NCBI GenBank assembly: GCA_903850885.1
Contig: CAINMU010000046.1
Location: forward strand, 1 to 48,484
Source of the DNA: an uncultured Opitutia bacterium
Lineage (GTDB): Bacteria; Verrucomicrobiota; Verrucomicrobiia; Opitutales; UBA953
Length of the DNA: 48,484 bases
Direction of reading: 5' to 3'
Positions within the stretch are counted from its first letter, which is position 1. Every line of letters starts with the position of its first letter. The notes under the pieces are model-generated. The model ran no database searches. It was not told where the DNA came from and saw nothing but the letters and a program-made list of their open reading frames with translations. Below are positions 1-48,484 of this stretch, piece by piece. A program made the position numbers and the translations under genes.

Positions 1-203
1 AACATCAGCGTGGGGCCGCCGTCGCCCTTGAGCTCGGCGATGCGGTTGCCGAGCGCGTCCTTGGAATACTTGTCGGCCGCCTTCTCGACGTGGTCGTCGA
101 TGACCTTCTGGGCCGCGAACTCGTGGCCGGTCGGGGACTTGGCCTCGAGCAGTTCCTTCAGGAATTCAGGGTAAGTGGTCGGCTTGGCAGGCTTTTTAGA
201 CAT
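1..203 (-). CDS. M42-family aminopeptidase, N-terminal part (runs off window)
   Basis: Only the first 67 codons are inside the window; the gene continues past position 1. The start is the ATG at 203-201. The readable part has a short basic N-terminus, then SPTGHE at residues 23-28, DALGNRIA at 49-56 and GPTLM at 63-67. This order (a 'PTG.E' turn, a 'D.LGN.IA' strand, then a strand leading to the first metal-binding His) is the usual opening of M42/M20-type metallo-aminopeptidases, cytosolic dinuclear-metal enzymes that trim peptides. The metal ligands lie outside the window, so activity cannot be judged. No Shine-Dalgarno motif precedes the ATG. It is separated from the next minus-strand gene by a repeat-filled spacer, so it probably has its own promoter. 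An M20-type peptidase is the main alternative. Confidence 0.7.
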   Translation of the reverse strand, partial: MSKKPAKPTTYPEFLKELLEAKSPTGHEFAAQKVIDDHVEKAADKYSKDALGNRIAELKGDGGPTLM

Positions 204-255
204 GCAGGAGATTTACCCGTCCAGGTACAAAAGTCGAGCGAAGGCAAAGCCTTCG

Positions 256-508
256 CAGGGGGCATGCTGGCAAGGTGACACGTGGGCACGGGGAAGCGTA
301 GAGGCTCTAATGGGTAGGGTCAGCACTGCGTGCTGACCTAGGGTCCGATTCAACTAGGTCGGCACGCAGTGCCAACCCTACCTCGATACAGCTATGTCGT
401 GACGCGGTCCCGTCCCTACCCATTGCATCCCTTGTCAACTCGCCAACTGGTCAACCGGTCAACTTATTTGCCCCTTGTCACCGTGTCACCTTGCCCACGT
501 GCCCCCTG
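256..508. repeat. Compound intergenic repeat with 38-nt imperfect terminal inverted repeats
   Basis: This fills nearly all of the 311-bp spacer between the M42 and rhodanese genes. The left arm 256-293 and the right arm 471-508 are inverted copies, matching at 31 of 38 positions by eye. Inside, 309-319 (AATGGGTAGGG) and 414-424 are perfect 11-nt inverted copies. Within those sits a two-hairpin core (313-382). A tract of units resembling GGTCAACY lies at about 436-465. Each module recurs near 10.2-10.7 kb, and the core also near 30.6 kb. A separate hairpin (GCGAAGGC, loop AAA) lies just outside the left arm at about 239-257. No coding potential was recognised. Confidence 0.8.
313..382. repeat. 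Two-hairpin core element, copy 1
   Basis: The outer stem is GGTAG 313-317 with CTACC 378-382. Hairpin 1 (318-338) has left arm GGTCAGCAC, loop TGC and a perfect 9-bp stem. Hairpin 2 (357-377) has left arm GGTCGGCAC, loop GCA and a 9-bp stem with one mismatch. The 18-nt linker between them begins TAG and ends CTA. Confidence 0.75.
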
Positions 509-514
509 TACCAA

Positions 515-1036
515 TCACTTATTCCACGGCGCCTTGGCGATCAACAGTCCCATACCGCACCAGTCGGTGACGCCGGCGAAGACGAGGCCGGCGCCGACGA
601 AGCCGCTGAGGCCGTAGAAGCCGGGGTGGACGTTGGCGCCGAGTAGCACGCCGCCGAAAACCAGCGTACCCGCGGCGATGCGGACCTGGCGTTCGATGGA
701 GATGACACCGGTGGAAATCTTATCCAAAGGTAGGCCAGCCTGAGCGCAGGCGGCGGTGCCACCGGTGACCACCAGAAGTTGGAGGCCTTTGCCGGAGAGG
801 CGTTCGGCTGCGACGGTGGCGCGCTTGCCGGCGGCGCAGAGGAGCACGACGTGGCGGGTGACATCGACGCCGCGGAGTGCGCTGACTTTAGCGACGGTGA
901 CCAGTTCGAGCGGAAGATTGATCGCGCCGCGGACATGTCCGCCGCGGAATTCAGCCGGCGAACGGACGTCGAGCAGCAGCGAGTTTCGCGCGCGTTCGTC
1001 TTCGATGTCCGACGCAGCAATGGTTTCGATGGTCAT
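515..1036 (-). CDS. Rhodanese-like sulfurtransferase fused to a DUF2892 membrane domain (YgaP-like)
   Basis: This 173-residue protein has an N-terminal rhodanese domain (about 1-105) and a C-terminal DUF2892 membrane hairpin (about 115-173). Cys67 in the loop CAAGKR is the predicted persulfide-carrying cysteine, and LLDVRSPAEF at 21-30 is the family's CH2A-type motif. The C-terminus ERQVRIAAG...HPGF...FVGAGL...CGM matches YgaP-type inner-membrane rhodaneses, so the enzyme should sit at the inner face of the cytoplasmic membrane. I chose the ATG at 1036 because it overlaps the leuA stop as ATGA, a translational-coupling arrangement, and begins directly at the domain; a longer reading to 1108 would only extend into leuA. 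Function is inferred from family: sulfur transfer or thiosulfate handling. The link with leucine synthesis is unclear. Confidence 0.88.
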   Translation of the reverse strand: MTIETIAASDIEDERARNSLLLDVRSPAEFRGGHVRGAINLPLELVTVAKVSALRGVDVTRHVVLLCAAGKRATVAAERLSGKGLQLLVVTGGTAACAQAGLPLDKISTGVISIERQVRIAAGTLVFGGVLLGANVHPGFYGLSGFVGAGLVFAGVTDWCGMGLLIAKAPWNK

Positions 1037-2697
1037 CGTTCGAGGCGGTTCGCCGCGCTGACGAGGGCCTTGAGGCCGGCGAGTTCGATATTCGCATCGA
1101 CGCCGCAACCCCAGACGGTGCGGCCGTCCTTGGACTGCAGGGAGACGTAGGCGGCGGCGGAAGATTCCGAGCCGGCGGTCAAAGCGTGCGAGCGGTAATC
1201 CTTGAGGGAGAAGTTCGCCCAGCCCTTCGAATCGAGGGCATGCACGAGGGCGCTGATCGGGCCGTTACCTTCACCAGTGAGGGTGAGGGTCTTGCCGTCG
1301 CGACGGACCTCGGCCTGGCAGCGCACGGCTTCCTTGCTGACGGGCGCGGAGCTGAACGCGACGAGCTCGAGGGGCGCGGAGACGTTGACGAAGTTCTGGC
1401 GGAAGCAGTCGTGGATCTCGGCGGGCGAGAGTTCCTTGCTGAGCTTGTCGGCGTGCTTGCCGATGAGGTTGCCGACTTCCGGGTGCATGAGCTTCGGGAG
1501 ATCGAAGCCGAACTCGCGATCGAGCACGTAGGCGACGCCGCCCTTGCCGCTCTGCGAGTTGATGCGGATGATGGCCTCGTACGAACGGCCGATGTCCATC
1601 GGGTCGATGGTGAGGTAGGGGACGTCCCAGAGGGCGTCGTGGCCGATCTTGCCGCGGCGATCCATGACCTTCTTGATGGCGTCCTGGTGGGAGCCCGAGA
1701 AGGCCGTGAAGACGAGGTCGCCGCCATACGGGTGGCGGTCATGCACGCTCATACGGGTCACGCGCTCGAAGACTTCGCGGATCGCGCCGAGGTTGCGGAA
1801 GTCCAAATGCGGATCGATGCCGTGCGAGAAAAGATTGAGCGCAACGGTGACGATATCCACGTTGCCCGTGCGCTCGCCGTTACCGAAAAGCGTGCCTTCG
1901 ACGCGGTCCGCGCCCGCCATCAGGCCGAGTTCGGTCGCGGCGACGCCGGTGCCGCGGTCGTTGTGCGTGTGCAATGAGACGATGGCCATCGCGCGGTTGC
2001 TGAGATGGCGGCAGAACCACTCGATCTGGTCGGCGTGCGTATTGGGTGTGCCGGCTTCGACGGTCAGCGGCAGGTTTAGGATGATCTTCTTTTGGGCAGA
2101 GGCGCCCCAGGCCGCGGCCACAGCTTCGCAGACTTCGAGGGCGTAATCGGGCTCGGTGAGCACGAACGTCTCGGGGCTGAATTCCAATTGCCAATGCGTC
2201 TCGGGCTGCGCTTCGGTGAGTTCGCGGATGAGCTTGGTCCCATTCACCGCCATCTCGAGCACTTGGGCTTTGGACAGCCCGAAGACGATGTCGCGCTGGG
2301 CGGGGTTGGTCGGCGTGTAGAGGTGGACAATCGCGCGGTGGGCGCCTTTGAGCGATTCGAGTGTGCGCCGGATTAGATGTTCGCGCGCTTGGACGAGCAC
2401 TTGGACGGAGACGTCCTCGGGAACCAGTTTCTTTTCGATCAACTCCCGGGTGAAAGCGAACTCGGTGTCAGAAGCGGAAGGAAAGCCAATTTCAATTTCT
2501 TTGAAGCCGATCCGGCAAAGCATCTGGAACATCTCGTGCTTCTCTGGCACGTTCATCGGGATCGCCAAGGCTTGGTTACCGTCGCGGAGGTCGACGGAGC
2601 ACCAGCGCGGAGCTTGCTCGAGACGGGCGTCAGGCCAGCGCCGATCGGGGAGCTTGACGGTCTCGAAGGGGCGATATTTCTGCCGAGGGTTTTCCAT
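1033..2697 (-). CDS. leuA: 2-isopropylmalate synthase
   Basis: Cytosolic enzyme that condenses acetyl-CoA with 2-ketoisovalerate, the first committed step of leucine synthesis. The 554 residues fit the longer alpha-IPMS subfamily (about 550-600 residues) seen in actinobacteria and fungi. Visible motifs are the metal/substrate loop DLRDGNQ at residues 36-42, LHTHNDRGTG, and GTLFGNGERTGNVD, which holds the catalytic-region Gly/Glu residues of the TIM barrel. The C-terminal part (about 430-554) looks like the leucine-binding regulatory domain, so feedback inhibition is likely. The start is the ATG at 2697 (MENPRQKYRP). A 36-residue upstream extension to 2805 is rejected because it would translate through a perfect terminator hairpin. 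The stop overlaps the rhodanese start by ATGA. Other leu genes are not in the window. Confidence 0.96.
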   Translation of the reverse strand: MENPRQKYRPFETVKLPDRRWPDARLEQAPRWCSVDLRDGNQALAIPMNVPEKHEMFQMLCRIGFKEIEIGFPSASDTEFAFTRELIEKKLVPEDVSVQVLVQAREHLIRRTLESLKGAHRAIVHLYTPTNPAQRDIVFGLSKAQVLEMAVNGTKLIRELTEAQPETHWQLEFSPETFVLTEPDYALEVCEAVAAAWGASAQKKIILNLPLTVEAGTPNTHADQIEWFCRHLSNRAMAIVSLHTHNDRGTGVAATELGLMAGADRVEGTLFGNGERTGNVDIVTVALNLFSHGIDPHLDFRNLGAIREVFERVTRMSVHDRHPYGGDLVFTAFSGSHQDAIKKVMDRRGKIGHDALWDVPYLTIDPMDIGRSYEAIIRINSQSGKGGVAYVLDREFGFDLPKLMHPEVGNLIGKHADKLSKELSPAEIHDCFRQNFVNVSAPLELVAFSSAPVSKEAVRCQAEVRRDGKTLTLTGEGNGPISALVHALDSKGWANFSLKDYRSHALTAGSESSAAAYVSLQSKDGRTVWGCGVDANIELAGLKALVSAANRLER

Positions 2698-2768
2698 AGC
2701 GGTCGAAAGTAAGAGGGTGGTGAGAAGGGGGGTGGACTGGCGAGCGTGGGTTTGGTCCTGTAAAAACA

Positions 2769-2800
2769 AAAAGCCCACCCGGTTGTCCGGGTGGGCTTTT
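2769..2800 (-). terminator. Intrinsic terminator of the small basic protein gene
   Basis: Perfect 14-bp stem (AAAAGCCCACCCGG 2769-2782 with 2787-2800) and a 4-nt loop. On the minus strand it is followed by TTTTTGTTTTTA. It lies 22 bp past the stop of the minus-strand gene at 2823-2981 and ahead of leuA. Confidence 0.92.
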
Positions 2801-2822
2801 CGCAAAGGAACGAAACCCGGAC

Positions 2823-2981
2823 TTAGGCGTCAGGTTTGGTCTTTGGAAGCTTGGTCACGCGCTTGATGTCCTTGATGGTGCCGCGCTTTTTGAGCAATTC
2901 CACGCGTTCGAAGCGCTTCAAGACGTTGCGCTTGGTGCCCGAAGAGGAACCGCCGGTTTTAAAACTGTTGTGCTGGGTCAT
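2823..2981 (-). CDS. Small basic protein, Chlamydiae/Verrucomicrobia family
   Basis: A 52-residue, strongly basic protein starting at the ATG at 2981. The string RNVLKRFERVELLKKRG (residues 18-34) and the C-terminus LPKTKP (45-50) match what I recall of a small basic protein family restricted to Chlamydiae, Verrucomicrobia and related bacteria (TIGR04137; to be confirmed by search). No catalytic residues, signal peptide or membrane segment is visible. Size and charge suggest nucleic-acid or ribosome binding, but this is inference. A longer reading from 3059 adds 26 residues of low-complexity sequence covering a C-rich leader and is less likely. It is transcribed alone: a terminator follows its stop, and a weaker one (3049-3068) ends the upstream gene. 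Confidence 0.85.
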   Translation of the reverse strand: MTQHNSFKTGGSSSGTKRNVLKRFERVELLKKRGTIKDIKRVTKLPKTKPDA

Positions 2982-3012
2982 GGCCGTAAGGTGGGTGGAA
3001 GGTTGGAGAAAA

Positions 3013-3038
3013 GGGCAGGAGGGGTCGGGGGCAAGGGG
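3013..3038 (+). other. G-quadruplex-type G-run cluster upstream of the small basic protein
   Basis: Four G-runs (3013-3015, 3021-3024, 3027-3031, 3035-3038) with 2-5 nt loops on the plus strand. The transcript of the minus-strand gene starting at 2981 would carry the complementary C-runs in its leader. Confidence 0.5.
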
Positions 3039-3048
3039 AAAAGCGTTT

Positions 3049-3068
3049 AAAAAGGCCATCCCGGCCTT
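3049..3068 (-). terminator. Probable terminator of the PSD1-DUF1501 pair
   Basis: Stem AAGGCC (3052-3057) pairs with GGCCTT (3063-3068) over a 5-nt loop. Read on the minus strand it runs into TTTTT (complement of 3049-3053). It lies 22 bp past the stop of the DUF1501 gene. The stem is only 6 bp, so it is moderate. Confidence 0.5.
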
Positions 3069-3090
3069 CTCGACCAGTCCGCAGGCTGGT

Positions 3091-4560
3091 TCAGGCCTGT
3101 TTTAGGATGCCCTTCACCACGTGACCTTCGACGTCGGTCAGGCGGAATTGACGGCCTTGGTAGCGGAAGAGGAGGCCCTCGTGGTTGATCCCGAAGAGGT
3201 GCATGAGGGTGGCCTGCATATCGTGGATATGAACCCGGTCTTTGGTGATGTTCCAGCCGAACTCATCGGTGGCGCCATGGACGTATCCCGGCTTCACGCC
3301 GCCGCCAGCGAGCCACCAGGAGTAGGCGCGGCCAAAATGGTCGCGACCCTTGAAGCCAGTGCCTTGTTGGTTCTGACCGAACGGGGTGCGGCCGAACTCG
3401 CCGCCCCAGACGACGAGGGTGTCGTCGAGTAGGCCGCGCTGCTTAAGATCCTTCACGAGCGCGGCGCTGGCTTGGTCGGTATCGAGGCACTGCTGCGCGA
3501 GCTGTCCAGTGGTAAGATTATTATGCTGATCCCAACCCGAATGCATCAGCTGCGTGAAACGTACGCCGCGCTCGGCGAGGCGTCGGGCGATGAGGCAGTT
3601 ATTAGCGAACGTTCCCGGCTTGAGGACATCGGGGCCGTACATCTCGAGGACGGACTTCGGTTCGTTCTTGAAGTCGAGTAGACCAGGGACCGACGTCTGC
3701 ATGCGGAAGGCCATCTCATATTGCGAGATGCGCGTATCGATTTCGGGGTCGCCGACCTGACCGAAGTGCTCGCGGTTGAGCGCCTGCATGTCGTCGAGCA
3801 TCGTGCGTCGCGCGTCGCGGCTGACTCCCGCCGGGTTGCCGACGTAGGGTACCGGATCGCCGACGCCCCGGAAGCGGACGCCTTGATGCTTACCGGGCAG
3901 GAAGCCGTTGGACCAATAGTGTTCGAAGAAGAGTTGACCGCAGGTCTTGGCCGTATCCGACGAGGTCATGACCACGTAGGAGGGTAGATCTTCGTTCATC
4001 GTACCCAGTCCGTAAGACAACCAAGCACCCATCGACGGGCGGCCGGGAATCTGCGAGCCCGTCATGAAAAACGTCACGCCAGGCGCATGGTTCACCGCCT
4101 CGGTGTTCATCGAGCGCACGATGCAGAGCTCGTCGGCAATCGCACCGGTGAAAGGCAGCATTTCGCTCAGCTCGATGCCGCTGGAGCCCCACTTTTTGAA
4201 CGGTTTGATGGCACCGACGCAGTTATATTTCGCGTAGCCGCTCGACATCGAGGAGAGACGCGTGTCGCCGCGCACGCTCGCCGGGATTTCCTGTCCGGCC
4301 ATTTTCTCGAGGAGCGGTTTGTGGTCGAAGAGGTCGACGTGCGAAGGTCCGCCGCCCTGCCAGAGGCAAATCATCCGCTTGGCCTTGGGGGCGAAGTGCG
4401 GCAGGCCGGGCAGGCCGCCGATGGGGTTGTTCGCGGCCTTGGCGTCGCGGGCGAGCAGGGAGCCGAGGGCGACGGCGCCGATGCCTTGGACGCCAGCACT
4501 AAGGAAGCTGCGTCGCGTGAGTCGCGTCCGCCATTCAGAGGGAGAGAGTTCGAAGTCCAT
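3091..4560 (-). CDS. DUF1501 family protein, Tat-exported
   Basis: A 489-residue protein opening with a twin-arginine signal (TRRSFLSAG, Arg15-Arg16, then a hydrophobic stretch ending near RDAKA), so folded export to the periplasm is expected. The body shows DUF1501 landmarks: CLWQGGGPSHVDLFD, RSMNTEAVNHAPG, the Trp-Asp-Gln-His cluster GWDQHNN, and the C-terminal GGEFGRTP followed by GRDHFGRAYSWWLAGGG. The fold belongs to the alkaline-phosphatase/sulfatase-like group, but the substrate is unknown; no classic sulfatase CxPxR motif is seen. It starts 5 bp after the stop of the upstream PSD1 gene, forming the two-gene unit (PSD1 then DUF1501) that is common in Planctomycetota and Verrucomicrobiota, where the proteins are presumed to act on the same extracytoplasmic substrate. 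Confidence 0.9.
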   Translation of the reverse strand: MDFELSPSEWRTRLTRRSFLSAGVQGIGAVALGSLLARDAKAANNPIGGLPGLPHFAPKAKRMICLWQGGGPSHVDLFDHKPLLEKMAGQEIPASVRGDTRLSSMSSGYAKYNCVGAIKPFKKWGSSGIELSEMLPFTGAIADELCIVRSMNTEAVNHAPGVTFFMTGSQIPGRPSMGAWLSYGLGTMNEDLPSYVVMTSSDTAKTCGQLFFEHYWSNGFLPGKHQGVRFRGVGDPVPYVGNPAGVSRDARRTMLDDMQALNREHFGQVGDPEIDTRISQYEMAFRMQTSVPGLLDFKNEPKSVLEMYGPDVLKPGTFANNCLIARRLAERGVRFTQLMHSGWDQHNNLTTGQLAQQCLDTDQASAALVKDLKQRGLLDDTLVVWGGEFGRTPFGQNQQGTGFKGRDHFGRAYSWWLAGGGVKPGYVHGATDEFGWNITKDRVHIHDMQATLMHLFGINHEGLLFRYQGRQFRLTDVEGHVVKGILKQA

Positions 4561-4565
4561 GGGGT

Positions 4566-7094
4566 TCAGTCGCGAGTGACGGCAGCGTCGAGATTGTAAA
4601 GGGCGAGGCAGGTGGCGGTGAGAGCGGCGTGTTCGGCGACGGGGAGCTTCGGGTCGCGTTTGCTTTCACCAATCACGAGTAGCGCGTCGGCGGCCTTCGC
4701 GTCGGCGGCGTAGACCGCTCGCTGGTTGGCGAGCAGCTTGGCAAGTAGGGCGGGTTCTTTGCCGGAGGGTTCACGGCCGAGCACGCGGGCGAAGGCGCGC
4801 GCGAGACGGGCTTCGTCGGTCGTCTGTTCCTTGGTCACGCTTTGGGCGAGCACGCGGGCGGCTTCGACCCAGGTGGGATCATTGAGCATCGTGAGTGCGT
4901 GCAGGGGCGAAGAGGTCGTGGCGGTTCGCACCCGGCAGGTCTGACGCGCCGAGCTATCGAACATGTTCACCGGCGCGATGGTGCGGCGCCAGAAGGTGTA
5001 GAGCGAACGGCGATAGAGATCCGTGCCGTGTGAAGTCGGGTAGGTGAAATCCCGCTCTTTGGTAATCGCGAGGCTTTCCCAGGGGCTGTCTGGCAGGTAA
5101 GGATAGACGGGAACGCCGCCGATTTTTCCGTTAAGTAAACCGCTGGAAGCTAAGGCGACATCGCGCAGGACCATCGAAGGCAACCGGAGTCGAGGGGCGT
5201 GCGAGAGCAGTTTATTTTCCGGGTCCTTCTGCAGCTGTTCAGGCGTGATGTGGCTGGACTGACGATAGGTTTTGCTCGTGAGAATGAGTTTCTGGAGCGC
5301 CTTTAATTTCCATCCGGATTCACGGAATTCGACGGCAAGCCAATCGAGGAGTTCTTGGTGGGTCGGCCGATCACTCTGGACACCGAGGTCTTCGGAGGTG
5401 CGCACGATGCCCTTGCCGAAGAATTGTTGCCATTGCCGATTCACTTGCACGCGCGCCGCGAGCGGATGCTCTGGGCTGAAAAGCCATTGGGCCAGCCCGA
5501 GACGATTCTTGGGAGCGTCTTTCGGCAGCGGTGGAAGAAAGCCGGGGGCGTCGAAGGTGACCTTATCTTTTTTTGCAAGGTAGGCACCGCGGTCGAGGAT
5601 GTTGGTCTCGCGGGGCATGTCGTCGGACATCACCATCACGCGCGGAAGGGTGTCGCCCCGGAAACCGTCGAGCGCGGCCTTTGCCTTATCGATAGTCATG
5701 ACGCCCGGGATTTTTTTACGCTCTTCGACGAATACGACTTTATCGAAGTGGGCGCGGAGTTTCTTCGTCTCCGCCGCGGTGCGCTTCTTGTCCGGCGCGA
5801 GCAGGGCCTCGAGTTCCTTGGGCAGCATGCCTTTATCTTTATTAGGTTTTGCGAGCCAGTTCGCAAAGGCTGTGTTTTGCAGAGTGAAGAAGTCTTTATT
5901 CTTGGTGTCGAAATCGGCTTGGAGCTTCACGAGTTCCGCGGTCTGTTCGGCGGAAGGGTATTCGACGACGGTGGTGTCGAGGCGGAAGCGACTGCGGCCG
6001 CCGGTCGGCGTGGGGCCGCCACTCGGCGTGCCGCGTTCCTTCACATGATTAAAGGCATCCATCCACTGATAGTAATCTTTTTGCGTAATCGGATCGTACT
6101 TGTGGTCGTGGCATTGGGCGCAGGCGACCGTGAGTCCGAGCCAAGTGGTCGTGGTGCTTTCGACGCGGTCGAAGAGGCTGACGTAGCGTTGTTCTTCGGC
6201 GATGTTACCGCCCTCGCCGTTAAGGATGTGGTTGCGATTGAAAGCCGTCGCGATTTTTTGCTCGGGCGTGGCGTTGGGCAACAGATCGCCCGCCAGCATC
6301 TCGGTGCTAAGTTGGTCGAAGGGCTTGTCTTCGTTGAGGTTTTTCACCAACCAATCTCGCCAGATCCACTGGAAGGTATCCCCGTCTTGTTGGAAGCCGT
6401 TGCTGTCCGCATAGCGCGAAGCATCCAGCCAAGGCAGGGCCATGCGTTCGCCGTAGTGGGGCGAGGCCATCAGGCGGTCGATTTGTTTCTCGTAAGCAAC
6501 GGGGCTCGTATCCGCGATGAAGGCAGCGGTTTCTTCGGGCGAGGGGGGCAGGCCGGTAAGGTCCAGAGAAAGGCGGCGCAGTAACGTGGCCTTCGGGGCC
6601 TCGGGTGAAAGTGTCAGGCCGGCCTTAGCCAGCTTTTCGACCACAAAGGCGTCTAACGGATTTTTTTCACCGTTCGCGGGAAGTGGAGAGCGGACGGGTG
6701 CGATGAAGGTCCAGTGCGGCGTGTAGACGGCACCTTCCGCAATCCAGCGCTTCAAGATGGCTCGTTGGGCCTCCGTCACGCTGCGATGCGAGTCAGGCGG
6801 GGGCATGACTTCTTCCGAGTCCTTGGAGAAGAGGCGTTTGACTAATTCGCTGGCATGGATGTCGCCGGGCACGAAAGCCTTTTTCTTGAGGGCTTCTTCC
6901 CTGATATCCAAGCGGAGTTTCGATTTGCGTTTGTTGGCGTCTGGGCCGTGACAATAAAAGCAGTTTTCCGAGAGAATGGGCCGAATGTCGGCGTTGAAGT
7001 CGAGCGGCTTAGGTTCGACGGCGAACGAAGCACCGGGCAGGCCGGTAATCAGGCCGGCAATCAGGATCGGCAGAGGGAGGGTCGTCCGCGGCAT
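4566..7094 (-). CDS. PSCyt1/PSCyt2 (DUF1549)/PSD1 (DUF1553) cytochrome-like protein
   Basis: An 842-residue exported protein with an N-terminal signal peptide (about 1-25). The first heme-type motif is CFYCH (Cys45, Cys48, His49) in a Planctomycete-type cytochrome c domain that also has MPPPDSHRS. It is followed by DUF1549, containing a second motif CAQCHDHKYDPI near residue 320, then the C-terminal DUF1553 domain (about 540-800) with NRQWQQFFGKGIV and RRSLYTFWRRT. These families are abundant in PVC bacteria and presumed to be redox-linked periplasmic proteins; no reaction has been assigned to my knowledge. The start ATG at 7094 directly opens the signal peptide. The divergent LptF/G-like gene begins about 207 bp away, so the spacer should hold two promoters; I could not pick out convincing -35/-10 pairs there. 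Confidence 0.92.
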   Translation of the reverse strand: MPRTTLPLPILIAGLITGLPGASFAVEPKPLDFNADIRPILSENCFYCHGPDANKRKSKLRLDIREEALKKKAFVPGDIHASELVKRLFSKDSEEVMPPPDSHRSVTEAQRAILKRWIAEGAVYTPHWTFIAPVRSPLPANGEKNPLDAFVVEKLAKAGLTLSPEAPKATLLRRLSLDLTGLPPSPEETAAFIADTSPVAYEKQIDRLMASPHYGERMALPWLDASRYADSNGFQQDGDTFQWIWRDWLVKNLNEDKPFDQLSTEMLAGDLLPNATPEQKIATAFNRNHILNGEGGNIAEEQRYVSLFDRVESTTTTWLGLTVACAQCHDHKYDPITQKDYYQWMDAFNHVKERGTPSGGPTPTGGRSRFRLDTTVVEYPSAEQTAELVKLQADFDTKNKDFFTLQNTAFANWLAKPNKDKGMLPKELEALLAPDKKRTAAETKKLRAHFDKVVFVEERKKIPGVMTIDKAKAALDGFRGDTLPRVMVMSDDMPRETNILDRGAYLAKKDKVTFDAPGFLPPLPKDAPKNRLGLAQWLFSPEHPLAARVQVNRQWQQFFGKGIVRTSEDLGVQSDRPTHQELLDWLAVEFRESGWKLKALQKLILTSKTYRQSSHITPEQLQKDPENKLLSHAPRLRLPSMVLRDVALASSGLLNGKIGGVPVYPYLPDSPWESLAITKERDFTYPTSHGTDLYRRSLYTFWRRTIAPVNMFDSSARQTCRVRTATTSSPLHALTMLNDPTWVEAARVLAQSVTKEQTTDEARLARAFARVLGREPSGKEPALLAKLLANQRAVYAADAKAADALLVIGESKRDPKLPVAEHAALTATCLALYNLDAAVTRD

Positions 7095-7301
7095 GAACTT
7101 TTACAAATTTGGGTGGGGTAATGAATCGGCTTGCCGGGTGAGTGGCCTGTACTGGGTTCAAGTCTTATGAATGATACAGGGAATACGGCCAAAGGTTTCA
7201 ATATGATTAAGCTTAACCGCGGGCCGATTGGGCGGTAAACAAGGAACGGCCGCCACCCTTTGAGGTTGCTGGAAAGCCCGTCCGTGTTGTCATGCGTTCC
7301 A

Positions 7302-8423
7302 GTGCGCATCCTCGATCGCTATTTACTGACGGAATGGGTCAAGGTATTCGCCTTGTGCCTCCTGAGCTTTGGCGGGTTGCTGATGCTCTCCGAGGCTTAT
7401 AATTGGATACCGGAATTCCTTTCCTGGGGTTCTTCTTTCGCGACCATCTCGACTTATCTCGGGCTTTCTTTGGTGACGTTCATGTCGATGCTTCTGCCGA
7501 TTTCTTTGCTGATTTCGGTCATCTTTGTCCTGGCGACGATGAATCGAAATCAGGAATTAGCCGCCGCCCGTGCCGCTGGTATCGGCATGTGGCGCCTGAC
7601 CGCCCCGCTTTGGGCGGTAGGGCTCTTTTTTGCCGGCTTTCTCGCCGCGTTGAATGCCTATTGGGTGCCCGATGCGCTGGAGCAGCAAACCGCAATCCAC
7701 GAACGCGAACAATTCGCTGCTCTCCGTAAGAAGGGTGGCGCGGTGCTGCCCTCGAATCAGAGCGAATTCATTTCCTTTGATAATACCAAGGCCCATCGTC
7801 TCTGGTTCATGACTCGCCTGGGACTGACGACCGGCCAGGCCTTCGAGGTCATCGTCCATTCTTTTGACGAAAAAGGTCGCGAACTCCGGACGGTCTCCGC
7901 TCGTTTCGCCGATTTCAAGAAAGTCGCCGGGCGCTGGCAATGGACTTTCCGCGAGGGGCGTGATTTACATTTCGATCCCGCGACCGGCTCGCTGTTATCG
8001 CAGCCTCGTTTCAAGGAACTGACTGTGCCCGATTACGACGACGACCCCGAGGTCATGCTCTTTGCGACGCGCGCACCGGACACATTGTCGCTGCGCGAGG
8101 TGAGTCGTTTCGTCGAGCAGACGGGCTCGAATCCGACCGGCCGTAACGCCGCTTACGCGATGCGTTATCATGCCATCATGTCCGCACCGATGATTTGCTT
8201 GGTCGTCATCGCCGTCGCCATTCCTTTTTCTGTCGCGGGCGGGCGCATCAGCCCGATGGTTGGGGTGGCCAAGACCTTCGGACTTTTCCTCGTCTACTTC
8301 TTTGTTTCGTCGCTCTGCTCCGCCTTCGGCGAGAGTGGGGCCCTGCCGCCCATCGTCGCGGCTTGGTTGCCCGTAGTCTTGACGGCTGCTTGGGTGGTGC
8401 CGAAGTTGAAGGCGGTTAATTAA
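7302..8423 (+). CDS. LptF/LptG-family permease (YjgP/YjgQ)
   Basis: A 373-residue inner-membrane protein with the LptF/LptG layout: three N-terminal membrane spans (about residues 10-35, 45-80, 95-120), a periplasmic beta-rich region (about 130-280) and three C-terminal spans (about 290-370). The opening MRILDRYLLTEW and the sequence NRNQELAAARAAGIGMWRL between spans 2 and 3 are typical. These permeases pair with LptB to extract lipopolysaccharide from the inner membrane for transport to the outer membrane. The partner permease and LptB are not in this window. I chose GTG at 7302, which begins exactly at the family's N-terminus; the longer TTG start at 7260 would add residues without family support. 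It may be cotranscribed with the methyltransferase gene 5 bp downstream. Confidence 0.87.
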   Translation: MRILDRYLLTEWVKVFALCLLSFGGLLMLSEAYNWIPEFLSWGSSFATISTYLGLSLVTFMSMLLPISLLISVIFVLATMNRNQELAAARAAGIGMWRLTAPLWAVGLFFAGFLAALNAYWVPDALEQQTAIHEREQFAALRKKGGAVLPSNQSEFISFDNTKAHRLWFMTRLGLTTGQAFEVIVHSFDEKGRELRTVSARFADFKKVAGRWQWTFREGRDLHFDPATGSLLSQPRFKELTVPDYDDDPEVMLFATRAPDTLSLREVSRFVEQTGSNPTGRNAAYAMRYHAIMSAPMICLVVIAVAIPFSVAGGRISPMVGVAKTFGLFLVYFFVSSLCSAFGESGALPPIVAAWLPVVLTAAWVVPKLKAVN

Positions 8424-8428
8424 TCATC

Positions 8429-9583
8429 ATGCTAAGAGCTATTCGTATTCGCCCCGGACGTCCCGCGCGCGCCCTCCGTGGTCACCCTTGGGCCTTTCTC
8501 GGGGAAGTCGATTTTGCCGGTCAGCCACCGCTGGATGGCGAGTGCGTCGAATTGAGCGACGTGAAGGGACGCTGTGTCGGCGCAGGTCTCTGGAATGGAA
8601 AATCGCAGATCGCTTGGCGGCGTTATTCGCGTCGGCCCATCTCGCTCGACGGGCCTTTGCTCGAAGAGCTGGTCACCGCCGCCGTTCAACGTCGCGCCGG
8701 TAAACTGGTCTGTCGCCTAATCTGGTCCGAGGCGGATAGTCTTCCGGGTTTGGTCGTCGATCGTTATAACGATCTACTCACCGTCCAGGCGCTGACGTTG
8801 GGTATCGATCAGCGACTCGGCGTGATTCTCGATATTTTACAGCGTTTACTGAAGCCCCGCGAAATCGTCATCCGTAACGATGCACCTTCGCGAAAACTCG
8901 AAGGTATGGACGTCGAGATACGGACGGCTTCAGGCAAAGTTCTGGAGCCTTCGTGGATGGAAGTCGGCGGCGTGCAGGTTAAGATTGATCTCGTCAGTGG
9001 CCAAAAAACCGGGATGTACCTCGACCAGCTCGACCAGCATGCGAATGTGGCCAAACTCGCCAAGGGTCGGCGCGTGCTCGACGCTTTTTGTAATCAGGGC
9101 GGCTTCGGTCTGGCCTGCGCCAAGGCTGGCGCGACGAGTGTCCTGGGGCTCGACTCTTCCGAAGACGCCATCGCGGCCGCCCGCTCCGCGGCCGAACGTA
9201 ACGGATTAAACGCCTCTTTCGAAGTCGCCAATGTCTTCGATTGGTTCACCGAACACCGCGAAGCCTCGTTCGACCTCATCATCCTGGATCCGCCGCCGTT
9301 CGCTCGCAGCAAAGACTCGGTCGACGGTGCCTTGCGGGGTTATAAGGAACTTAATTTGCGGGCGCTGCGCCTCCTGGCTCCCGGCGGTATCCTGGCTACT
9401 TATTCCTGTTCGCACCGCGTTTCGGAAGAGATGTACCTCGAGGTCATCGAGGCTGCTGCGTCGGACGCCCGCCGCGAGGCCGTGGTCCTGGAGCGCACGT
9501 CCCAGCCGGCGGACCACCCGGTGCTGCTGAATTTTCCGGAAAGTCGTTACCTAAAAGGCTTCATCATCGAGATTCGGGCTTAA
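8429..9583 (+). CDS. rlmI: RlmI-like 23S rRNA (cytosine-C5)-methyltransferase
   Basis: A 384-residue cytosolic enzyme of the RlmI/COG1092 type: an N-terminal PUA-like RNA-binding domain (about 1-75) followed by a SAM-dependent methyltransferase domain. Visible motifs are GQKTGMYLDQ at 191-200, the SAM-binding LDAFCNQGGFG at 217-227, ILDPPPF at 285-291, and TYSCSHRV at 324-331, whose Cys327 fits the catalytic cysteine of C5-cytosine methyltransferases. E. coli RlmI methylates C1962 of 23S rRNA; the same site is inferred here but not shown. The ATG at 8429 lies 5 bp after the permease stop, so translation of the two may be linked. A related RlmI-family enzyme with another target base remains possible. 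Confidence 0.87.
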   Translation: MLRAIRIRPGRPARALRGHPWAFLGEVDFAGQPPLDGECVELSDVKGRCVGAGLWNGKSQIAWRRYSRRPISLDGPLLEELVTAAVQRRAGKLVCRLIWSEADSLPGLVVDRYNDLLTVQALTLGIDQRLGVILDILQRLLKPREIVIRNDAPSRKLEGMDVEIRTASGKVLEPSWMEVGGVQVKIDLVSGQKTGMYLDQLDQHANVAKLAKGRRVLDAFCNQGGFGLACAKAGATSVLGLDSSEDAIAAARSAAERNGLNASFEVANVFDWFTEHREASFDLIILDPPPFARSKDSVDGALRGYKELNLRALRLLAPGGILATYSCSHRVSEEMYLEVIEAAASDARREAVVLERTSQPADHPVLLNFPESRYLKGFIIEIRA

Positions 9584-9613
9584 CTCCAGCCGCCTTTCCG
9601 CTTTAATCACGCC

Positions 9614-10219
9614 ATGATCGTTTCTCTGCGCGGCAAACTCATCGAAGCGAGCGTCCTGCGCGTGGTCATCGAATCCTCTGGCGTTGGCTATGAGGTTAAT
9701 GTCCCGGTCACGACCGCCGAGCGCCTGCCTAAGCTGGGTACCGAGGTCTTTCTGCTCATCCATCACGTCTTTCGCGAAGATGGTCAGGCACTCTACGGCT
9801 TCGCTGTCGCTGAGGAACGTGAATTTTTCCGCCTGCTCGTCGAGAAAGTTTCCGGGGTCGGCCCTAAGATGGCGCTTAATATTTTAAGCCGGATGGCTTT
9901 GCCCATTCTGCGTGATGCGATCCTGCGCGGCGACGTCGCCTTACTTTCCCAGTGCCCGGGCATCGGCAAGAAGACCGCTGAGCGCCTCGTTATGGAGCTT
10001 AAGGATAAGGTCGGACTCGAAGGTGCCGCCACCACGGTTGTCTCGACGTTGGCGTCGGCGAGTGCCGTCGCCCCCACGCCCGCTTCTGACGCCTTGGCCG
10101 CGCTCATCGCGCTCGGCTTCAAGCCCATCGACGCCGACAAGGGCGTCCGCACCGCGCTGACGAAACTCGGTACCGGTGCCAGCGCCGATCAACTCGTGAA
10201 GGCTGCGCTTGGACGCTGA
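9614..10219 (+). CDS. ruvA: Holliday junction DNA helicase subunit RuvA
   Basis: A 201-residue protein of the expected length with all three RuvA domains: an OB-fold (about 1-63, starting MIVSLRGKLIE), a domain with two helix-hairpin-helix motifs (VSGVGPKMALNIL near 79-91 and CPGIGKKTAERLVMELKDKV near 114-133), and a C-terminal three-helix domain (about 150-201, DALAALIALGF) that contacts RuvB. It binds four-way junctions as a tetramer and, with RuvB, drives branch migration during recombination. The Ala/Ser/Thr/Val-rich linker (about 138-155) is the usual flexible hinge. ruvB and ruvC are not in the window. Downstream is a 505-bp spacer packed with repeats. Confidence 0.97.
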   Translation: MIVSLRGKLIEASVLRVVIESSGVGYEVNVPVTTAERLPKLGTEVFLLIHHVFREDGQALYGFAVAEEREFFRLLVEKVSGVGPKMALNILSRMALPILRDAILRGDVALLSQCPGIGKKTAERLVMELKDKVGLEGAATTVVSTLASASAVAPTPASDALAALIALGFKPIDADKGVRTALTKLGTGASADQLVKAALGR

Positions 10220-10231
10220 AGCGCCCTCGCG

Positions 10232-10268
10232 AGGGGACACGCTGGCAAGGGGACACGTGGGCATGGGG
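10232..10268 (+). repeat. Terminal-arm repeat, second copy
   Basis: This 37-nt segment matches the left arm at 257-293 at 33 of 37 positions by eye (shared core GCTGGCAAGG then GACACGTGGGCA). It begins 12 bp after the ruvA stop. Confidence 0.8.
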
Positions 10269-10277
10269 GAGGCTAAG

Positions 10278-10363
10278 TTGACCTGTTGATCGGTTGGCCG
10301 GTTGGCCAGAAGAAAGACAACACGACTTGACCCGTTGACCAGTGGGCCAGTTGGCCAGGGAGA
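10278..10363 (-). repeat. Degenerate tandem units of GGYCAACY type
   Basis: Two blocks (about 10278-10310 and 10328-10363), read on the minus strand, are runs of 8-nt units such as GGCCAACC and GGTCAACA. The same units occur on the plus strand at about 436-465 and 10678-10706, so they flank the two-hairpin elements in inverted orientation. Confidence 0.6.
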
Positions 10364-10377
10364 CAAGGAATGTAATG

Positions 10378-10504
10378 GGTAGGGGGGCGTGATCACCATC
10401 ACGTCCGTTCGCTAGGCCGTATGCGAATCTCGATTGGGCTTGGCTAAGACCCGACGACTTCCCGCTTCGGTTTCGAACGGATGCGACGTCGTCGCATCCC
10501 TACC
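10378..10504. repeat. Two-hairpin core element, copy 2 (long linker)
   Basis: The outer stem is GGTAG 10378-10382 with CTACC 10500-10504, extendable to TGGGTAG/CTACCCA. Hairpin 1 (10385-10406) has left arm GGGCGTGAT, loop CACC and one G-T wobble. Hairpin 2 (10479-10499) has left arm GGATGCGAC, loop GTC and a perfect stem. The linker is closed by a third helix, GTTCG 10407-10411 with CGAAC 10474-10478, making a cloverleaf-like fold. Confidence 0.72.
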
Positions 10505-10514
10505 CAAGGCAGGC

Positions 10515-10609
10515 GATACAGAAACAAGGGGAGACCGGAATGTTAGTGGGAGAAATATGCCCCCAGCCAATCATCCGGTCTCCGGTTTCCCATTGAGTTC
10601 CTCTGTATC
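10515..10609. repeat. Inverted-repeat module containing an ACCGGAGACCGG block
   Basis: The ends are GATACAG 10515-10521 and CTGTATC 10603-10609. The right half (10557-10591) is an inverted, near-identical copy of the block at 30368-30405 and 30543-30578. GGGAGACCGGAA near 10529-10540 is a partial opposite-strand copy, so the module folds back on itself. The following TTTCCCGC also follows the related segment near 30692. Confidence 0.7.
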
Positions 10610-10633
10610 TTTCCCGCCACCTAATACGAACAT

Positions 10634-10664
10634 GCTAGGGCAGCACGCGGTGCTGCCCCTACCC
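10634..10664. repeat. Single-hairpin variant of the core element
   Basis: The hairpin 10638-10658 has left arm GGGCAGCAC, loop GCG and a perfect 9-bp stem. It is followed by CTACCC at 10659-10664; GCTAG precedes instead of GGTAG. Only one hairpin is present. It is followed by GATGCATCCC and by GGYCAACY-type units up to about 10718, as in the 0.4-kb copy. Confidence 0.7.
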
Positions 10665-10724
10665 GATGCATCCCTGGCCAACGGGCCAACTGATCAACCG
10701 GTCAACTATGTTGCCCCCTAACCC

Positions 10725-11468
10725 TTACTTCAGCCCCAACACATCTTCCATCCCATACAGGCCGGCAGGTTGGTTCGCAAGCCAGCGAGCCGCGCGCACA
10801 GCGCCCCGCGCGAAGATCTCGCGATTGGAAGCCTTGTGCGTGAGTTCAAGGCGTTCGCCTTCGGCCGCAAAGACTACGGTGTGGTCACCCACGACGTCGC
10901 CGCCGCGAATGGCATGAACACCGATTTCATTGAGCGGACGTTCGCCGACGAGTCCGTCGCGGCCATGCTTCAGGGTCTCGGTCGCAAGCTTACGTTCTTC
11001 GAGCAGAATCTTGAGGAGTGTCTCGGCGGTGCCGGAAGGAGCGTCCTTCTTTAGACGGTGGTGCATCTCGAGGACTTCGATATCCCAGCGTCCGGCATCG
11101 GCGAGCGACCGGGCCGCCTGGCGGACCAGCGCGTTCAGCAGCGTGACGCCCACGGAGTAATTGCCGGCCCAGACGACCGGGAGTCCTTTGATAGCGGCTT
11201 GGATCGCGGCTTTTTCTTCGGCGGTGTGGCCGGTAGTGCCGATGACGAGCGGCTTCTTGTGTTGAGCGCAGAGCTGAGCGACGCCGAGCGTGACGGCGTG
11301 AAAAGAGAAATCGATGACGACGTCGACGGCGCCAATGTGCGCAGCGAGGTTGTCGCCTTGGTCAACGGCCGCCGCGATGGCGCCCTGTTCGGACGGGGCG
11401 ACGGAGAGGATGGCCTGGCCCATGCGACCCTTGGCACCATTAAGAAGAATGCGGATAGGTTGGCTCAT
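10725..11468 (-). CDS. dapB: 4-hydroxy-tetrahydrodipicolinate reductase
   Basis: A 247-residue cytosolic enzyme that uses NAD(P)H to reduce the dapA product on the way to diaminopimelate (peptidoglycan) and lysine. It shows the Rossmann motif GAKGRMG at residues 11-17, GTTGHT at 78-83, and the diagnostic substrate/catalytic segment HHRLKKDAPSGTA at 136-148, with C-terminal GGDVVGDHTV before the tetramerisation region. Length is close to the usual 240-275. The ATG at 11468 overlaps the dapA stop as ATGA, so its translation is probably coupled to dapA. The gene ends beside the 10.2-10.7 kb repeat cluster and I saw no clear terminator there other than the repeat hairpins. Confidence 0.97.
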   Translation of the reverse strand: MSQPIRILLNGAKGRMGQAILSVAPSEQGAIAAAVDQGDNLAAHIGAVDVVIDFSFHAVTLGVAQLCAQHKKPLVIGTTGHTAEEKAAIQAAIKGLPVVWAGNYSVGVTLLNALVRQAARSLADAGRWDIEVLEMHHRLKKDAPSGTAETLLKILLEERKLATETLKHGRDGLVGERPLNEIGVHAIRGGDVVGDHTVVFAAEGERLELTHKASNREIFARGAVRAARWLANQPAGLYGMEDVLGLK

Positions 11469-12397
11469 CGGAAAGAGGCGAGGGTGGCGTCGGAGACCTT
11501 TTCGACTTGAAGACGATTGGCGTCAGACATCTCGCAGAGCGGTAGGCGGACTTCAGCGGACTGGATGATCCCTTCGCGCTGCATGCAATGCTTCACGGGC
11601 ACAGGATTAGGCTCGACGAACAGCGTCTTGAAAATCGCGGCGAGCTTTTCGTGCAAGACCCTGGCTTCAATGAATTGCTGGTGGCGCGCCAGGTTCGCCA
11701 ATTTTGCGACGGGCCCGGGAATGAGATTGGAAGCGACGGAGATGATGCCTTGGCCACCGACTTCAGCGAAGGGCAGGGTAAGGGAGTCGTCGCCGCTCAA
11801 GACGATGAACTCGGGGTCAGACTCGCGCACGAGGCGAGCCGCCTTCTCAACTTGTCCGCCCGCTTCCTTGATGCCGATGATGTTAGCGTAATTCTTGCGC
11901 AGGCGCAGCGTGGTCTCTACCGTGATCTCGATGCCGCAACGGCCCGGAATCGAATAAAGGATAATCGGCTTGGCGGTAGACTCGGCGAGGAGCGCGAAAT
12001 GGCGGAAGAGGCCTTCTTGGCTAGGCTTGTTGTAATAAGGGGCGACCAGTAAAAAGGCATCGGCTCCCACTTCGTCCGCCCGCTTCGTCAGATCCAAGGC
12101 TTCGGTCGTGGCATTAGAACCCGTGCCAGCCATGACCGGGACGCGGCCCGCGGCATACTCCACGGTGCGACGGATCACTTCGATATGTTCATCGTAATCA
12201 AGCGTGGGGGATTCGCCGGTCGTGCCTACCGCAACCAGCCCGTCGATGCCGTCATGAATTTGAAATTCGACCAACTTCTTCAAATCATCCCAGGACACCG
12301 CTCCGTTGAGGAAGGGCGTGACCAAGGCCGTATGGGCTCCCACGAAGGCGCGGGGGCCAAAGGAGCGGCGAGAAAGGCTGGAACCAGGCGAGGACAT
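11465..12397 (-). CDS. dapA: 4-hydroxy-tetrahydrodipicolinate synthase
   Basis: A 310-residue cytosolic class I aldolase that condenses pyruvate and aspartate semialdehyde, entering the diaminopimelate/lysine pathway. The Schiff-base lysine is Lys177 in IIGIKEAGG; Tyr148 in ILYSIPGRCG is the proton-relay tyrosine (the common form is YNVPGR, so YSIP is a mild variant); GTTGE is at 58-62. I chose the ATG at 12397, which gives an N-terminus (about 20 residues, then TALVTPF) slightly longer than usual. The reading that extends to 12592 adds sequence with no family match. It forms a two-gene unit with dapB through an ATGA overlap. No Shine-Dalgarno motif precedes the start. Confidence 0.96.
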   Translation of the reverse strand: MSSPGSSLSRRSFGPRAFVGAHTALVTPFLNGAVSWDDLKKLVEFQIHDGIDGLVAVGTTGESPTLDYDEHIEVIRRTVEYAAGRVPVMAGTGSNATTEALDLTKRADEVGADAFLLVAPYYNKPSQEGLFRHFALLAESTAKPIILYSIPGRCGIEITVETTLRLRKNYANIIGIKEAGGQVEKAARLVRESDPEFIVLSGDDSLTLPFAEVGGQGIISVASNLIPGPVAKLANLARHQQFIEARVLHEKLAAIFKTLFVEPNPVPVKHCMQREGIIQSAEVRLPLCEMSDANRLQVEKVSDATLASFR

Positions 12398-12480
12398 TGC
12401 GAAGTGATTTGACCTCAGAAACAACCGTCCCCTCCCAAAAGAGACAAACCCAAAACCCCGCCAAGCCTTTAGAAGCCCGA

Positions 12481-13533
12481 TTAAGGGGCCGGACCCATGA
12501 GGATTCGGTTGTTTTCCGTATCCGTCACGAAGAGGCGGCCGTCGGGGCCGATGCGGGCGCCGTGTGGTCGGTTGAGCTGCGTGCTGGCCCAATCCTGACC
12601 GACTGCCTGACCTTTTTTGCCGTTACCAGCGATGGTGCGGATGGTCAGCTTCGCCGGATCAAAGAGGCGGAGGCAATGGTTCTCCGTGTCGAGGATGAGC
12701 ACGTTGCCCTTGGCGTCCATGGTCACATATTTCGGGCCGCGCATCGTGGCCTCGGCCGCCGGGCCGTCGGTCGCCGGGCCGGCCTTGCCAGCCTTGTTCA
12801 CCACGACGGTGACCTTGCCGTCCTTGACGGCTGCAAGCGCATTGCCTCCACGGAGCAGGACGTAGACCGTTCCATCCTTGGCCGTGCAGGCCGCCCGGGC
12901 GTCGCCCATCGACGTATGCAGCGCGTCGTCGCCATCCTTCGGCAATCCCTTCTTACCATTGCCAGCGATGGTCGTGATTACTCTGGTCGCGAGGTCGATC
13001 TGGCGCACGCGGTGGTTACCGATGTCGGCGATGACCATGAATTTGCCGGTGGGGTCGATGACGCCGCACATCGGGATATTGAACTGCGCTTGGTCGGCGG
13101 GGCCGCCGTCGCCCTCGAAGCCAGATTTACCTGTGCCGGCGAAGACCGTCGTAGCGTGCGTCTTGGGGTCGAGGCGGATGATGCGATGTTGAAAACTGTC
13201 TGAGGCGTAGATTGATCCGTCGGGCGCGATCGAGAGGTCGTGCATGCCGTTATAGACGGCGGGTGCGAGGTCGAGAAGCTTAGCCGGGGCCGGCACTTTG
13301 GCACTCTTGGCCGTGCTGTTCCATTTCACACCAGAGATATACTCAATCTTGCGATCATGGAGATGGAAGATGCGGTTTGCGGGCTGGAATTCGACCCCGT
13401 AAGCGTCGCCTTTAGCGTCAAAGGCGATGCTGAAAGGCTCGTGCAAGTCTTCGGCGCCGGGGAGCTTGATGACTTCGATGGCGGCGAACGCCGAAGCGGT
13501 CAGGGCGAGGCTGGCGAGTAAACGGAAGAGCAT
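12481..13533 (-). CDS. NHL-repeat beta-propeller protein, secreted
   Basis: A 350-residue protein with a signal peptide (about 1-18, ending SAFA) followed by repeated NHL-type blades. Recurrent phrases are DLSIAPDGSIYASDSFQHRI, GKFMVIADIGNHRVRQID and GRLFVTDTENNRI, and IAGNGKKG occurs twice, as in propellers annotated 'NHL repeat / SMP-30-like'. Six blades can be made out roughly. The protein probably acts in the periplasm as a binding or scaffold propeller; no catalytic residue is evident. It has no close operon partner: dapA starts 84 bp downstream of its stop and the divergent hydrolase starts about 50 bp from its start. A second, different NHL-like protein lies at 15052-16053. Confidence 0.82.
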   Translation of the reverse strand: MLFRLLASLALTASAFAAIEVIKLPGAEDLHEPFSIAFDAKGDAYGVEFQPANRIFHLHDRKIEYISGVKWNSTAKSAKVPAPAKLLDLAPAVYNGMHDLSIAPDGSIYASDSFQHRIIRLDPKTHATTVFAGTGKSGFEGDGGPADQAQFNIPMCGVIDPTGKFMVIADIGNHRVRQIDLATRVITTIAGNGKKGLPKDGDDALHTSMGDARAACTAKDGTVYVLLRGGNALAAVKDGKVTVVVNKAGKAGPATDGPAAEATMRGPKYVTMDAKGNVLILDTENHCLRLFDPAKLTIRTIAGNGKKGQAVGQDWASTQLNRPHGARIGPDGRLFVTDTENNRILMGPAP

Positions 13534-13584
13534 GCAACACGCTTAGCCGCCCGGTTTCAGGATACAAGCCCAGCGGGATGGAAA

Positions 13585-14406
13585 ATGCATCGACCCCGAA
13601 GGTTTCTTATTCAACTTATCATTTTTATCCCCGTGCCTACGCCGCTTCCATTGATTGTCCGTGAACTTGGCGGCGCCGGTGCGCCGCTCGTCGTCCTGCA
13701 TGGCTTGTTGGGCTCGTCGCGCAACTGGCAATCCGCCGGCGTGGCGCTCGCGGAGCGCGGTCACCGCGTGCTGGCGCCGGATTTGCGTAATCATGGCTCG
13801 TCGCCTTGGGCAGACGACTGCTCCTATGCGGCGTTAGCTGGTGACGTCATCGCACTTTTGGAAAAAGCATCCTTCGGACCCGTGCATCTGCTTGGGCATA
13901 GCATGGGCGGCAAGGTGGCGATGCGTTTGGTGATGGATCGGCCTGATTTGGTAGCCCGCCTCACCGTCGTCGATATCGCTCCCCGCGCTTACGCCGATCG
14001 CATCCGACAGGAATTCACGGCGATGAACGCGTTGGACTTGTCCGAGATTAAATCGCGCAAGGATGCCGAAGAGAAACTTTCCACGGCGGTGCCGGAATGG
14101 GGGATGCGGCAATTTATCCTGACAAACCTCGGCCAGGGTCCGGATGGGCGTTGGGCCTGGATGGTCAATCGGGAGGCGCTCACCCAGGCTTTACCGGAAA
14201 TCCTTTCGAATCCGCTGGTGCCGGGGGAAAATTGGCCAGGGCCGACGCGTTTTATCCGCGGCGGCAAATCCCACTATATCAGCGATGCCGATGCGGTTCA
14301 GATCAAAGGCTATTTTCCGCAAGCTGATGGGGTTACCTTGCCGGAAAGCGGACATAATCCGCATTTCGATGCTCGGGCTGGTTTTATCGATGCCGTGATG
14401 GCCTGA
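13585..14406 (+). CDS. Alpha/beta hydrolase (YbfF/ABHD11-like)
   Basis: A 273-residue protein of the YbfF-type esterase group. The nucleophile elbow GHSMG is at 104-108 (Ser106), HGLLGSSRNW at 39-48 forms the oxyanion-hole region, DLRNHG is at 66-71, and SGHNPHFD near residue 256 supplies the catalytic His. The first about 16 residues (basic, then LIQLIIFI) precede the fold; the alternative GTG start at 13633 would give MPTPLPLIVRELGG and match the family N-terminus better, so the true start is uncertain. The natural substrate is unknown; short-chain or thioester hydrolysis is typical of the group. Its stop is one base from the stop of the convergent gene, leaving no room for a separate terminator. 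Confidence 0.85.
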   Translation: MHRPRRFLIQLIIFIPVPTPLPLIVRELGGAGAPLVVLHGLLGSSRNWQSAGVALAERGHRVLAPDLRNHGSSPWADDCSYAALAGDVIALLEKASFGPVHLLGHSMGGKVAMRLVMDRPDLVARLTVVDIAPRAYADRIRQEFTAMNALDLSEIKSRKDAEEKLSTAVPEWGMRQFILTNLGQGPDGRWAWMVNREALTQALPEILSNPLVPGENWPGPTRFIRGGKSHYISDADAVQIKGYFPQADGVTLPESGHNPHFDARAGFIDAVMA

Positions 14407-14407
14407 C

Positions 14408-15055
14408 TTATCCGCGCGACCCCGAAAGTTGGCGATTCTTGTACCAGACAAAGACCGAGCCGAGCAGGGGAGTGCCGATTGTAAAAGCCACCAACGCGAT
14501 CAGAAGCATATCCCAGCCGTCGCGCGGCGCCTCCGTGGACTTGGACAGTTCGATCAATGGCGACTCGTCTTCCGCAATCATCATTACCCAGCGCGGTTTT
14601 TGGGCGGGTACGCGCTCATCAACCAGCCAGAGGATGAACGTGTGCGGGCTCATCTCCGGGACGCGGAGGACAAACTTCGAAGCTTCCGGAACCCAGTTCC
14701 ATTCGGCGATTTCCAGCCGATAGCTTTTGGCGAGCTCTTCGGGAGAATGTCCCAGCGGCGCCTCTGGATCGAGCTTTTGGGCGGTCGCATAAGTCGGCTC
14801 ACCGGCGATTTTTGTGAGCGACCGCGTCTCCTTGCCACTAGAGAGCTCGAAAAAACGTGGAGCGGCATCCTTCATTTGCACCCGGTCTTGAATATTGAAA
14901 TTAGCATCAGCATCGGCCGTGACCTTAAGCGTGCAGGAGCCGTCGGGGTGGAGCTGAAGTTTTGCCAGCAGAAATTCGCCGTTATGGGCGCAAACAAACA
15001 AGGGGAGCAAAAGTGCTCCCCAGGTCAGGATGAATCTGCGGAGCGTGCGAATCAC
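14408..15055 (-). CDS. Conserved-type hypothetical, exported and C-terminally membrane-anchored
   Basis: I do not recognise this 215-residue protein. It has a signal peptide (about 1-23, ending LFVCA), a periplasmic-type domain of about 155 residues, and one C-terminal membrane span (about 183-204, LLIALVAFTIGTPLLGSVFVWY) with a short basic tail. This layout resembles proteins that display a small domain on the outer face of the inner membrane. The start is GTG at 15055, overlapping the stop of the upstream NHL gene as GTGA, so the two are probably translated together and may act together. A perfect 8-bp hairpin (15002-15021) lies in the signal-peptide codons and may be incidental. Confidence 0.7.
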   Translation of the reverse strand: MIRTLRRFILTWGALLLPLFVCAHNGEFLLAKLQLHPDGSCTLKVTADADANFNIQDRVQMKDAAPRFFELSSGKETRSLTKIAGEPTYATAQKLDPEAPLGHSPEELAKSYRLEIAEWNWVPEASKFVLRVPEMSPHTFILWLVDERVPAQKPRWVMMIAEDESPLIELSKSTEAPRDGWDMLLIALVAFTIGTPLLGSVFVWYKNRQLSGSRG

Positions 15056-16053
15056 TTACGGTCCCAGCGTAGCACTCGGCCGAATTGATTCCACTCTGTT
15101 TCTAAGATATTTCCTTGGGCGTCGAAAGTGATGCCATGGGGCGAGGTCACCACGCCTTCGCGCCAGTCAGACGGGGGTACCTTGGGGGTATTGGTTTCCT
15201 TCTTGATGCCCTTGGCCTTGTCCTCGGCGATGCGGTCGTTATCGCCCATCGCGGCGACCATGGTGCCTTCCTTGTTCCAGACCGAGACGCGTCCGGCGAT
15301 CTCGGCGACGCACATCAGGTCGCCGTTGAACGAGGCGGAGGAGGGGTTGCGTAGGCCGGTGTTGGCAATCATCTGCGGGTTGCCGCCGTCGAGGTCGAGG
15401 TGGAACATGCGGTTGTTGCCGCGGTCGAGGCAGAGCAGGCGGACCGGCGAGAAGCGCGGGTCGATGAAGATTTTATGGGTGTTAGCAAAGGCCTTGCCGT
15501 CCACTATTTGGGTGGGGCCGCCGAAGACTTTCTTGAACTTGCCCGTCTTATCGAAGACGAAGATCCAGCTCTTGCCGTAGCCGTCGACGAGGTAGATATC
15601 GCCGTTCGGCGCCACGTCGCAGTTGGTGAGTTTCAACGCGTTCTTTCCTTCCTTGGTCTTGCCTTGGACTTCGGGGAAGGCATCGGGCTTGATTTCCATG
15701 ACGATGGTGCCGTCGAGCTTAGCTTTAATGAAGCGCTGTTCGCCGAGGACCGCCGCGAAGATGAATTCGCCTTCTTCCGTCTTACGAATGACGAAGCCGT
15801 GCAGGGACGCCGGTAGGGCGAGGGTCTTGAGGTATTTACCGTTTTTTCCGTAAACTTGCAGGCCAGCGTCTTTATCTTGGACGCTGACGTAGAAGTTACC
15901 CGCTGAGTCGACGGCGATTTCGCCGTGGCCGTTCCCGATTTGCTCCTTGCCGGGGGGCGTGCCGAAGAAATTGGGCACGAATTCATATTTTACTTCGGCA
16001 GCTTGGGCGAGAGAGCACACGGCGAGGAGGGTTAGGATACGTAGGGTGGACAT
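15052..16053 (-). CDS. NHL/beta-propeller protein, secreted
   Basis: A 333-residue protein with a clear signal peptide (MSTLRILTLLAVCSLAQA). The rest reads as propeller blades: GEIAVDSAGNFYVSVQDKD, TNCDVAPNGDIYLVDGYGKSWI, LLCLDRGNNRMFHLDLDGG and SPHGITFDAQGNILETEWNQFGRVLRWD, characteristic of NHL/SMP-30-like repeats. It should fold as a periplasmic six-bladed propeller; its ligand is unknown. The ATG at 16053 directly opens the signal peptide; the longer reading to 16110 begins in a C-rich leader. Its stop overlaps the next gene by GTGA. It is divergent from the DUF1080 gene across a 155-bp spacer with G/C-run tracts. Confidence 0.8.
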   Translation of the reverse strand: MSTLRILTLLAVCSLAQAAEVKYEFVPNFFGTPPGKEQIGNGHGEIAVDSAGNFYVSVQDKDAGLQVYGKNGKYLKTLALPASLHGFVIRKTEEGEFIFAAVLGEQRFIKAKLDGTIVMEIKPDAFPEVQGKTKEGKNALKLTNCDVAPNGDIYLVDGYGKSWIFVFDKTGKFKKVFGGPTQIVDGKAFANTHKIFIDPRFSPVRLLCLDRGNNRMFHLDLDGGNPQMIANTGLRNPSSASFNGDLMCVAEIAGRVSVWNKEGTMVAAMGDNDRIAEDKAKGIKKETNTPKVPPSDWREGVVTSPHGITFDAQGNILETEWNQFGRVLRWDRK

Positions 16054-16069
16054 GTTGTTGTGAAGGAGT

Positions 16070-16092
16070 GGGGTTGGGATAGGGGTAGGGGG
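16070..16092 (+). other. G-quadruplex-type cluster in a divergent promoter region
   Basis: Four G-runs (16070-16073, 16076-16078, 16082-16085, 16088-16092) with 2-3 nt loops on the plus strand, just upstream of the minus-strand NHL gene. A related C-run tract with CCCTAT units lies at about 16176-16200, just upstream of the plus-strand DUF1080 gene, in inverted orientation. Confidence 0.5.
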
Positions 16093-16208
16093 TGGCGCGA
16101 CGGCTTGCAAATGGAATAGGGCATTCGGGACCCCTTTTCGGCATCGCTCTTTTATTGTATCTTCTGAACGGCCCCCTATCCGTATCCCTATCCCTAAACC
16201 TAAAGCAT

Positions 16209-16814
16209 ATGAAAACCCTCCGTTTCCTCGCGGCTCTCGCCGCTCTCATCGTCTCGGCCTCCGCCGCTGAGCTTAAGTTCGAGTCAGCCTTCAACGGCAA
16301 AAACCTCAACGGTTGGCAGAACGGCGAAAACAACGAGTTCTGGAAGGCCGTCGACGGCGTGCTGGTCGGCGAAAATAACGCCGCAAAGAAAGGCAATATG
16401 CTCTACACGGAGAAAACTTACCAAGACGCCATCATCGAGTGCGAAGTGCGCTTCTCCGGAGAAATCGACAGCGGTATCATGATGCGGAAAGATGAAAAGG
16501 GGAAGAAAGACATGCAGATGCAGATCGGTGTCTCCCGCAGCCTGAAGAAAGACATGACCTGCGCCTTCTACGTCGGCAAGTATCCTGAAGCCGGCTGGGC
16601 TCCGAAAGTCTCCACCCTCTGGAAGAACAACGAATGGAACAAGATCCGCTTCCAGGCCAAAGCCGACACCTATACCGTCTGGCTGAATGGCGAGCAGGTT
16701 TCGAATTACGTCGACGCCGGCTACCCTAAGGCGGCCCCCATCGGCCTCCAGATTCACCCAGGGTTGGCGATGAAGGTCGAGTATCGCAACATCTCGGTCG
16801 CCGAAATCAAGTAA
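16209..16814 (+). CDS. DUF1080 (3-keto-disaccharide hydrolase-like) domain protein, secreted
   Basis: A 201-residue protein with a signal peptide (about 1-19, VSASA) and one DUF1080 domain. Family landmarks are FNGKNLNGWQ near the start, SGIMMR, YVGKYPEAGW, NEWNKIRFQAKADTYTVWLNGEQVSNY, and GLQIHPGLAMKVEYRNISV at the end. The domain is a concanavalin-like beta-sandwich; members act on, or bind, sugar derivatives, and the family name refers to 3-keto-disaccharide hydrolysis. No catalytic claim can be made from this sequence. DUF1080 proteins are strongly expanded in Verrucomicrobiota and Planctomycetota. The ATG at 16209 opens the signal peptide directly and is preceded by a C-run leader, not a Shine-Dalgarno motif. 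A bidirectional terminator follows. Confidence 0.88.
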   Translation: MKTLRFLAALAALIVSASAAELKFESAFNGKNLNGWQNGENNEFWKAVDGVLVGENNAAKKGNMLYTEKTYQDAIIECEVRFSGEIDSGIMMRKDEKGKKDMQMQIGVSRSLKKDMTCAFYVGKYPEAGWAPKVSTLWKNNEWNKIRFQAKADTYTVWLNGEQVSNYVDAGYPKAAPIGLQIHPGLAMKVEYRNISVAEIK

Positions 16815-16829
16815 GTCTTAGCTCAATTT

Positions 16830-16871
16830 AAACAAAGCAGGGCGGGAGCAATCCCGCCCTCCTTTGTTTTT
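16830..16871. terminator. Bidirectional terminator between convergent genes
   Basis: AAACAAAG (16830-16837) pairs with CTTTGTTT (16862-16869) and AGGGCGGGA (16839-16847) with TCCCGCCCT (16852-16860), with one C-C mismatch between them and loop GCAA. TTTTT follows on the plus strand. It serves the plus-strand DUF1080 gene and probably the minus-strand lipoprotein gene. Confidence 0.88.
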
Positions 16872-16889
16872 AGGGGACTGAACCAGGAA

Positions 16890-17624
16890 TTATTTCTTTT
16901 CCGGCAATTCCGCTACTTTCTCGATCTCGCCCGTCTGTTCGTTAATCTTGAAGCGAGCAATCGCCCCGTGGATTTTCTGCTGTTGCTCGAGCCGGTTACG
17001 GGCTTCATCCGAAAGTTTTTCGACCTGTTTATCGCGCCAGGCCTTATGGGCCTGTTCGTCTGAAATCCATTCGCTGAGACGGAAAGGCAAGGGGATGCGT
17101 GGCTTGCTGCTCACATTGCCGCCGGCGCCATTAATCGCCACACCTTGGGCTGAGACGGTGGTCGAAGGGGTTTTGATCTCGGATAACTTGATGATCGTTG
17201 AGTTGAACTTTTTCGAATCGTCCACCGTCACGGCCGTTTTGACTGCCACCGTGGTTTCAGGCTTAGGCTTGGTCTCCGTATTGGTTGGGGCGACGGGCTT
17301 GGGCTTGGTCTCCTCTTTGCTTGCCTCGCGGCTGCTGGGCTTTGCCTTGGGTTCATTCCAGGCCTCGGCGTTGGTATCCTTGGCGTCGGGGGGCGGGCTC
17401 TTGGCTGCCACGGCTTTGGGTTGAGGCTTGGCCTCTTCTCCGCCGAAGATTTTCCACGAGGGTAAGCTGAGCCAATCGGGTTTATACCAATGAGATTCTT
17501 TGACCGCTGTTGGGCTGGCATTGCTTGCGTCCGCCCCTTTGTCGGCGGAACCTGCGGCGCAGCCGGTGAGCAATCCCGCGCCGGCGGCGATGAGCCCGAG
17601 ATTGAGGTGCGTGCGCAGGCTCAT
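16890..17624 (-). CDS. Hypothetical lipoprotein with a Lys/Pro/Thr-rich linker
   Basis: I do not recognise this 244-residue protein. It has a lipoprotein signal (lipobox LTGC at 19-22, so Cys22 would be acylated), a low-complexity Lys/Pro/Ala/Glu/Thr-rich middle (about 65-135) that could span the periplasm or peptidoglycan, and a C-terminal part with RIPLPFRLSEWISDEQAHKAWRDKQVEKLSDEARNR (split here: RIPLPFRLSEW at about 177-187 then a charged helix) ending in IARFKINEQTGEIEKV. The ATG at 17624 lies 4 bp after the stop of the upstream 863-residue membrane protein, so the two form an operon and may be partners across the envelope. A bidirectional terminator follows. Confidence 0.72.
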   Translation of the reverse strand: MSLRTHLNLGLIAAGAGLLTGCAAGSADKGADASNASPTAVKESHWYKPDWLSLPSWKIFGGEEAKPQPKAVAAKSPPPDAKDTNAEAWNEPKAKPSSREASKEETKPKPVAPTNTETKPKPETTVAVKTAVTVDDSKKFNSTIIKLSEIKTPSTTVSAQGVAINGAGGNVSSKPRIPLPFRLSEWISDEQAHKAWRDKQVEKLSDEARNRLEQQQKIHGAIARFKINEQTGEIEKVAELPEKK

Positions 17625-17628
17625 GGGC

Positions 17629-20220
17629 TTATTGGGAAAGGATTTGCAGGGCGGCCATGATTGGCGGTCCGGCCTTGGCGTCGAAGCGCGTATTAATTGT
17701 GAACTTCGCATCGCGTGGGGTGCTGATGGATTTCTCCACCAGGACCTGCTGGGCACCGACGGCTTTTTCGTCGCTCAAGGCTCCGCGCATACGTTCGACC
17801 ATCGATTCGTAGTCAAGCGTGTCGACGCAACGATTGATCATCTTCCAGCCCAAGTCCGGTGACTTCGGATTGATGCCTGAAGCGACGAGCTGCAAGGGGT
17901 CGCGGCTGGCCCCTTCGCGGAAGCGGTCGAACTGATAAACATACCGTCCGTTTAGCACCAAGCTGTCATTGCCGTTCGTGCGGACGGTCATCAGTAATTC
18001 GAAATCCAGCGCGGTCTGCATCTGTTCGTAGCGAACCCGGGTGACGTCGCTCATTGGCAGGCGACGAAAGAAACGGTTGGAGTCGAGCCAGAAGGTCAAG
18101 GCGCCTGGGCTGCTTTTGGCATAAGAGGGGAGTTTGTCGCGCAATTCTCCCGGCTTGAGATTTTTGGAGTCAAAGCGGGTGAGGCATTCGCGGATTTCTT
18201 GTTCCACGCAAGGCGTTGCGCTGTTACCTTCGAACTCAACTAAGATGATGGCGGTCCGGTTCGTCAGACCAAAGGTAAAAAACCCGCCTTCCGGGTCCAT
18301 GTAACGGCCCTCCCCATATTTCACCATCGAACGGCTGCGGGTCAGTTTGGAGGCGCCGCGGCCGGTTTCGCTGCGGATGGCTTCGTTCATCTGGTCGGCG
18401 ATGCGCGAGAGCGCGACTTCGGCGACGACGGGATCGGTGACGCGGATAATCGCACCGCAAATCATGACCGGGTTTTGGTGGGTGCCTTGGCCTAGCTTGT
18501 TGGTCGGAAATTTAGCGAAGCCATAAATTTCAGAATGGGGGTCGAGGCCGTTCTTCAACAGCTCGGCGATCGCCACCGTCATCCCTTTGCCGCCCGTGCG
18601 TTCGAGCCATTCCGGGAAGGCTTGGCTTCCTTTTTGGCGAAGTTCGTCGGGGCGAAAAGTCACGACGGCGAAACTGTCTCCGGGAATCAGGCTCGAAGTG
18701 CCGGCGTTGGAACGGGCGGATTGATTGGAGCGTTCCGTGGCCCAGAGCCAGGCGGCGATGAGCGCGATGATGCTGGTCAGGACCACGACCACGGTGATTT
18801 CCCATGCGCTCCAGGCAGTGCGAGCCGCTTGGCCGGCGGCACCTTGGCTTTCGCGGGCTTCGCTGGTACGGCGCTTGCGGCGGACTTGGACGGCCATGTT
18901 AAACGCGATGATCAGCGTCACGGCGAGCGGGTCAAACACGGCGACCAGCGCCAGCATGAGCCACTTGACAACATCGTCGGCTTCGGCGTCGAAGGCGCGG
19001 GCGACGAAGCGGTATGAGCCGATGTCGGAAGCTGCAATCGTATCGCGCAGCTGGCTGATCTCTTCGTGGCGTGTGCGGATATTCTTATTAAGGCCTTCGA
19101 TCTCAGCATCGGTCATGGTCGCCTTGCCTTGGGAATTTTCCTGCAGGGCTGCGAGTTGCTTTTCCAGATCCGCGATGCCGTCCGAGCCGCTCTTGCGCAG
19201 GCTCTTTTCTTCATTATCGATGCGGGTGAGTTCGATGTTGAAGAAATCGCGGAGCTGGGAAACTTCCTGGGTGGTCGCTTCGTTGTTCTTCGATTGTTCG
19301 CCGCGAAGGCGCTCGATGCGGGCGTTAGCCTCGCTGCGCATCTTTTCGATGCGGTTGCTGGTTTCGGTGAGTTTGGCGAGAATCTGGTCGCGCTCGGGCT
19401 TCTGTTGTTCGCGGAGTTCCTGGCCGAGACGGATGTTATCTTTTTCGAAGAACAAGAGCTGATTCGTTACGCCTTGCTTGGTGTAACCTTCGACGGCTTG
19501 GTCGAGATTTTTAATACGGTCATTGAGGCCGGCGATGGTCGACTCTTCGGCTCCCACGGCCTTGGCACTGGCGGCCTCTTCCGCGGCGATACTCTTGGTG
19601 ATGACGCCCACTTGCTCCGCGGTGCGTAGCATCGGCGCGGCTAATTCCTGCGTCCGACGTTCGCTCAGGGCCTTGCGTTGCTCTTGGAGGCGGGCGAGCG
19701 ATTGGTTGAGCGATTCGGTCGCCTGCGTCAGGCGGGCCTGGGCCTTGGCGATATCTTCCCGGCCGGAGTTATTGATGCGGGAGTTTTTGCCGCGCGATTC
19801 TTCAATCTGGCGCTGCACCTCGGAGATTTGTTTGTCGAGGTCTGCAATCGCCGCTTCATTGCGCGCGTTATTGATGACGGTTTTTTCGTAGGCGCGGGCC
19901 AGGTAACCGTAATTTCCCAAGGAGGTGATGGCGATCAGGACCAGGACGGCGAGGGTAAGGTAAAAGCGCAGGGCACCATTGATTAATTCCCAATAACGAT
20001 AGAGGAAAGAGGCGGCGACGAGTTTGCCGATCTCGAGGCTCGCAGCCATAATCATGACCTGCACGTCGGACCCGATGAAGAGTAAGCCCAGACCTCGGAC
20101 CGAGAAGAATGCCGAACAACCTGCGATGTATAAAGCCGAGGTGATTAAGATGAAGCGGAAGCCCCAACTTAAGCTTTTAGGCTCATCGCCGGAGTGGTCA
20201 TCATGGGTAGGGGGGCTCAT
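17629..20220 (-). CDS. Large membrane/coiled-coil protein of unknown function
   Basis: 863 residues with an unusual order: three N-terminal membrane spans (about 20-42, 50-72, 84-106), a long coiled coil (about 110-405, rich in Glu/Gln/Arg/Leu), a span at about 418-440 containing FDPLAVTLIIAFN and a basic stop RRKRR, a further span (about 468-490), and a C-terminal soluble domain (about 505-863) starting IPGDSFAVVTFRPDEL. The N-terminal part (SLEIGKLVAASFLYRYW, ITSLGNYGYLA) and the FDPLAV motif remind me of an uncharacterised membrane protein in marine phage and bacterioplankton sequences; this is recall, not a search. The C-terminal domain resembles uncharacterised lipoprotein-type domains of PVC bacteria. 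It is followed 4 bp later by a lipoprotein gene. Confidence 0.75.
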   Translation of the reverse strand: MSPPTHDDHSGDEPKSLSWGFRFILITSALYIAGCSAFFSVRGLGLLFIGSDVQVMIMAASLEIGKLVAASFLYRYWELINGALRFYLTLAVLVLIAITSLGNYGYLARAYEKTVINNARNEAAIADLDKQISEVQRQIEESRGKNSRINNSGREDIAKAQARLTQATESLNQSLARLQEQRKALSERRTQELAAPMLRTAEQVGVITKSIAAEEAASAKAVGAEESTIAGLNDRIKNLDQAVEGYTKQGVTNQLLFFEKDNIRLGQELREQQKPERDQILAKLTETSNRIEKMRSEANARIERLRGEQSKNNEATTQEVSQLRDFFNIELTRIDNEEKSLRKSGSDGIADLEKQLAALQENSQGKATMTDAEIEGLNKNIRTRHEEISQLRDTIAASDIGSYRFVARAFDAEADDVVKWLMLALVAVFDPLAVTLIIAFNMAVQVRRKRRTSEARESQGAAGQAARTAWSAWEITVVVVLTSIIALIAAWLWATERSNQSARSNAGTSSLIPGDSFAVVTFRPDELRQKGSQAFPEWLERTGGKGMTVAIAELLKNGLDPHSEIYGFAKFPTNKLGQGTHQNPVMICGAIIRVTDPVVAEVALSRIADQMNEAIRSETGRGASKLTRSRSMVKYGEGRYMDPEGGFFTFGLTNRTAIILVEFEGNSATPCVEQEIRECLTRFDSKNLKPGELRDKLPSYAKSSPGALTFWLDSNRFFRRLPMSDVTRVRYEQMQTALDFELLMTVRTNGNDSLVLNGRYVYQFDRFREGASRDPLQLVASGINPKSPDLGWKMINRCVDTLDYESMVERMRGALSDEKAVGAQQVLVEKSISTPRDAKFTINTRFDAKAGPPIMAALQILSQ

Positions 20221-20230
20221 AGGGGGTGGG
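20205..20230 (+). other. G-quadruplex-type cluster spanning a start codon
   Basis: G-runs at 20205-20207, 20210-20215, 20222-20226 and 20228-20230 on the plus strand span the ATG (20220-20218) of the minus-strand 863-residue protein. Its transcript would have the complementary C-runs on both sides of the start codon. Confidence 0.45.
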
Positions 20231-20421
20231 TATATGCATTTTTAACTCGGACTTAGGGATGGTGTCAAAAGGTCATTAGGGCACCGCCAACAGATGTTCA
20301 AAAAATTATGAACTAAATGATATATGATTATTACCAATCGTATCAAAGCGTTCTTATATAGGTGTTTTATTTGCAACCTGATGGATGTCCGTCTGTCTAA
20401 AACTCAAGCACCCCCATCCTC
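20231..20421. promoter_or_regulatory. AT-rich divergent control region with a small dyad
   Basis: This 191-bp spacer separates the minus-strand membrane protein from the plus-strand four-gene module. The stretch 20294-20370 is markedly AT-rich against GC-rich surroundings. It contains the dyad GTTCA (20296-20300), 8 nt, TGAAC (20309-20313), which could be an operator, and TATATA near 20348-20353 that could be a -10 for the plus-strand operon. No convincing -35 was found, so promoter placement is tentative. Confidence 0.35.
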
Positions 20422-21753
20422 ATGAAACTCCACAAGCACTGCCAGGGCAACCACCCCGACACCCTTTCGGGCTTAAGTCGGCGCGATTTTCTTCAAGTGG
20501 GCATGATTGGTACGATGGGTTTCAGCCTCTCCCATATGTTGCGTTTGCAGGCGGCCGAAATGCCTAAAGTTGAGGCTTATGCAGCGATGGCGGATTCGGT
20601 TATTCACATCTATCTTCCGGGCGGAATGGCGCAGCACGAATCTTGGGATCCGAAGCCTTTCGCGTCGCCGGATTATCGCGGCCCTTACACCCCGATCAAG
20701 ACTTCCATCCCCGGCGAATACGTCGGTGAGAAGTTCGTCAACATTGCGAAGATCATGAATAAGCTGACCATCGTCCGATCGATGACGCACGGCGAAGCGG
20801 CTCACGAGCGCGGCACGCACAACATGTTCACGGGTTATCGCCCCAGTCCCGCCATTAAGTTCCCGAGCTACGGTTCGATCATCTCGCACGAGCAGGGCAG
20901 CCGCAATAACCTGCCGCCTTATGTCGTCGTGCCCAGCCAGACAATTCCTGATCAGGGCACGGGTTACATGAGCAGCGCCTTCGGTCCGTTCGCGCTTGGT
21001 AGCGATCCGGCCGATAAGGGTTTTGCTGTGCGCGATCTGCAAGGTCCGAAAGATGTCACCACGCAGCGCTTCGACCGCCGCCGCAGCATGTTAGCCGCCG
21101 TCGATGAGCATTTCCGTACCACCGAAAAATCCGATGCCATCGGCGCCATGGATAGCTTCCAGCAAGCCGCCTACGGCCTCGTCAGCAGTGCCAAGGCCCG
21201 CGAAGCATTCGACCTAAGCAAGGAATCTGACAAGGTGCGCGACGAATACGGTCGCAACACCGCCGGGCAGCGTTTCCTGCTGGCCCGTCGCCTCGTCGAG
21301 GCCGGAGTCCGTATGGTCTCCGTCACATTCGGCGGTTGGGATCACCACTCCAACATCAAGAGCGCTTTTGACGGACAGGCTCCGAATTTCGACCAAGCTT
21401 TTGCGCGGCTCATCACCGATCTCCAGGATCGCGGCATGCTCAAGCGCACGCTCGTGCTCGTGAGTTCCGAGTTCGGTCGTACCCCTAAAATCAATGGCAC
21501 TAACGGCCGTGACCACTGGCCGCGCGTGTTCTCTGTCGCCATGGCCGGCGGTGGCATGAAAGAGGGTTACATTCACGGCGCCTCCGATGCCTTGGGCGGC
21601 GAACCTGATCGCGATGCGGTCGGTCCCGAAGACCTCGCCAAGACCATGTACCGCGTGCTCGGAATCAATGCCGAAAAACGCATCGTCTCGGACGGCGGCC
21701 GTCCCGTCGACATTGTCAACGGCGGTCGTATCATGACCGACTGGCTAGCCTGA
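20422..21753 (+). CDS. DUF1501 family protein, Tat-exported
   Basis: A 443-residue protein with a twin-arginine signal (LSRRDFLQVG, Arg20-Arg21, then a hydrophobic run ending near LRLQA). DUF1501 landmarks are YLPGGMAQHESWDPK, RSMTHGEAAHERGTHNMFTGY, GGWDHHSN, SSEFGRTPKINGTNGRDHWP and MAGGGMKEGYIHGASD. This is a different subgroup from the DUF1501 protein at 3091-4560 (residue 20-50 region and metal-site neighbourhood differ), so the two are paralogues rather than recent copies. The fold is alkaline-phosphatase-like and periplasmic; the substrate is unknown. It is the first gene of a tight plus-strand series with the PPC protein, a PSD1 protein and a cytochrome-WD40 protein, and follows an AT-rich control region. 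Confidence 0.9.
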   Translation: MKLHKHCQGNHPDTLSGLSRRDFLQVGMIGTMGFSLSHMLRLQAAEMPKVEAYAAMADSVIHIYLPGGMAQHESWDPKPFASPDYRGPYTPIKTSIPGEYVGEKFVNIAKIMNKLTIVRSMTHGEAAHERGTHNMFTGYRPSPAIKFPSYGSIISHEQGSRNNLPPYVVVPSQTIPDQGTGYMSSAFGPFALGSDPADKGFAVRDLQGPKDVTTQRFDRRRSMLAAVDEHFRTTEKSDAIGAMDSFQQAAYGLVSSAKAREAFDLSKESDKVRDEYGRNTAGQRFLLARRLVEAGVRMVSVTFGGWDHHSNIKSAFDGQAPNFDQAFARLITDLQDRGMLKRTLVLVSSEFGRTPKINGTNGRDHWPRVFSVAMAGGGMKEGYIHGASDALGGEPDRDAVGPEDLAKTMYRVLGINAEKRIVSDGGRPVDIVNGGRIMTDWLA

Positions 21754-21820
21754 TCTCGCGCCTGCCGTGCTGCTCGCCTCCAGGGTGACGCAGACGGGCT
21801 GCGCCCCGCCGCCCCGCTTT

Positions 21821-24253
21821 ATGTTCGCTCGTTTATTTATCGCCCTGTTGCTCACGTCGCTTGCCGCGCGTGCGGCTTACCCGGATTTCAATTCCACGAA
21901 ACCGAACGGTGGCCAATTGGGTTCGGAACTTAAGCTCACGCTCAATGGCGCCCGCCTAGCCGACTTCGAGGATCTGTTGTTTTTCTCGCCGGGCTTCAAG
22001 GTGAAGAGCGTGGAAACGCGCGCCAGTAATAAAGTTGAACTGACTCTGGCGATTGCGCCCAACGTGCCGCCGGGTAATCACCTCGTGCGTATCCGGACAA
22101 AGTCAGGTATCTCCCACGCCCGCCAGTTTTTCGTGAGCCCATTTCCTAACGTGGACGAGGTCGAGCCGAATTCGGAATTCGCGAACGCGCAGCCGATTCA
22201 GCTCAATCAGACCATCGAAGGAGTCATCCTGCCCGAGGATGTCGATTACTTCAAACTAACGGTCAAGAAAGGCCAACGCATCAGTCTCGAAGTCGACGCC
22301 CTGCGTTTAGGCTACGGCGTCTGCGATCCGTACATCGCGATTCTGGATAAGGATAAGTTCGAGAAGGCCTTCTCGGATGATACGATCCTGCATCGTCAGG
22401 ACGGTTTCTGCTCTTTCGCCGCCGAGTACGATGGCGATTACTACGTGATGATTCGCGAATCTTCGTACCGCGGCTCGGCGAACTCTTTTTATCGGCTCCA
22501 CGTGGGGAGTTTCCGCCGCCCCGACGCCCTCTATCCTGCCGGGGGTAAATTAGGCTCCAAACTCAAGGTGAACTTCGTCGACAACAAGGAATCATTTGCG
22601 GAAGAAGTGACGCTACCGACCGAAGAAGATCCGGAGTTTATGCTTTACCCGAAGTCGCAGACGTCCGCGCCTTCCGGAAATACTTTCCGCCTTTCGACCT
22701 TCGACAACACCCTTGAAGCCGAACCGAATAATACCTTGGAGCAGGCTACGGTGGCCAAGGATGCCGAGACTTATGCTCTTAATGGGATCATCGATAAGCC
22801 GGGGGACGTAGACTTCTTCAAGGTAGTTCTAAAAAAAGGACAGGTCTTTGATTGTCGCTGCTTCGCCCAGGCGTTGGGCTCCCCGCTCGATCCGACCGTG
22901 ACCGTACTCGGGCCTAAGGGAAATACGATGAGTTCCAACGACGACGGCGGCGGCATGCGGCGCCTTGATTCCAAATTCAAATTTACCGTGGCGGCAGACG
23001 GCATCTACTCGGTGCGCATCACGGACCACCTCGAGCGGGGTGGGCCGAATTTCGTCTATCGCGTCGAGATGATCGCCTCGCAACCCAGCCTGACGTTCGC
23101 CTCGCCTGACTATTCGGTCAACGACACCAACTACCGGCAATTCTTGGCCGTCCCGCGCGGCGGCCGCATGGTGCTGCTCGAAAACTTCACCCGTAACGGG
23201 GTCGGTGGCGAATATCGTTTTGACGTGAAAGGCTTGCCCGCCGGAGTGAAGTTGCTCTCCGACTCTGCTCCCGGGGATTTGCCCGGCGTACCTCTCGTCC
23301 TGGAGGCCGCCGCGGACGCTCCGCTCGCCGGCGCCGTGGCTACCGCTCAGTTGCTGCCCATCGACCCTAAGAATAAGATCACTGGCCAGCAGCGTCAGAT
23401 CTATGACATCGTCCGGCTCGGGAACACGATCTATTACCAAGGCATCGAAGATAAGATGGCGGTCGCCGTCGTGGAGGAAGCTCCCTATTCCCTCGAGATC
23501 GAGAAGCCTCTCGTGCCGTTGGTGCGCAACGGGGTATTCAATCTTAAGGTCGTCGCGCAACGTAAGGCGGAATTCAAGGGCCCGATTCGCGTCTTCATGT
23601 CCTGGACGCCACCAGGGATCTCGTCGCTGGGCGAACAGACGATTGCGGCAGATTCGAACGAATGTTATTTCCAATTAAACGCCAACGGCAACATCGACAC
23701 CAAGGCCTGGAAGTTCGTGGTGATGGGCGAAGCCGACGCCGGCAACGGGCGCGTTTTTAATGCTTCACCTTTCGCCGAGCTGGTCACCGAAGCTCCCTAT
23801 GTCGCCGCCAACGCCATCCCGCTTACGGCGATGGAAATCGGTACGCCAGGCCTGATGGTGACTAACTTCGAAGTGCAACGTCCCTTCGATGGCGAGGCCG
23901 TGGCCACGCTCGTCGGCGTGCCTGACACAATCTCGATTCCTTCGATTAAGGTGACCAAGGATACGAAAGAACTTCGCTTCACGGTGGTGACCAATGAGAA
24001 GTCTCCCGTGGGCAAGAAAGAGAATCTTTTCGTTCAGGTAGATATTCCCGCCGGCAAGGGCACGACCACGCATCGGGTGGCGGTCGGCTCGATCCTACGG
24101 TTGGATGCTCCGCGCAAAGCGGCGCCAGCTCCGGTCGCCAAGGCCGCCGTAACTCCCTCCGCTAAGCCCGCGACGCCGGCACCCTCCGCCGCCCCCGTCG
24201 TACTCTCGCGACTCGAGCAACTGCGCCAAAAGACGGAAACCCCGAAGAACTAA
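21821..24253 (+). CDS. PPC-domain (bacterial pre-peptidase C-terminal) surface or periplasmic protein
   Basis: An 810-residue protein with a signal peptide (about 1-18, SLAARA). It starts with an Ig/IPT-like region (about 25-110, GGQLGSELKLTLNGARL). Two PPC domains are visible, each opening with an Glu-Pro-Asn phrase: VEPNSEFANAQPI near residue 118, DVDYFKLTVKKGQ near 145, and EAEPNNTLEQAT near 303 with DVDFFKVVLKKGQ near 332. The C-terminal half is beta-rich with no recognised family, and the end is an Ala/Pro/Lys-rich tail. PPC domains are binding modules on secreted proteins; no enzyme domain was found. I chose the ATG at 21821, which opens the signal peptide; the reading from 21767 adds 18 residues without support. 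It lies between DUF1501 and PSD1 genes, suggesting a shared exported complex or pathway. Confidence 0.83.
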   Translation: MFARLFIALLLTSLAARAAYPDFNSTKPNGGQLGSELKLTLNGARLADFEDLLFFSPGFKVKSVETRASNKVELTLAIAPNVPPGNHLVRIRTKSGISHARQFFVSPFPNVDEVEPNSEFANAQPIQLNQTIEGVILPEDVDYFKLTVKKGQRISLEVDALRLGYGVCDPYIAILDKDKFEKAFSDDTILHRQDGFCSFAAEYDGDYYVMIRESSYRGSANSFYRLHVGSFRRPDALYPAGGKLGSKLKVNFVDNKESFAEEVTLPTEEDPEFMLYPKSQTSAPSGNTFRLSTFDNTLEAEPNNTLEQATVAKDAETYALNGIIDKPGDVDFFKVVLKKGQVFDCRCFAQALGSPLDPTVTVLGPKGNTMSSNDDGGGMRRLDSKFKFTVAADGIYSVRITDHLERGGPNFVYRVEMIASQPSLTFASPDYSVNDTNYRQFLAVPRGGRMVLLENFTRNGVGGEYRFDVKGLPAGVKLLSDSAPGDLPGVPLVLEAAADAPLAGAVATAQLLPIDPKNKITGQQRQIYDIVRLGNTIYYQGIEDKMAVAVVEEAPYSLEIEKPLVPLVRNGVFNLKVVAQRKAEFKGPIRVFMSWTPPGISSLGEQTIAADSNECYFQLNANGNIDTKAWKFVVMGEADAGNGRVFNASPFAELVTEAPYVAANAIPLTAMEIGTPGLMVTNFEVQRPFDGEAVATLVGVPDTISIPSIKVTKDTKELRFTVVTNEKSPVGKKENLFVQVDIPAGKGTTTHRVAVGSILRLDAPRKAAPAPVAKAAVTPSAKPATPAPSAAPVVLSRLEQLRQKTETPKN

Positions 24254-24260
24254 TTTCCAC

Positions 24261-27074
24261 ATGCCCGCCCGTGTCCTTTCGTTCGTTTTCACCTCAACGC
24301 TTTTGGCCCTAGCGGCTTTTGCTTCGGCCGCTCCCGTCTCCTTTGAGGAAGTGCGCGTGATCTTGGAGGGAAAATGTCTGGAATGTCATAATCCTGATAA
24401 GACCAAAGGAAAGTTATTGATGACTTCGCGCGAAGCCTTCCTCAAAGGCGGCGAGAGCGGCACGACCTTGGTCGCGGGTGATCCCGTTAAGAGCGAGCTG
24501 CTGAAGCGATTGAATCTGCCGAAAGACCACGAGGATATCATGCCCCCCAAGGGCGGCCCGCTGCCTGCGGCCGAAATCGACGTTCTCCGCCGCTGGGTAG
24601 CCGAAGGCGCGACCTGGACGGCAGGCGTCACGTTGGTCGCCAAGAATAAGGCGAAAGAAGAAGCGCTCGCCGATCTGAAACAAAAATTGCCGACCTTGGA
24701 GAAGCTCGAGATTTTTCCCGAAAGTATCAATCTCGAGACGAAGCGGGATTTTCATCGGCTCGTGGTCTTCGCTACCTTTAAAGACGCCACCACGCGCGAT
24801 GTGACGGCTTTCGCCAACCTGCGCATGAGCGACGAGAAGGTCGCCAAGTTCGATGGTTACTCCGTCCACGCCGTCGCCGACAGCGGCAAGACCGAGGTTG
24901 TGGCCGAGCTTGGTGGGCAGACGGCGCGCGCGCCCGTCGCGGTGAAAGACGGACAGAAGGACCGGGCGATTTCTTTCCGACTCGACGTTATGCCAGTCTT
25001 TTTGCGAGCCACTTGTAACAGCGGGGGCTGTCACGGCGCCGCCCGCGGTAAAGATGGCTTCCGGCTTTCCCTTTTCGGCATGGATCCGGATGGCGATTAT
25101 ATCCGTCTGACCCGGGAAATGATCGGCCGTCGCATCAACTTGGCGATTCCGGAGGAAAGCGCCATGGTGGAAAAGACCACGGGTGCGGTTCCGCATTCGG
25201 GTAACAAACTTTACGATGCTGATTCGCAGTATAACAAGGCGATCCTCGAGTGGATCGCCAACGGTGCCAAGGACGACCCGGCGGACATCGCGAAGGTGAC
25301 GGGTATCGAGGTCTTCCCCAAGCAGATCGTCCTCGAAGGCAAGGAGTCCACGCAGCAGATCACCGTCCGGGCGACTTATTCCGACGGTACCGATCGCGAT
25401 GTGACGAAGTTGGCCTTGTTCATGTCCAATAACGATCCGGTCGCTGCGATCAGCAAAGACGGCGTGGTGAAATCGGCCGAACGGGGCGCCGCCTTCATGC
25501 TCGCGCGTTTCAACGTCTTTAGCGTGACCGCCCAGGTCGTGGTCATCCCGAAGGGTTTGGTTTACGAGCGGCCGAAGACCGCCGAGGTCAATTATATCGA
25601 TAAGGCCGTCAATGAACGCCTGCACCGCCTGCGCATCGTGCCCTCGGGCGTCTGTACCGACGAGGAGTTCGTCCGCCGGGTCTATATCGATGTCGTCGGC
25701 CTGTATCCTAAGCCCGAGGAGTTGAAGGCTTTCTTGGAAGACAAGCGCCCCGACAAGCGCCCGCTCTTGGTCGAAGGCCTGTTGCAGCGGAAGGAATTCA
25801 CGGAGTTATGGGTGATGAAGTGGGCGGAATTGCTTCAGATCCGCTCGGGCATCAATGCGGGCAATAATGCACCCCCGTTTTATAAGAATGCCTTGCTCTA
25901 TTATAACTGGCTCGCGGCTGAGATCGGCAAGAACGTCCCGATCAACCAGATCGTAATCGATCTCCTGTCCGCCTCCGGCGGCACGGTTTCGGTGCCCGCT
26001 GTCAATTATTACCAAGGCGAACTCGATCGGCTCAAGATCAGCGAGAATATCGCCCAAGTCTTCATGGGGATGCGGTTGCAGTGCGCCCAATGTCATAACC
26101 ATCCGTTCGACCGCTGGACGATGAACGATTACTATGGGTTTAACGCCTTCTTCGCCCAGATCGGGCGGAAGAATACCGACGACCCTCAGGAGGTGATCGT
26201 CTTCAATAGCAAGGGTGGAGAAACGCAGCATTTCCTGACCAAGAAGAACGTGAAGCCAAAGTTCTTGGGCGGCGAAGAGCCTGAACTCAAGCCGGGCGAA
26301 GACCGGCGTCGCGTGATGGCCGAATGGCTCGCCTCGCCGCGCAACCCGTTTTTTGCCCGCAATATCGCCAATCTGATCTGGGCACACTTCGTCGGTGTCG
26401 GCGTGGTCGACCCGGTGGATGACGTCCGGGTCTCGAATCCGCCCTCCAATCTTGAGCTACTCGACGAACTGGCGCAGCACCTGACGGATTATAAATATGA
26501 CGTGCGTAAACTCGTTCGCGACATCACCGCTTCGGCCGCTTACCAGCGCAGCACCAAGACCAACGACACCAACGCGGGTGACAAACTCAACTTTGCCCGC
26601 GCGCAGGTGCGCCGCGTCCGAGCCGAGGTGCTGCTCGATGCGATTTCTCAGATCACCGAGACCCCAAACAAATTCCAAGGCCTGCCGGTGGGCGCGCGCG
26701 CGGTCCAAATCGCCGACGGGGCGGTCTCGAACTACTTCCTGACCACTTTCGGGCGCTCGAAGCGCGAATCCGTCGCCTCGACCGAGGTGAAAACCGACCC
26801 TAATCTTTCTCAGGCCCTGCACCTCATGAATGGCGATGCCGTGAACGATCGGATCCGTCGCGGCCAGGTCGTCGAAAAGATGATCACGGCCGGTAAGAAG
26901 GACGACGAGATCATCCGGGAGCTTTTCCTCCGGGTGTTCGGTCGCTTGCCGTCCGGTGTCGAGATGAAGTCGGTGACCGACGCAATCGCGACCGAACCGA
27001 CGAACCGTCAGGTGGTGCTCGAAGATGCTTTCTGGGCGCTGATGAACTCCAAGGAGTTTTACTTTAATCACTGA
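24261..27074 (+). CDS. Multidomain cytochrome-like/Ig-like/PSD1 protein
   Basis: A 937-residue exported protein (signal peptide about 1-23). In order: a PSCyt1 domain with CLECH (Cys39, Cys42, His43) and the MPPKGGPLP segment, an Ig-like (BIG2-type) domain (about 150-235), a second Cys/His cluster CNSGGCHG (spacing C-x4-C-H, not the standard C-x2-C-H) near residue 253, another Ig-like domain (about 345-435), then DUF1549 with CAQCHNHPFDRW near residue 610 and a C-terminal DUF1553. The Ig-like domains inserted between cytochrome-type domains mark a distinct PSD1 subclass from the 842-residue protein at 4566-7094. Its start is 7 bp after the PPC gene stop. The reaction is unknown; a periplasmic redox or carbohydrate-related role is inferred from family company. 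Confidence 0.9.
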   Translation: MPARVLSFVFTSTLLALAAFASAAPVSFEEVRVILEGKCLECHNPDKTKGKLLMTSREAFLKGGESGTTLVAGDPVKSELLKRLNLPKDHEDIMPPKGGPLPAAEIDVLRRWVAEGATWTAGVTLVAKNKAKEEALADLKQKLPTLEKLEIFPESINLETKRDFHRLVVFATFKDATTRDVTAFANLRMSDEKVAKFDGYSVHAVADSGKTEVVAELGGQTARAPVAVKDGQKDRAISFRLDVMPVFLRATCNSGGCHGAARGKDGFRLSLFGMDPDGDYIRLTREMIGRRINLAIPEESAMVEKTTGAVPHSGNKLYDADSQYNKAILEWIANGAKDDPADIAKVTGIEVFPKQIVLEGKESTQQITVRATYSDGTDRDVTKLALFMSNNDPVAAISKDGVVKSAERGAAFMLARFNVFSVTAQVVVIPKGLVYERPKTAEVNYIDKAVNERLHRLRIVPSGVCTDEEFVRRVYIDVVGLYPKPEELKAFLEDKRPDKRPLLVEGLLQRKEFTELWVMKWAELLQIRSGINAGNNAPPFYKNALLYYNWLAAEIGKNVPINQIVIDLLSASGGTVSVPAVNYYQGELDRLKISENIAQVFMGMRLQCAQCHNHPFDRWTMNDYYGFNAFFAQIGRKNTDDPQEVIVFNSKGGETQHFLTKKNVKPKFLGGEEPELKPGEDRRRVMAEWLASPRNPFFARNIANLIWAHFVGVGVVDPVDDVRVSNPPSNLELLDELAQHLTDYKYDVRKLVRDITASAAYQRSTKTNDTNAGDKLNFARAQVRRVRAEVLLDAISQITETPNKFQGLPVGARAVQIADGAVSNYFLTTFGRSKRESVASTEVKTDPNLSQALHLMNGDAVNDRIRRGQVVEKMITAGKKDDEIIRELFLRVFGRLPSGVEMKSVTDAIATEPTNRQVVLEDAFWALMNSKEFYFNH

Positions 27075-27085
27075 GTTGTCTTCGC

Positions 27086-30000
27086 ATGTCCTCCTCTTTG
27101 CCGTCCTTTCGTTGGTTGAGTCGCCGTTGTCTGACGTTGGCGGCGACCACGCTCTCCGTGGCTGCGCTCTGGGCGCAAGAAACGGAAAAGCTGACCTACG
27201 ACGACCACGTGCGGCCTTTGCTGGAGAATAAATGTTTCTCCTGTCATAATCCTGATAAGAAGAAGGGCGGCCTCGAACTGACGAGTTACTCCGGTCTCAT
27301 GAACGGCGGGAGCGGCGGCGCCGTCGTCGATGCCGGTAATCCACAAGGCAGCCGACTTTGGACCTGCAGTTCCAAGAAGGAAGAGCCTTACATGCCGCCC
27401 GAAGGGGCACCCCTTGAAGCCAAAGATCTCGCACTGTTATCGAAGTGGATTGCTGGCGGGGTGCTGCAAGCCAAGGGAAGCGTGGCGCGCAAATCAAACC
27501 GTCCCAAAGTCGATCTGACTTTCAACGGTGATGTCGGCAAGCCCAGCGGTCCCGCCGCTCGTCCGGAAAATGTCCTTCTTGAACCCGTGGTCGTCACTCC
27601 GCGCACGACGGCCGTGACCGCGATGGCCGCCAGCCCTTGGACTTCTCTGCTCGCGGTGGCTGGACAGAAACAAATCCTGCTTTACGACACCGACACGAAG
27701 GAGCTCGCCGGTATCCTGCCTTACCCCGAGGGCTACGCTCGTTCGCTTAAATTTAGTTCGAACGGCTCGCTGCTCGTCTTGGGCGGAGGGCGGACCGGTA
27801 AGTTCGGCCATGCTGTTGTTTGGGATGTCAAGACGGGGAAACGCGTGACGGAAGTCGGCAAGGAGTTCGACCAGATCATGTCGGCGGATATTTCGCCGGA
27901 TCACAGCAAGGTCGTGCTAGCGACGAACACTAAGAAAGTGAAATGCTTCGATGTCGCCACCGGCGAACAGCTTTACCTGATCAGTAAGCACACCGAGTGG
28001 GTGACCGGCGCGGATTTCAGCCCGGACGGCATCTTGCTCGCCACTTCCGACCGCAATGGAAATGTTTTCGTCTGGGAGGCCGATAATGGCGGCGAATTTT
28101 ATAATCTGGGCCAACATAAGGGCAGCGTCACCGACCTCTCTTGGCGGGCGGATTCCAATATCCTGGCGAGTTGCGCCGCTGATGGGACGATTTCTACATG
28201 GGAAATGAAGACGGGGAAATTAGTTGCGAATTGGTCCGCCCACGGAGGCAACGTGCAATCGGTATCATTTACGCCAGACGGACGGCTCCTTTCCGGCGGC
28301 GGCGACGGCACCACCGCGATGTGGAGCATCGAGGGTAAGCGGCTTGAGCATCCTCAGGGTATCAAGCAAAACGATCAAGTCGCCCGCGTCGTCGGGCTCT
28401 ACGACTCGAAGGCTTTCGTCTCGAGTAATTGGCTGGGAGAGATCCGTTTCTTCGAGACCGCGACCGGGCGCGAGATCACCCAAGTCTCCAGTAATCCGCC
28501 TAAGATTGCCGATCGCGTGACCATCGCCGAGAAGCGTCTGACCGAATTGGAACCAGCGCTCGCCCCCGCGGAGGCTAATGCGAAGGCCGCTGAAGCCGGC
28601 ATCCCCGCCGCCGAGGCTGCGTTGGCTAAGGTGAAAGTCGACGGCGAACCTGCCGCCAAGAAGCTGGCTGAACATGAGGCCAAGAATGCCGAAGTCGCCA
28701 AGGGACTCGAATATTGGCAGGGCATGTTGAAGAAGGCGGCCAACGCCTTGGACAAAGCCACGGCCACGAAGGGTATCTCCGATTGCCGAGGGGGCCTGAC
28801 CTATCTGGGGCAGGAAATAACCAAGGTTAAACCAGCCGCCACCGCTTTCCGCACCGCCGAAGCCGAGCTTGCCAAGGGCCGGACCGAACTCGCCACCGCC
28901 CAGGCCAAGGCGCGCGACGTCGCCGCCGAGATCGCCGCGCACCGCGAACGCATCGTCACTCTTAAAGCGGCCCAATTCAATGTCGGGGTGCTCTCGGAGA
29001 CCGATAAGCTCGCCAAACTCGAGACCGACATCGCTGATTTAATTACCGCCAAGGCGGATAACGAGGCCGCCAAGATAACGGATGCGGCCCGCATTGAGTC
29101 ATCCCGCAAGACCATCGCCCAGAACCAAGATTTATTGCCCAAGCTCGAGGATGAACTCCTGAAGCTGAAGGCCGAATTCGTAAGCCTAGACAAAACTTTA
29201 TCGCCGCTGCGCCTCGTCGAATCCGAAGCGCAGGGAAAGATCGAAGGCCAGAGCAAGATGATCGAAAGCGAAAGCGAGGCCATTGTCCGGCTCGGCCAAG
29301 ATCGCGATGCGGCGGTGACGGTGATCAAGGCCGCCGTCGAAGCTTATCGCGATAAATATACGAGCCCGCTTAAGGTCCGTCTTACCGAGCTGACGCTGAA
29401 AAGTGACGGCTTAAAGAAACAATCGGCAGCTTTGCACGAGGCTATGACCAAGGCCAAGGTCGCCGCTGCGGATGCCGTGGCGAAGACCGAGGCCGCCCGA
29501 CAGGCGGTCGGGCTGGCCGAGAAGGCTGCGAGCGCTGCGACGGGGGTGCAAGCATCCGCTGTGACGCAAGAAGCCAATGCCGTGCAATCCTTCGCGGTGG
29601 CGCGGCAATTCAAGGCGCTCTTCTCATTCCACTATTTCGCAAAAAAGCAGGAAACGACAGTGCAATTACAGCTGGCCCAAAAAGCTTTAACCGCATCCCA
29701 GCAAGCGTTGGCTACCGCCCAAGTCCAGCAGGCGATTGCAGACCAGGCCCTCGCCGCCGCCAAGGTCATTGACCAATCTCAAAGAGCCAACGCCGCGGCG
29801 GCCCTCGCAGCCTTCGAAATGGCGGAGAAGACGGCCGCGCCGACCTATGCCGAATTAGCGGCAGTGACGAAAGAGCGCTCGATGCGTTTGGCCGAAAGGG
29901 AGAAAATCGCGGCCGGGGCGATCTTAGCGGAAAAAGAATTCGCCGCAAAATTACCTGCCCTGCAGGCGGCTTTACAAAAAGCGAAAGAGGGCATGGCACC

Positions 30001-30310
30001 CTTGGAAAAAGCACTTGCAGCCGTCCACGCCCAGATCGCGGAAGCGGCTAAGCCGGTCGAGGCCAAGCGTCTAGCAGTGGAGGCGGCGACCAAGAATCTT
30101 GAATTGACCAAGAGCGAAAAGGCCAACGCTGAAAAAGCCCTCCTCGCCGCCCAGAAAGACATTCCGCAACGCGACAAGCATCTCGAAGAAATCGCCAAGT
30201 CTTACGCCGAACTCACTCCTCAGGTCGAACCGCTGAAGGTCAAGGTGAAGGCTGCGCAGGACCAGTATCTTGCGATGCTGCCCAAGCACGAAGTCGCGAA
30301 AAAGAATTAG
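27086..30310 (+). CDS. Cytochrome c-type domain, WD40 propeller and long coiled coil in one protein
   Basis: 1074 residues with a signal-like N-terminus (about 1-30), a PSCyt1 domain with CFSCH (Cys50, Cys53, His54) and MPPEGAPLE, then WD40 repeats over about residues 165-465 (for example DFSPDGILLATSDRNGNVFVWE and SFTPDGRLLSGGGDGTTAMWS), and finally about 600 residues of Ala/Glu/Lys-rich coiled coil (about 475-1070). The N-terminal two modules occur together in PVC bacteria; the coiled-coil tail is unusually long and could form a rod or scaffold. It is the last gene of the DUF1501-PPC-PSD1 series, 11 bp after the PSD1 stop, so it likely docks or organises the other exported proteins. It is followed by a repeat-rich spacer. 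Confidence 0.85.
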   Translation: MSSSLPSFRWLSRRCLTLAATTLSVAALWAQETEKLTYDDHVRPLLENKCFSCHNPDKKKGGLELTSYSGLMNGGSGGAVVDAGNPQGSRLWTCSSKKEEPYMPPEGAPLEAKDLALLSKWIAGGVLQAKGSVARKSNRPKVDLTFNGDVGKPSGPAARPENVLLEPVVVTPRTTAVTAMAASPWTSLLAVAGQKQILLYDTDTKELAGILPYPEGYARSLKFSSNGSLLVLGGGRTGKFGHAVVWDVKTGKRVTEVGKEFDQIMSADISPDHSKVVLATNTKKVKCFDVATGEQLYLISKHTEWVTGADFSPDGILLATSDRNGNVFVWEADNGGEFYNLGQHKGSVTDLSWRADSNILASCAADGTISTWEMKTGKLVANWSAHGGNVQSVSFTPDGRLLSGGGDGTTAMWSIEGKRLEHPQGIKQNDQVARVVGLYDSKAFVSSNWLGEIRFFETATGREITQVSSNPPKIADRVTIAEKRLTELEPALAPAEANAKAAEAGIPAAEAALAKVKVDGEPAAKKLAEHEAKNAEVAKGLEYWQGMLKKAANALDKATATKGISDCRGGLTYLGQEITKVKPAATAFRTAEAELAKGRTELATAQAKARDVAAEIAAHRERIVTLKAAQFNVGVLSETDKLAKLETDIADLITAKADNEAAKITDAARIESSRKTIAQNQDLLPKLEDELLKLKAEFVSLDKTLSPLRLVESEAQGKIEGQSKMIESESEAIVRLGQDRDAAVTVIKAAVEAYRDKYTSPLKVRLTELTLKSDGLKKQSAALHEAMTKAKVAAADAVAKTEAARQAVGLAEKAASAATGVQASAVTQEANAVQSFAVARQFKALFSFHYFAKKQETTVQLQLAQKALTASQQALATAQVQQAIADQALAAAKVIDQSQRANAAAALAAFEMAEKTAAPTYAELAAVTKERSMRLAEREKIAAGAILAEKEFAAKLPALQAALQKAKEGMAPLEKALAAVHAQIAEAAKPVEAKRLAVEAATKNLELTKSEKANAEKALLAAQKDIPQRDKHLEEIAKSYAELTPQVEPLKVKVKAAQDQYLAMLPKHEVAKKN

Positions 30311-30319
30311 GCTGAAGCA

Positions 30320-30347
30320 GGGCTTAGGGTAGGGATAGGGGCAGGGG
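30320..30347 (+). other. G-run tract downstream of the operon
   Basis: Five G-runs (30320-30322, 30327-30329, 30332-30334, 30338-30341, 30344-30347) with 2-4 nt loops, in TAGGG-type spacing like the 16.07-kb tract. It lies 9 bp past the stop of the cytochrome-WD40 gene. Confidence 0.5.
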
Positions 30348-30367
30348 TAGGTAATCAATCGCTCAAA

Positions 30368-30405
30368 GGGAAACCGGAGACCGGATGATTGCTGGGGGGC
30401 ATTTT
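30368..30405 (+). repeat. ACCGGAGACCGG block, copy a
   Basis: Contains ACCGGAGACCGGATGATTG followed by a G-run and GCATTTT. It is nearly identical to 30543-30578 and to the inverted copy at 10557-10591. Confidence 0.8.
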
Positions 30406-30519
30406 CAGGTCTCAGGTCTCGGCCATCGGGTGTCTGGTTTAGGTATTCAGGTTCGGGTGCAGGTCCCGGGGCTGGCTCCCGAACCTGTTCCTGTACCTGT
30501 AGCCGAGACCTGAAACCTG
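30406..30519. repeat. Long nested inverted repeat
   Basis: The outer arms 30406-30423 (CAGGTCTCAGGTCTCGGC) and 30502-30519 match at 17 of 18 positions as inverted copies. The inner arms 30448-30457 (CAGGTTCGGG) and 30478-30487 are a perfect 10-bp pair. It could act as a terminator-like or protective hairpin for the operon ending at 30310. Confidence 0.75.
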
Positions 30520-30542
30520 GAAATCAGTGGTACGGATAGATA

Positions 30543-30670
30543 CAAACCGGAGACCGGATGATTGGCTGGGGCATTTTTAGGTAGGGCTGACTGGCCCGGT
30601 CAGCCGCGGTTGAGCGGGCCGCTCAACCCTACCCAATGCACCGCAGAACTCGTTACGGTTTCCGGTCTCC
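30543..30670. repeat. Two-hairpin core element, copy 3, framed by ACCGGAGACCGG arms
   Basis: The framing arms GGAGACCGG 30549-30557 and CCGGTCTCC 30662-30670 are inverted copies. The core outer stem is GGTAG 30580-30584 with CTACC 30629-30633. Hairpin 1 (30585-30605) has left arm GGCTGACTG, loop GCC and one G-T wobble. Hairpin 2 (30608-30628) has left arm GGTTGAGCG, loop GGC and a perfect stem. The linker is only 2 nt. This is the most compact copy. Confidence 0.78.
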
Positions 30671-30746
30671 CTTGTTGTTCGATATCTTTCCCGCAGAGAA
30701 GGGTGGTTTGACTCACCCCAGACCTGGCCCTAGCCCTTTCTCCCCC

Positions 30747-31976
30747 ATGCTCTCTCGTCGTCGTTTCCTGGAATCTACCTTTGTCGCCGCCATCGCCGCC
30801 TCGCTGGGCGCCGCCGAAGGCAAGCGGGCGCCGCGCGTCGTTCTACGCTCTTCCTGGCAGACCGTAAACATTGGTGATATCGCTCATACGCCCGGCATGC
30901 TGGCTTTACTGGAGAAATATTTTCCGGAAGCCGTGATCACCCTCTGGCCTTCTAACGTCGATAATGGCGTGAAGGAAATGCTGGCGGTGCGCTTCCCGAA
31001 ATTGCAATTCGTCGGACCCAAGCCCGACGTCGCCAAGCTTTACGCCGAGAACGATTTCCTCCTGCACGGTTCCGGGCCCTCGTTGGTCGGTGAAAAACAG
31101 ATCGCCCAATGGCGTAAGCAAGGGCCGAAGCCCTATGGCGTGCTCGGCATCACGCAGGGCAAGCCAGCGGCCGAGACCGTTGAGATCCTCAACGGTGCCA
31201 CCTTCGTCTACTTCCGGGATTCAGTCTCGCTCGAGGCCGCCAAGGCTGGCGGCGTGAAGTGTCCCGTGATGGAGTTTGGTCCGGATGGTGCATTCGCGAC
31301 CGACATGCGTAACGAGGAGAAAGCCGAGGACTTCCTGCACGGATGGGGCCTCGAGCGTGGTAAGTTCCTCTGCTGCATTCCGCGCTATCGCAGCACGCCT
31401 TATTGGACGATTCATAAGGAGCGCGCTTTTGATCCTGTTAAACAAAAGCGGAACGATGAATTAAAGGAGCATGACCACGCGCAGCTCCGAGCCGCGATTA
31501 TCCAAATCGTGAGGCAGACTGACCTCAAGGTGCTCATCTGCCCCGAGGACCGCACCCAGATGATTTTAGGTAAGGAGATCCTTTTCGACAAGCTGCCCGA
31601 TGATGTAAAAGACCGCGTCGTGTGGCGTCAGGATTACTGGCTGACCGACGAAGCGCTGAGCGTCTACGTCCGCAGTGCGGGCCTTTTCGGCAACGAGATG
31701 CACTCGCCCATCATGTGCGTCGGCAATGGTATCCCCGCGATCGTCTGCCGCTGGGCTGAACAAACTTCCAAAGGGAATATGTGGAAAGACATCGGCCTCT
31801 CCGAGTGGCTTTTCGACCTCGATGATGAGCCGCAACTCGCGGGCATCGTCCCGGCCGTGCTCGCCATGGCCAAGGATCCGGTTTCGGCAAAAGCGAAGGT
31901 CGCTCGTGCCCAAGCCATTTTGCACGAGCGTCAGGCCGCGGCCCTTGGTCAGGTCCGAAAAGCTTGCTTGCAGTGA
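30747..31976 (+). CDS. Polysaccharide pyruvyl transferase family protein, Tat-exported
   Basis: A 409-residue protein with a twin-arginine signal (SRRRFLES, then AAIAASLGAA). The body matches the polysaccharide pyruvyl transferase fold: SWQTVNIGDIAHTPGML near residue 37 is the N-terminal 'NxGD' motif, DFLLHGSGPS the second-strand motif, VYFRDSVSLE the family's 'R-D-x-x-S' motif, and GNEMHSPIMCVGNGIPAIV the C-terminal donor-site motif with His. Classical members add pyruvate ketals to polysaccharides in the cytoplasm, so a Tat-exported version is unusual and its donor is unclear. The ATG at 30747 opens the signal; the reading from 30636 begins inside the repeat element and is rejected. It is transcribed alone, between the repeat spacer and the RND pump cluster. 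Confidence 0.86.
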   Translation: MLSRRRFLESTFVAAIAASLGAAEGKRAPRVVLRSSWQTVNIGDIAHTPGMLALLEKYFPEAVITLWPSNVDNGVKEMLAVRFPKLQFVGPKPDVAKLYAENDFLLHGSGPSLVGEKQIAQWRKQGPKPYGVLGITQGKPAAETVEILNGATFVYFRDSVSLEAAKAGGVKCPVMEFGPDGAFATDMRNEEKAEDFLHGWGLERGKFLCCIPRYRSTPYWTIHKERAFDPVKQKRNDELKEHDHAQLRAAIIQIVRQTDLKVLICPEDRTQMILGKEILFDKLPDDVKDRVVWRQDYWLTDEALSVYVRSAGLFGNEMHSPIMCVGNGIPAIVCRWAEQTSKGNMWKDIGLSEWLFDLDDEPQLAGIVPAVLAMAKDPVSAKAKVARAQAILHERQAAALGQVRKACLQ

Positions 31977-32133
31977 GGTTTAGGCGGCGGGCAGATGACG
32001 TTTTAATGTAACCTTAACCTTGGTTCATGCTTTGACACCGTGAACGCGTTTCGACAAGGTTTCGCTACGGCTCAGTCGCCCGAATTTATTCGAAGTGCGC
32101 CAGTTTATTTTCACCCATCGCCCTAAGTATTCC

Positions 32134-33303
32134 ATGACCCCTTCTCATCTTTTTTCGCTGGCCTTGGTCGGGCTGCTCACGGTCACGTCATTTGCGCAGA
32201 CCAAGGAGGGCGGCAAGTCTCCCGGCACCAAAGGCGGCGGGAAGGGCGGACGAAGTCTACCGGTTTCGGTCGCGACCGCCCCCGTCGCCTTGGGCGATAT
32301 CGAGATCCGGATCATTGCTCTCGGTGCGGTGAAAGCATTGAATACCGTGACGGTCCGCCCGCGCGTGAGCGGACAGTTGATGAAACTTTATTTCACCGAA
32401 GGGCAGACCGTCAAAGCGGGCGACTCCCTCGCTGACATCGACCCTCGTCCGTTTGTGGTCGTACTGACTCAGGCCGAAGGCCAGCTGGCAAGGGATCGCG
32501 CGGCGCTTGCGAATGCCAAGCTCGATCTAAAGCGCTACGAAGATGCCGCGGAAGCCATCACGCGTCAGCAGCTCGATTCCGCCGGTGCTCAAGTGGCCCA
32601 ACTCGAGGGGACGGTGAAGGCCGACGAAGGTTCCGTCGCCAACGCCCGCCTTCAACTCGAATACGCTAAAGTCACCGCGCCCATCGCAGGGGTCGTTGGC
32701 CTGCGTCAGGTCGATGCCGGTAATATCATCTCGTCTACCGATGCCACCGGGTTGGTCGTCATCACGCAACTCCAGCCGCTTTCGGTTATTTTCGGCGTAC
32801 CCGAGGGCGATATCCCCGCCTTGCAATATGCCATCGGGCAGGGTGCCCAGCTCAAGGCCGAGGCCTTTGATCGCGACGGGCGCATCGTCTTGGCCGTCGG
32901 TGATCTTTCCGCGCTCGATAACCAGATCGACGCCTCGACGGGTACGCTGAAATTACGCGCGCTTTTTACCAATGCGGACCGGCGGCTTTTTCCTAATCAA
33001 TTCGTCAATATTCGTCTGACGGTGGAGAGTAAGAAAGGGGTTTTGCTCGCCCCGACCGCCGCGGTTCAGGTCAGTGATAAAGATCGCTTTGTCTTCGTGC
33101 TCAATCCCGATGACACCGTGACGCGCCGGACCGTCCGGACGGGCGTGGTCGATGGTCTGAATACCGAAATTCTCGAAGGCGTCGCCGCAGGTGAGATCCT
33201 GGCGACCGATGGTTTAGACAGGTTGCAAAGCGGTACTAAGGTCTTGGTGAGTGGCCGGCGTAAGGCGGCGGTCGTTCCCCCGGAAGTTCCCGCGAAGAAG
33301 TAG
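32134..33303 (+). CDS. mdtA: RND efflux periplasmic adaptor (MdtA-like)
   Basis: A 389-residue membrane fusion protein that links an inner-membrane RND pump to an outer-membrane channel. A signal peptide (about 1-22) is followed by a Gly/Lys-rich linker. The biotinyl-lipoyl halves are [23 protein letters not shown] (near 75-97) and [10 protein letters not shown]-type [18 protein letters not shown] (near 178-195), separated by an alpha-helical hairpin (about 110-170, with ITRQQLDSA). The beta-barrel and membrane-proximal domains follow. Order and style match MdtA. The ATG at 32134 opens the signal peptide. The two RND permeases follow directly, with 8 bp between this stop and the first permease start. 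No regulator gene is adjacent. Confidence 0.88.
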
Positions 33304-33311
33304 TCCGGTTC

Positions 33312-36300
33312 ATGAATATTTCTCGACCGTTCATCGAAAGGCCCGTCGCCACCACGTTGTTGATGGTGGCCCTCATGATTTGCGGGGTGATCGGCTATCG
33401 GGCCCTCCCCATCTCGGCTTTGCCGGAAGTCGATTACCCGACTATTCAGGTCGCCACCTATTATCCTGGGGCAAGTCCCGAGGTAATGATTACCGCCGTG
33501 ACCGCTCCGCTGGAACGTAAATTAGGCCAGATGCCGGGGCTGACGCAAATGGCCTCCACGAGTTCGGCCGGGGCTTCGGCCATCACTCTGCAGTTCGATT
33601 TGGCGATCTCGCTCGATGTGGCAGAGCAACAGGTTCAGGCCGCCATCAACGAGGCTGGAGCCTACCTTCCGCCAGGATTGCCGTCGCCCCCCGTTTACAG
33701 TAAGGTGAATCCCGCTGACGCTCCGATCATGACCCTGGCGGTAACGTCAGAATCCCTGCCGCTGCCGAAGGTGGCCGATCTGGTGGATACGCGTCTGGCG
33801 CAGAAGTTATCCCAAATTTCGGGGGTGGGCCTAGTGAGTATCTCTGGGGGGCAACGACCGGCCGTGCGGATTCGCGTCAACCCTACGGCGCTCGCCTCTT
33901 TCGGTCTTAATCTCGAATCGGTCCGACTGGCCATCATCGGAGCCAATGCCAATACGGCCAAGGGTGGATTCGACGGGGTGACGCAGTCCTCGACCATCGA
34001 TGCGAACGATCAGCTGCGCTCACCTTCCGATTACAATCGCGTAATCTTGGCCTACCGCAATGGCTCGCCAGTGCGCTTGAGTGATATCGCGGAGACGACG
34101 GACGGCGCCGAAAATATCTACCTTTCCGCATGGGCAGGCCATAATCCGGGAGGGCAGACGCCTGGCGTCATCCTTAACATCCAAAGACAACCGGGCGCCA
34201 ACGTCATCGCCGTCGTCGATCGCATCAAGGCCATCCTGCCGACTCTACAGGCGACTTTGCCGGAGGCGGCCAAGGTAACCGTCCTGACGGATCGAACGGT
34301 GACCATCCGGGCTTCGGTCGATGACGTGCGCCTCGAATTACTGCTTTCGGTGATCTTGGTGATTTTGGTCATCTTCGTTTTTTTGCGGAGCGTACCCGCA
34401 ACAATCATTCCGGGTATCACGGTGCCTCTTTCCTTAGTGGGAACGTTTGCGGTGATCTACCTCTGCGATTTCTCCATCAATAACCTCACTTTGATGGCGT
34501 TGACGATCGCGACGGGCTTCGTCGTCGATGATGCGATCGTGATGATCGAAAATATTTCACGGTACATCGAGAAGGGGGAAACTCCGATGCAGGCCGCCCT
34601 CAAGGGGTCGGCCGACATCGGTTTCACCATCATCTCGCTGACATTCTCGTTGATTGCAGTCCTGATTCCGCTGCTCTTCATGGCCGATATCGTCGGACGG
34701 TTGTTCCGCGAATTTGCGATCACCTTGGCGGTTTCCATCCTGATTTCGGCGGTCATTTCCCTGACACTGACGCCGATGATGTGTAGTCGGATGCTGCGGC
34801 ACGCTCCCGAAGGGGACACTGGCCGCATCAGTCAGGCTTTGGGGAGATTTTTCGAGGAGGTCATCCGTCGCTACGGTCTGGCTCTGCGTTGGGTGCTTGA
34901 TCGTCAGCGCCTGACACTCTGGGTGGCCACAGGCACGCTTCTGCTGACTGGCCTGCTCTACGTCTTCATCCCGAAAGGATTTTTCCCGCTGCAGGATACG
35001 GGCGTCATTCAAGGCATCACTGAAGCCCGTCAGGATATCTCGTTCTCGGCGATGGCAATCAAACAGCAGGAAGTCGCCCGCGAGATCTTGGCGGATTCGG
35101 ACGTGGAAAGCCTAGCCTCGTTCATCGGCGTGGACGGGAATAGCGCCACGGTCAATTCCGGCCGTATCGTCATCAATCTCCGCCCGCAGGAAGAGCGTAA
35201 ATCTCGTGCTCCGGCGATTGCCGAGCGCCTGAAGACGCGCATGGCCAAGTTGGAAGGCGTCACGCTATATCTTCAGCCCGTCCAAGACATGACCGTCGAT
35301 ACCACGGTCAGCCGGACGCAATACCAGTTCCTGCTGCAGACCCCCAAGCTCAATGAGCTCTCGGTCTGGGTCCCGCAGCTGCTCGAAAAAATCAAAGCCA
35401 TCCCGAAGGTGAAGGATGTTGCCACGGATTTGCAGATCAACGGACGCCAAGTCTACGTCGACATCGACCGTTCGGCCGCTGGTCGGTATGGCATCAGTGT
35501 CGCGGATATCGACAATGTGCTCTACGATGCGCTCGGTCAGCGCATCATCTCGACAATCTTTACGCAGTCGAACCAGTATCGGGTTATTCTCGAGGTGAAG
35601 CCCGAGTTCCGTGAGGGCCCCGAGGCGTTGGGACGTCTCTTTGTTTCGGCGCCAGGCGGTGCCCAGGTGCCCCTGTCTAATCTTGCAAAGTTCCGCGAAC
35701 AACCGGCACAGCTTGCGATCACGCGAGTCGGTCAATTTCCCTGCGCCCGGATTTCGTTCAACTTGGCGGAGGGTGCGGCGCTGGGGGATGCCGTGAAGGC
35801 GATCAAACAGGCGGAAAAAGATTTGGGCATGCCTGTTTCAATCGACACGACTTTCCAAGGAGCGGCGGCGGCCTTTGAGATCGCGCTGAAGAATGAGCTT
35901 TGGCTCATCTTGGCCGCCATCGTCGTGATGTATATCGTCCTCGGCGTGCTTTACGAAAGTTACATCCATCCGGTGACTATTCTTTCCACGCTGCCATCGG
36001 CCGGGGTCGGGGCATTGCTTGCCTTGATGCTGGCGCGGACGGATTTGGACGTGATCGGCATCATCGGCATCATCTTGCTCATCGGTATCGTGAAAAAGAA
36101 TGCCATCATGATGGTCGACTTCGCGTTGGATGCGGAACGGACGCAAGGGCTGACGCCGGAAGATGCAATCTATCAGGCGTGTCTGTTACGGTTCCGCCCG
36201 ATTCTCATGACGACCATGGCCGCGCTGCTCGGTGCTTTGCCCTTGATGCTCGGGTCGGGGATGGGTTCGGAAATGCGTCAACCTCTCGGCATCACGATGG

Positions 36301-36407
36301 TGGGCGGTCTCATTGTCAGTCAGGTGCTCACTTTATTCACCACTCCGGTCATCTATCTCTGGTTTGATCGCTTGCAACGCCGTCGCGCGGCCGTCTCGTC
36401 GTCGTGA
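33312..36407 (+). CDS. mdtB: RND efflux permease, MdtB-like
   Basis: A 1031-residue inner-membrane proton-driven exporter of the HAE1 type. It closely resembles Mdt[39 protein letters not shown] at the N-terminus (first 38 residues of it split here: ERPVATTLL, then [14 protein letters not shown]), [39 protein letters not shown], and the transmembrane proton-relay pair Asp-Asp in [12 protein letters not shown]. Twelve membrane spans and two periplasmic loops are expected. In E. coli MdtB works with MdtC as a B2C heterotrimer exporting bile salts, novobiocin and similar compounds; the same assembly is inferred here. The stop overlaps the next permease's GTG start as GTGA, which should keep their production matched. 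Confidence 0.94.
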
Positions 36408-39400
36408 ATCTGTCTGCGTTCTTTATTCGCCGTCCCGTTGCGACCACTTTGCTGACGATCGGGATCGCCCTCACGGGGGCCGTGGCGTTTAGGGCTTTGC
36501 CAGTCTCGCCCTTGCCGCAGGTGGATTTCCCGACCATCGAAGTACGTGCTTCGGTGTCTGGCGCGAGCCCCGAAACGATGGCGGCCACGGTAGCGATGCC
36601 CCTCGAACGTTCGCTCGGGCGAATCGCCGGCGTGACGGAAATCACTTCTTCGAGTACGCGCGGTAATACGAACATCACGCTCCAATTCGACCTTTCCCGT
36701 GATATCAATGGCGCGGCTCGCGAAGTCCAATCCGCCATCAGTGCGGCGCGCAGCCTGCTCCCGTCGTCGATGACGACTAATCCGAGCTACCGGAAGTCCA
36801 ACGCGGCCGATATGCCAATCATGTTGCTGGCGGTCACTTCCGATACCTTCACCCGGGGTGAGATGTATGATATCGCCACGACAATCTTGGCGCCGCGGAT
36901 TGCCCAGATTCCAGGGGTTGGGGATGTCAGCGTGGGCGGCTCAGCTTTGCCCGCTATCCGGGTGAACGTGAACCCCGCCCAGCTCGCCTCTTACGGGGTT
37001 TCGCTGGAGGATGTTCGGAAGACTTTGGTCACCACCAACGTCAACTTGCCGAAAGGTTTTGTCGAATCGGCTGATCATCGATGGCAGGTCATGGCCAATG
37101 ACCAGGCCTTGAAACCAGAAGATTACTTGCCGCTGATTGTCAGTTATCGTGGCACGAACCCCGTTCGCCTTTCCGACCTCGCGACGGTTTCGAGTTCGGT
37201 GGAAGATGTGCGCAACGCCGGCATTATGAACGGCCGCACGGCCATCGTCATGATTATTACCCGTCAGCCCGGGGCCAACATCATCGACACGGTCGACCGG
37301 ATCAAGGCGAAGGTGCCAGATCTCCAAGCGCAAATCCCGCCCGGCATGGAAATGTCCGCGGCGATGGATCGCTCGATCACCATCCGGAGTTCGCTCCATG
37401 AGGTGGAACGCTCGCTACTCCTATCCGTCTTCCTGGTGACGTTGGTGGTCTTTCTTTTTCTCGGCGACGCCCGGATGACTTTAATCCCAGCCATCGTCGT
37501 GCCTGTCTCCATCCTCGGAACGTTCGCCGTGATGGCGGTGGCGGGCTTCTCGATTAATAATATCACCTTAATGGCACTCACGGTCGCCACGGGCTTCGTG
37601 GTGGATGATGCCATCGTGGTGCTGGAGAATATCTCGCGGCATATCGAAAGGGGTGTCCCGCGCCTTGAGGCCGCGTTATTGGGGGCCAAGGAGGTAGGCT
37701 TTACGGTGCTCTCGATTAGCGTCTCTCTGATCGCCGTTTTTATCCCCATCCTGATGATGGGCGGCCTGATCGGCCGGCTTTTCCGCGAATTCGCCATCAC
37801 GCTTTCGGTGGCAATCCTGGTTTCCTTAGTGATCTCGCTGAGTACCACCCCGATGATGTGTTCGCTCCTGCTTAAGGCGAAGGCGGCCGGCGAGGCCAAG
37901 CTCAGCGTCATCGACCGTTTTTTTGCCCGACTGCTCGCGGGGTATCGCCGTACTTTGCGCTGGGTTTTGGACCATAGTTTCGTGGTGCTGGTAGCGCTGG
38001 TGGCGACGGTGGCGTTGAACGTCCTGCTTTACTCGGTCATTCCCAAGGGTTTCTTTCCGCAACAGGATACGGGTTTCCTGTTAGGTAATATTGACGGAGA
38101 CCAAAGTATCTCGTTCCGCGAGATGGAGTCCAAGATGGTGGCGATCTCCGATATCGTGCAACGCGATCCCGCCGTCAGCGTCATCAGTGTCTCGATTGGA
38201 GGCAGTCGCGGGGGTCCGGTAAATTCGGCACGGATGTATGTCGTATTGAAGCCGATGAGTGAACGGACCGAATCTGCCGACGTGATCATCGCCCGCCTGA
38301 GGCAAGATACGGCGAAAATCACGGGGGCTCGGCTGGTGCTGATGTCGGCCCAAGATATCCGGATCGGCGGACGTTCCAGTGCGGCGCTTTATCAGTATAC
38401 GATTCAGGCGGAGGAACTTTCCAAATTAAACGAGTGGGTACCTAAAATCCAGACGGCGATGACCGCCTTGCCCGAATTGACCGACGTCAATACCGACTCC
38501 CAAAACCGTGGGCTGCAGACCTACGTCACGTACGATCGGGATAAGATGGCCGCCTACGGTATTTCGGTCGAAGTTGCCAATCGGACTTTGTATGACGCTT
38601 TTGGCCAACAGCCCGTCGCCACGTTGTATAAATCGCTCAACCAGTACCGTCTCGTGATGGAGGTGAATGCGGAGCGTACCCTGAATCCGGAGTCGCTCCG
38701 CGATATCTACGTCGTGACCGCGACCGGGAAGCGCGTGCCCTTGATGGCCTTCGCCAAGTTCGAGCCCGCCAATGCGCCGCTGAACGTCAATCACCAGTCG
38801 CAATTCGTCGCCACTACGATCTCGTTCAATCTTGCTCCCGGCATTACCCTCAATGATGCGGATGCGGCGATTCGGGTGGCGATGGGCGAGTTGGGGGTGC
38901 CGAGTTCGGTGCAAGGCGGTTTCCAGGGAACGGCGAAGATGTTCCAAGAATCGCTGGGCAATCAGCCGCTGCTCATCTTGGGCGCCATCCTCGCGATGTA
39001 TGTCATCTTGGGCATCCTGTACGAAAGTTACATCCACCCGATTACGATTCTTTCGACTTTACCTTCGGCTGGCATCGGCGCGCTCTTAGCTTTGATGGCC
39101 TTCGGGATGGAATTCAGCATCATCGCTTTGATCGGCGTGCTGTTGCTCATCGGTATCGTGAAGAAGAACGCGATCATGATGATTGATTTTGCTCTCGATG
39201 CCGAGCGGAACGAAAAGATTCCCGCTCGCGAAGCGATTTTTACCGCCTGCATGCTACGTTTCCGGCCGATCATGATGACGACGATGGCCGCCATGTTCGG
39301 CGCTTTGCCCTTGGCAATCGGCTTTGGCGAAGGCGCCGAACTCCGCCGACCTTTGGGTATCGCCATCGTCGGCGGTTTGCTGGTGAGCCAGTTGCTGACC

Positions 39401-39508
39401 CTCTATACCACACCGGTCATCTACCTCTATTTCGACCGTCTTCGCGGATGGCTGCATTCGCGCCGGGCGTTACGCGCCGTTGCGCCATTGCCAGCCCCGC
39501 AGAATTAA
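36404..39508 (+). CDS. mdtC: RND efflux permease, MdtC-like
   Basis: A 1034-residue partner permease. MdtC-type marks are [94 protein letters not shown] and the proton-relay pair in [19 protein letters not shown] at 36404 is the start, overlapping the mdtB-like stop (GTGA). The protein would form heterotrimers with the MdtB-like subunit and dock on the MdtA-like adaptor. The next gene, 21 bp downstream, supplies a dedicated outer-membrane factor, unlike E. coli mdtABC which uses TolC from elsewhere. Substrates are not predictable from sequence. Confidence 0.94.
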
Positions 39509-39529
39509 CTCCTTCTCATAATTTCTGCC

Positions 39530-40972
39530 ATGCAATCTTCGCCCCCCGTTCACCCCGTTCGTCTCCTTGGCATCGCTGGGGCGCTCTTGCTTTCCGCCTG
39601 CGCCGTCGGGCCGGATTATGTCCGACCAGAAGTCCCCGTTTCCGCGGCTTTCCGCGAACTGACCGGACCTTATCAAGGCGCACCCGCGCTGGGCGCCAAT
39701 TGGTGGTCGGTTTTCCATGATGCTGACCTCGATGCCTTGGAAGCATCGGCACTCAAAGCGAACGAAAATATCCGCGCCGCTTTTGCGCGGATAGGTCAAG
39801 CCAAGGCTTTGAGCGATGTCGCACAGGCCGGATTTTGGCCCGCCTTAAGCCTGAATCCATCCCTGCAACGTAACCGCACGTCCGACACGGCCGGCTCGCC
39901 CTCGCGGACGCAGACCTCTTATGCCGTTCCGCTCGATTTAAGTTATGAACTCGATGTCTGGGGCCGAGTGAGGCGCCTCAGCGAATCCGCTGACGCTAAC
40001 ACCAAGCTTTCGGCCACCGAGTTCGCGGTCGTCTTGCAGTCGGTCCAGGCGAGCGTGGCTTCGAATTATTTTACGCTGCGCGGGCTCGATACGCAGTCCG
40101 CGATGCTGATCAAGAGCCTCGAACTTTATCAGCATCAGGTTTCGCTGGTCGGCAAGCAGGTGAAGGCGGGCTTAGTGCCCAAGACCGACCTCCTGCAGGC
40201 GACCACCCAAGTCGAAGCGACCACGGGACAGTTGAATGAAGTCCGGCGTCAGCGTAGCAATGTTGAGCATGCTTTGGCGGTGCTCACGGGGGTGCCGCCT
40301 TCGGAGCTCTCGGTCGCCGTGAAGCCATTGACGACCGAAGTGCCGGTGATCCCTGCCGGATTGCCTTCGGAGTTGCTCGGTCGTCGGCCTGACGTGGCTG
40401 CGGCCGAATATCAGCTGATGGCGGCGAACGCCGATATCGGCGAAGCGAAGGCTAATTATTATCCCCGGCTGACGCTCACCGGTTCGGCGGGCTTTTCGAC
40501 CATTGATAGCTCCAAGGTCGTAAGTTGGGAAAGTCGGGTTTGGTCGATGGGGCCCAGCCTGCATCTGCCGATTTTCCAAGGTGGTCGGCTGGATGCTTCT
40601 CTCGAAGGCGCGAAGCAGCGCTCTGTTGAGGCGACCGCAAACTATCGGGCTGCCGTTCTCACTGCTTTCCGGGAGACGGAAGATGTCCTGAATGATTTGA
40701 GCAATCGGGTCAGTGCTGCCGAATCGCAGGCTCGGATGGTAGCCTCCGCCCGCGAGACGGCTCGGCTGGTGGAAATGCAATATCGTAGCGGCCTTACCCC
40801 TTATTATCAGCTGATGGACGCGCAACGTACGCTTTTGGCCAGCGAGCTTGCTGCCGCTCAGATTCAGAACCTCCGGCTTAATTCGACGGTACAACTCATT
40901 AAGGCACTCGGTGGCGGCTGGAAGCCTGCGATCGTCCCGGAATTACCTGCGAAGTCGGTGCGGGTTAAATAG
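39530..40972 (+). CDS. Outer-membrane efflux lipoprotein (NodT/OprM type)
   Basis: A 480-residue outer-membrane factor. A lipoprotein signal (LSAC at 21-24, Cys24 acylated) is followed by VGPDYVRPEVP, the classic NodT/OprM opening, then two TolC-type repeats of helical hairpins and beta strands (about 60-250 and 255-470) with NWWSVFHDADLDALEASAL, YELDVWGRVRRL, GRRPDVAAAEYQLMAANADIGEAKANYYPRLTL and GPSLHLPIFQGGRLDASLE. It provides the trimeric exit channel for the pump encoded just upstream. It is the last gene of that transcription unit: a 133-bp spacer with its own promoter-like motif precedes the next pump. Confidence 0.93.
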   Translation: MQSSPPVHPVRLLGIAGALLLSACAVGPDYVRPEVPVSAAFRELTGPYQGAPALGANWWSVFHDADLDALEASALKANENIRAAFARIGQAKALSDVAQAGFWPALSLNPSLQRNRTSDTAGSPSRTQTSYAVPLDLSYELDVWGRVRRLSESADANTKLSATEFAVVLQSVQASVASNYFTLRGLDTQSAMLIKSLELYQHQVSLVGKQVKAGLVPKTDLLQATTQVEATTGQLNEVRRQRSNVEHALAVLTGVPPSELSVAVKPLTTEVPVIPAGLPSELLGRRPDVAAAEYQLMAANADIGEAKANYYPRLTLTGSAGFSTIDSSKVVSWESRVWSMGPSLHLPIFQGGRLDASLEGAKQRSVEATANYRAAVLTAFRETEDVLNDLSNRVSAAESQARMVASARETARLVEMQYRSGLTPYYQLMDAQRTLLASELAAAQIQNLRLNSTVQLIKALGGGWKPAIVPELPAKSVRVK

Positions 40973-41033
40973 ATTTTAAGCCTGCGTTTCATGGGTTGCT
41001 GCTAAATTACGGTTTAAACTCGGGCACACGGCG

Positions 41034-41062
41034 TTGACTCTCTTCGTGGGTGCTTTTTAAAA
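41034..41062 (+). promoter_or_regulatory. Promoter-like motif for the second RND pump
   Basis: TTGACT (41034-41039), a 17-nt spacer and TTAAAA (41057-41062) form a sigma-70-type pair, 43 bp before the ATG at 41106. Judged by motif only. Confidence 0.45.
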
Positions 41063-41105
41063 GAGCCTGTCGGCGACATTCCCCCTTCGTCGCTACTTCC
41101 CCTTT

Positions 41106-42488
41106 ATGTATTCCCGGTTCTCTCCCTTTCTGGCCCTTCTGGCTTCGCTGTTTTTAGGGGGCTTGACTGGCTGTGTTGATTTCACCGCGCGCCCACTTTC
41201 AGCCGAAACCGGACTCAAAGATTTTTCCCAACGAAAATTGAACAGCCCGAAACTGTTGGAATTCCTTCAACAGCAGGGTGTCAAGTCGCCCGCCACGGAT
41301 GGTGTTTGGGATTTTCCGACTCTCGCATTGGTCGCTTATTACTACCACCCCGACCTAGATCTGGCGCGAGCCCAATTTGCGGCGGCTCAAGGCGTAGGCG
41401 TTTCGAGCGGAGAGCGACCTAATCCAACTTTGGCGCTGGCGCCTGGATATAATTCGACGGTCGGCCCCCCTTGGATTTATGGCGTGACGCTTGACCTGAC
41501 GTGGGAGACCGCAGGGAAGCGCGGCTATCGTCAGGCACAGGCCGCTCATCTCACCGAAGCCGCGCAACTGAATCTCGCGGCCACGGCCTGGCAGGTCCGG
41601 GGCCGGGTGCGCAAAGCTTTGCTTGCGCTCCATGCTTCCGGCGAATCGATCACCTTGCTTAAAAAGCTATCAACAACCCAGGGCGAAGCATTCCGACTCT
41701 TGGAACTCCAGCATAAGGCCGGGGCGATTTCGGCTTATGAGGTCACCCAGGCCAGGGCCAGCCTCAATCAGTCGCGCTTCGCGCTGCAGGACGCCGAGAA
41801 TCTAAATGTGACCGCCCGGATGCAATTAGCGGAAGCAATCGGCGTTACGCCGGCTGCTTTGATCGGAGTCAAATTCAACCTTACCGAGTTTAAAAAAATA
41901 CCGACCGCCGTGCCGACGGTTGCGGCACAGCGTCAAGCACTCCTCCATCGCGCGGACATCCTTGGCGGCTTGGCAGAATATGCCGCCGCCCAATCCGCGC
42001 TCCAACTTGCCATCGCCAAGCAATACCCCGACGTACACTTCAGCCCCGGATGGCAGATGGATCAGACCGATAATAAATGGTCATTAGGTCTGGGTTTCGA
42101 CCTACCGCTATTTCACAGCAATCAAGGTGGCATCGCAGAAGCCGAGGCGAATCGGTCGGCAGCAGCAGCCAAATTCAATGCCTTGCAGGCCCGTGTGATT
42201 TCCGATGTTGCTCAGGCGATTGCCAATTATCGGGGCGCCTTGCGGAAGACTGCCGCCGCTCAGGCCCTCAACCATGATATCGCGACGCAATTCAGTACGG
42301 CGGAAACCATGCTCGCCGCCGGCGAAATTTCCCGCGTGGAGTTGGCGCTACGTCAGCAGGAGCTGACGACCGTCGCCTTGGCGCAGGCCGAGGCCCTGAA
42401 TCAGGCGCAGCAGGCACTTGGCGCACTTGATGAGATGCTTCAGGCACCAGGTGGCATCGAAGCCGCGCTGACTGCGACCAACCGTTGA
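41106..42488 (+). CDS. TolC-family outer-membrane protein (CzcC-like) of the second pump
   Basis: A 460-residue outer-membrane efflux protein with a lipoprotein-type signal (LTGC at 20-23). The helical repeats show ALVAYYYHPDLDLARAQFAAAQ, TLDLTWETAGKRGYRQAQA, LLELQHKAGAISAYEVTQARASLNQSRFAL and QYPDVHFSPGWQMDQTDNKWSLGLGFDLPLFHSNQGGIAEAEANR; the last stretch is typical of CzcC/CusC-like channels of metal-type RND systems. It starts the second tripartite unit, here in the order outer-membrane factor, adaptor, permease, the opposite of the unit just upstream. The two outer-membrane proteins are clearly different families, which argues against a simple duplication. Confidence 0.86.
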   Translation: MYSRFSPFLALLASLFLGGLTGCVDFTARPLSAETGLKDFSQRKLNSPKLLEFLQQQGVKSPATDGVWDFPTLALVAYYYHPDLDLARAQFAAAQGVGVSSGERPNPTLALAPGYNSTVGPPWIYGVTLDLTWETAGKRGYRQAQAAHLTEAAQLNLAATAWQVRGRVRKALLALHASGESITLLKKLSTTQGEAFRLLELQHKAGAISAYEVTQARASLNQSRFALQDAENLNVTARMQLAEAIGVTPAALIGVKFNLTEFKKIPTAVPTVAAQRQALLHRADILGGLAEYAAAQSALQLAIAKQYPDVHFSPGWQMDQTDNKWSLGLGFDLPLFHSNQGGIAEAEANRSAAAAKFNALQARVISDVAQAIANYRGALRKTAAAQALNHDIATQFSTAETMLAAGEISRVELALRQQELTTVALAQAEALNQAQQALGALDEMLQAPGGIEAALTATNR

Positions 42489-42506
42489 TCTTCACCCGAC
42501 TTAACT

Positions 42507-43544
42507 ATGAAATCTTCACCCAAATTCACCCTGGCTTTCCGGCTCCTGCCGGTGCTTTGCCTGATGCTTGCCTGCAAGCCCGCCGAGCATGAGGAAGAGG
42601 CTAAGCCTGTCACCGAGGTCCCCGTGCAAGCGGGCAAGGTCGTAAAGGCCACGCTGCGCTCATATGTCGATGCTTATGGTTATGTTGAGCCCGCGGTCGC
42701 CGGGGGCGCTAAGGCCGCTGGCGCGGCTCGGTTAGCTGCTCCGGCGGCTGGTATCGTTCTCGCGGTGCCCGTGCGCGAAGGCGACAAGGTCGAAGTCGGA
42801 ACGGTGGTCGTTCGCTTGGATGACCGGCAAGCTCAGGCGAGTGTCCGCCTGGCTGAACAGCAACTTGAGCGTCAGAAGAAACTTTTCGCCGCCGAGGGCA
42901 CTTCCATTAAGGCCTTGCAGGAAGCTGGCCAGCAACTCGCCGTCGCCCAGGCGCAATTGGCCGCGGTCCAGTTGACGTCTCCGCTCGCCGGCCTGGTGGC
43001 ACGCATCAACGTCCATCCTGGTCAGGCGGTTGACTTGACGACCGTCGTAGCCGAAATCGTCGATCCGACCCGCTTGGTTGTCACTCTGTCAGTGCCCGCC
43101 GAAGAAGCCGCCCATCTTCAGGTCGGCCAGATGGCATTTCTTTTTGTCCACGATGAAGCCAAGGCGGATGCCCAGGGCGCGGTCACTTTTGTCAGTCCTC
43201 AGGTCGATCCTACCAGCGGCACAGTGCTGGTTCGGCTTTCGGTGCCAGGCAGCTCGGGTTTACGCCAAGGTGAATTTACGCATGCCAAGGTGGTGCAGGC
43301 GTCGCATGCTGACGTGCTCGCGGTACCTCTCGCGGCGGTTTATACCGACGGGGAAGGGGTGAGTACGCTTTCGGTCATCGAGGCAAATGTCGCCAAACAA
43401 ATGGTCGTCAAGGTTGGCTTGCGTGAAGGCGACTTGATTGAAGTATCCGCCGCCGGCCTGGCCGAAGGTGCGACAGTGGTGACGGTAGGCTCTTATGGCT
43501 TACCCAAAGAGACCAAGGTGCTGGTGCTTAATCCGGTTAAATAA
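42507..43544 (+). CDS. RND periplasmic adaptor of the second pump
   Basis: A 345-residue membrane fusion protein. The signal peptide ends in LMLAC (Cys23), a weak lipobox, followed by an acidic cluster EHEEEAK that may be a flexible or cation-binding segment. Lipoyl-domain halves are AARLAAPAAGIVLAVPVREGDKVEVG and SPLAGLVARINVHPGQAVDL, with a short helical hairpin between them (about 100-150, LEQQLERQKKLFA-like), then a beta-barrel (FVSPQVDPTSGTVLVRLSVPG) and the membrane-proximal domain. The shorter hairpin fits CusB/CzcB-type adaptors better than MdtA. It lies 18 bp after the outer-membrane gene and 5 bp before the permease. Substrate is not known; metal export is possible but not shown. 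Confidence 0.86.
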   Translation: MKSSPKFTLAFRLLPVLCLMLACKPAEHEEEAKPVTEVPVQAGKVVKATLRSYVDAYGYVEPAVAGGAKAAGAARLAAPAAGIVLAVPVREGDKVEVGTVVVRLDDRQAQASVRLAEQQLERQKKLFAAEGTSIKALQEAGQQLAVAQAQLAAVQLTSPLAGLVARINVHPGQAVDLTTVVAEIVDPTRLVVTLSVPAEEAAHLQVGQMAFLFVHDEAKADAQGAVTFVSPQVDPTSGTVLVRLSVPGSSGLRQGEFTHAKVVQASHADVLAVPLAAVYTDGEGVSTLSVIEANVAKQMVVKVGLREGDLIEVSAAGLAEGATVVTVGSYGLPKETKVLVLNPVK

Positions 43545-43549
43545 AAACG

Positions 43550-46500
43550 ATGAGCACGACGCCTGCCTCGGATCCGAAAAATCCTGACGACTCAGGGATG
43601 GGGGCTTTTGCGCTCCGTCATCGTCTGGCGATCATTTTCATCACCGTCGCGATTTGTTTAGGCGGAGCTTATGCCGCCTTGTGCATGCCTTCGTCGGTCT
43701 TTCCCGAGACGCAATTCCCGCGCTGCGTCGTCTTGATCGATAGCGGCGTCATGCCGGCCGACGAGATGATGGCCACCGTCACGCGTCCTCTGGAGGAGGC
43801 GATGAAAGATATCCCCGGAGTCGTCCAGGTGCGTTCCGCGACCGGTCGCGGCAGCGCCGAAGTGAATGTTTTCTTCAATTGGCAGGCGGATATGGTGCAG
43901 AGTGAGCTTTATGTGCTGAATCGCGTGGCTCAGTTGAAGTCTGCTTTGCCGGCCGGAAGTAAGACCAACGTCTGGCGCCTGACTTTCAACGCCTTCCCCG
44001 TGATGGGCGTCAGCCTAACCAGCCCGACCCAAGATCTGACGACGTTGTGGGAGACGGCCCAATATGATTTAAAGCCACGTTTCTTGAGGATTCCGGGCGT
44101 CGCGCGCGTGGATTTGGTCGGCGGACGTGCTCCGGAATATCGCGTGGTGGTCGATCCATCCAAGTTGGCGGCCGCCGGTCTCGCTTTATCCGATATCACC
44201 TCCGCTTTGGAGAAAAACACGTCCGTGGCCTCGGCAGGCTTACATGCCGAGAACTATACGCTCTACCTTGCTTTGGTGGATGGACGCGTGCGGACTCCGG
44301 AGGAAATCGCCGAGTTGGTGGTGCGGATGCGCGGCAATCAGCCCGTTCGCATTCGGGATTTTGCTCAAGTCGAACGCGGTCCCGAACCAATCTTTAACGT
44401 GGTCAACGCGCAGGGTCGCGATGCGGTGCTCTTGAATATCCGGGCCCAGCCGCGCGGGAGCAGCGTCTTGCAGATCGCCGCTGACGTCAAAGCCCAGTTG
44501 ACGGAGATGCGACTTCATCTTCCTGCTGATACCGAGGTTTCGTTCTATTACGATCAATCGATTTTGGTCCACGATTCGGTCGATAGCGTCTGGGAAGCGA
44601 TCATCATCGGTCTGCTTTTCGCCGTCGTGATCCTTTACCTGTTCCTGCGAAATTGGGGCAGCGTCCTGACCGCCATCGTCGTGATTCCGGTTTCCGTGCT
44701 GGCGACGGTCTTGGTGATGCTCGTCGCCAAGCTAACGTTCAATTTGATGACCTTGGGTGGCATCGCTGCCGCCATTGGTCTAATCATCGACGACGCCATC
44801 GTCGTCGTCGAAGCCGTTTCGGCCCGCGTGGCACGCGGAGAAGGGGTGCTGGGTTCGATCCGTGGCGCCATGGGCGAGATGATTCGTCCGCTCATCGGTT
44901 CGACGCTGACGCCGGTCGTCGTCTTCATCCCACTTGCTTTCCTGGATGGAGTCCCCGGAGTTTTCTTCGGATCGCTCGCCTTGACGATGGTTGTCGCTTT
45001 GCTGACTTCGCTGCTCCTCGCCATCACCCTGACGCCGGCTTTGGCTTCGCTCTTTGTCCGCGATACTGCCCGCTCGGCCCAAGAGACGCCGGATGAACAG
45101 GGCGGCCCTTGGATGCGTATTCTTTCAGGAATTTTTGCCCGTCTGCTGGGGGTGGCCTTGCGTCGCCGTGCTTTGACCCTCTTCGCCTGCGGGTTAGTCG
45201 CTCTCGGTGGCATCTTGGTTTATCAGCGGCTGCCCAGCGAATTCATGCCCGAGATGGATGAAGGGGGTTTCGTCATCGATTGCGTGACGCCATGGGGAAC
45301 CAGTCTCGCCGAGACCGATCGCATCATGCGACAGGCCGAGGCGATCTTGCGGGCGACGCCAGAAGTCGAAGGTTATTCCCGCCGCACCGGCGCCCGCTTG
45401 GCCTTGGCGATCGCCGAACCCAACACCAGCGACTTCTTGGTCAAGCTTCGCACCGACCGTCAGCGCTCGACCGAAGAAGTGAAAGACGAGCTGCGGAAGA
45501 AATTCAATACCACCATGCCAGCGGCCGAGTGGGAGTTTCCGGGCATCCTTGGCGATCTCTTGGGCGATCTGACCGATTCGCCTAAGCCCGTGGAGATCAA
45601 ATTATTTTCAGCTGATACGGCTTGGTTGATGAAGAAAGCCCCTGAAGTAAAAGAGGCGCTTTCTAAGATCAGCGGTGTCGTGGACTTGAATGACGGATTA
45701 AAGATGACGGGCCCCACCGTCAGTTTCCGTCTGCGTCAGACGGATGTCCAGAGCTTCGGATTGACGGGTGAAGATGTCGCTGCGGCATTGAATACCGCGA
45801 TGATCGGGCGGACGGCTTCGAGCGTCCTCGAAGGAGATCGGGTCGTGGATATCCGCGTCGTGGTCGCCCCAGACCGCCTGACTTCGATCTCGGCCCTCCA
45901 GGCTTTGCCGATCCGAACGCCCAAGAGCGGCGTGATCAAACTTTCCCAAGTCGCCGATGTGGTGATGGGGTCGGGTCAGTTGGAGTTGAATCGCGAGGAT
46001 TTGCGCCAAGTCGTGGCGGTGACGGCGGCCTTTGAGCATCGCGATCTCGGGAGTGGCATCGCCGAGATCAAGCAGGTCTTGGCCAAAGATCCGACGCTGG
46101 CGCACGGGGTGGTCGAATTCGGCGGACTTTTTCGTCAGCAACAGGAGAGCTTCCGGCATTTGATGGTCGTGTTGCTGATGAGCATCACGTTGGTCTTCAC
46201 GGTGCTGTTGATCGAGTTCAGAAGTTTCCGAGAGCCGATTGCCATCGTCTTCGGCAGTTTACTCGCCCTGACGGGAACGGTGGCGGCGCTCTGGGTGAGC
46301 GGCACCACGATGAACATCGTCAGTTTCCTGGGTGCCATCATCGGCGTCGGCCTCGTCGCTAAGAACGGCATCCTGATGCTCGACTTGGTCCGCCACCACC
46401 TTGCGGATGGCGTCGGGGTCGAAGAAGCATTGGTGCGTTCAGCCCAGCGCCGTCTGCGTCCGATTTTGATGACTTCCCTGGCCACCGCCTTGGCCATGCT

Positions 46501-46660
46501 TCCTCTGGCCTGGGGAATCGGGCATGGGGCGGATATGCTTCGGCCGTTGGCCATCGGCATTATCGGCGCCCTTGGGGTATCGATGCTTTTCTCCTTAATC
46601 GCCACGCCAGTGGTCTATTCTCTGCTGCCGCGAGCGAATGGTGTCAGCAAGAAGCCCTGA
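43550..46660 (+). CDS. RND efflux permease of the second pump
   Basis: A 1036-residue proton-driven exporter with twelve expected spans. The N-terminus carries a 20-residue soluble Asp/Pro-rich tail before FALRHRLAIIFI. The proton relay is in GLIIDDAIVVVEAVSARV, with the paired Asp of the HAE1 (drug) class, while the periplasmic segment FMPEMDEGGFVIDCVTPWGTS (split: FMPEMDEGG, then CVTPWGTS) resembles the CusA/CzcA (metal) class. TM-loop ends match RND permeases (LRPLAIGIIGALGVSMLFSL). It is therefore of mixed character and I do not assign a substrate. It completes the second tripartite unit. No transcriptional regulator is encoded in either pump cluster within the window. Confidence 0.93.
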   Translation: MSTTPASDPKNPDDSGMGAFALRHRLAIIFITVAICLGGAYAALCMPSSVFPETQFPRCVVLIDSGVMPADEMMATVTRPLEEAMKDIPGVVQVRSATGRGSAEVNVFFNWQADMVQSELYVLNRVAQLKSALPAGSKTNVWRLTFNAFPVMGVSLTSPTQDLTTLWETAQYDLKPRFLRIPGVARVDLVGGRAPEYRVVVDPSKLAAAGLALSDITSALEKNTSVASAGLHAENYTLYLALVDGRVRTPEEIAELVVRMRGNQPVRIRDFAQVERGPEPIFNVVNAQGRDAVLLNIRAQPRGSSVLQIAADVKAQLTEMRLHLPADTEVSFYYDQSILVHDSVDSVWEAIIIGLLFAVVILYLFLRNWGSVLTAIVVIPVSVLATVLVMLVAKLTFNLMTLGGIAAAIGLIIDDAIVVVEAVSARVARGEGVLGSIRGAMGEMIRPLIGSTLTPVVVFIPLAFLDGVPGVFFGSLALTMVVALLTSLLLAITLTPALASLFVRDTARSAQETPDEQGGPWMRILSGIFARLLGVALRRRALTLFACGLVALGGILVYQRLPSEFMPEMDEGGFVIDCVTPWGTSLAETDRIMRQAEAILRATPEVEGYSRRTGARLALAIAEPNTSDFLVKLRTDRQRSTEEVKDELRKKFNTTMPAAEWEFPGILGDLLGDLTDSPKPVEIKLFSADTAWLMKKAPEVKEALSKISGVVDLNDGLKMTGPTVSFRLRQTDVQSFGLTGEDVAAALNTAMIGRTASSVLEGDRVVDIRVVVAPDRLTSISALQALPIRTPKSGVIKLSQVADVVMGSGQLELNREDLRQVVAVTAAFEHRDLGSGIAEIKQVLAKDPTLAHGVVEFGGLFRQQQESFRHLMVVLLMSITLVFTVLLIEFRSFREPIAIVFGSLLALTGTVAALWVSGTTMNIVSFLGAIIGVGLVAKNGILMLDLVRHHLADGVGVEEALVRSAQRRLRPILMTSLATALAMLPLAWGIGHGADMLRPLAIGIIGALGVSMLFSLIATPVVYSLLPRANGVSKKP

Positions 46661-46743
46661 TATCAGGTAAGGTCTAAAATATGCCGTTTATCCGACAGGT
46701 TTGCGACCTTGGCGATTTAATGGTGTTCCCAGATTAGCTTTTC

Positions 46744-48291
46744 ATGACTACGCCTTTCAGGATGTTGCCGATGTCTTCCAGGTTCTGGGCGGGGTGGGTG
46801 GTTTGGGTCGGCTCGATGGGGTTGCTGCTTGGCCGCGATGTCGCCGTCAAGAATGTCACCGAACTCAAGGGCGCGGTGGCCAGCGCTTCGAGCGGTGACG
46901 TCATCAAGCTCGCCAAAGGGCACTACGATAGCGTGTTCGTAAAAGTCGCCCATAACGGCGCGGAAGGCCGCCCGATCACAATCATGTCGGCCCAGCCCGG
47001 CGAAGCGATCTTTGGCGGTACTTCGACTTTCGAGATCAACGGTGCCCACGTGGTGCTCGATGGCTTGTTTTTTTACAAAGGTACGTCAGCCGGCGACGAT
47101 CATGATCGGGCGGTCATCATGTTCAACTCGCACCACGGGGTGGTCCGGAATACGGCCATCGTTGATTATAATCCGACCGAGTTCGCCAACGGCTATTACT
47201 GGGTTTTCTTCAACGGCAATTACAACTTGGCTGACCGTTGTTATTTCAAAGGTAAAAATAATATGCAACCGCTCGTCGGTAACGGACTCGAGGGCAGCCA
47301 TCACAACGGTGTCACGAACTGCTACTTTAAGAACATACCCTACGACGTCGGCAATGGCCGGGAAGATATCCGCGTCTGGGGTTCAGGTAAATTCGACGAA
47401 AAAACGACCGATGGCGCCTATTTTACCATCCAGGGAAATCTTTTCGACCACGCGGATGGCGAAGGCACCGAAATCATTTCACTGAAATCCAATTTCAACC
47501 AGGTCATCAACAATACCGTGGTGGCGACGCTCGGAGGCATCAATATCCGCCGGGGTAGCAACAACGTGCTGAAGGGCAACGTGGTCTTGGGCGAAGGCCT
47601 GGCCGGGGCGCACGGCCTGCGGATGTCGGGACCTAATCATACCGTCCAAGGTAATTATGTTTCTGGATGCGACTATGGCATCCGGATTTCTGCGGGCGAA
47701 TTCGTCGGCTATGCCCTGACGAGTAGTTACGCTCCTCACGAAAAATCCAATGCCAAGACCGCGAAGAATGCTCTCGGAATCGTTTCGGCTTACCCGCAAT
47801 GCAAGAAAGTGACGGTCTCGAACAATGTCATCGTCGGTTGCACGGGCGTGGATCTGGAAATCGGCTCCGACTACAAGAAACATTGGCCCGAAGAACAATT
47901 GGTGCTCATGCCTTCGGATTGCGACATCGCGAACAACCGCTTCATCAAGCCGGCGGGTGGGGTGGCCATTGAGGCCGCGACCTTGGATCCGAAGATTTCC
48001 TTGGTCGGACCGAAGAATATCCCGAACCGTTTCAAGGGTAACGTTGTGATTGGCGGAAAGGTCAAATTGCCGGCCGCGGAAGGTGGTACGAGTTTGGGGA
48101 CGCTGCCGCAGGGTTGGAGCGAGAAAAAAGAGCTGGTTGGTTTTAAACCACTTACGCCTAAGGACGTCGGGCCAGCCTGGGTGATCGCGCTGCGCGAGGC
48201 GGATGATTTCCCGATGGAAGACGATATGTCCTGCAGTCGTAACCTTGAAACGGCCAAAGCGGCCAAGAAGAAGAAAACCAAAACGAAGTGA
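46744..48291 (+). CDS. PL6-family polysaccharide lyase (alginate/chondroitin lyase-like)
   Basis: A 515-residue exported right-handed beta-helix enzyme. The signal region is at about 10-33; ATG at 46771 (residue 10) is an equally good start. Parallel beta-helix coils with the PL6 marks follow: VVLDGLFFYKG, NHHNGVTNCYFKN-type NGVTNCYFKN, GREDIRVWGS, and the active-site stretch EIISLKSN...GGINIRRGSNN, in which Lys248 and Arg269 have the 21-residue spacing I recall for the catalytic Lys/Arg of PL6 chondroitinase B. The acidic residues Glu240 and Glu243 just before could bind calcium. The C-terminus ends in a lysine-rich tail. Members cleave uronic-acid polysaccharides such as alginate or dermatan sulfate by beta-elimination; which one cannot be told here. 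It is 83 bp after the pump permease and convergent with the next gene. Confidence 0.88.
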   Translation: MTTPFRMLPMSSRFWAGWVVWVGSMGLLLGRDVAVKNVTELKGAVASASSGDVIKLAKGHYDSVFVKVAHNGAEGRPITIMSAQPGEAIFGGTSTFEINGAHVVLDGLFFYKGTSAGDDHDRAVIMFNSHHGVVRNTAIVDYNPTEFANGYYWVFFNGNYNLADRCYFKGKNNMQPLVGNGLEGSHHNGVTNCYFKNIPYDVGNGREDIRVWGSGKFDEKTTDGAYFTIQGNLFDHADGEGTEIISLKSNFNQVINNTVVATLGGINIRRGSNNVLKGNVVLGEGLAGAHGLRMSGPNHTVQGNYVSGCDYGIRISAGEFVGYALTSSYAPHEKSNAKTAKNALGIVSAYPQCKKVTVSNNVIVGCTGVDLEIGSDYKKHWPEEQLVLMPSDCDIANNRFIKPAGGVAIEAATLDPKISLVGPKNIPNRFKGNVVIGGKVKLPAAEGGTSLGTLPQGWSEKKELVGFKPLTPKDVGPAWVIALREADDFPMEDDMSCSRNLETAKAAKKKKTKTK

Positions 48292-48317
48292 ACGCGACGC
48301 GTTTGGTCGCCCACTTC

Positions 48318-48484
48318 TTATTTCTTAGCTGGGGTCTTTGATTGCTCCGCCCGCATGACGGTCACGACGGGGGTGGCGTCGTTCCGCCCCGTGAAATCGT
48401 TATAGGCATGCTGGAAGACCGCGCCGTCGCGGATTTCGCCCGCGGCGACGAGCCACTTATAATGAAGTTTAAAGGGGGCTGCGG
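48318..48484 (-). CDS. C-terminal end of an unidentified protein (runs off window)
   Basis: Only the last 55 codons are inside the window; the stop is TAA at 48320-48318. The readable end contains FKLHYKWLVAAGEIRDG, HAYNDFTGRND, then a basic tail ending KTPAKK. The aromatic strand followed by a 'DG' turn is reminiscent of the C-terminal strand of DUF6807 (PmoA-type) proteins common in PVC bacteria, but this is a weak guess from a short segment. It converges with the PL6 lyase gene, with 26 bp between stops and no obvious terminator. Confidence 0.6.
   Translation of the reverse strand, partial: AAPFKLHYKWLVAAGEIRDGAVFQHAYNDFTGRNDATPVVTVMRAEQSKTPAKK

Follow-up and report, generated by a model that had tools for sequence, protein, structure and literature searches.

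At 30580 to 30633 of the window (i.e., the whole 48,484-nt stretch of DNA analysed here), two hairpins lie between GGTAG and CTACC (GGTAG GGCTGACTGGCCCGGTCAGCC GC GGTTGAGCGGGCCGCTCAACC CTACC). A sequence-only reading had noted this arrangement, which we confirmed, and had assigned it to a family with compensatory stem changes that it did not recognise as a described repeat. The locus raises the question of what these elements are and how their stems change in sequence and still pair. Judged by their sequences, the two-hairpin elements are GTAG-type REP head-to-head doublets (REPIN/BIME) with cognate RAYTs, and the doublets are probably copied by a RAYT (REP-associated tyrosine transposase) of the same bacterium.

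Layout, copy number and covariation

Both hairpins at 30580-30633 have a perfect or near-perfect 9-bp stem and a 3-nt loop, and they are spaced 2 nt apart (Table 1). Using the pattern GGTAGGG-N20-50-CCCTACC, we identified 49 occurrences in the 2.34-Mb genome and none of the reversed control pattern, and a covariance model identified 167 single units genome-wide; the proposed family has many copies in the genome rather than one or two. The unit layout of GGTAG, a 9-bp stem and a 3- to 4-nt loop falls within the definition of GTAG-type REPs, in which a short-looped stem of 6-13 bp follows a GTAG tag after 0-2 nt. In a set of 67 doublets, some of which join REPs from neighbouring doublets, a spacing of 2 nt was the commonest (31 doublets), and no doublet paired two identical stems. 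Of 55 genomes from the genus, 47 contain doublets, and doublets with different stems occur in other families of the order (58 in one genome).

The covariance model, which was trained on the genome-wide copies and then run on the window, identified six units at E <= 3e-4, i.e., the four of the doublets at 30580 and 313 and those at 10479 and 10638, together with weaker matches at 395 and 10378. The six significant units in the window are all located in intergenic spacers, three in number. A rule-based scan of the window found the same six tagged hairpins and one extra match, compared to 0.15 per Markov-simulated window; the extra match (31175-31202) is within a gene and likely a false positive. 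Seven hairpins in three spacers had originally been counted; six tagged hairpins, plus degenerate ones, are located in three spacers, and the linkers of 2, 18 and 72 nt had been given correctly.

Table 1. Coordinates of REP units and of the palindrome arms surrounding the 30580 doublet in the window
Feature	Position	Strand	Basis or remarks
REP doublet, hairpins GGTCAGCACtgcGTGCTGACC + GGTTGGCACtgcGTGCCGACC, linker 18 nt	313..382		units 313-338(+), 357-382(-)
Degenerate third REP unit adjoining 313-382	395..420	-	covariance model, 12.1 bits
Degenerate REP unit: GGTAG, 2 additional nt, hairpin GGGCGTGATcaccATCACGTCC	10378..10406	+	covariance model, weaker match
REP unit, hairpin GGATGCGACgacGTCGCATCC, 72 nt from 10378-10406	10479..10504	-	resembles REPs at RAYTs L021, L036
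Single REP unit, hairpin GGGCAGCACCGCGTGCTGCCC	10638..10663	-	identical to REPs bracketing C21 RAYT (L081), same genome
Left arm of unrelated long palindromic repeat, CCGGAGACCGGATGATTGGCTGGGG	30547..30571	+	doublet within repeat's loop
REP unit, GGTAG tag + hairpin GGCTGACTG-gcc-CGGTCAGCC	30580..30605	+	covariance model; type of the hairpins at RAYT gene G000:C73
GC linker, 2 nt, separating the two REPs	30606..30607		
REP unit, opposite orientation, GGTAG tag + hairpin GGTTGAGCG-gcc-CGCTCAACC	30608..30633	-	covariance model
Right arm of same host palindrome, CGGTTTCCGGTCTCCC	30656..30671	+	

Among 34 distinct units, 98.6% of the stem cells were paired versus 73.5% after shuffling, and 74 stem cells were double-changed versus 20.2 in shuffles. 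Double changes occurred in seven of the nine stem pairs (covariation score of 0.656 versus 0.183 shuffled), and shifting the partner by one column reduced pairing to 49% or below; the controls for these counts, which kinship among sequences inflates, were shuffling and sliding. In 50 fully paired units, stem pairs 1-2 (GG/CC) were nearly invariant, while stem pairs 3-9 each displayed three or four Watson-Crick types. These data bear out the compensatory stem changes. That the arms differ and yet pair also held up, while the sole mismatch originally tallied (C.A on the + strand of 357-382) is a G.T wobble on the tagged strand. Because related sequences inflate covariation counts, we compared RAYT-linked REPs as well.

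RAYT genes and their flanking REPs

The genome contains three Y1 transposase genes, on contigs C73, C149 and C21. Because no RAYT gene is located inside the window, these genes were invisible to the sequence-only reading. The 155-aa C73 protein scored 86.1 bits against NCBIfam REP_Tyr_transpos, above the cut-off of 80, while the C149 and C21 proteins scored just below it (75.8 and 71.6 bits, respectively). The closest solved structure for the C73 and C149 proteins is TnpA-REP (4er8). Named proteins closely related to that of C73 come from Opitutia/Opitutae/Verrucomicrobia metagenome bins, so that this bacterium very likely belongs to the phylum of Opitutus terrae (Verrucomicrobia). The proteins have the features by which RAYTs are recognised, i.e., an HUH motif, a single catalytic Tyr and membership of an IS200-related family. 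In a comparison set covering the genus and named relatives, with 43 distinct proteins with adjacent REPs, HxH (74/76), Tyr127, Asn131 and Trp106-Gln107/Arg116 were conserved in 42-43 of the 43 RAYTs; the last of these residues align with W94, Q95 and R104 of E. coli TnpA-REP, which contact GTAG.

Each of the three RAYT genes lies between GGTAG hairpins of its own type, and its stop codon falls within the downstream REP or directly adjoins it. The C73 gene sits between GGTAG-GGTTGACC... and ...GGCTGACC...-CTACC, its TGA stop falls within the downstream hairpin, and a complete 30580-type doublet is located immediately upstream, i.e., the GGTTGA/GGCTGA hairpin type of the 30580 element brackets one of the RAYTs of the genome. 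The C149 gene also terminates within a hairpin (GGATGACC), and the C21 gene has on both sides the hairpin present in the window at 10638-10663. The REPs flanking the C73 and C21 genes are in inverted orientation; those closest to the C149 gene on its two sides share one orientation, and a doublet is located farther upstream. REPs of their own class flank not only these three genes but also almost every homologue of 140-210 aa in the genus. The hairpins at 313-382 match REPs flanking the RAYTs L033, L087 and L089 of sister species, and the hairpin at 10479 resembles those beside L021 and L036, also from sister species; this genome yielded no cognate RAYT for either element. In sister genomes, no REPs were detected beside the diverged homologues L043, L044 and L049 (~310 aa) and L050 (a 175-aa frame).

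Among the 43 RAYTs, RAYT distance correlated with REP-stem distance (Mantel r of 0.71, a value reached in 0 of 5000 permutations): the mean REP distance was 0.04 for RAYTs <30% apart and 0.50 for RAYTs 60-70% apart. At a distance of 40%, the RAYTs form 16 clades, each with its own stem and loop, and individual genomes have up to five RAYT matches. Across 55 genomes, the number of short RAYTs correlated with that of doublets (rho of 0.55, p of 1.6e-5), a species correlation that is inflated by shared ancestry, while the relation was weak for the ~310-aa homologues (rho of 0.24, p of 0.07). As an absolute predictor of REP presence, the RAYT was rejected: a short RAYT went undetected in 26 genomes, of which 20 nonetheless hold doublets. 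REPs may persist without a short RAYT, or RAYTs may have been missed, as the genomes are mostly metagenome bins in which apparent RAYT absence may reflect incompleteness.

Likeness to described REP systems

In the features tested, the elements agree with GTAG-type REP doublets, which have been known since 2010-2013 (PMC2817692, PMC3116915, PMC3733652), and the initial impression that they are not a described repeat does not stand. The association of REPs with RAYTs (PMC2817692) and REP doublets as mobile units (PMC3116915) have been described previously, and the GTAG REP super-family of Di Nocera et al. 2013 (PMC3733652) includes Opitutus terrae (Verrucomicrobia); within the literature searched, we found nothing on Opitutus REPs beyond that study. 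There, O. terrae GTAG-17 was reported to form head-to-head dimers 1-2 bp apart, with hetero-dimers whose preference was left unexplained, and GTAG REPs were reported to have complementary stem changes and to overlap the transposase gene. The elements described here share with GTAG-17 very likely the phylum, and in the described layout a short perfect stem with a GTAG tag outside it, a tiny loop, the head-to-head dimer with a 1-2 bp spacer, complementary stem changes and REP-bracketed RAYTs; O. terrae is of a different genus. As a class, the elements are therefore already described, including in this relative, and ordinary. What differs from O. terrae is that genomes here have up to five RAYT matches and that the 16 RAYT/REP clades essentially belong to one genus.

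The REPINs of Pseudomonas fluorescens SBW25 (Bertels and Rainey 2011, PMC3116915) are likewise inverted-repeat REP doublets that replicate as a unit, each group being linked to one RAYT, but the commonest doublets here have 2 nt between the hairpins and non-identical stems. The Stenotrophomonas maltophilia REPtron (group 3 TnpA-REP; Corneloup et al. 2021, PMC8266576) has a comparable perfect 8-9 bp palindrome, 3-nt loop, GTAG tag and HUH/Tyr enzyme with its own REPs; it differs in sequence, and the enzyme here is known from its gene sequence. The E. coli BIME (Y/Z2 REPs, TnpA-REP 4er8) resembles the present elements in its alternating inverted REPs and homologous enzyme, but E. coli REPs have a bulged stem, whereas the REPs here have a perfect one.

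What is new is that 16 RAYT/REP pairings occur in what is essentially a single genus. Studies of RAYT recognition have so far used three enzymes in vitro (PMC8266576), and this Opitutia-like genus offers a natural data set of ~16 RAYT clades, often several per genome and all differing in REP stem and loop, from which recognition rules could be read as covariation between enzyme and hairpin. The lack of identical-stem doublets in the set of 67 bears on the hetero-dimer preference raised in PMC3733652.

The tagged strand and the insertion sites

On the tag strand, the non-Watson-Crick pairs among distinct units comprised 47 G.T and 13 A.C pairs; counted as distinct cluster/position events, these were 22 and 7, respectively (p of 0.008). 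A folded single tagged strand, i.e., the substrate of TnpA-REP, gives a reason for the G.T excess; duplex DNA gives none, and neither does RNA read through head-to-head doublets. The wobble bias in these sequences points to folded ssDNA. Of the original reading, selection that preserves the hairpin as its sequence changes is supported, as is a role at the DNA level.

The wobble bias also bears on a rival explanation, in which what chiefly maintains the elements is an RNA function in transcripts (protection of 3' ends, processing or attenuation) and mobility is secondary. This explanation fits with the 30580 doublet being located in a 436-nt spacer flanked by two same-strand genes, and Di Nocera et al. 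argue for transcription of many REPs and for a possible role of REPs as RNA elements (PMC3733652). It also fits with the predicted RNA fold of 30580-30633, in which one long imperfect hairpin is the best structure (-39.4 versus -33.5 for the junction), while with DNA parameters, the two-hairpin form is favoured (-19.1 kcal/mol). The three-way junction originally put forward is accordingly one possible fold, plausible in DNA, but not the one favoured by RNA parameters. We consider a primary RNA function improbable. Because the RNA of a doublet shows one tagged and one untagged hairpin, selection on RNA predicts no overall tagged-strand preference for G.U over A.C, but the preference is present; one sister species lacks the doublet in the same spacer; the GGTAG tag is kept although it is located outside the stem; and RAYT-specific stems are not predicted. 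A search of the window against Rfam gave no family match above the gathering score. That the elements are intrinsic terminators, acting bidirectionally between genes, is more improbable still: the spacers hold GC-rich hairpins, but no T-run follows the 30580 element (right flank CAATGCACC), and the conserved GGTAG/CTACC tag and two-hairpin layout are foreign to terminators.

In light of the sequence comparisons, the REPIN is very probably a mobile, non-autonomous element that is spread by a RAYT encoded elsewhere in the genome and has stems fitted to that RAYT. It comprises two GTAG-tagged REP hairpins, head to head and 2 nt apart. By analogy with published TnpA-REP biochemistry, on which RAYT binding, cleavage and the ssDNA intermediate are modelled, the RAYT (a Y1, HUH single-strand transposase) would bind the GGTAG-tagged strand when this is folded and single-stranded, e.g., in the lagging-strand template, and would cut and rejoin it beside the REP, by which copies would spread across intergenic DNA. 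The stems would drift by compensatory changes because stem and loop must suit the cognate RAYT and the stem must pair, and separate RAYT lineages would come to have separate REP sets.

The spacer preceding the gene at 30747-31973 could be compared across many relatives. The orthologous spacer has the same doublet in G002, G010, G028, G042 and G052; in G032, it has the same flanking palindrome, lacks the doublet and has an unrelated REP pair farther along; and in G012 and G036, a different repeat block is in the place of the doublet. The host palindrome (CCGGAGACCGGATGATTGGCTGGGG...CCGGTTTCC) has 17 copies in this genome, of which several are empty and others hold different REP types at almost the same point. 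Among 48 host-palindrome copies from five genomes, some of them neighbours on one locus, 11 have a REP 5-10 nt into the loop, 17 have other content and 20 are empty. Judged from these comparisons, the filled and empty orthologous and paralogous sites are insertion footprints of a mobile element, and host repeat and doublet may sometimes have moved together. A survey of doublet flanks, many of which are shared links inside REP clusters, gave only a weak insertion target motif: the first outward base is never G, and the flanks are T/C-rich.

At least four REP stem types occur inside the host palindrome. It is conceivable, although we regard it as rather doubtful, that the RAYT-driven elements of the genus target hairpin loops. 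If so, folded single strands would be both substrate and target, and one small repeat population would feed on another. That apparent insertions recur in the loop of this host palindrome is, like the tag-strand wobble bias, a new observation.

The host palindrome, GGGAAACCGGAGACCGGATGATTGGCTGGGG ... CCGGTTTCCGGTCTCCC, is located in the window at 30547-30671 and at 10525-10590 (- strand); in addition to the 17 copies here, four sister genomes have 11-47, and its loop often holds REP doublets or another block. The window holds further repeats. A nested inverted repeat is located at 30401-30524 (block AGGTCTCAGGTCTCGGCC...CAGGTTCGGGTGCAGGTCCC/GGGGCTGGCTCCCGAACCTG...GCCGAGACCTGAAACCTG), and blocks resembling it occupy the loop of the 30547-30671 palindrome in sister genomes. 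Text-like short iterations (GGTAGGGGTAGGG / CCCTATCCCTATCCCTA) are present at 16075-16090, 16174-16203, 30320-30352 and 30720-30745, directly ahead of gene starts or past gene ends, and differ between relatives. Finally, a strong 18-bp inverted repeat at 16830-16869 (AAACAAAGCAGGGCGGGA/TCCCGCCCTCCTTTGTTT), 3' of a gene whose end is at 16814, has the look of a common intrinsic terminator.
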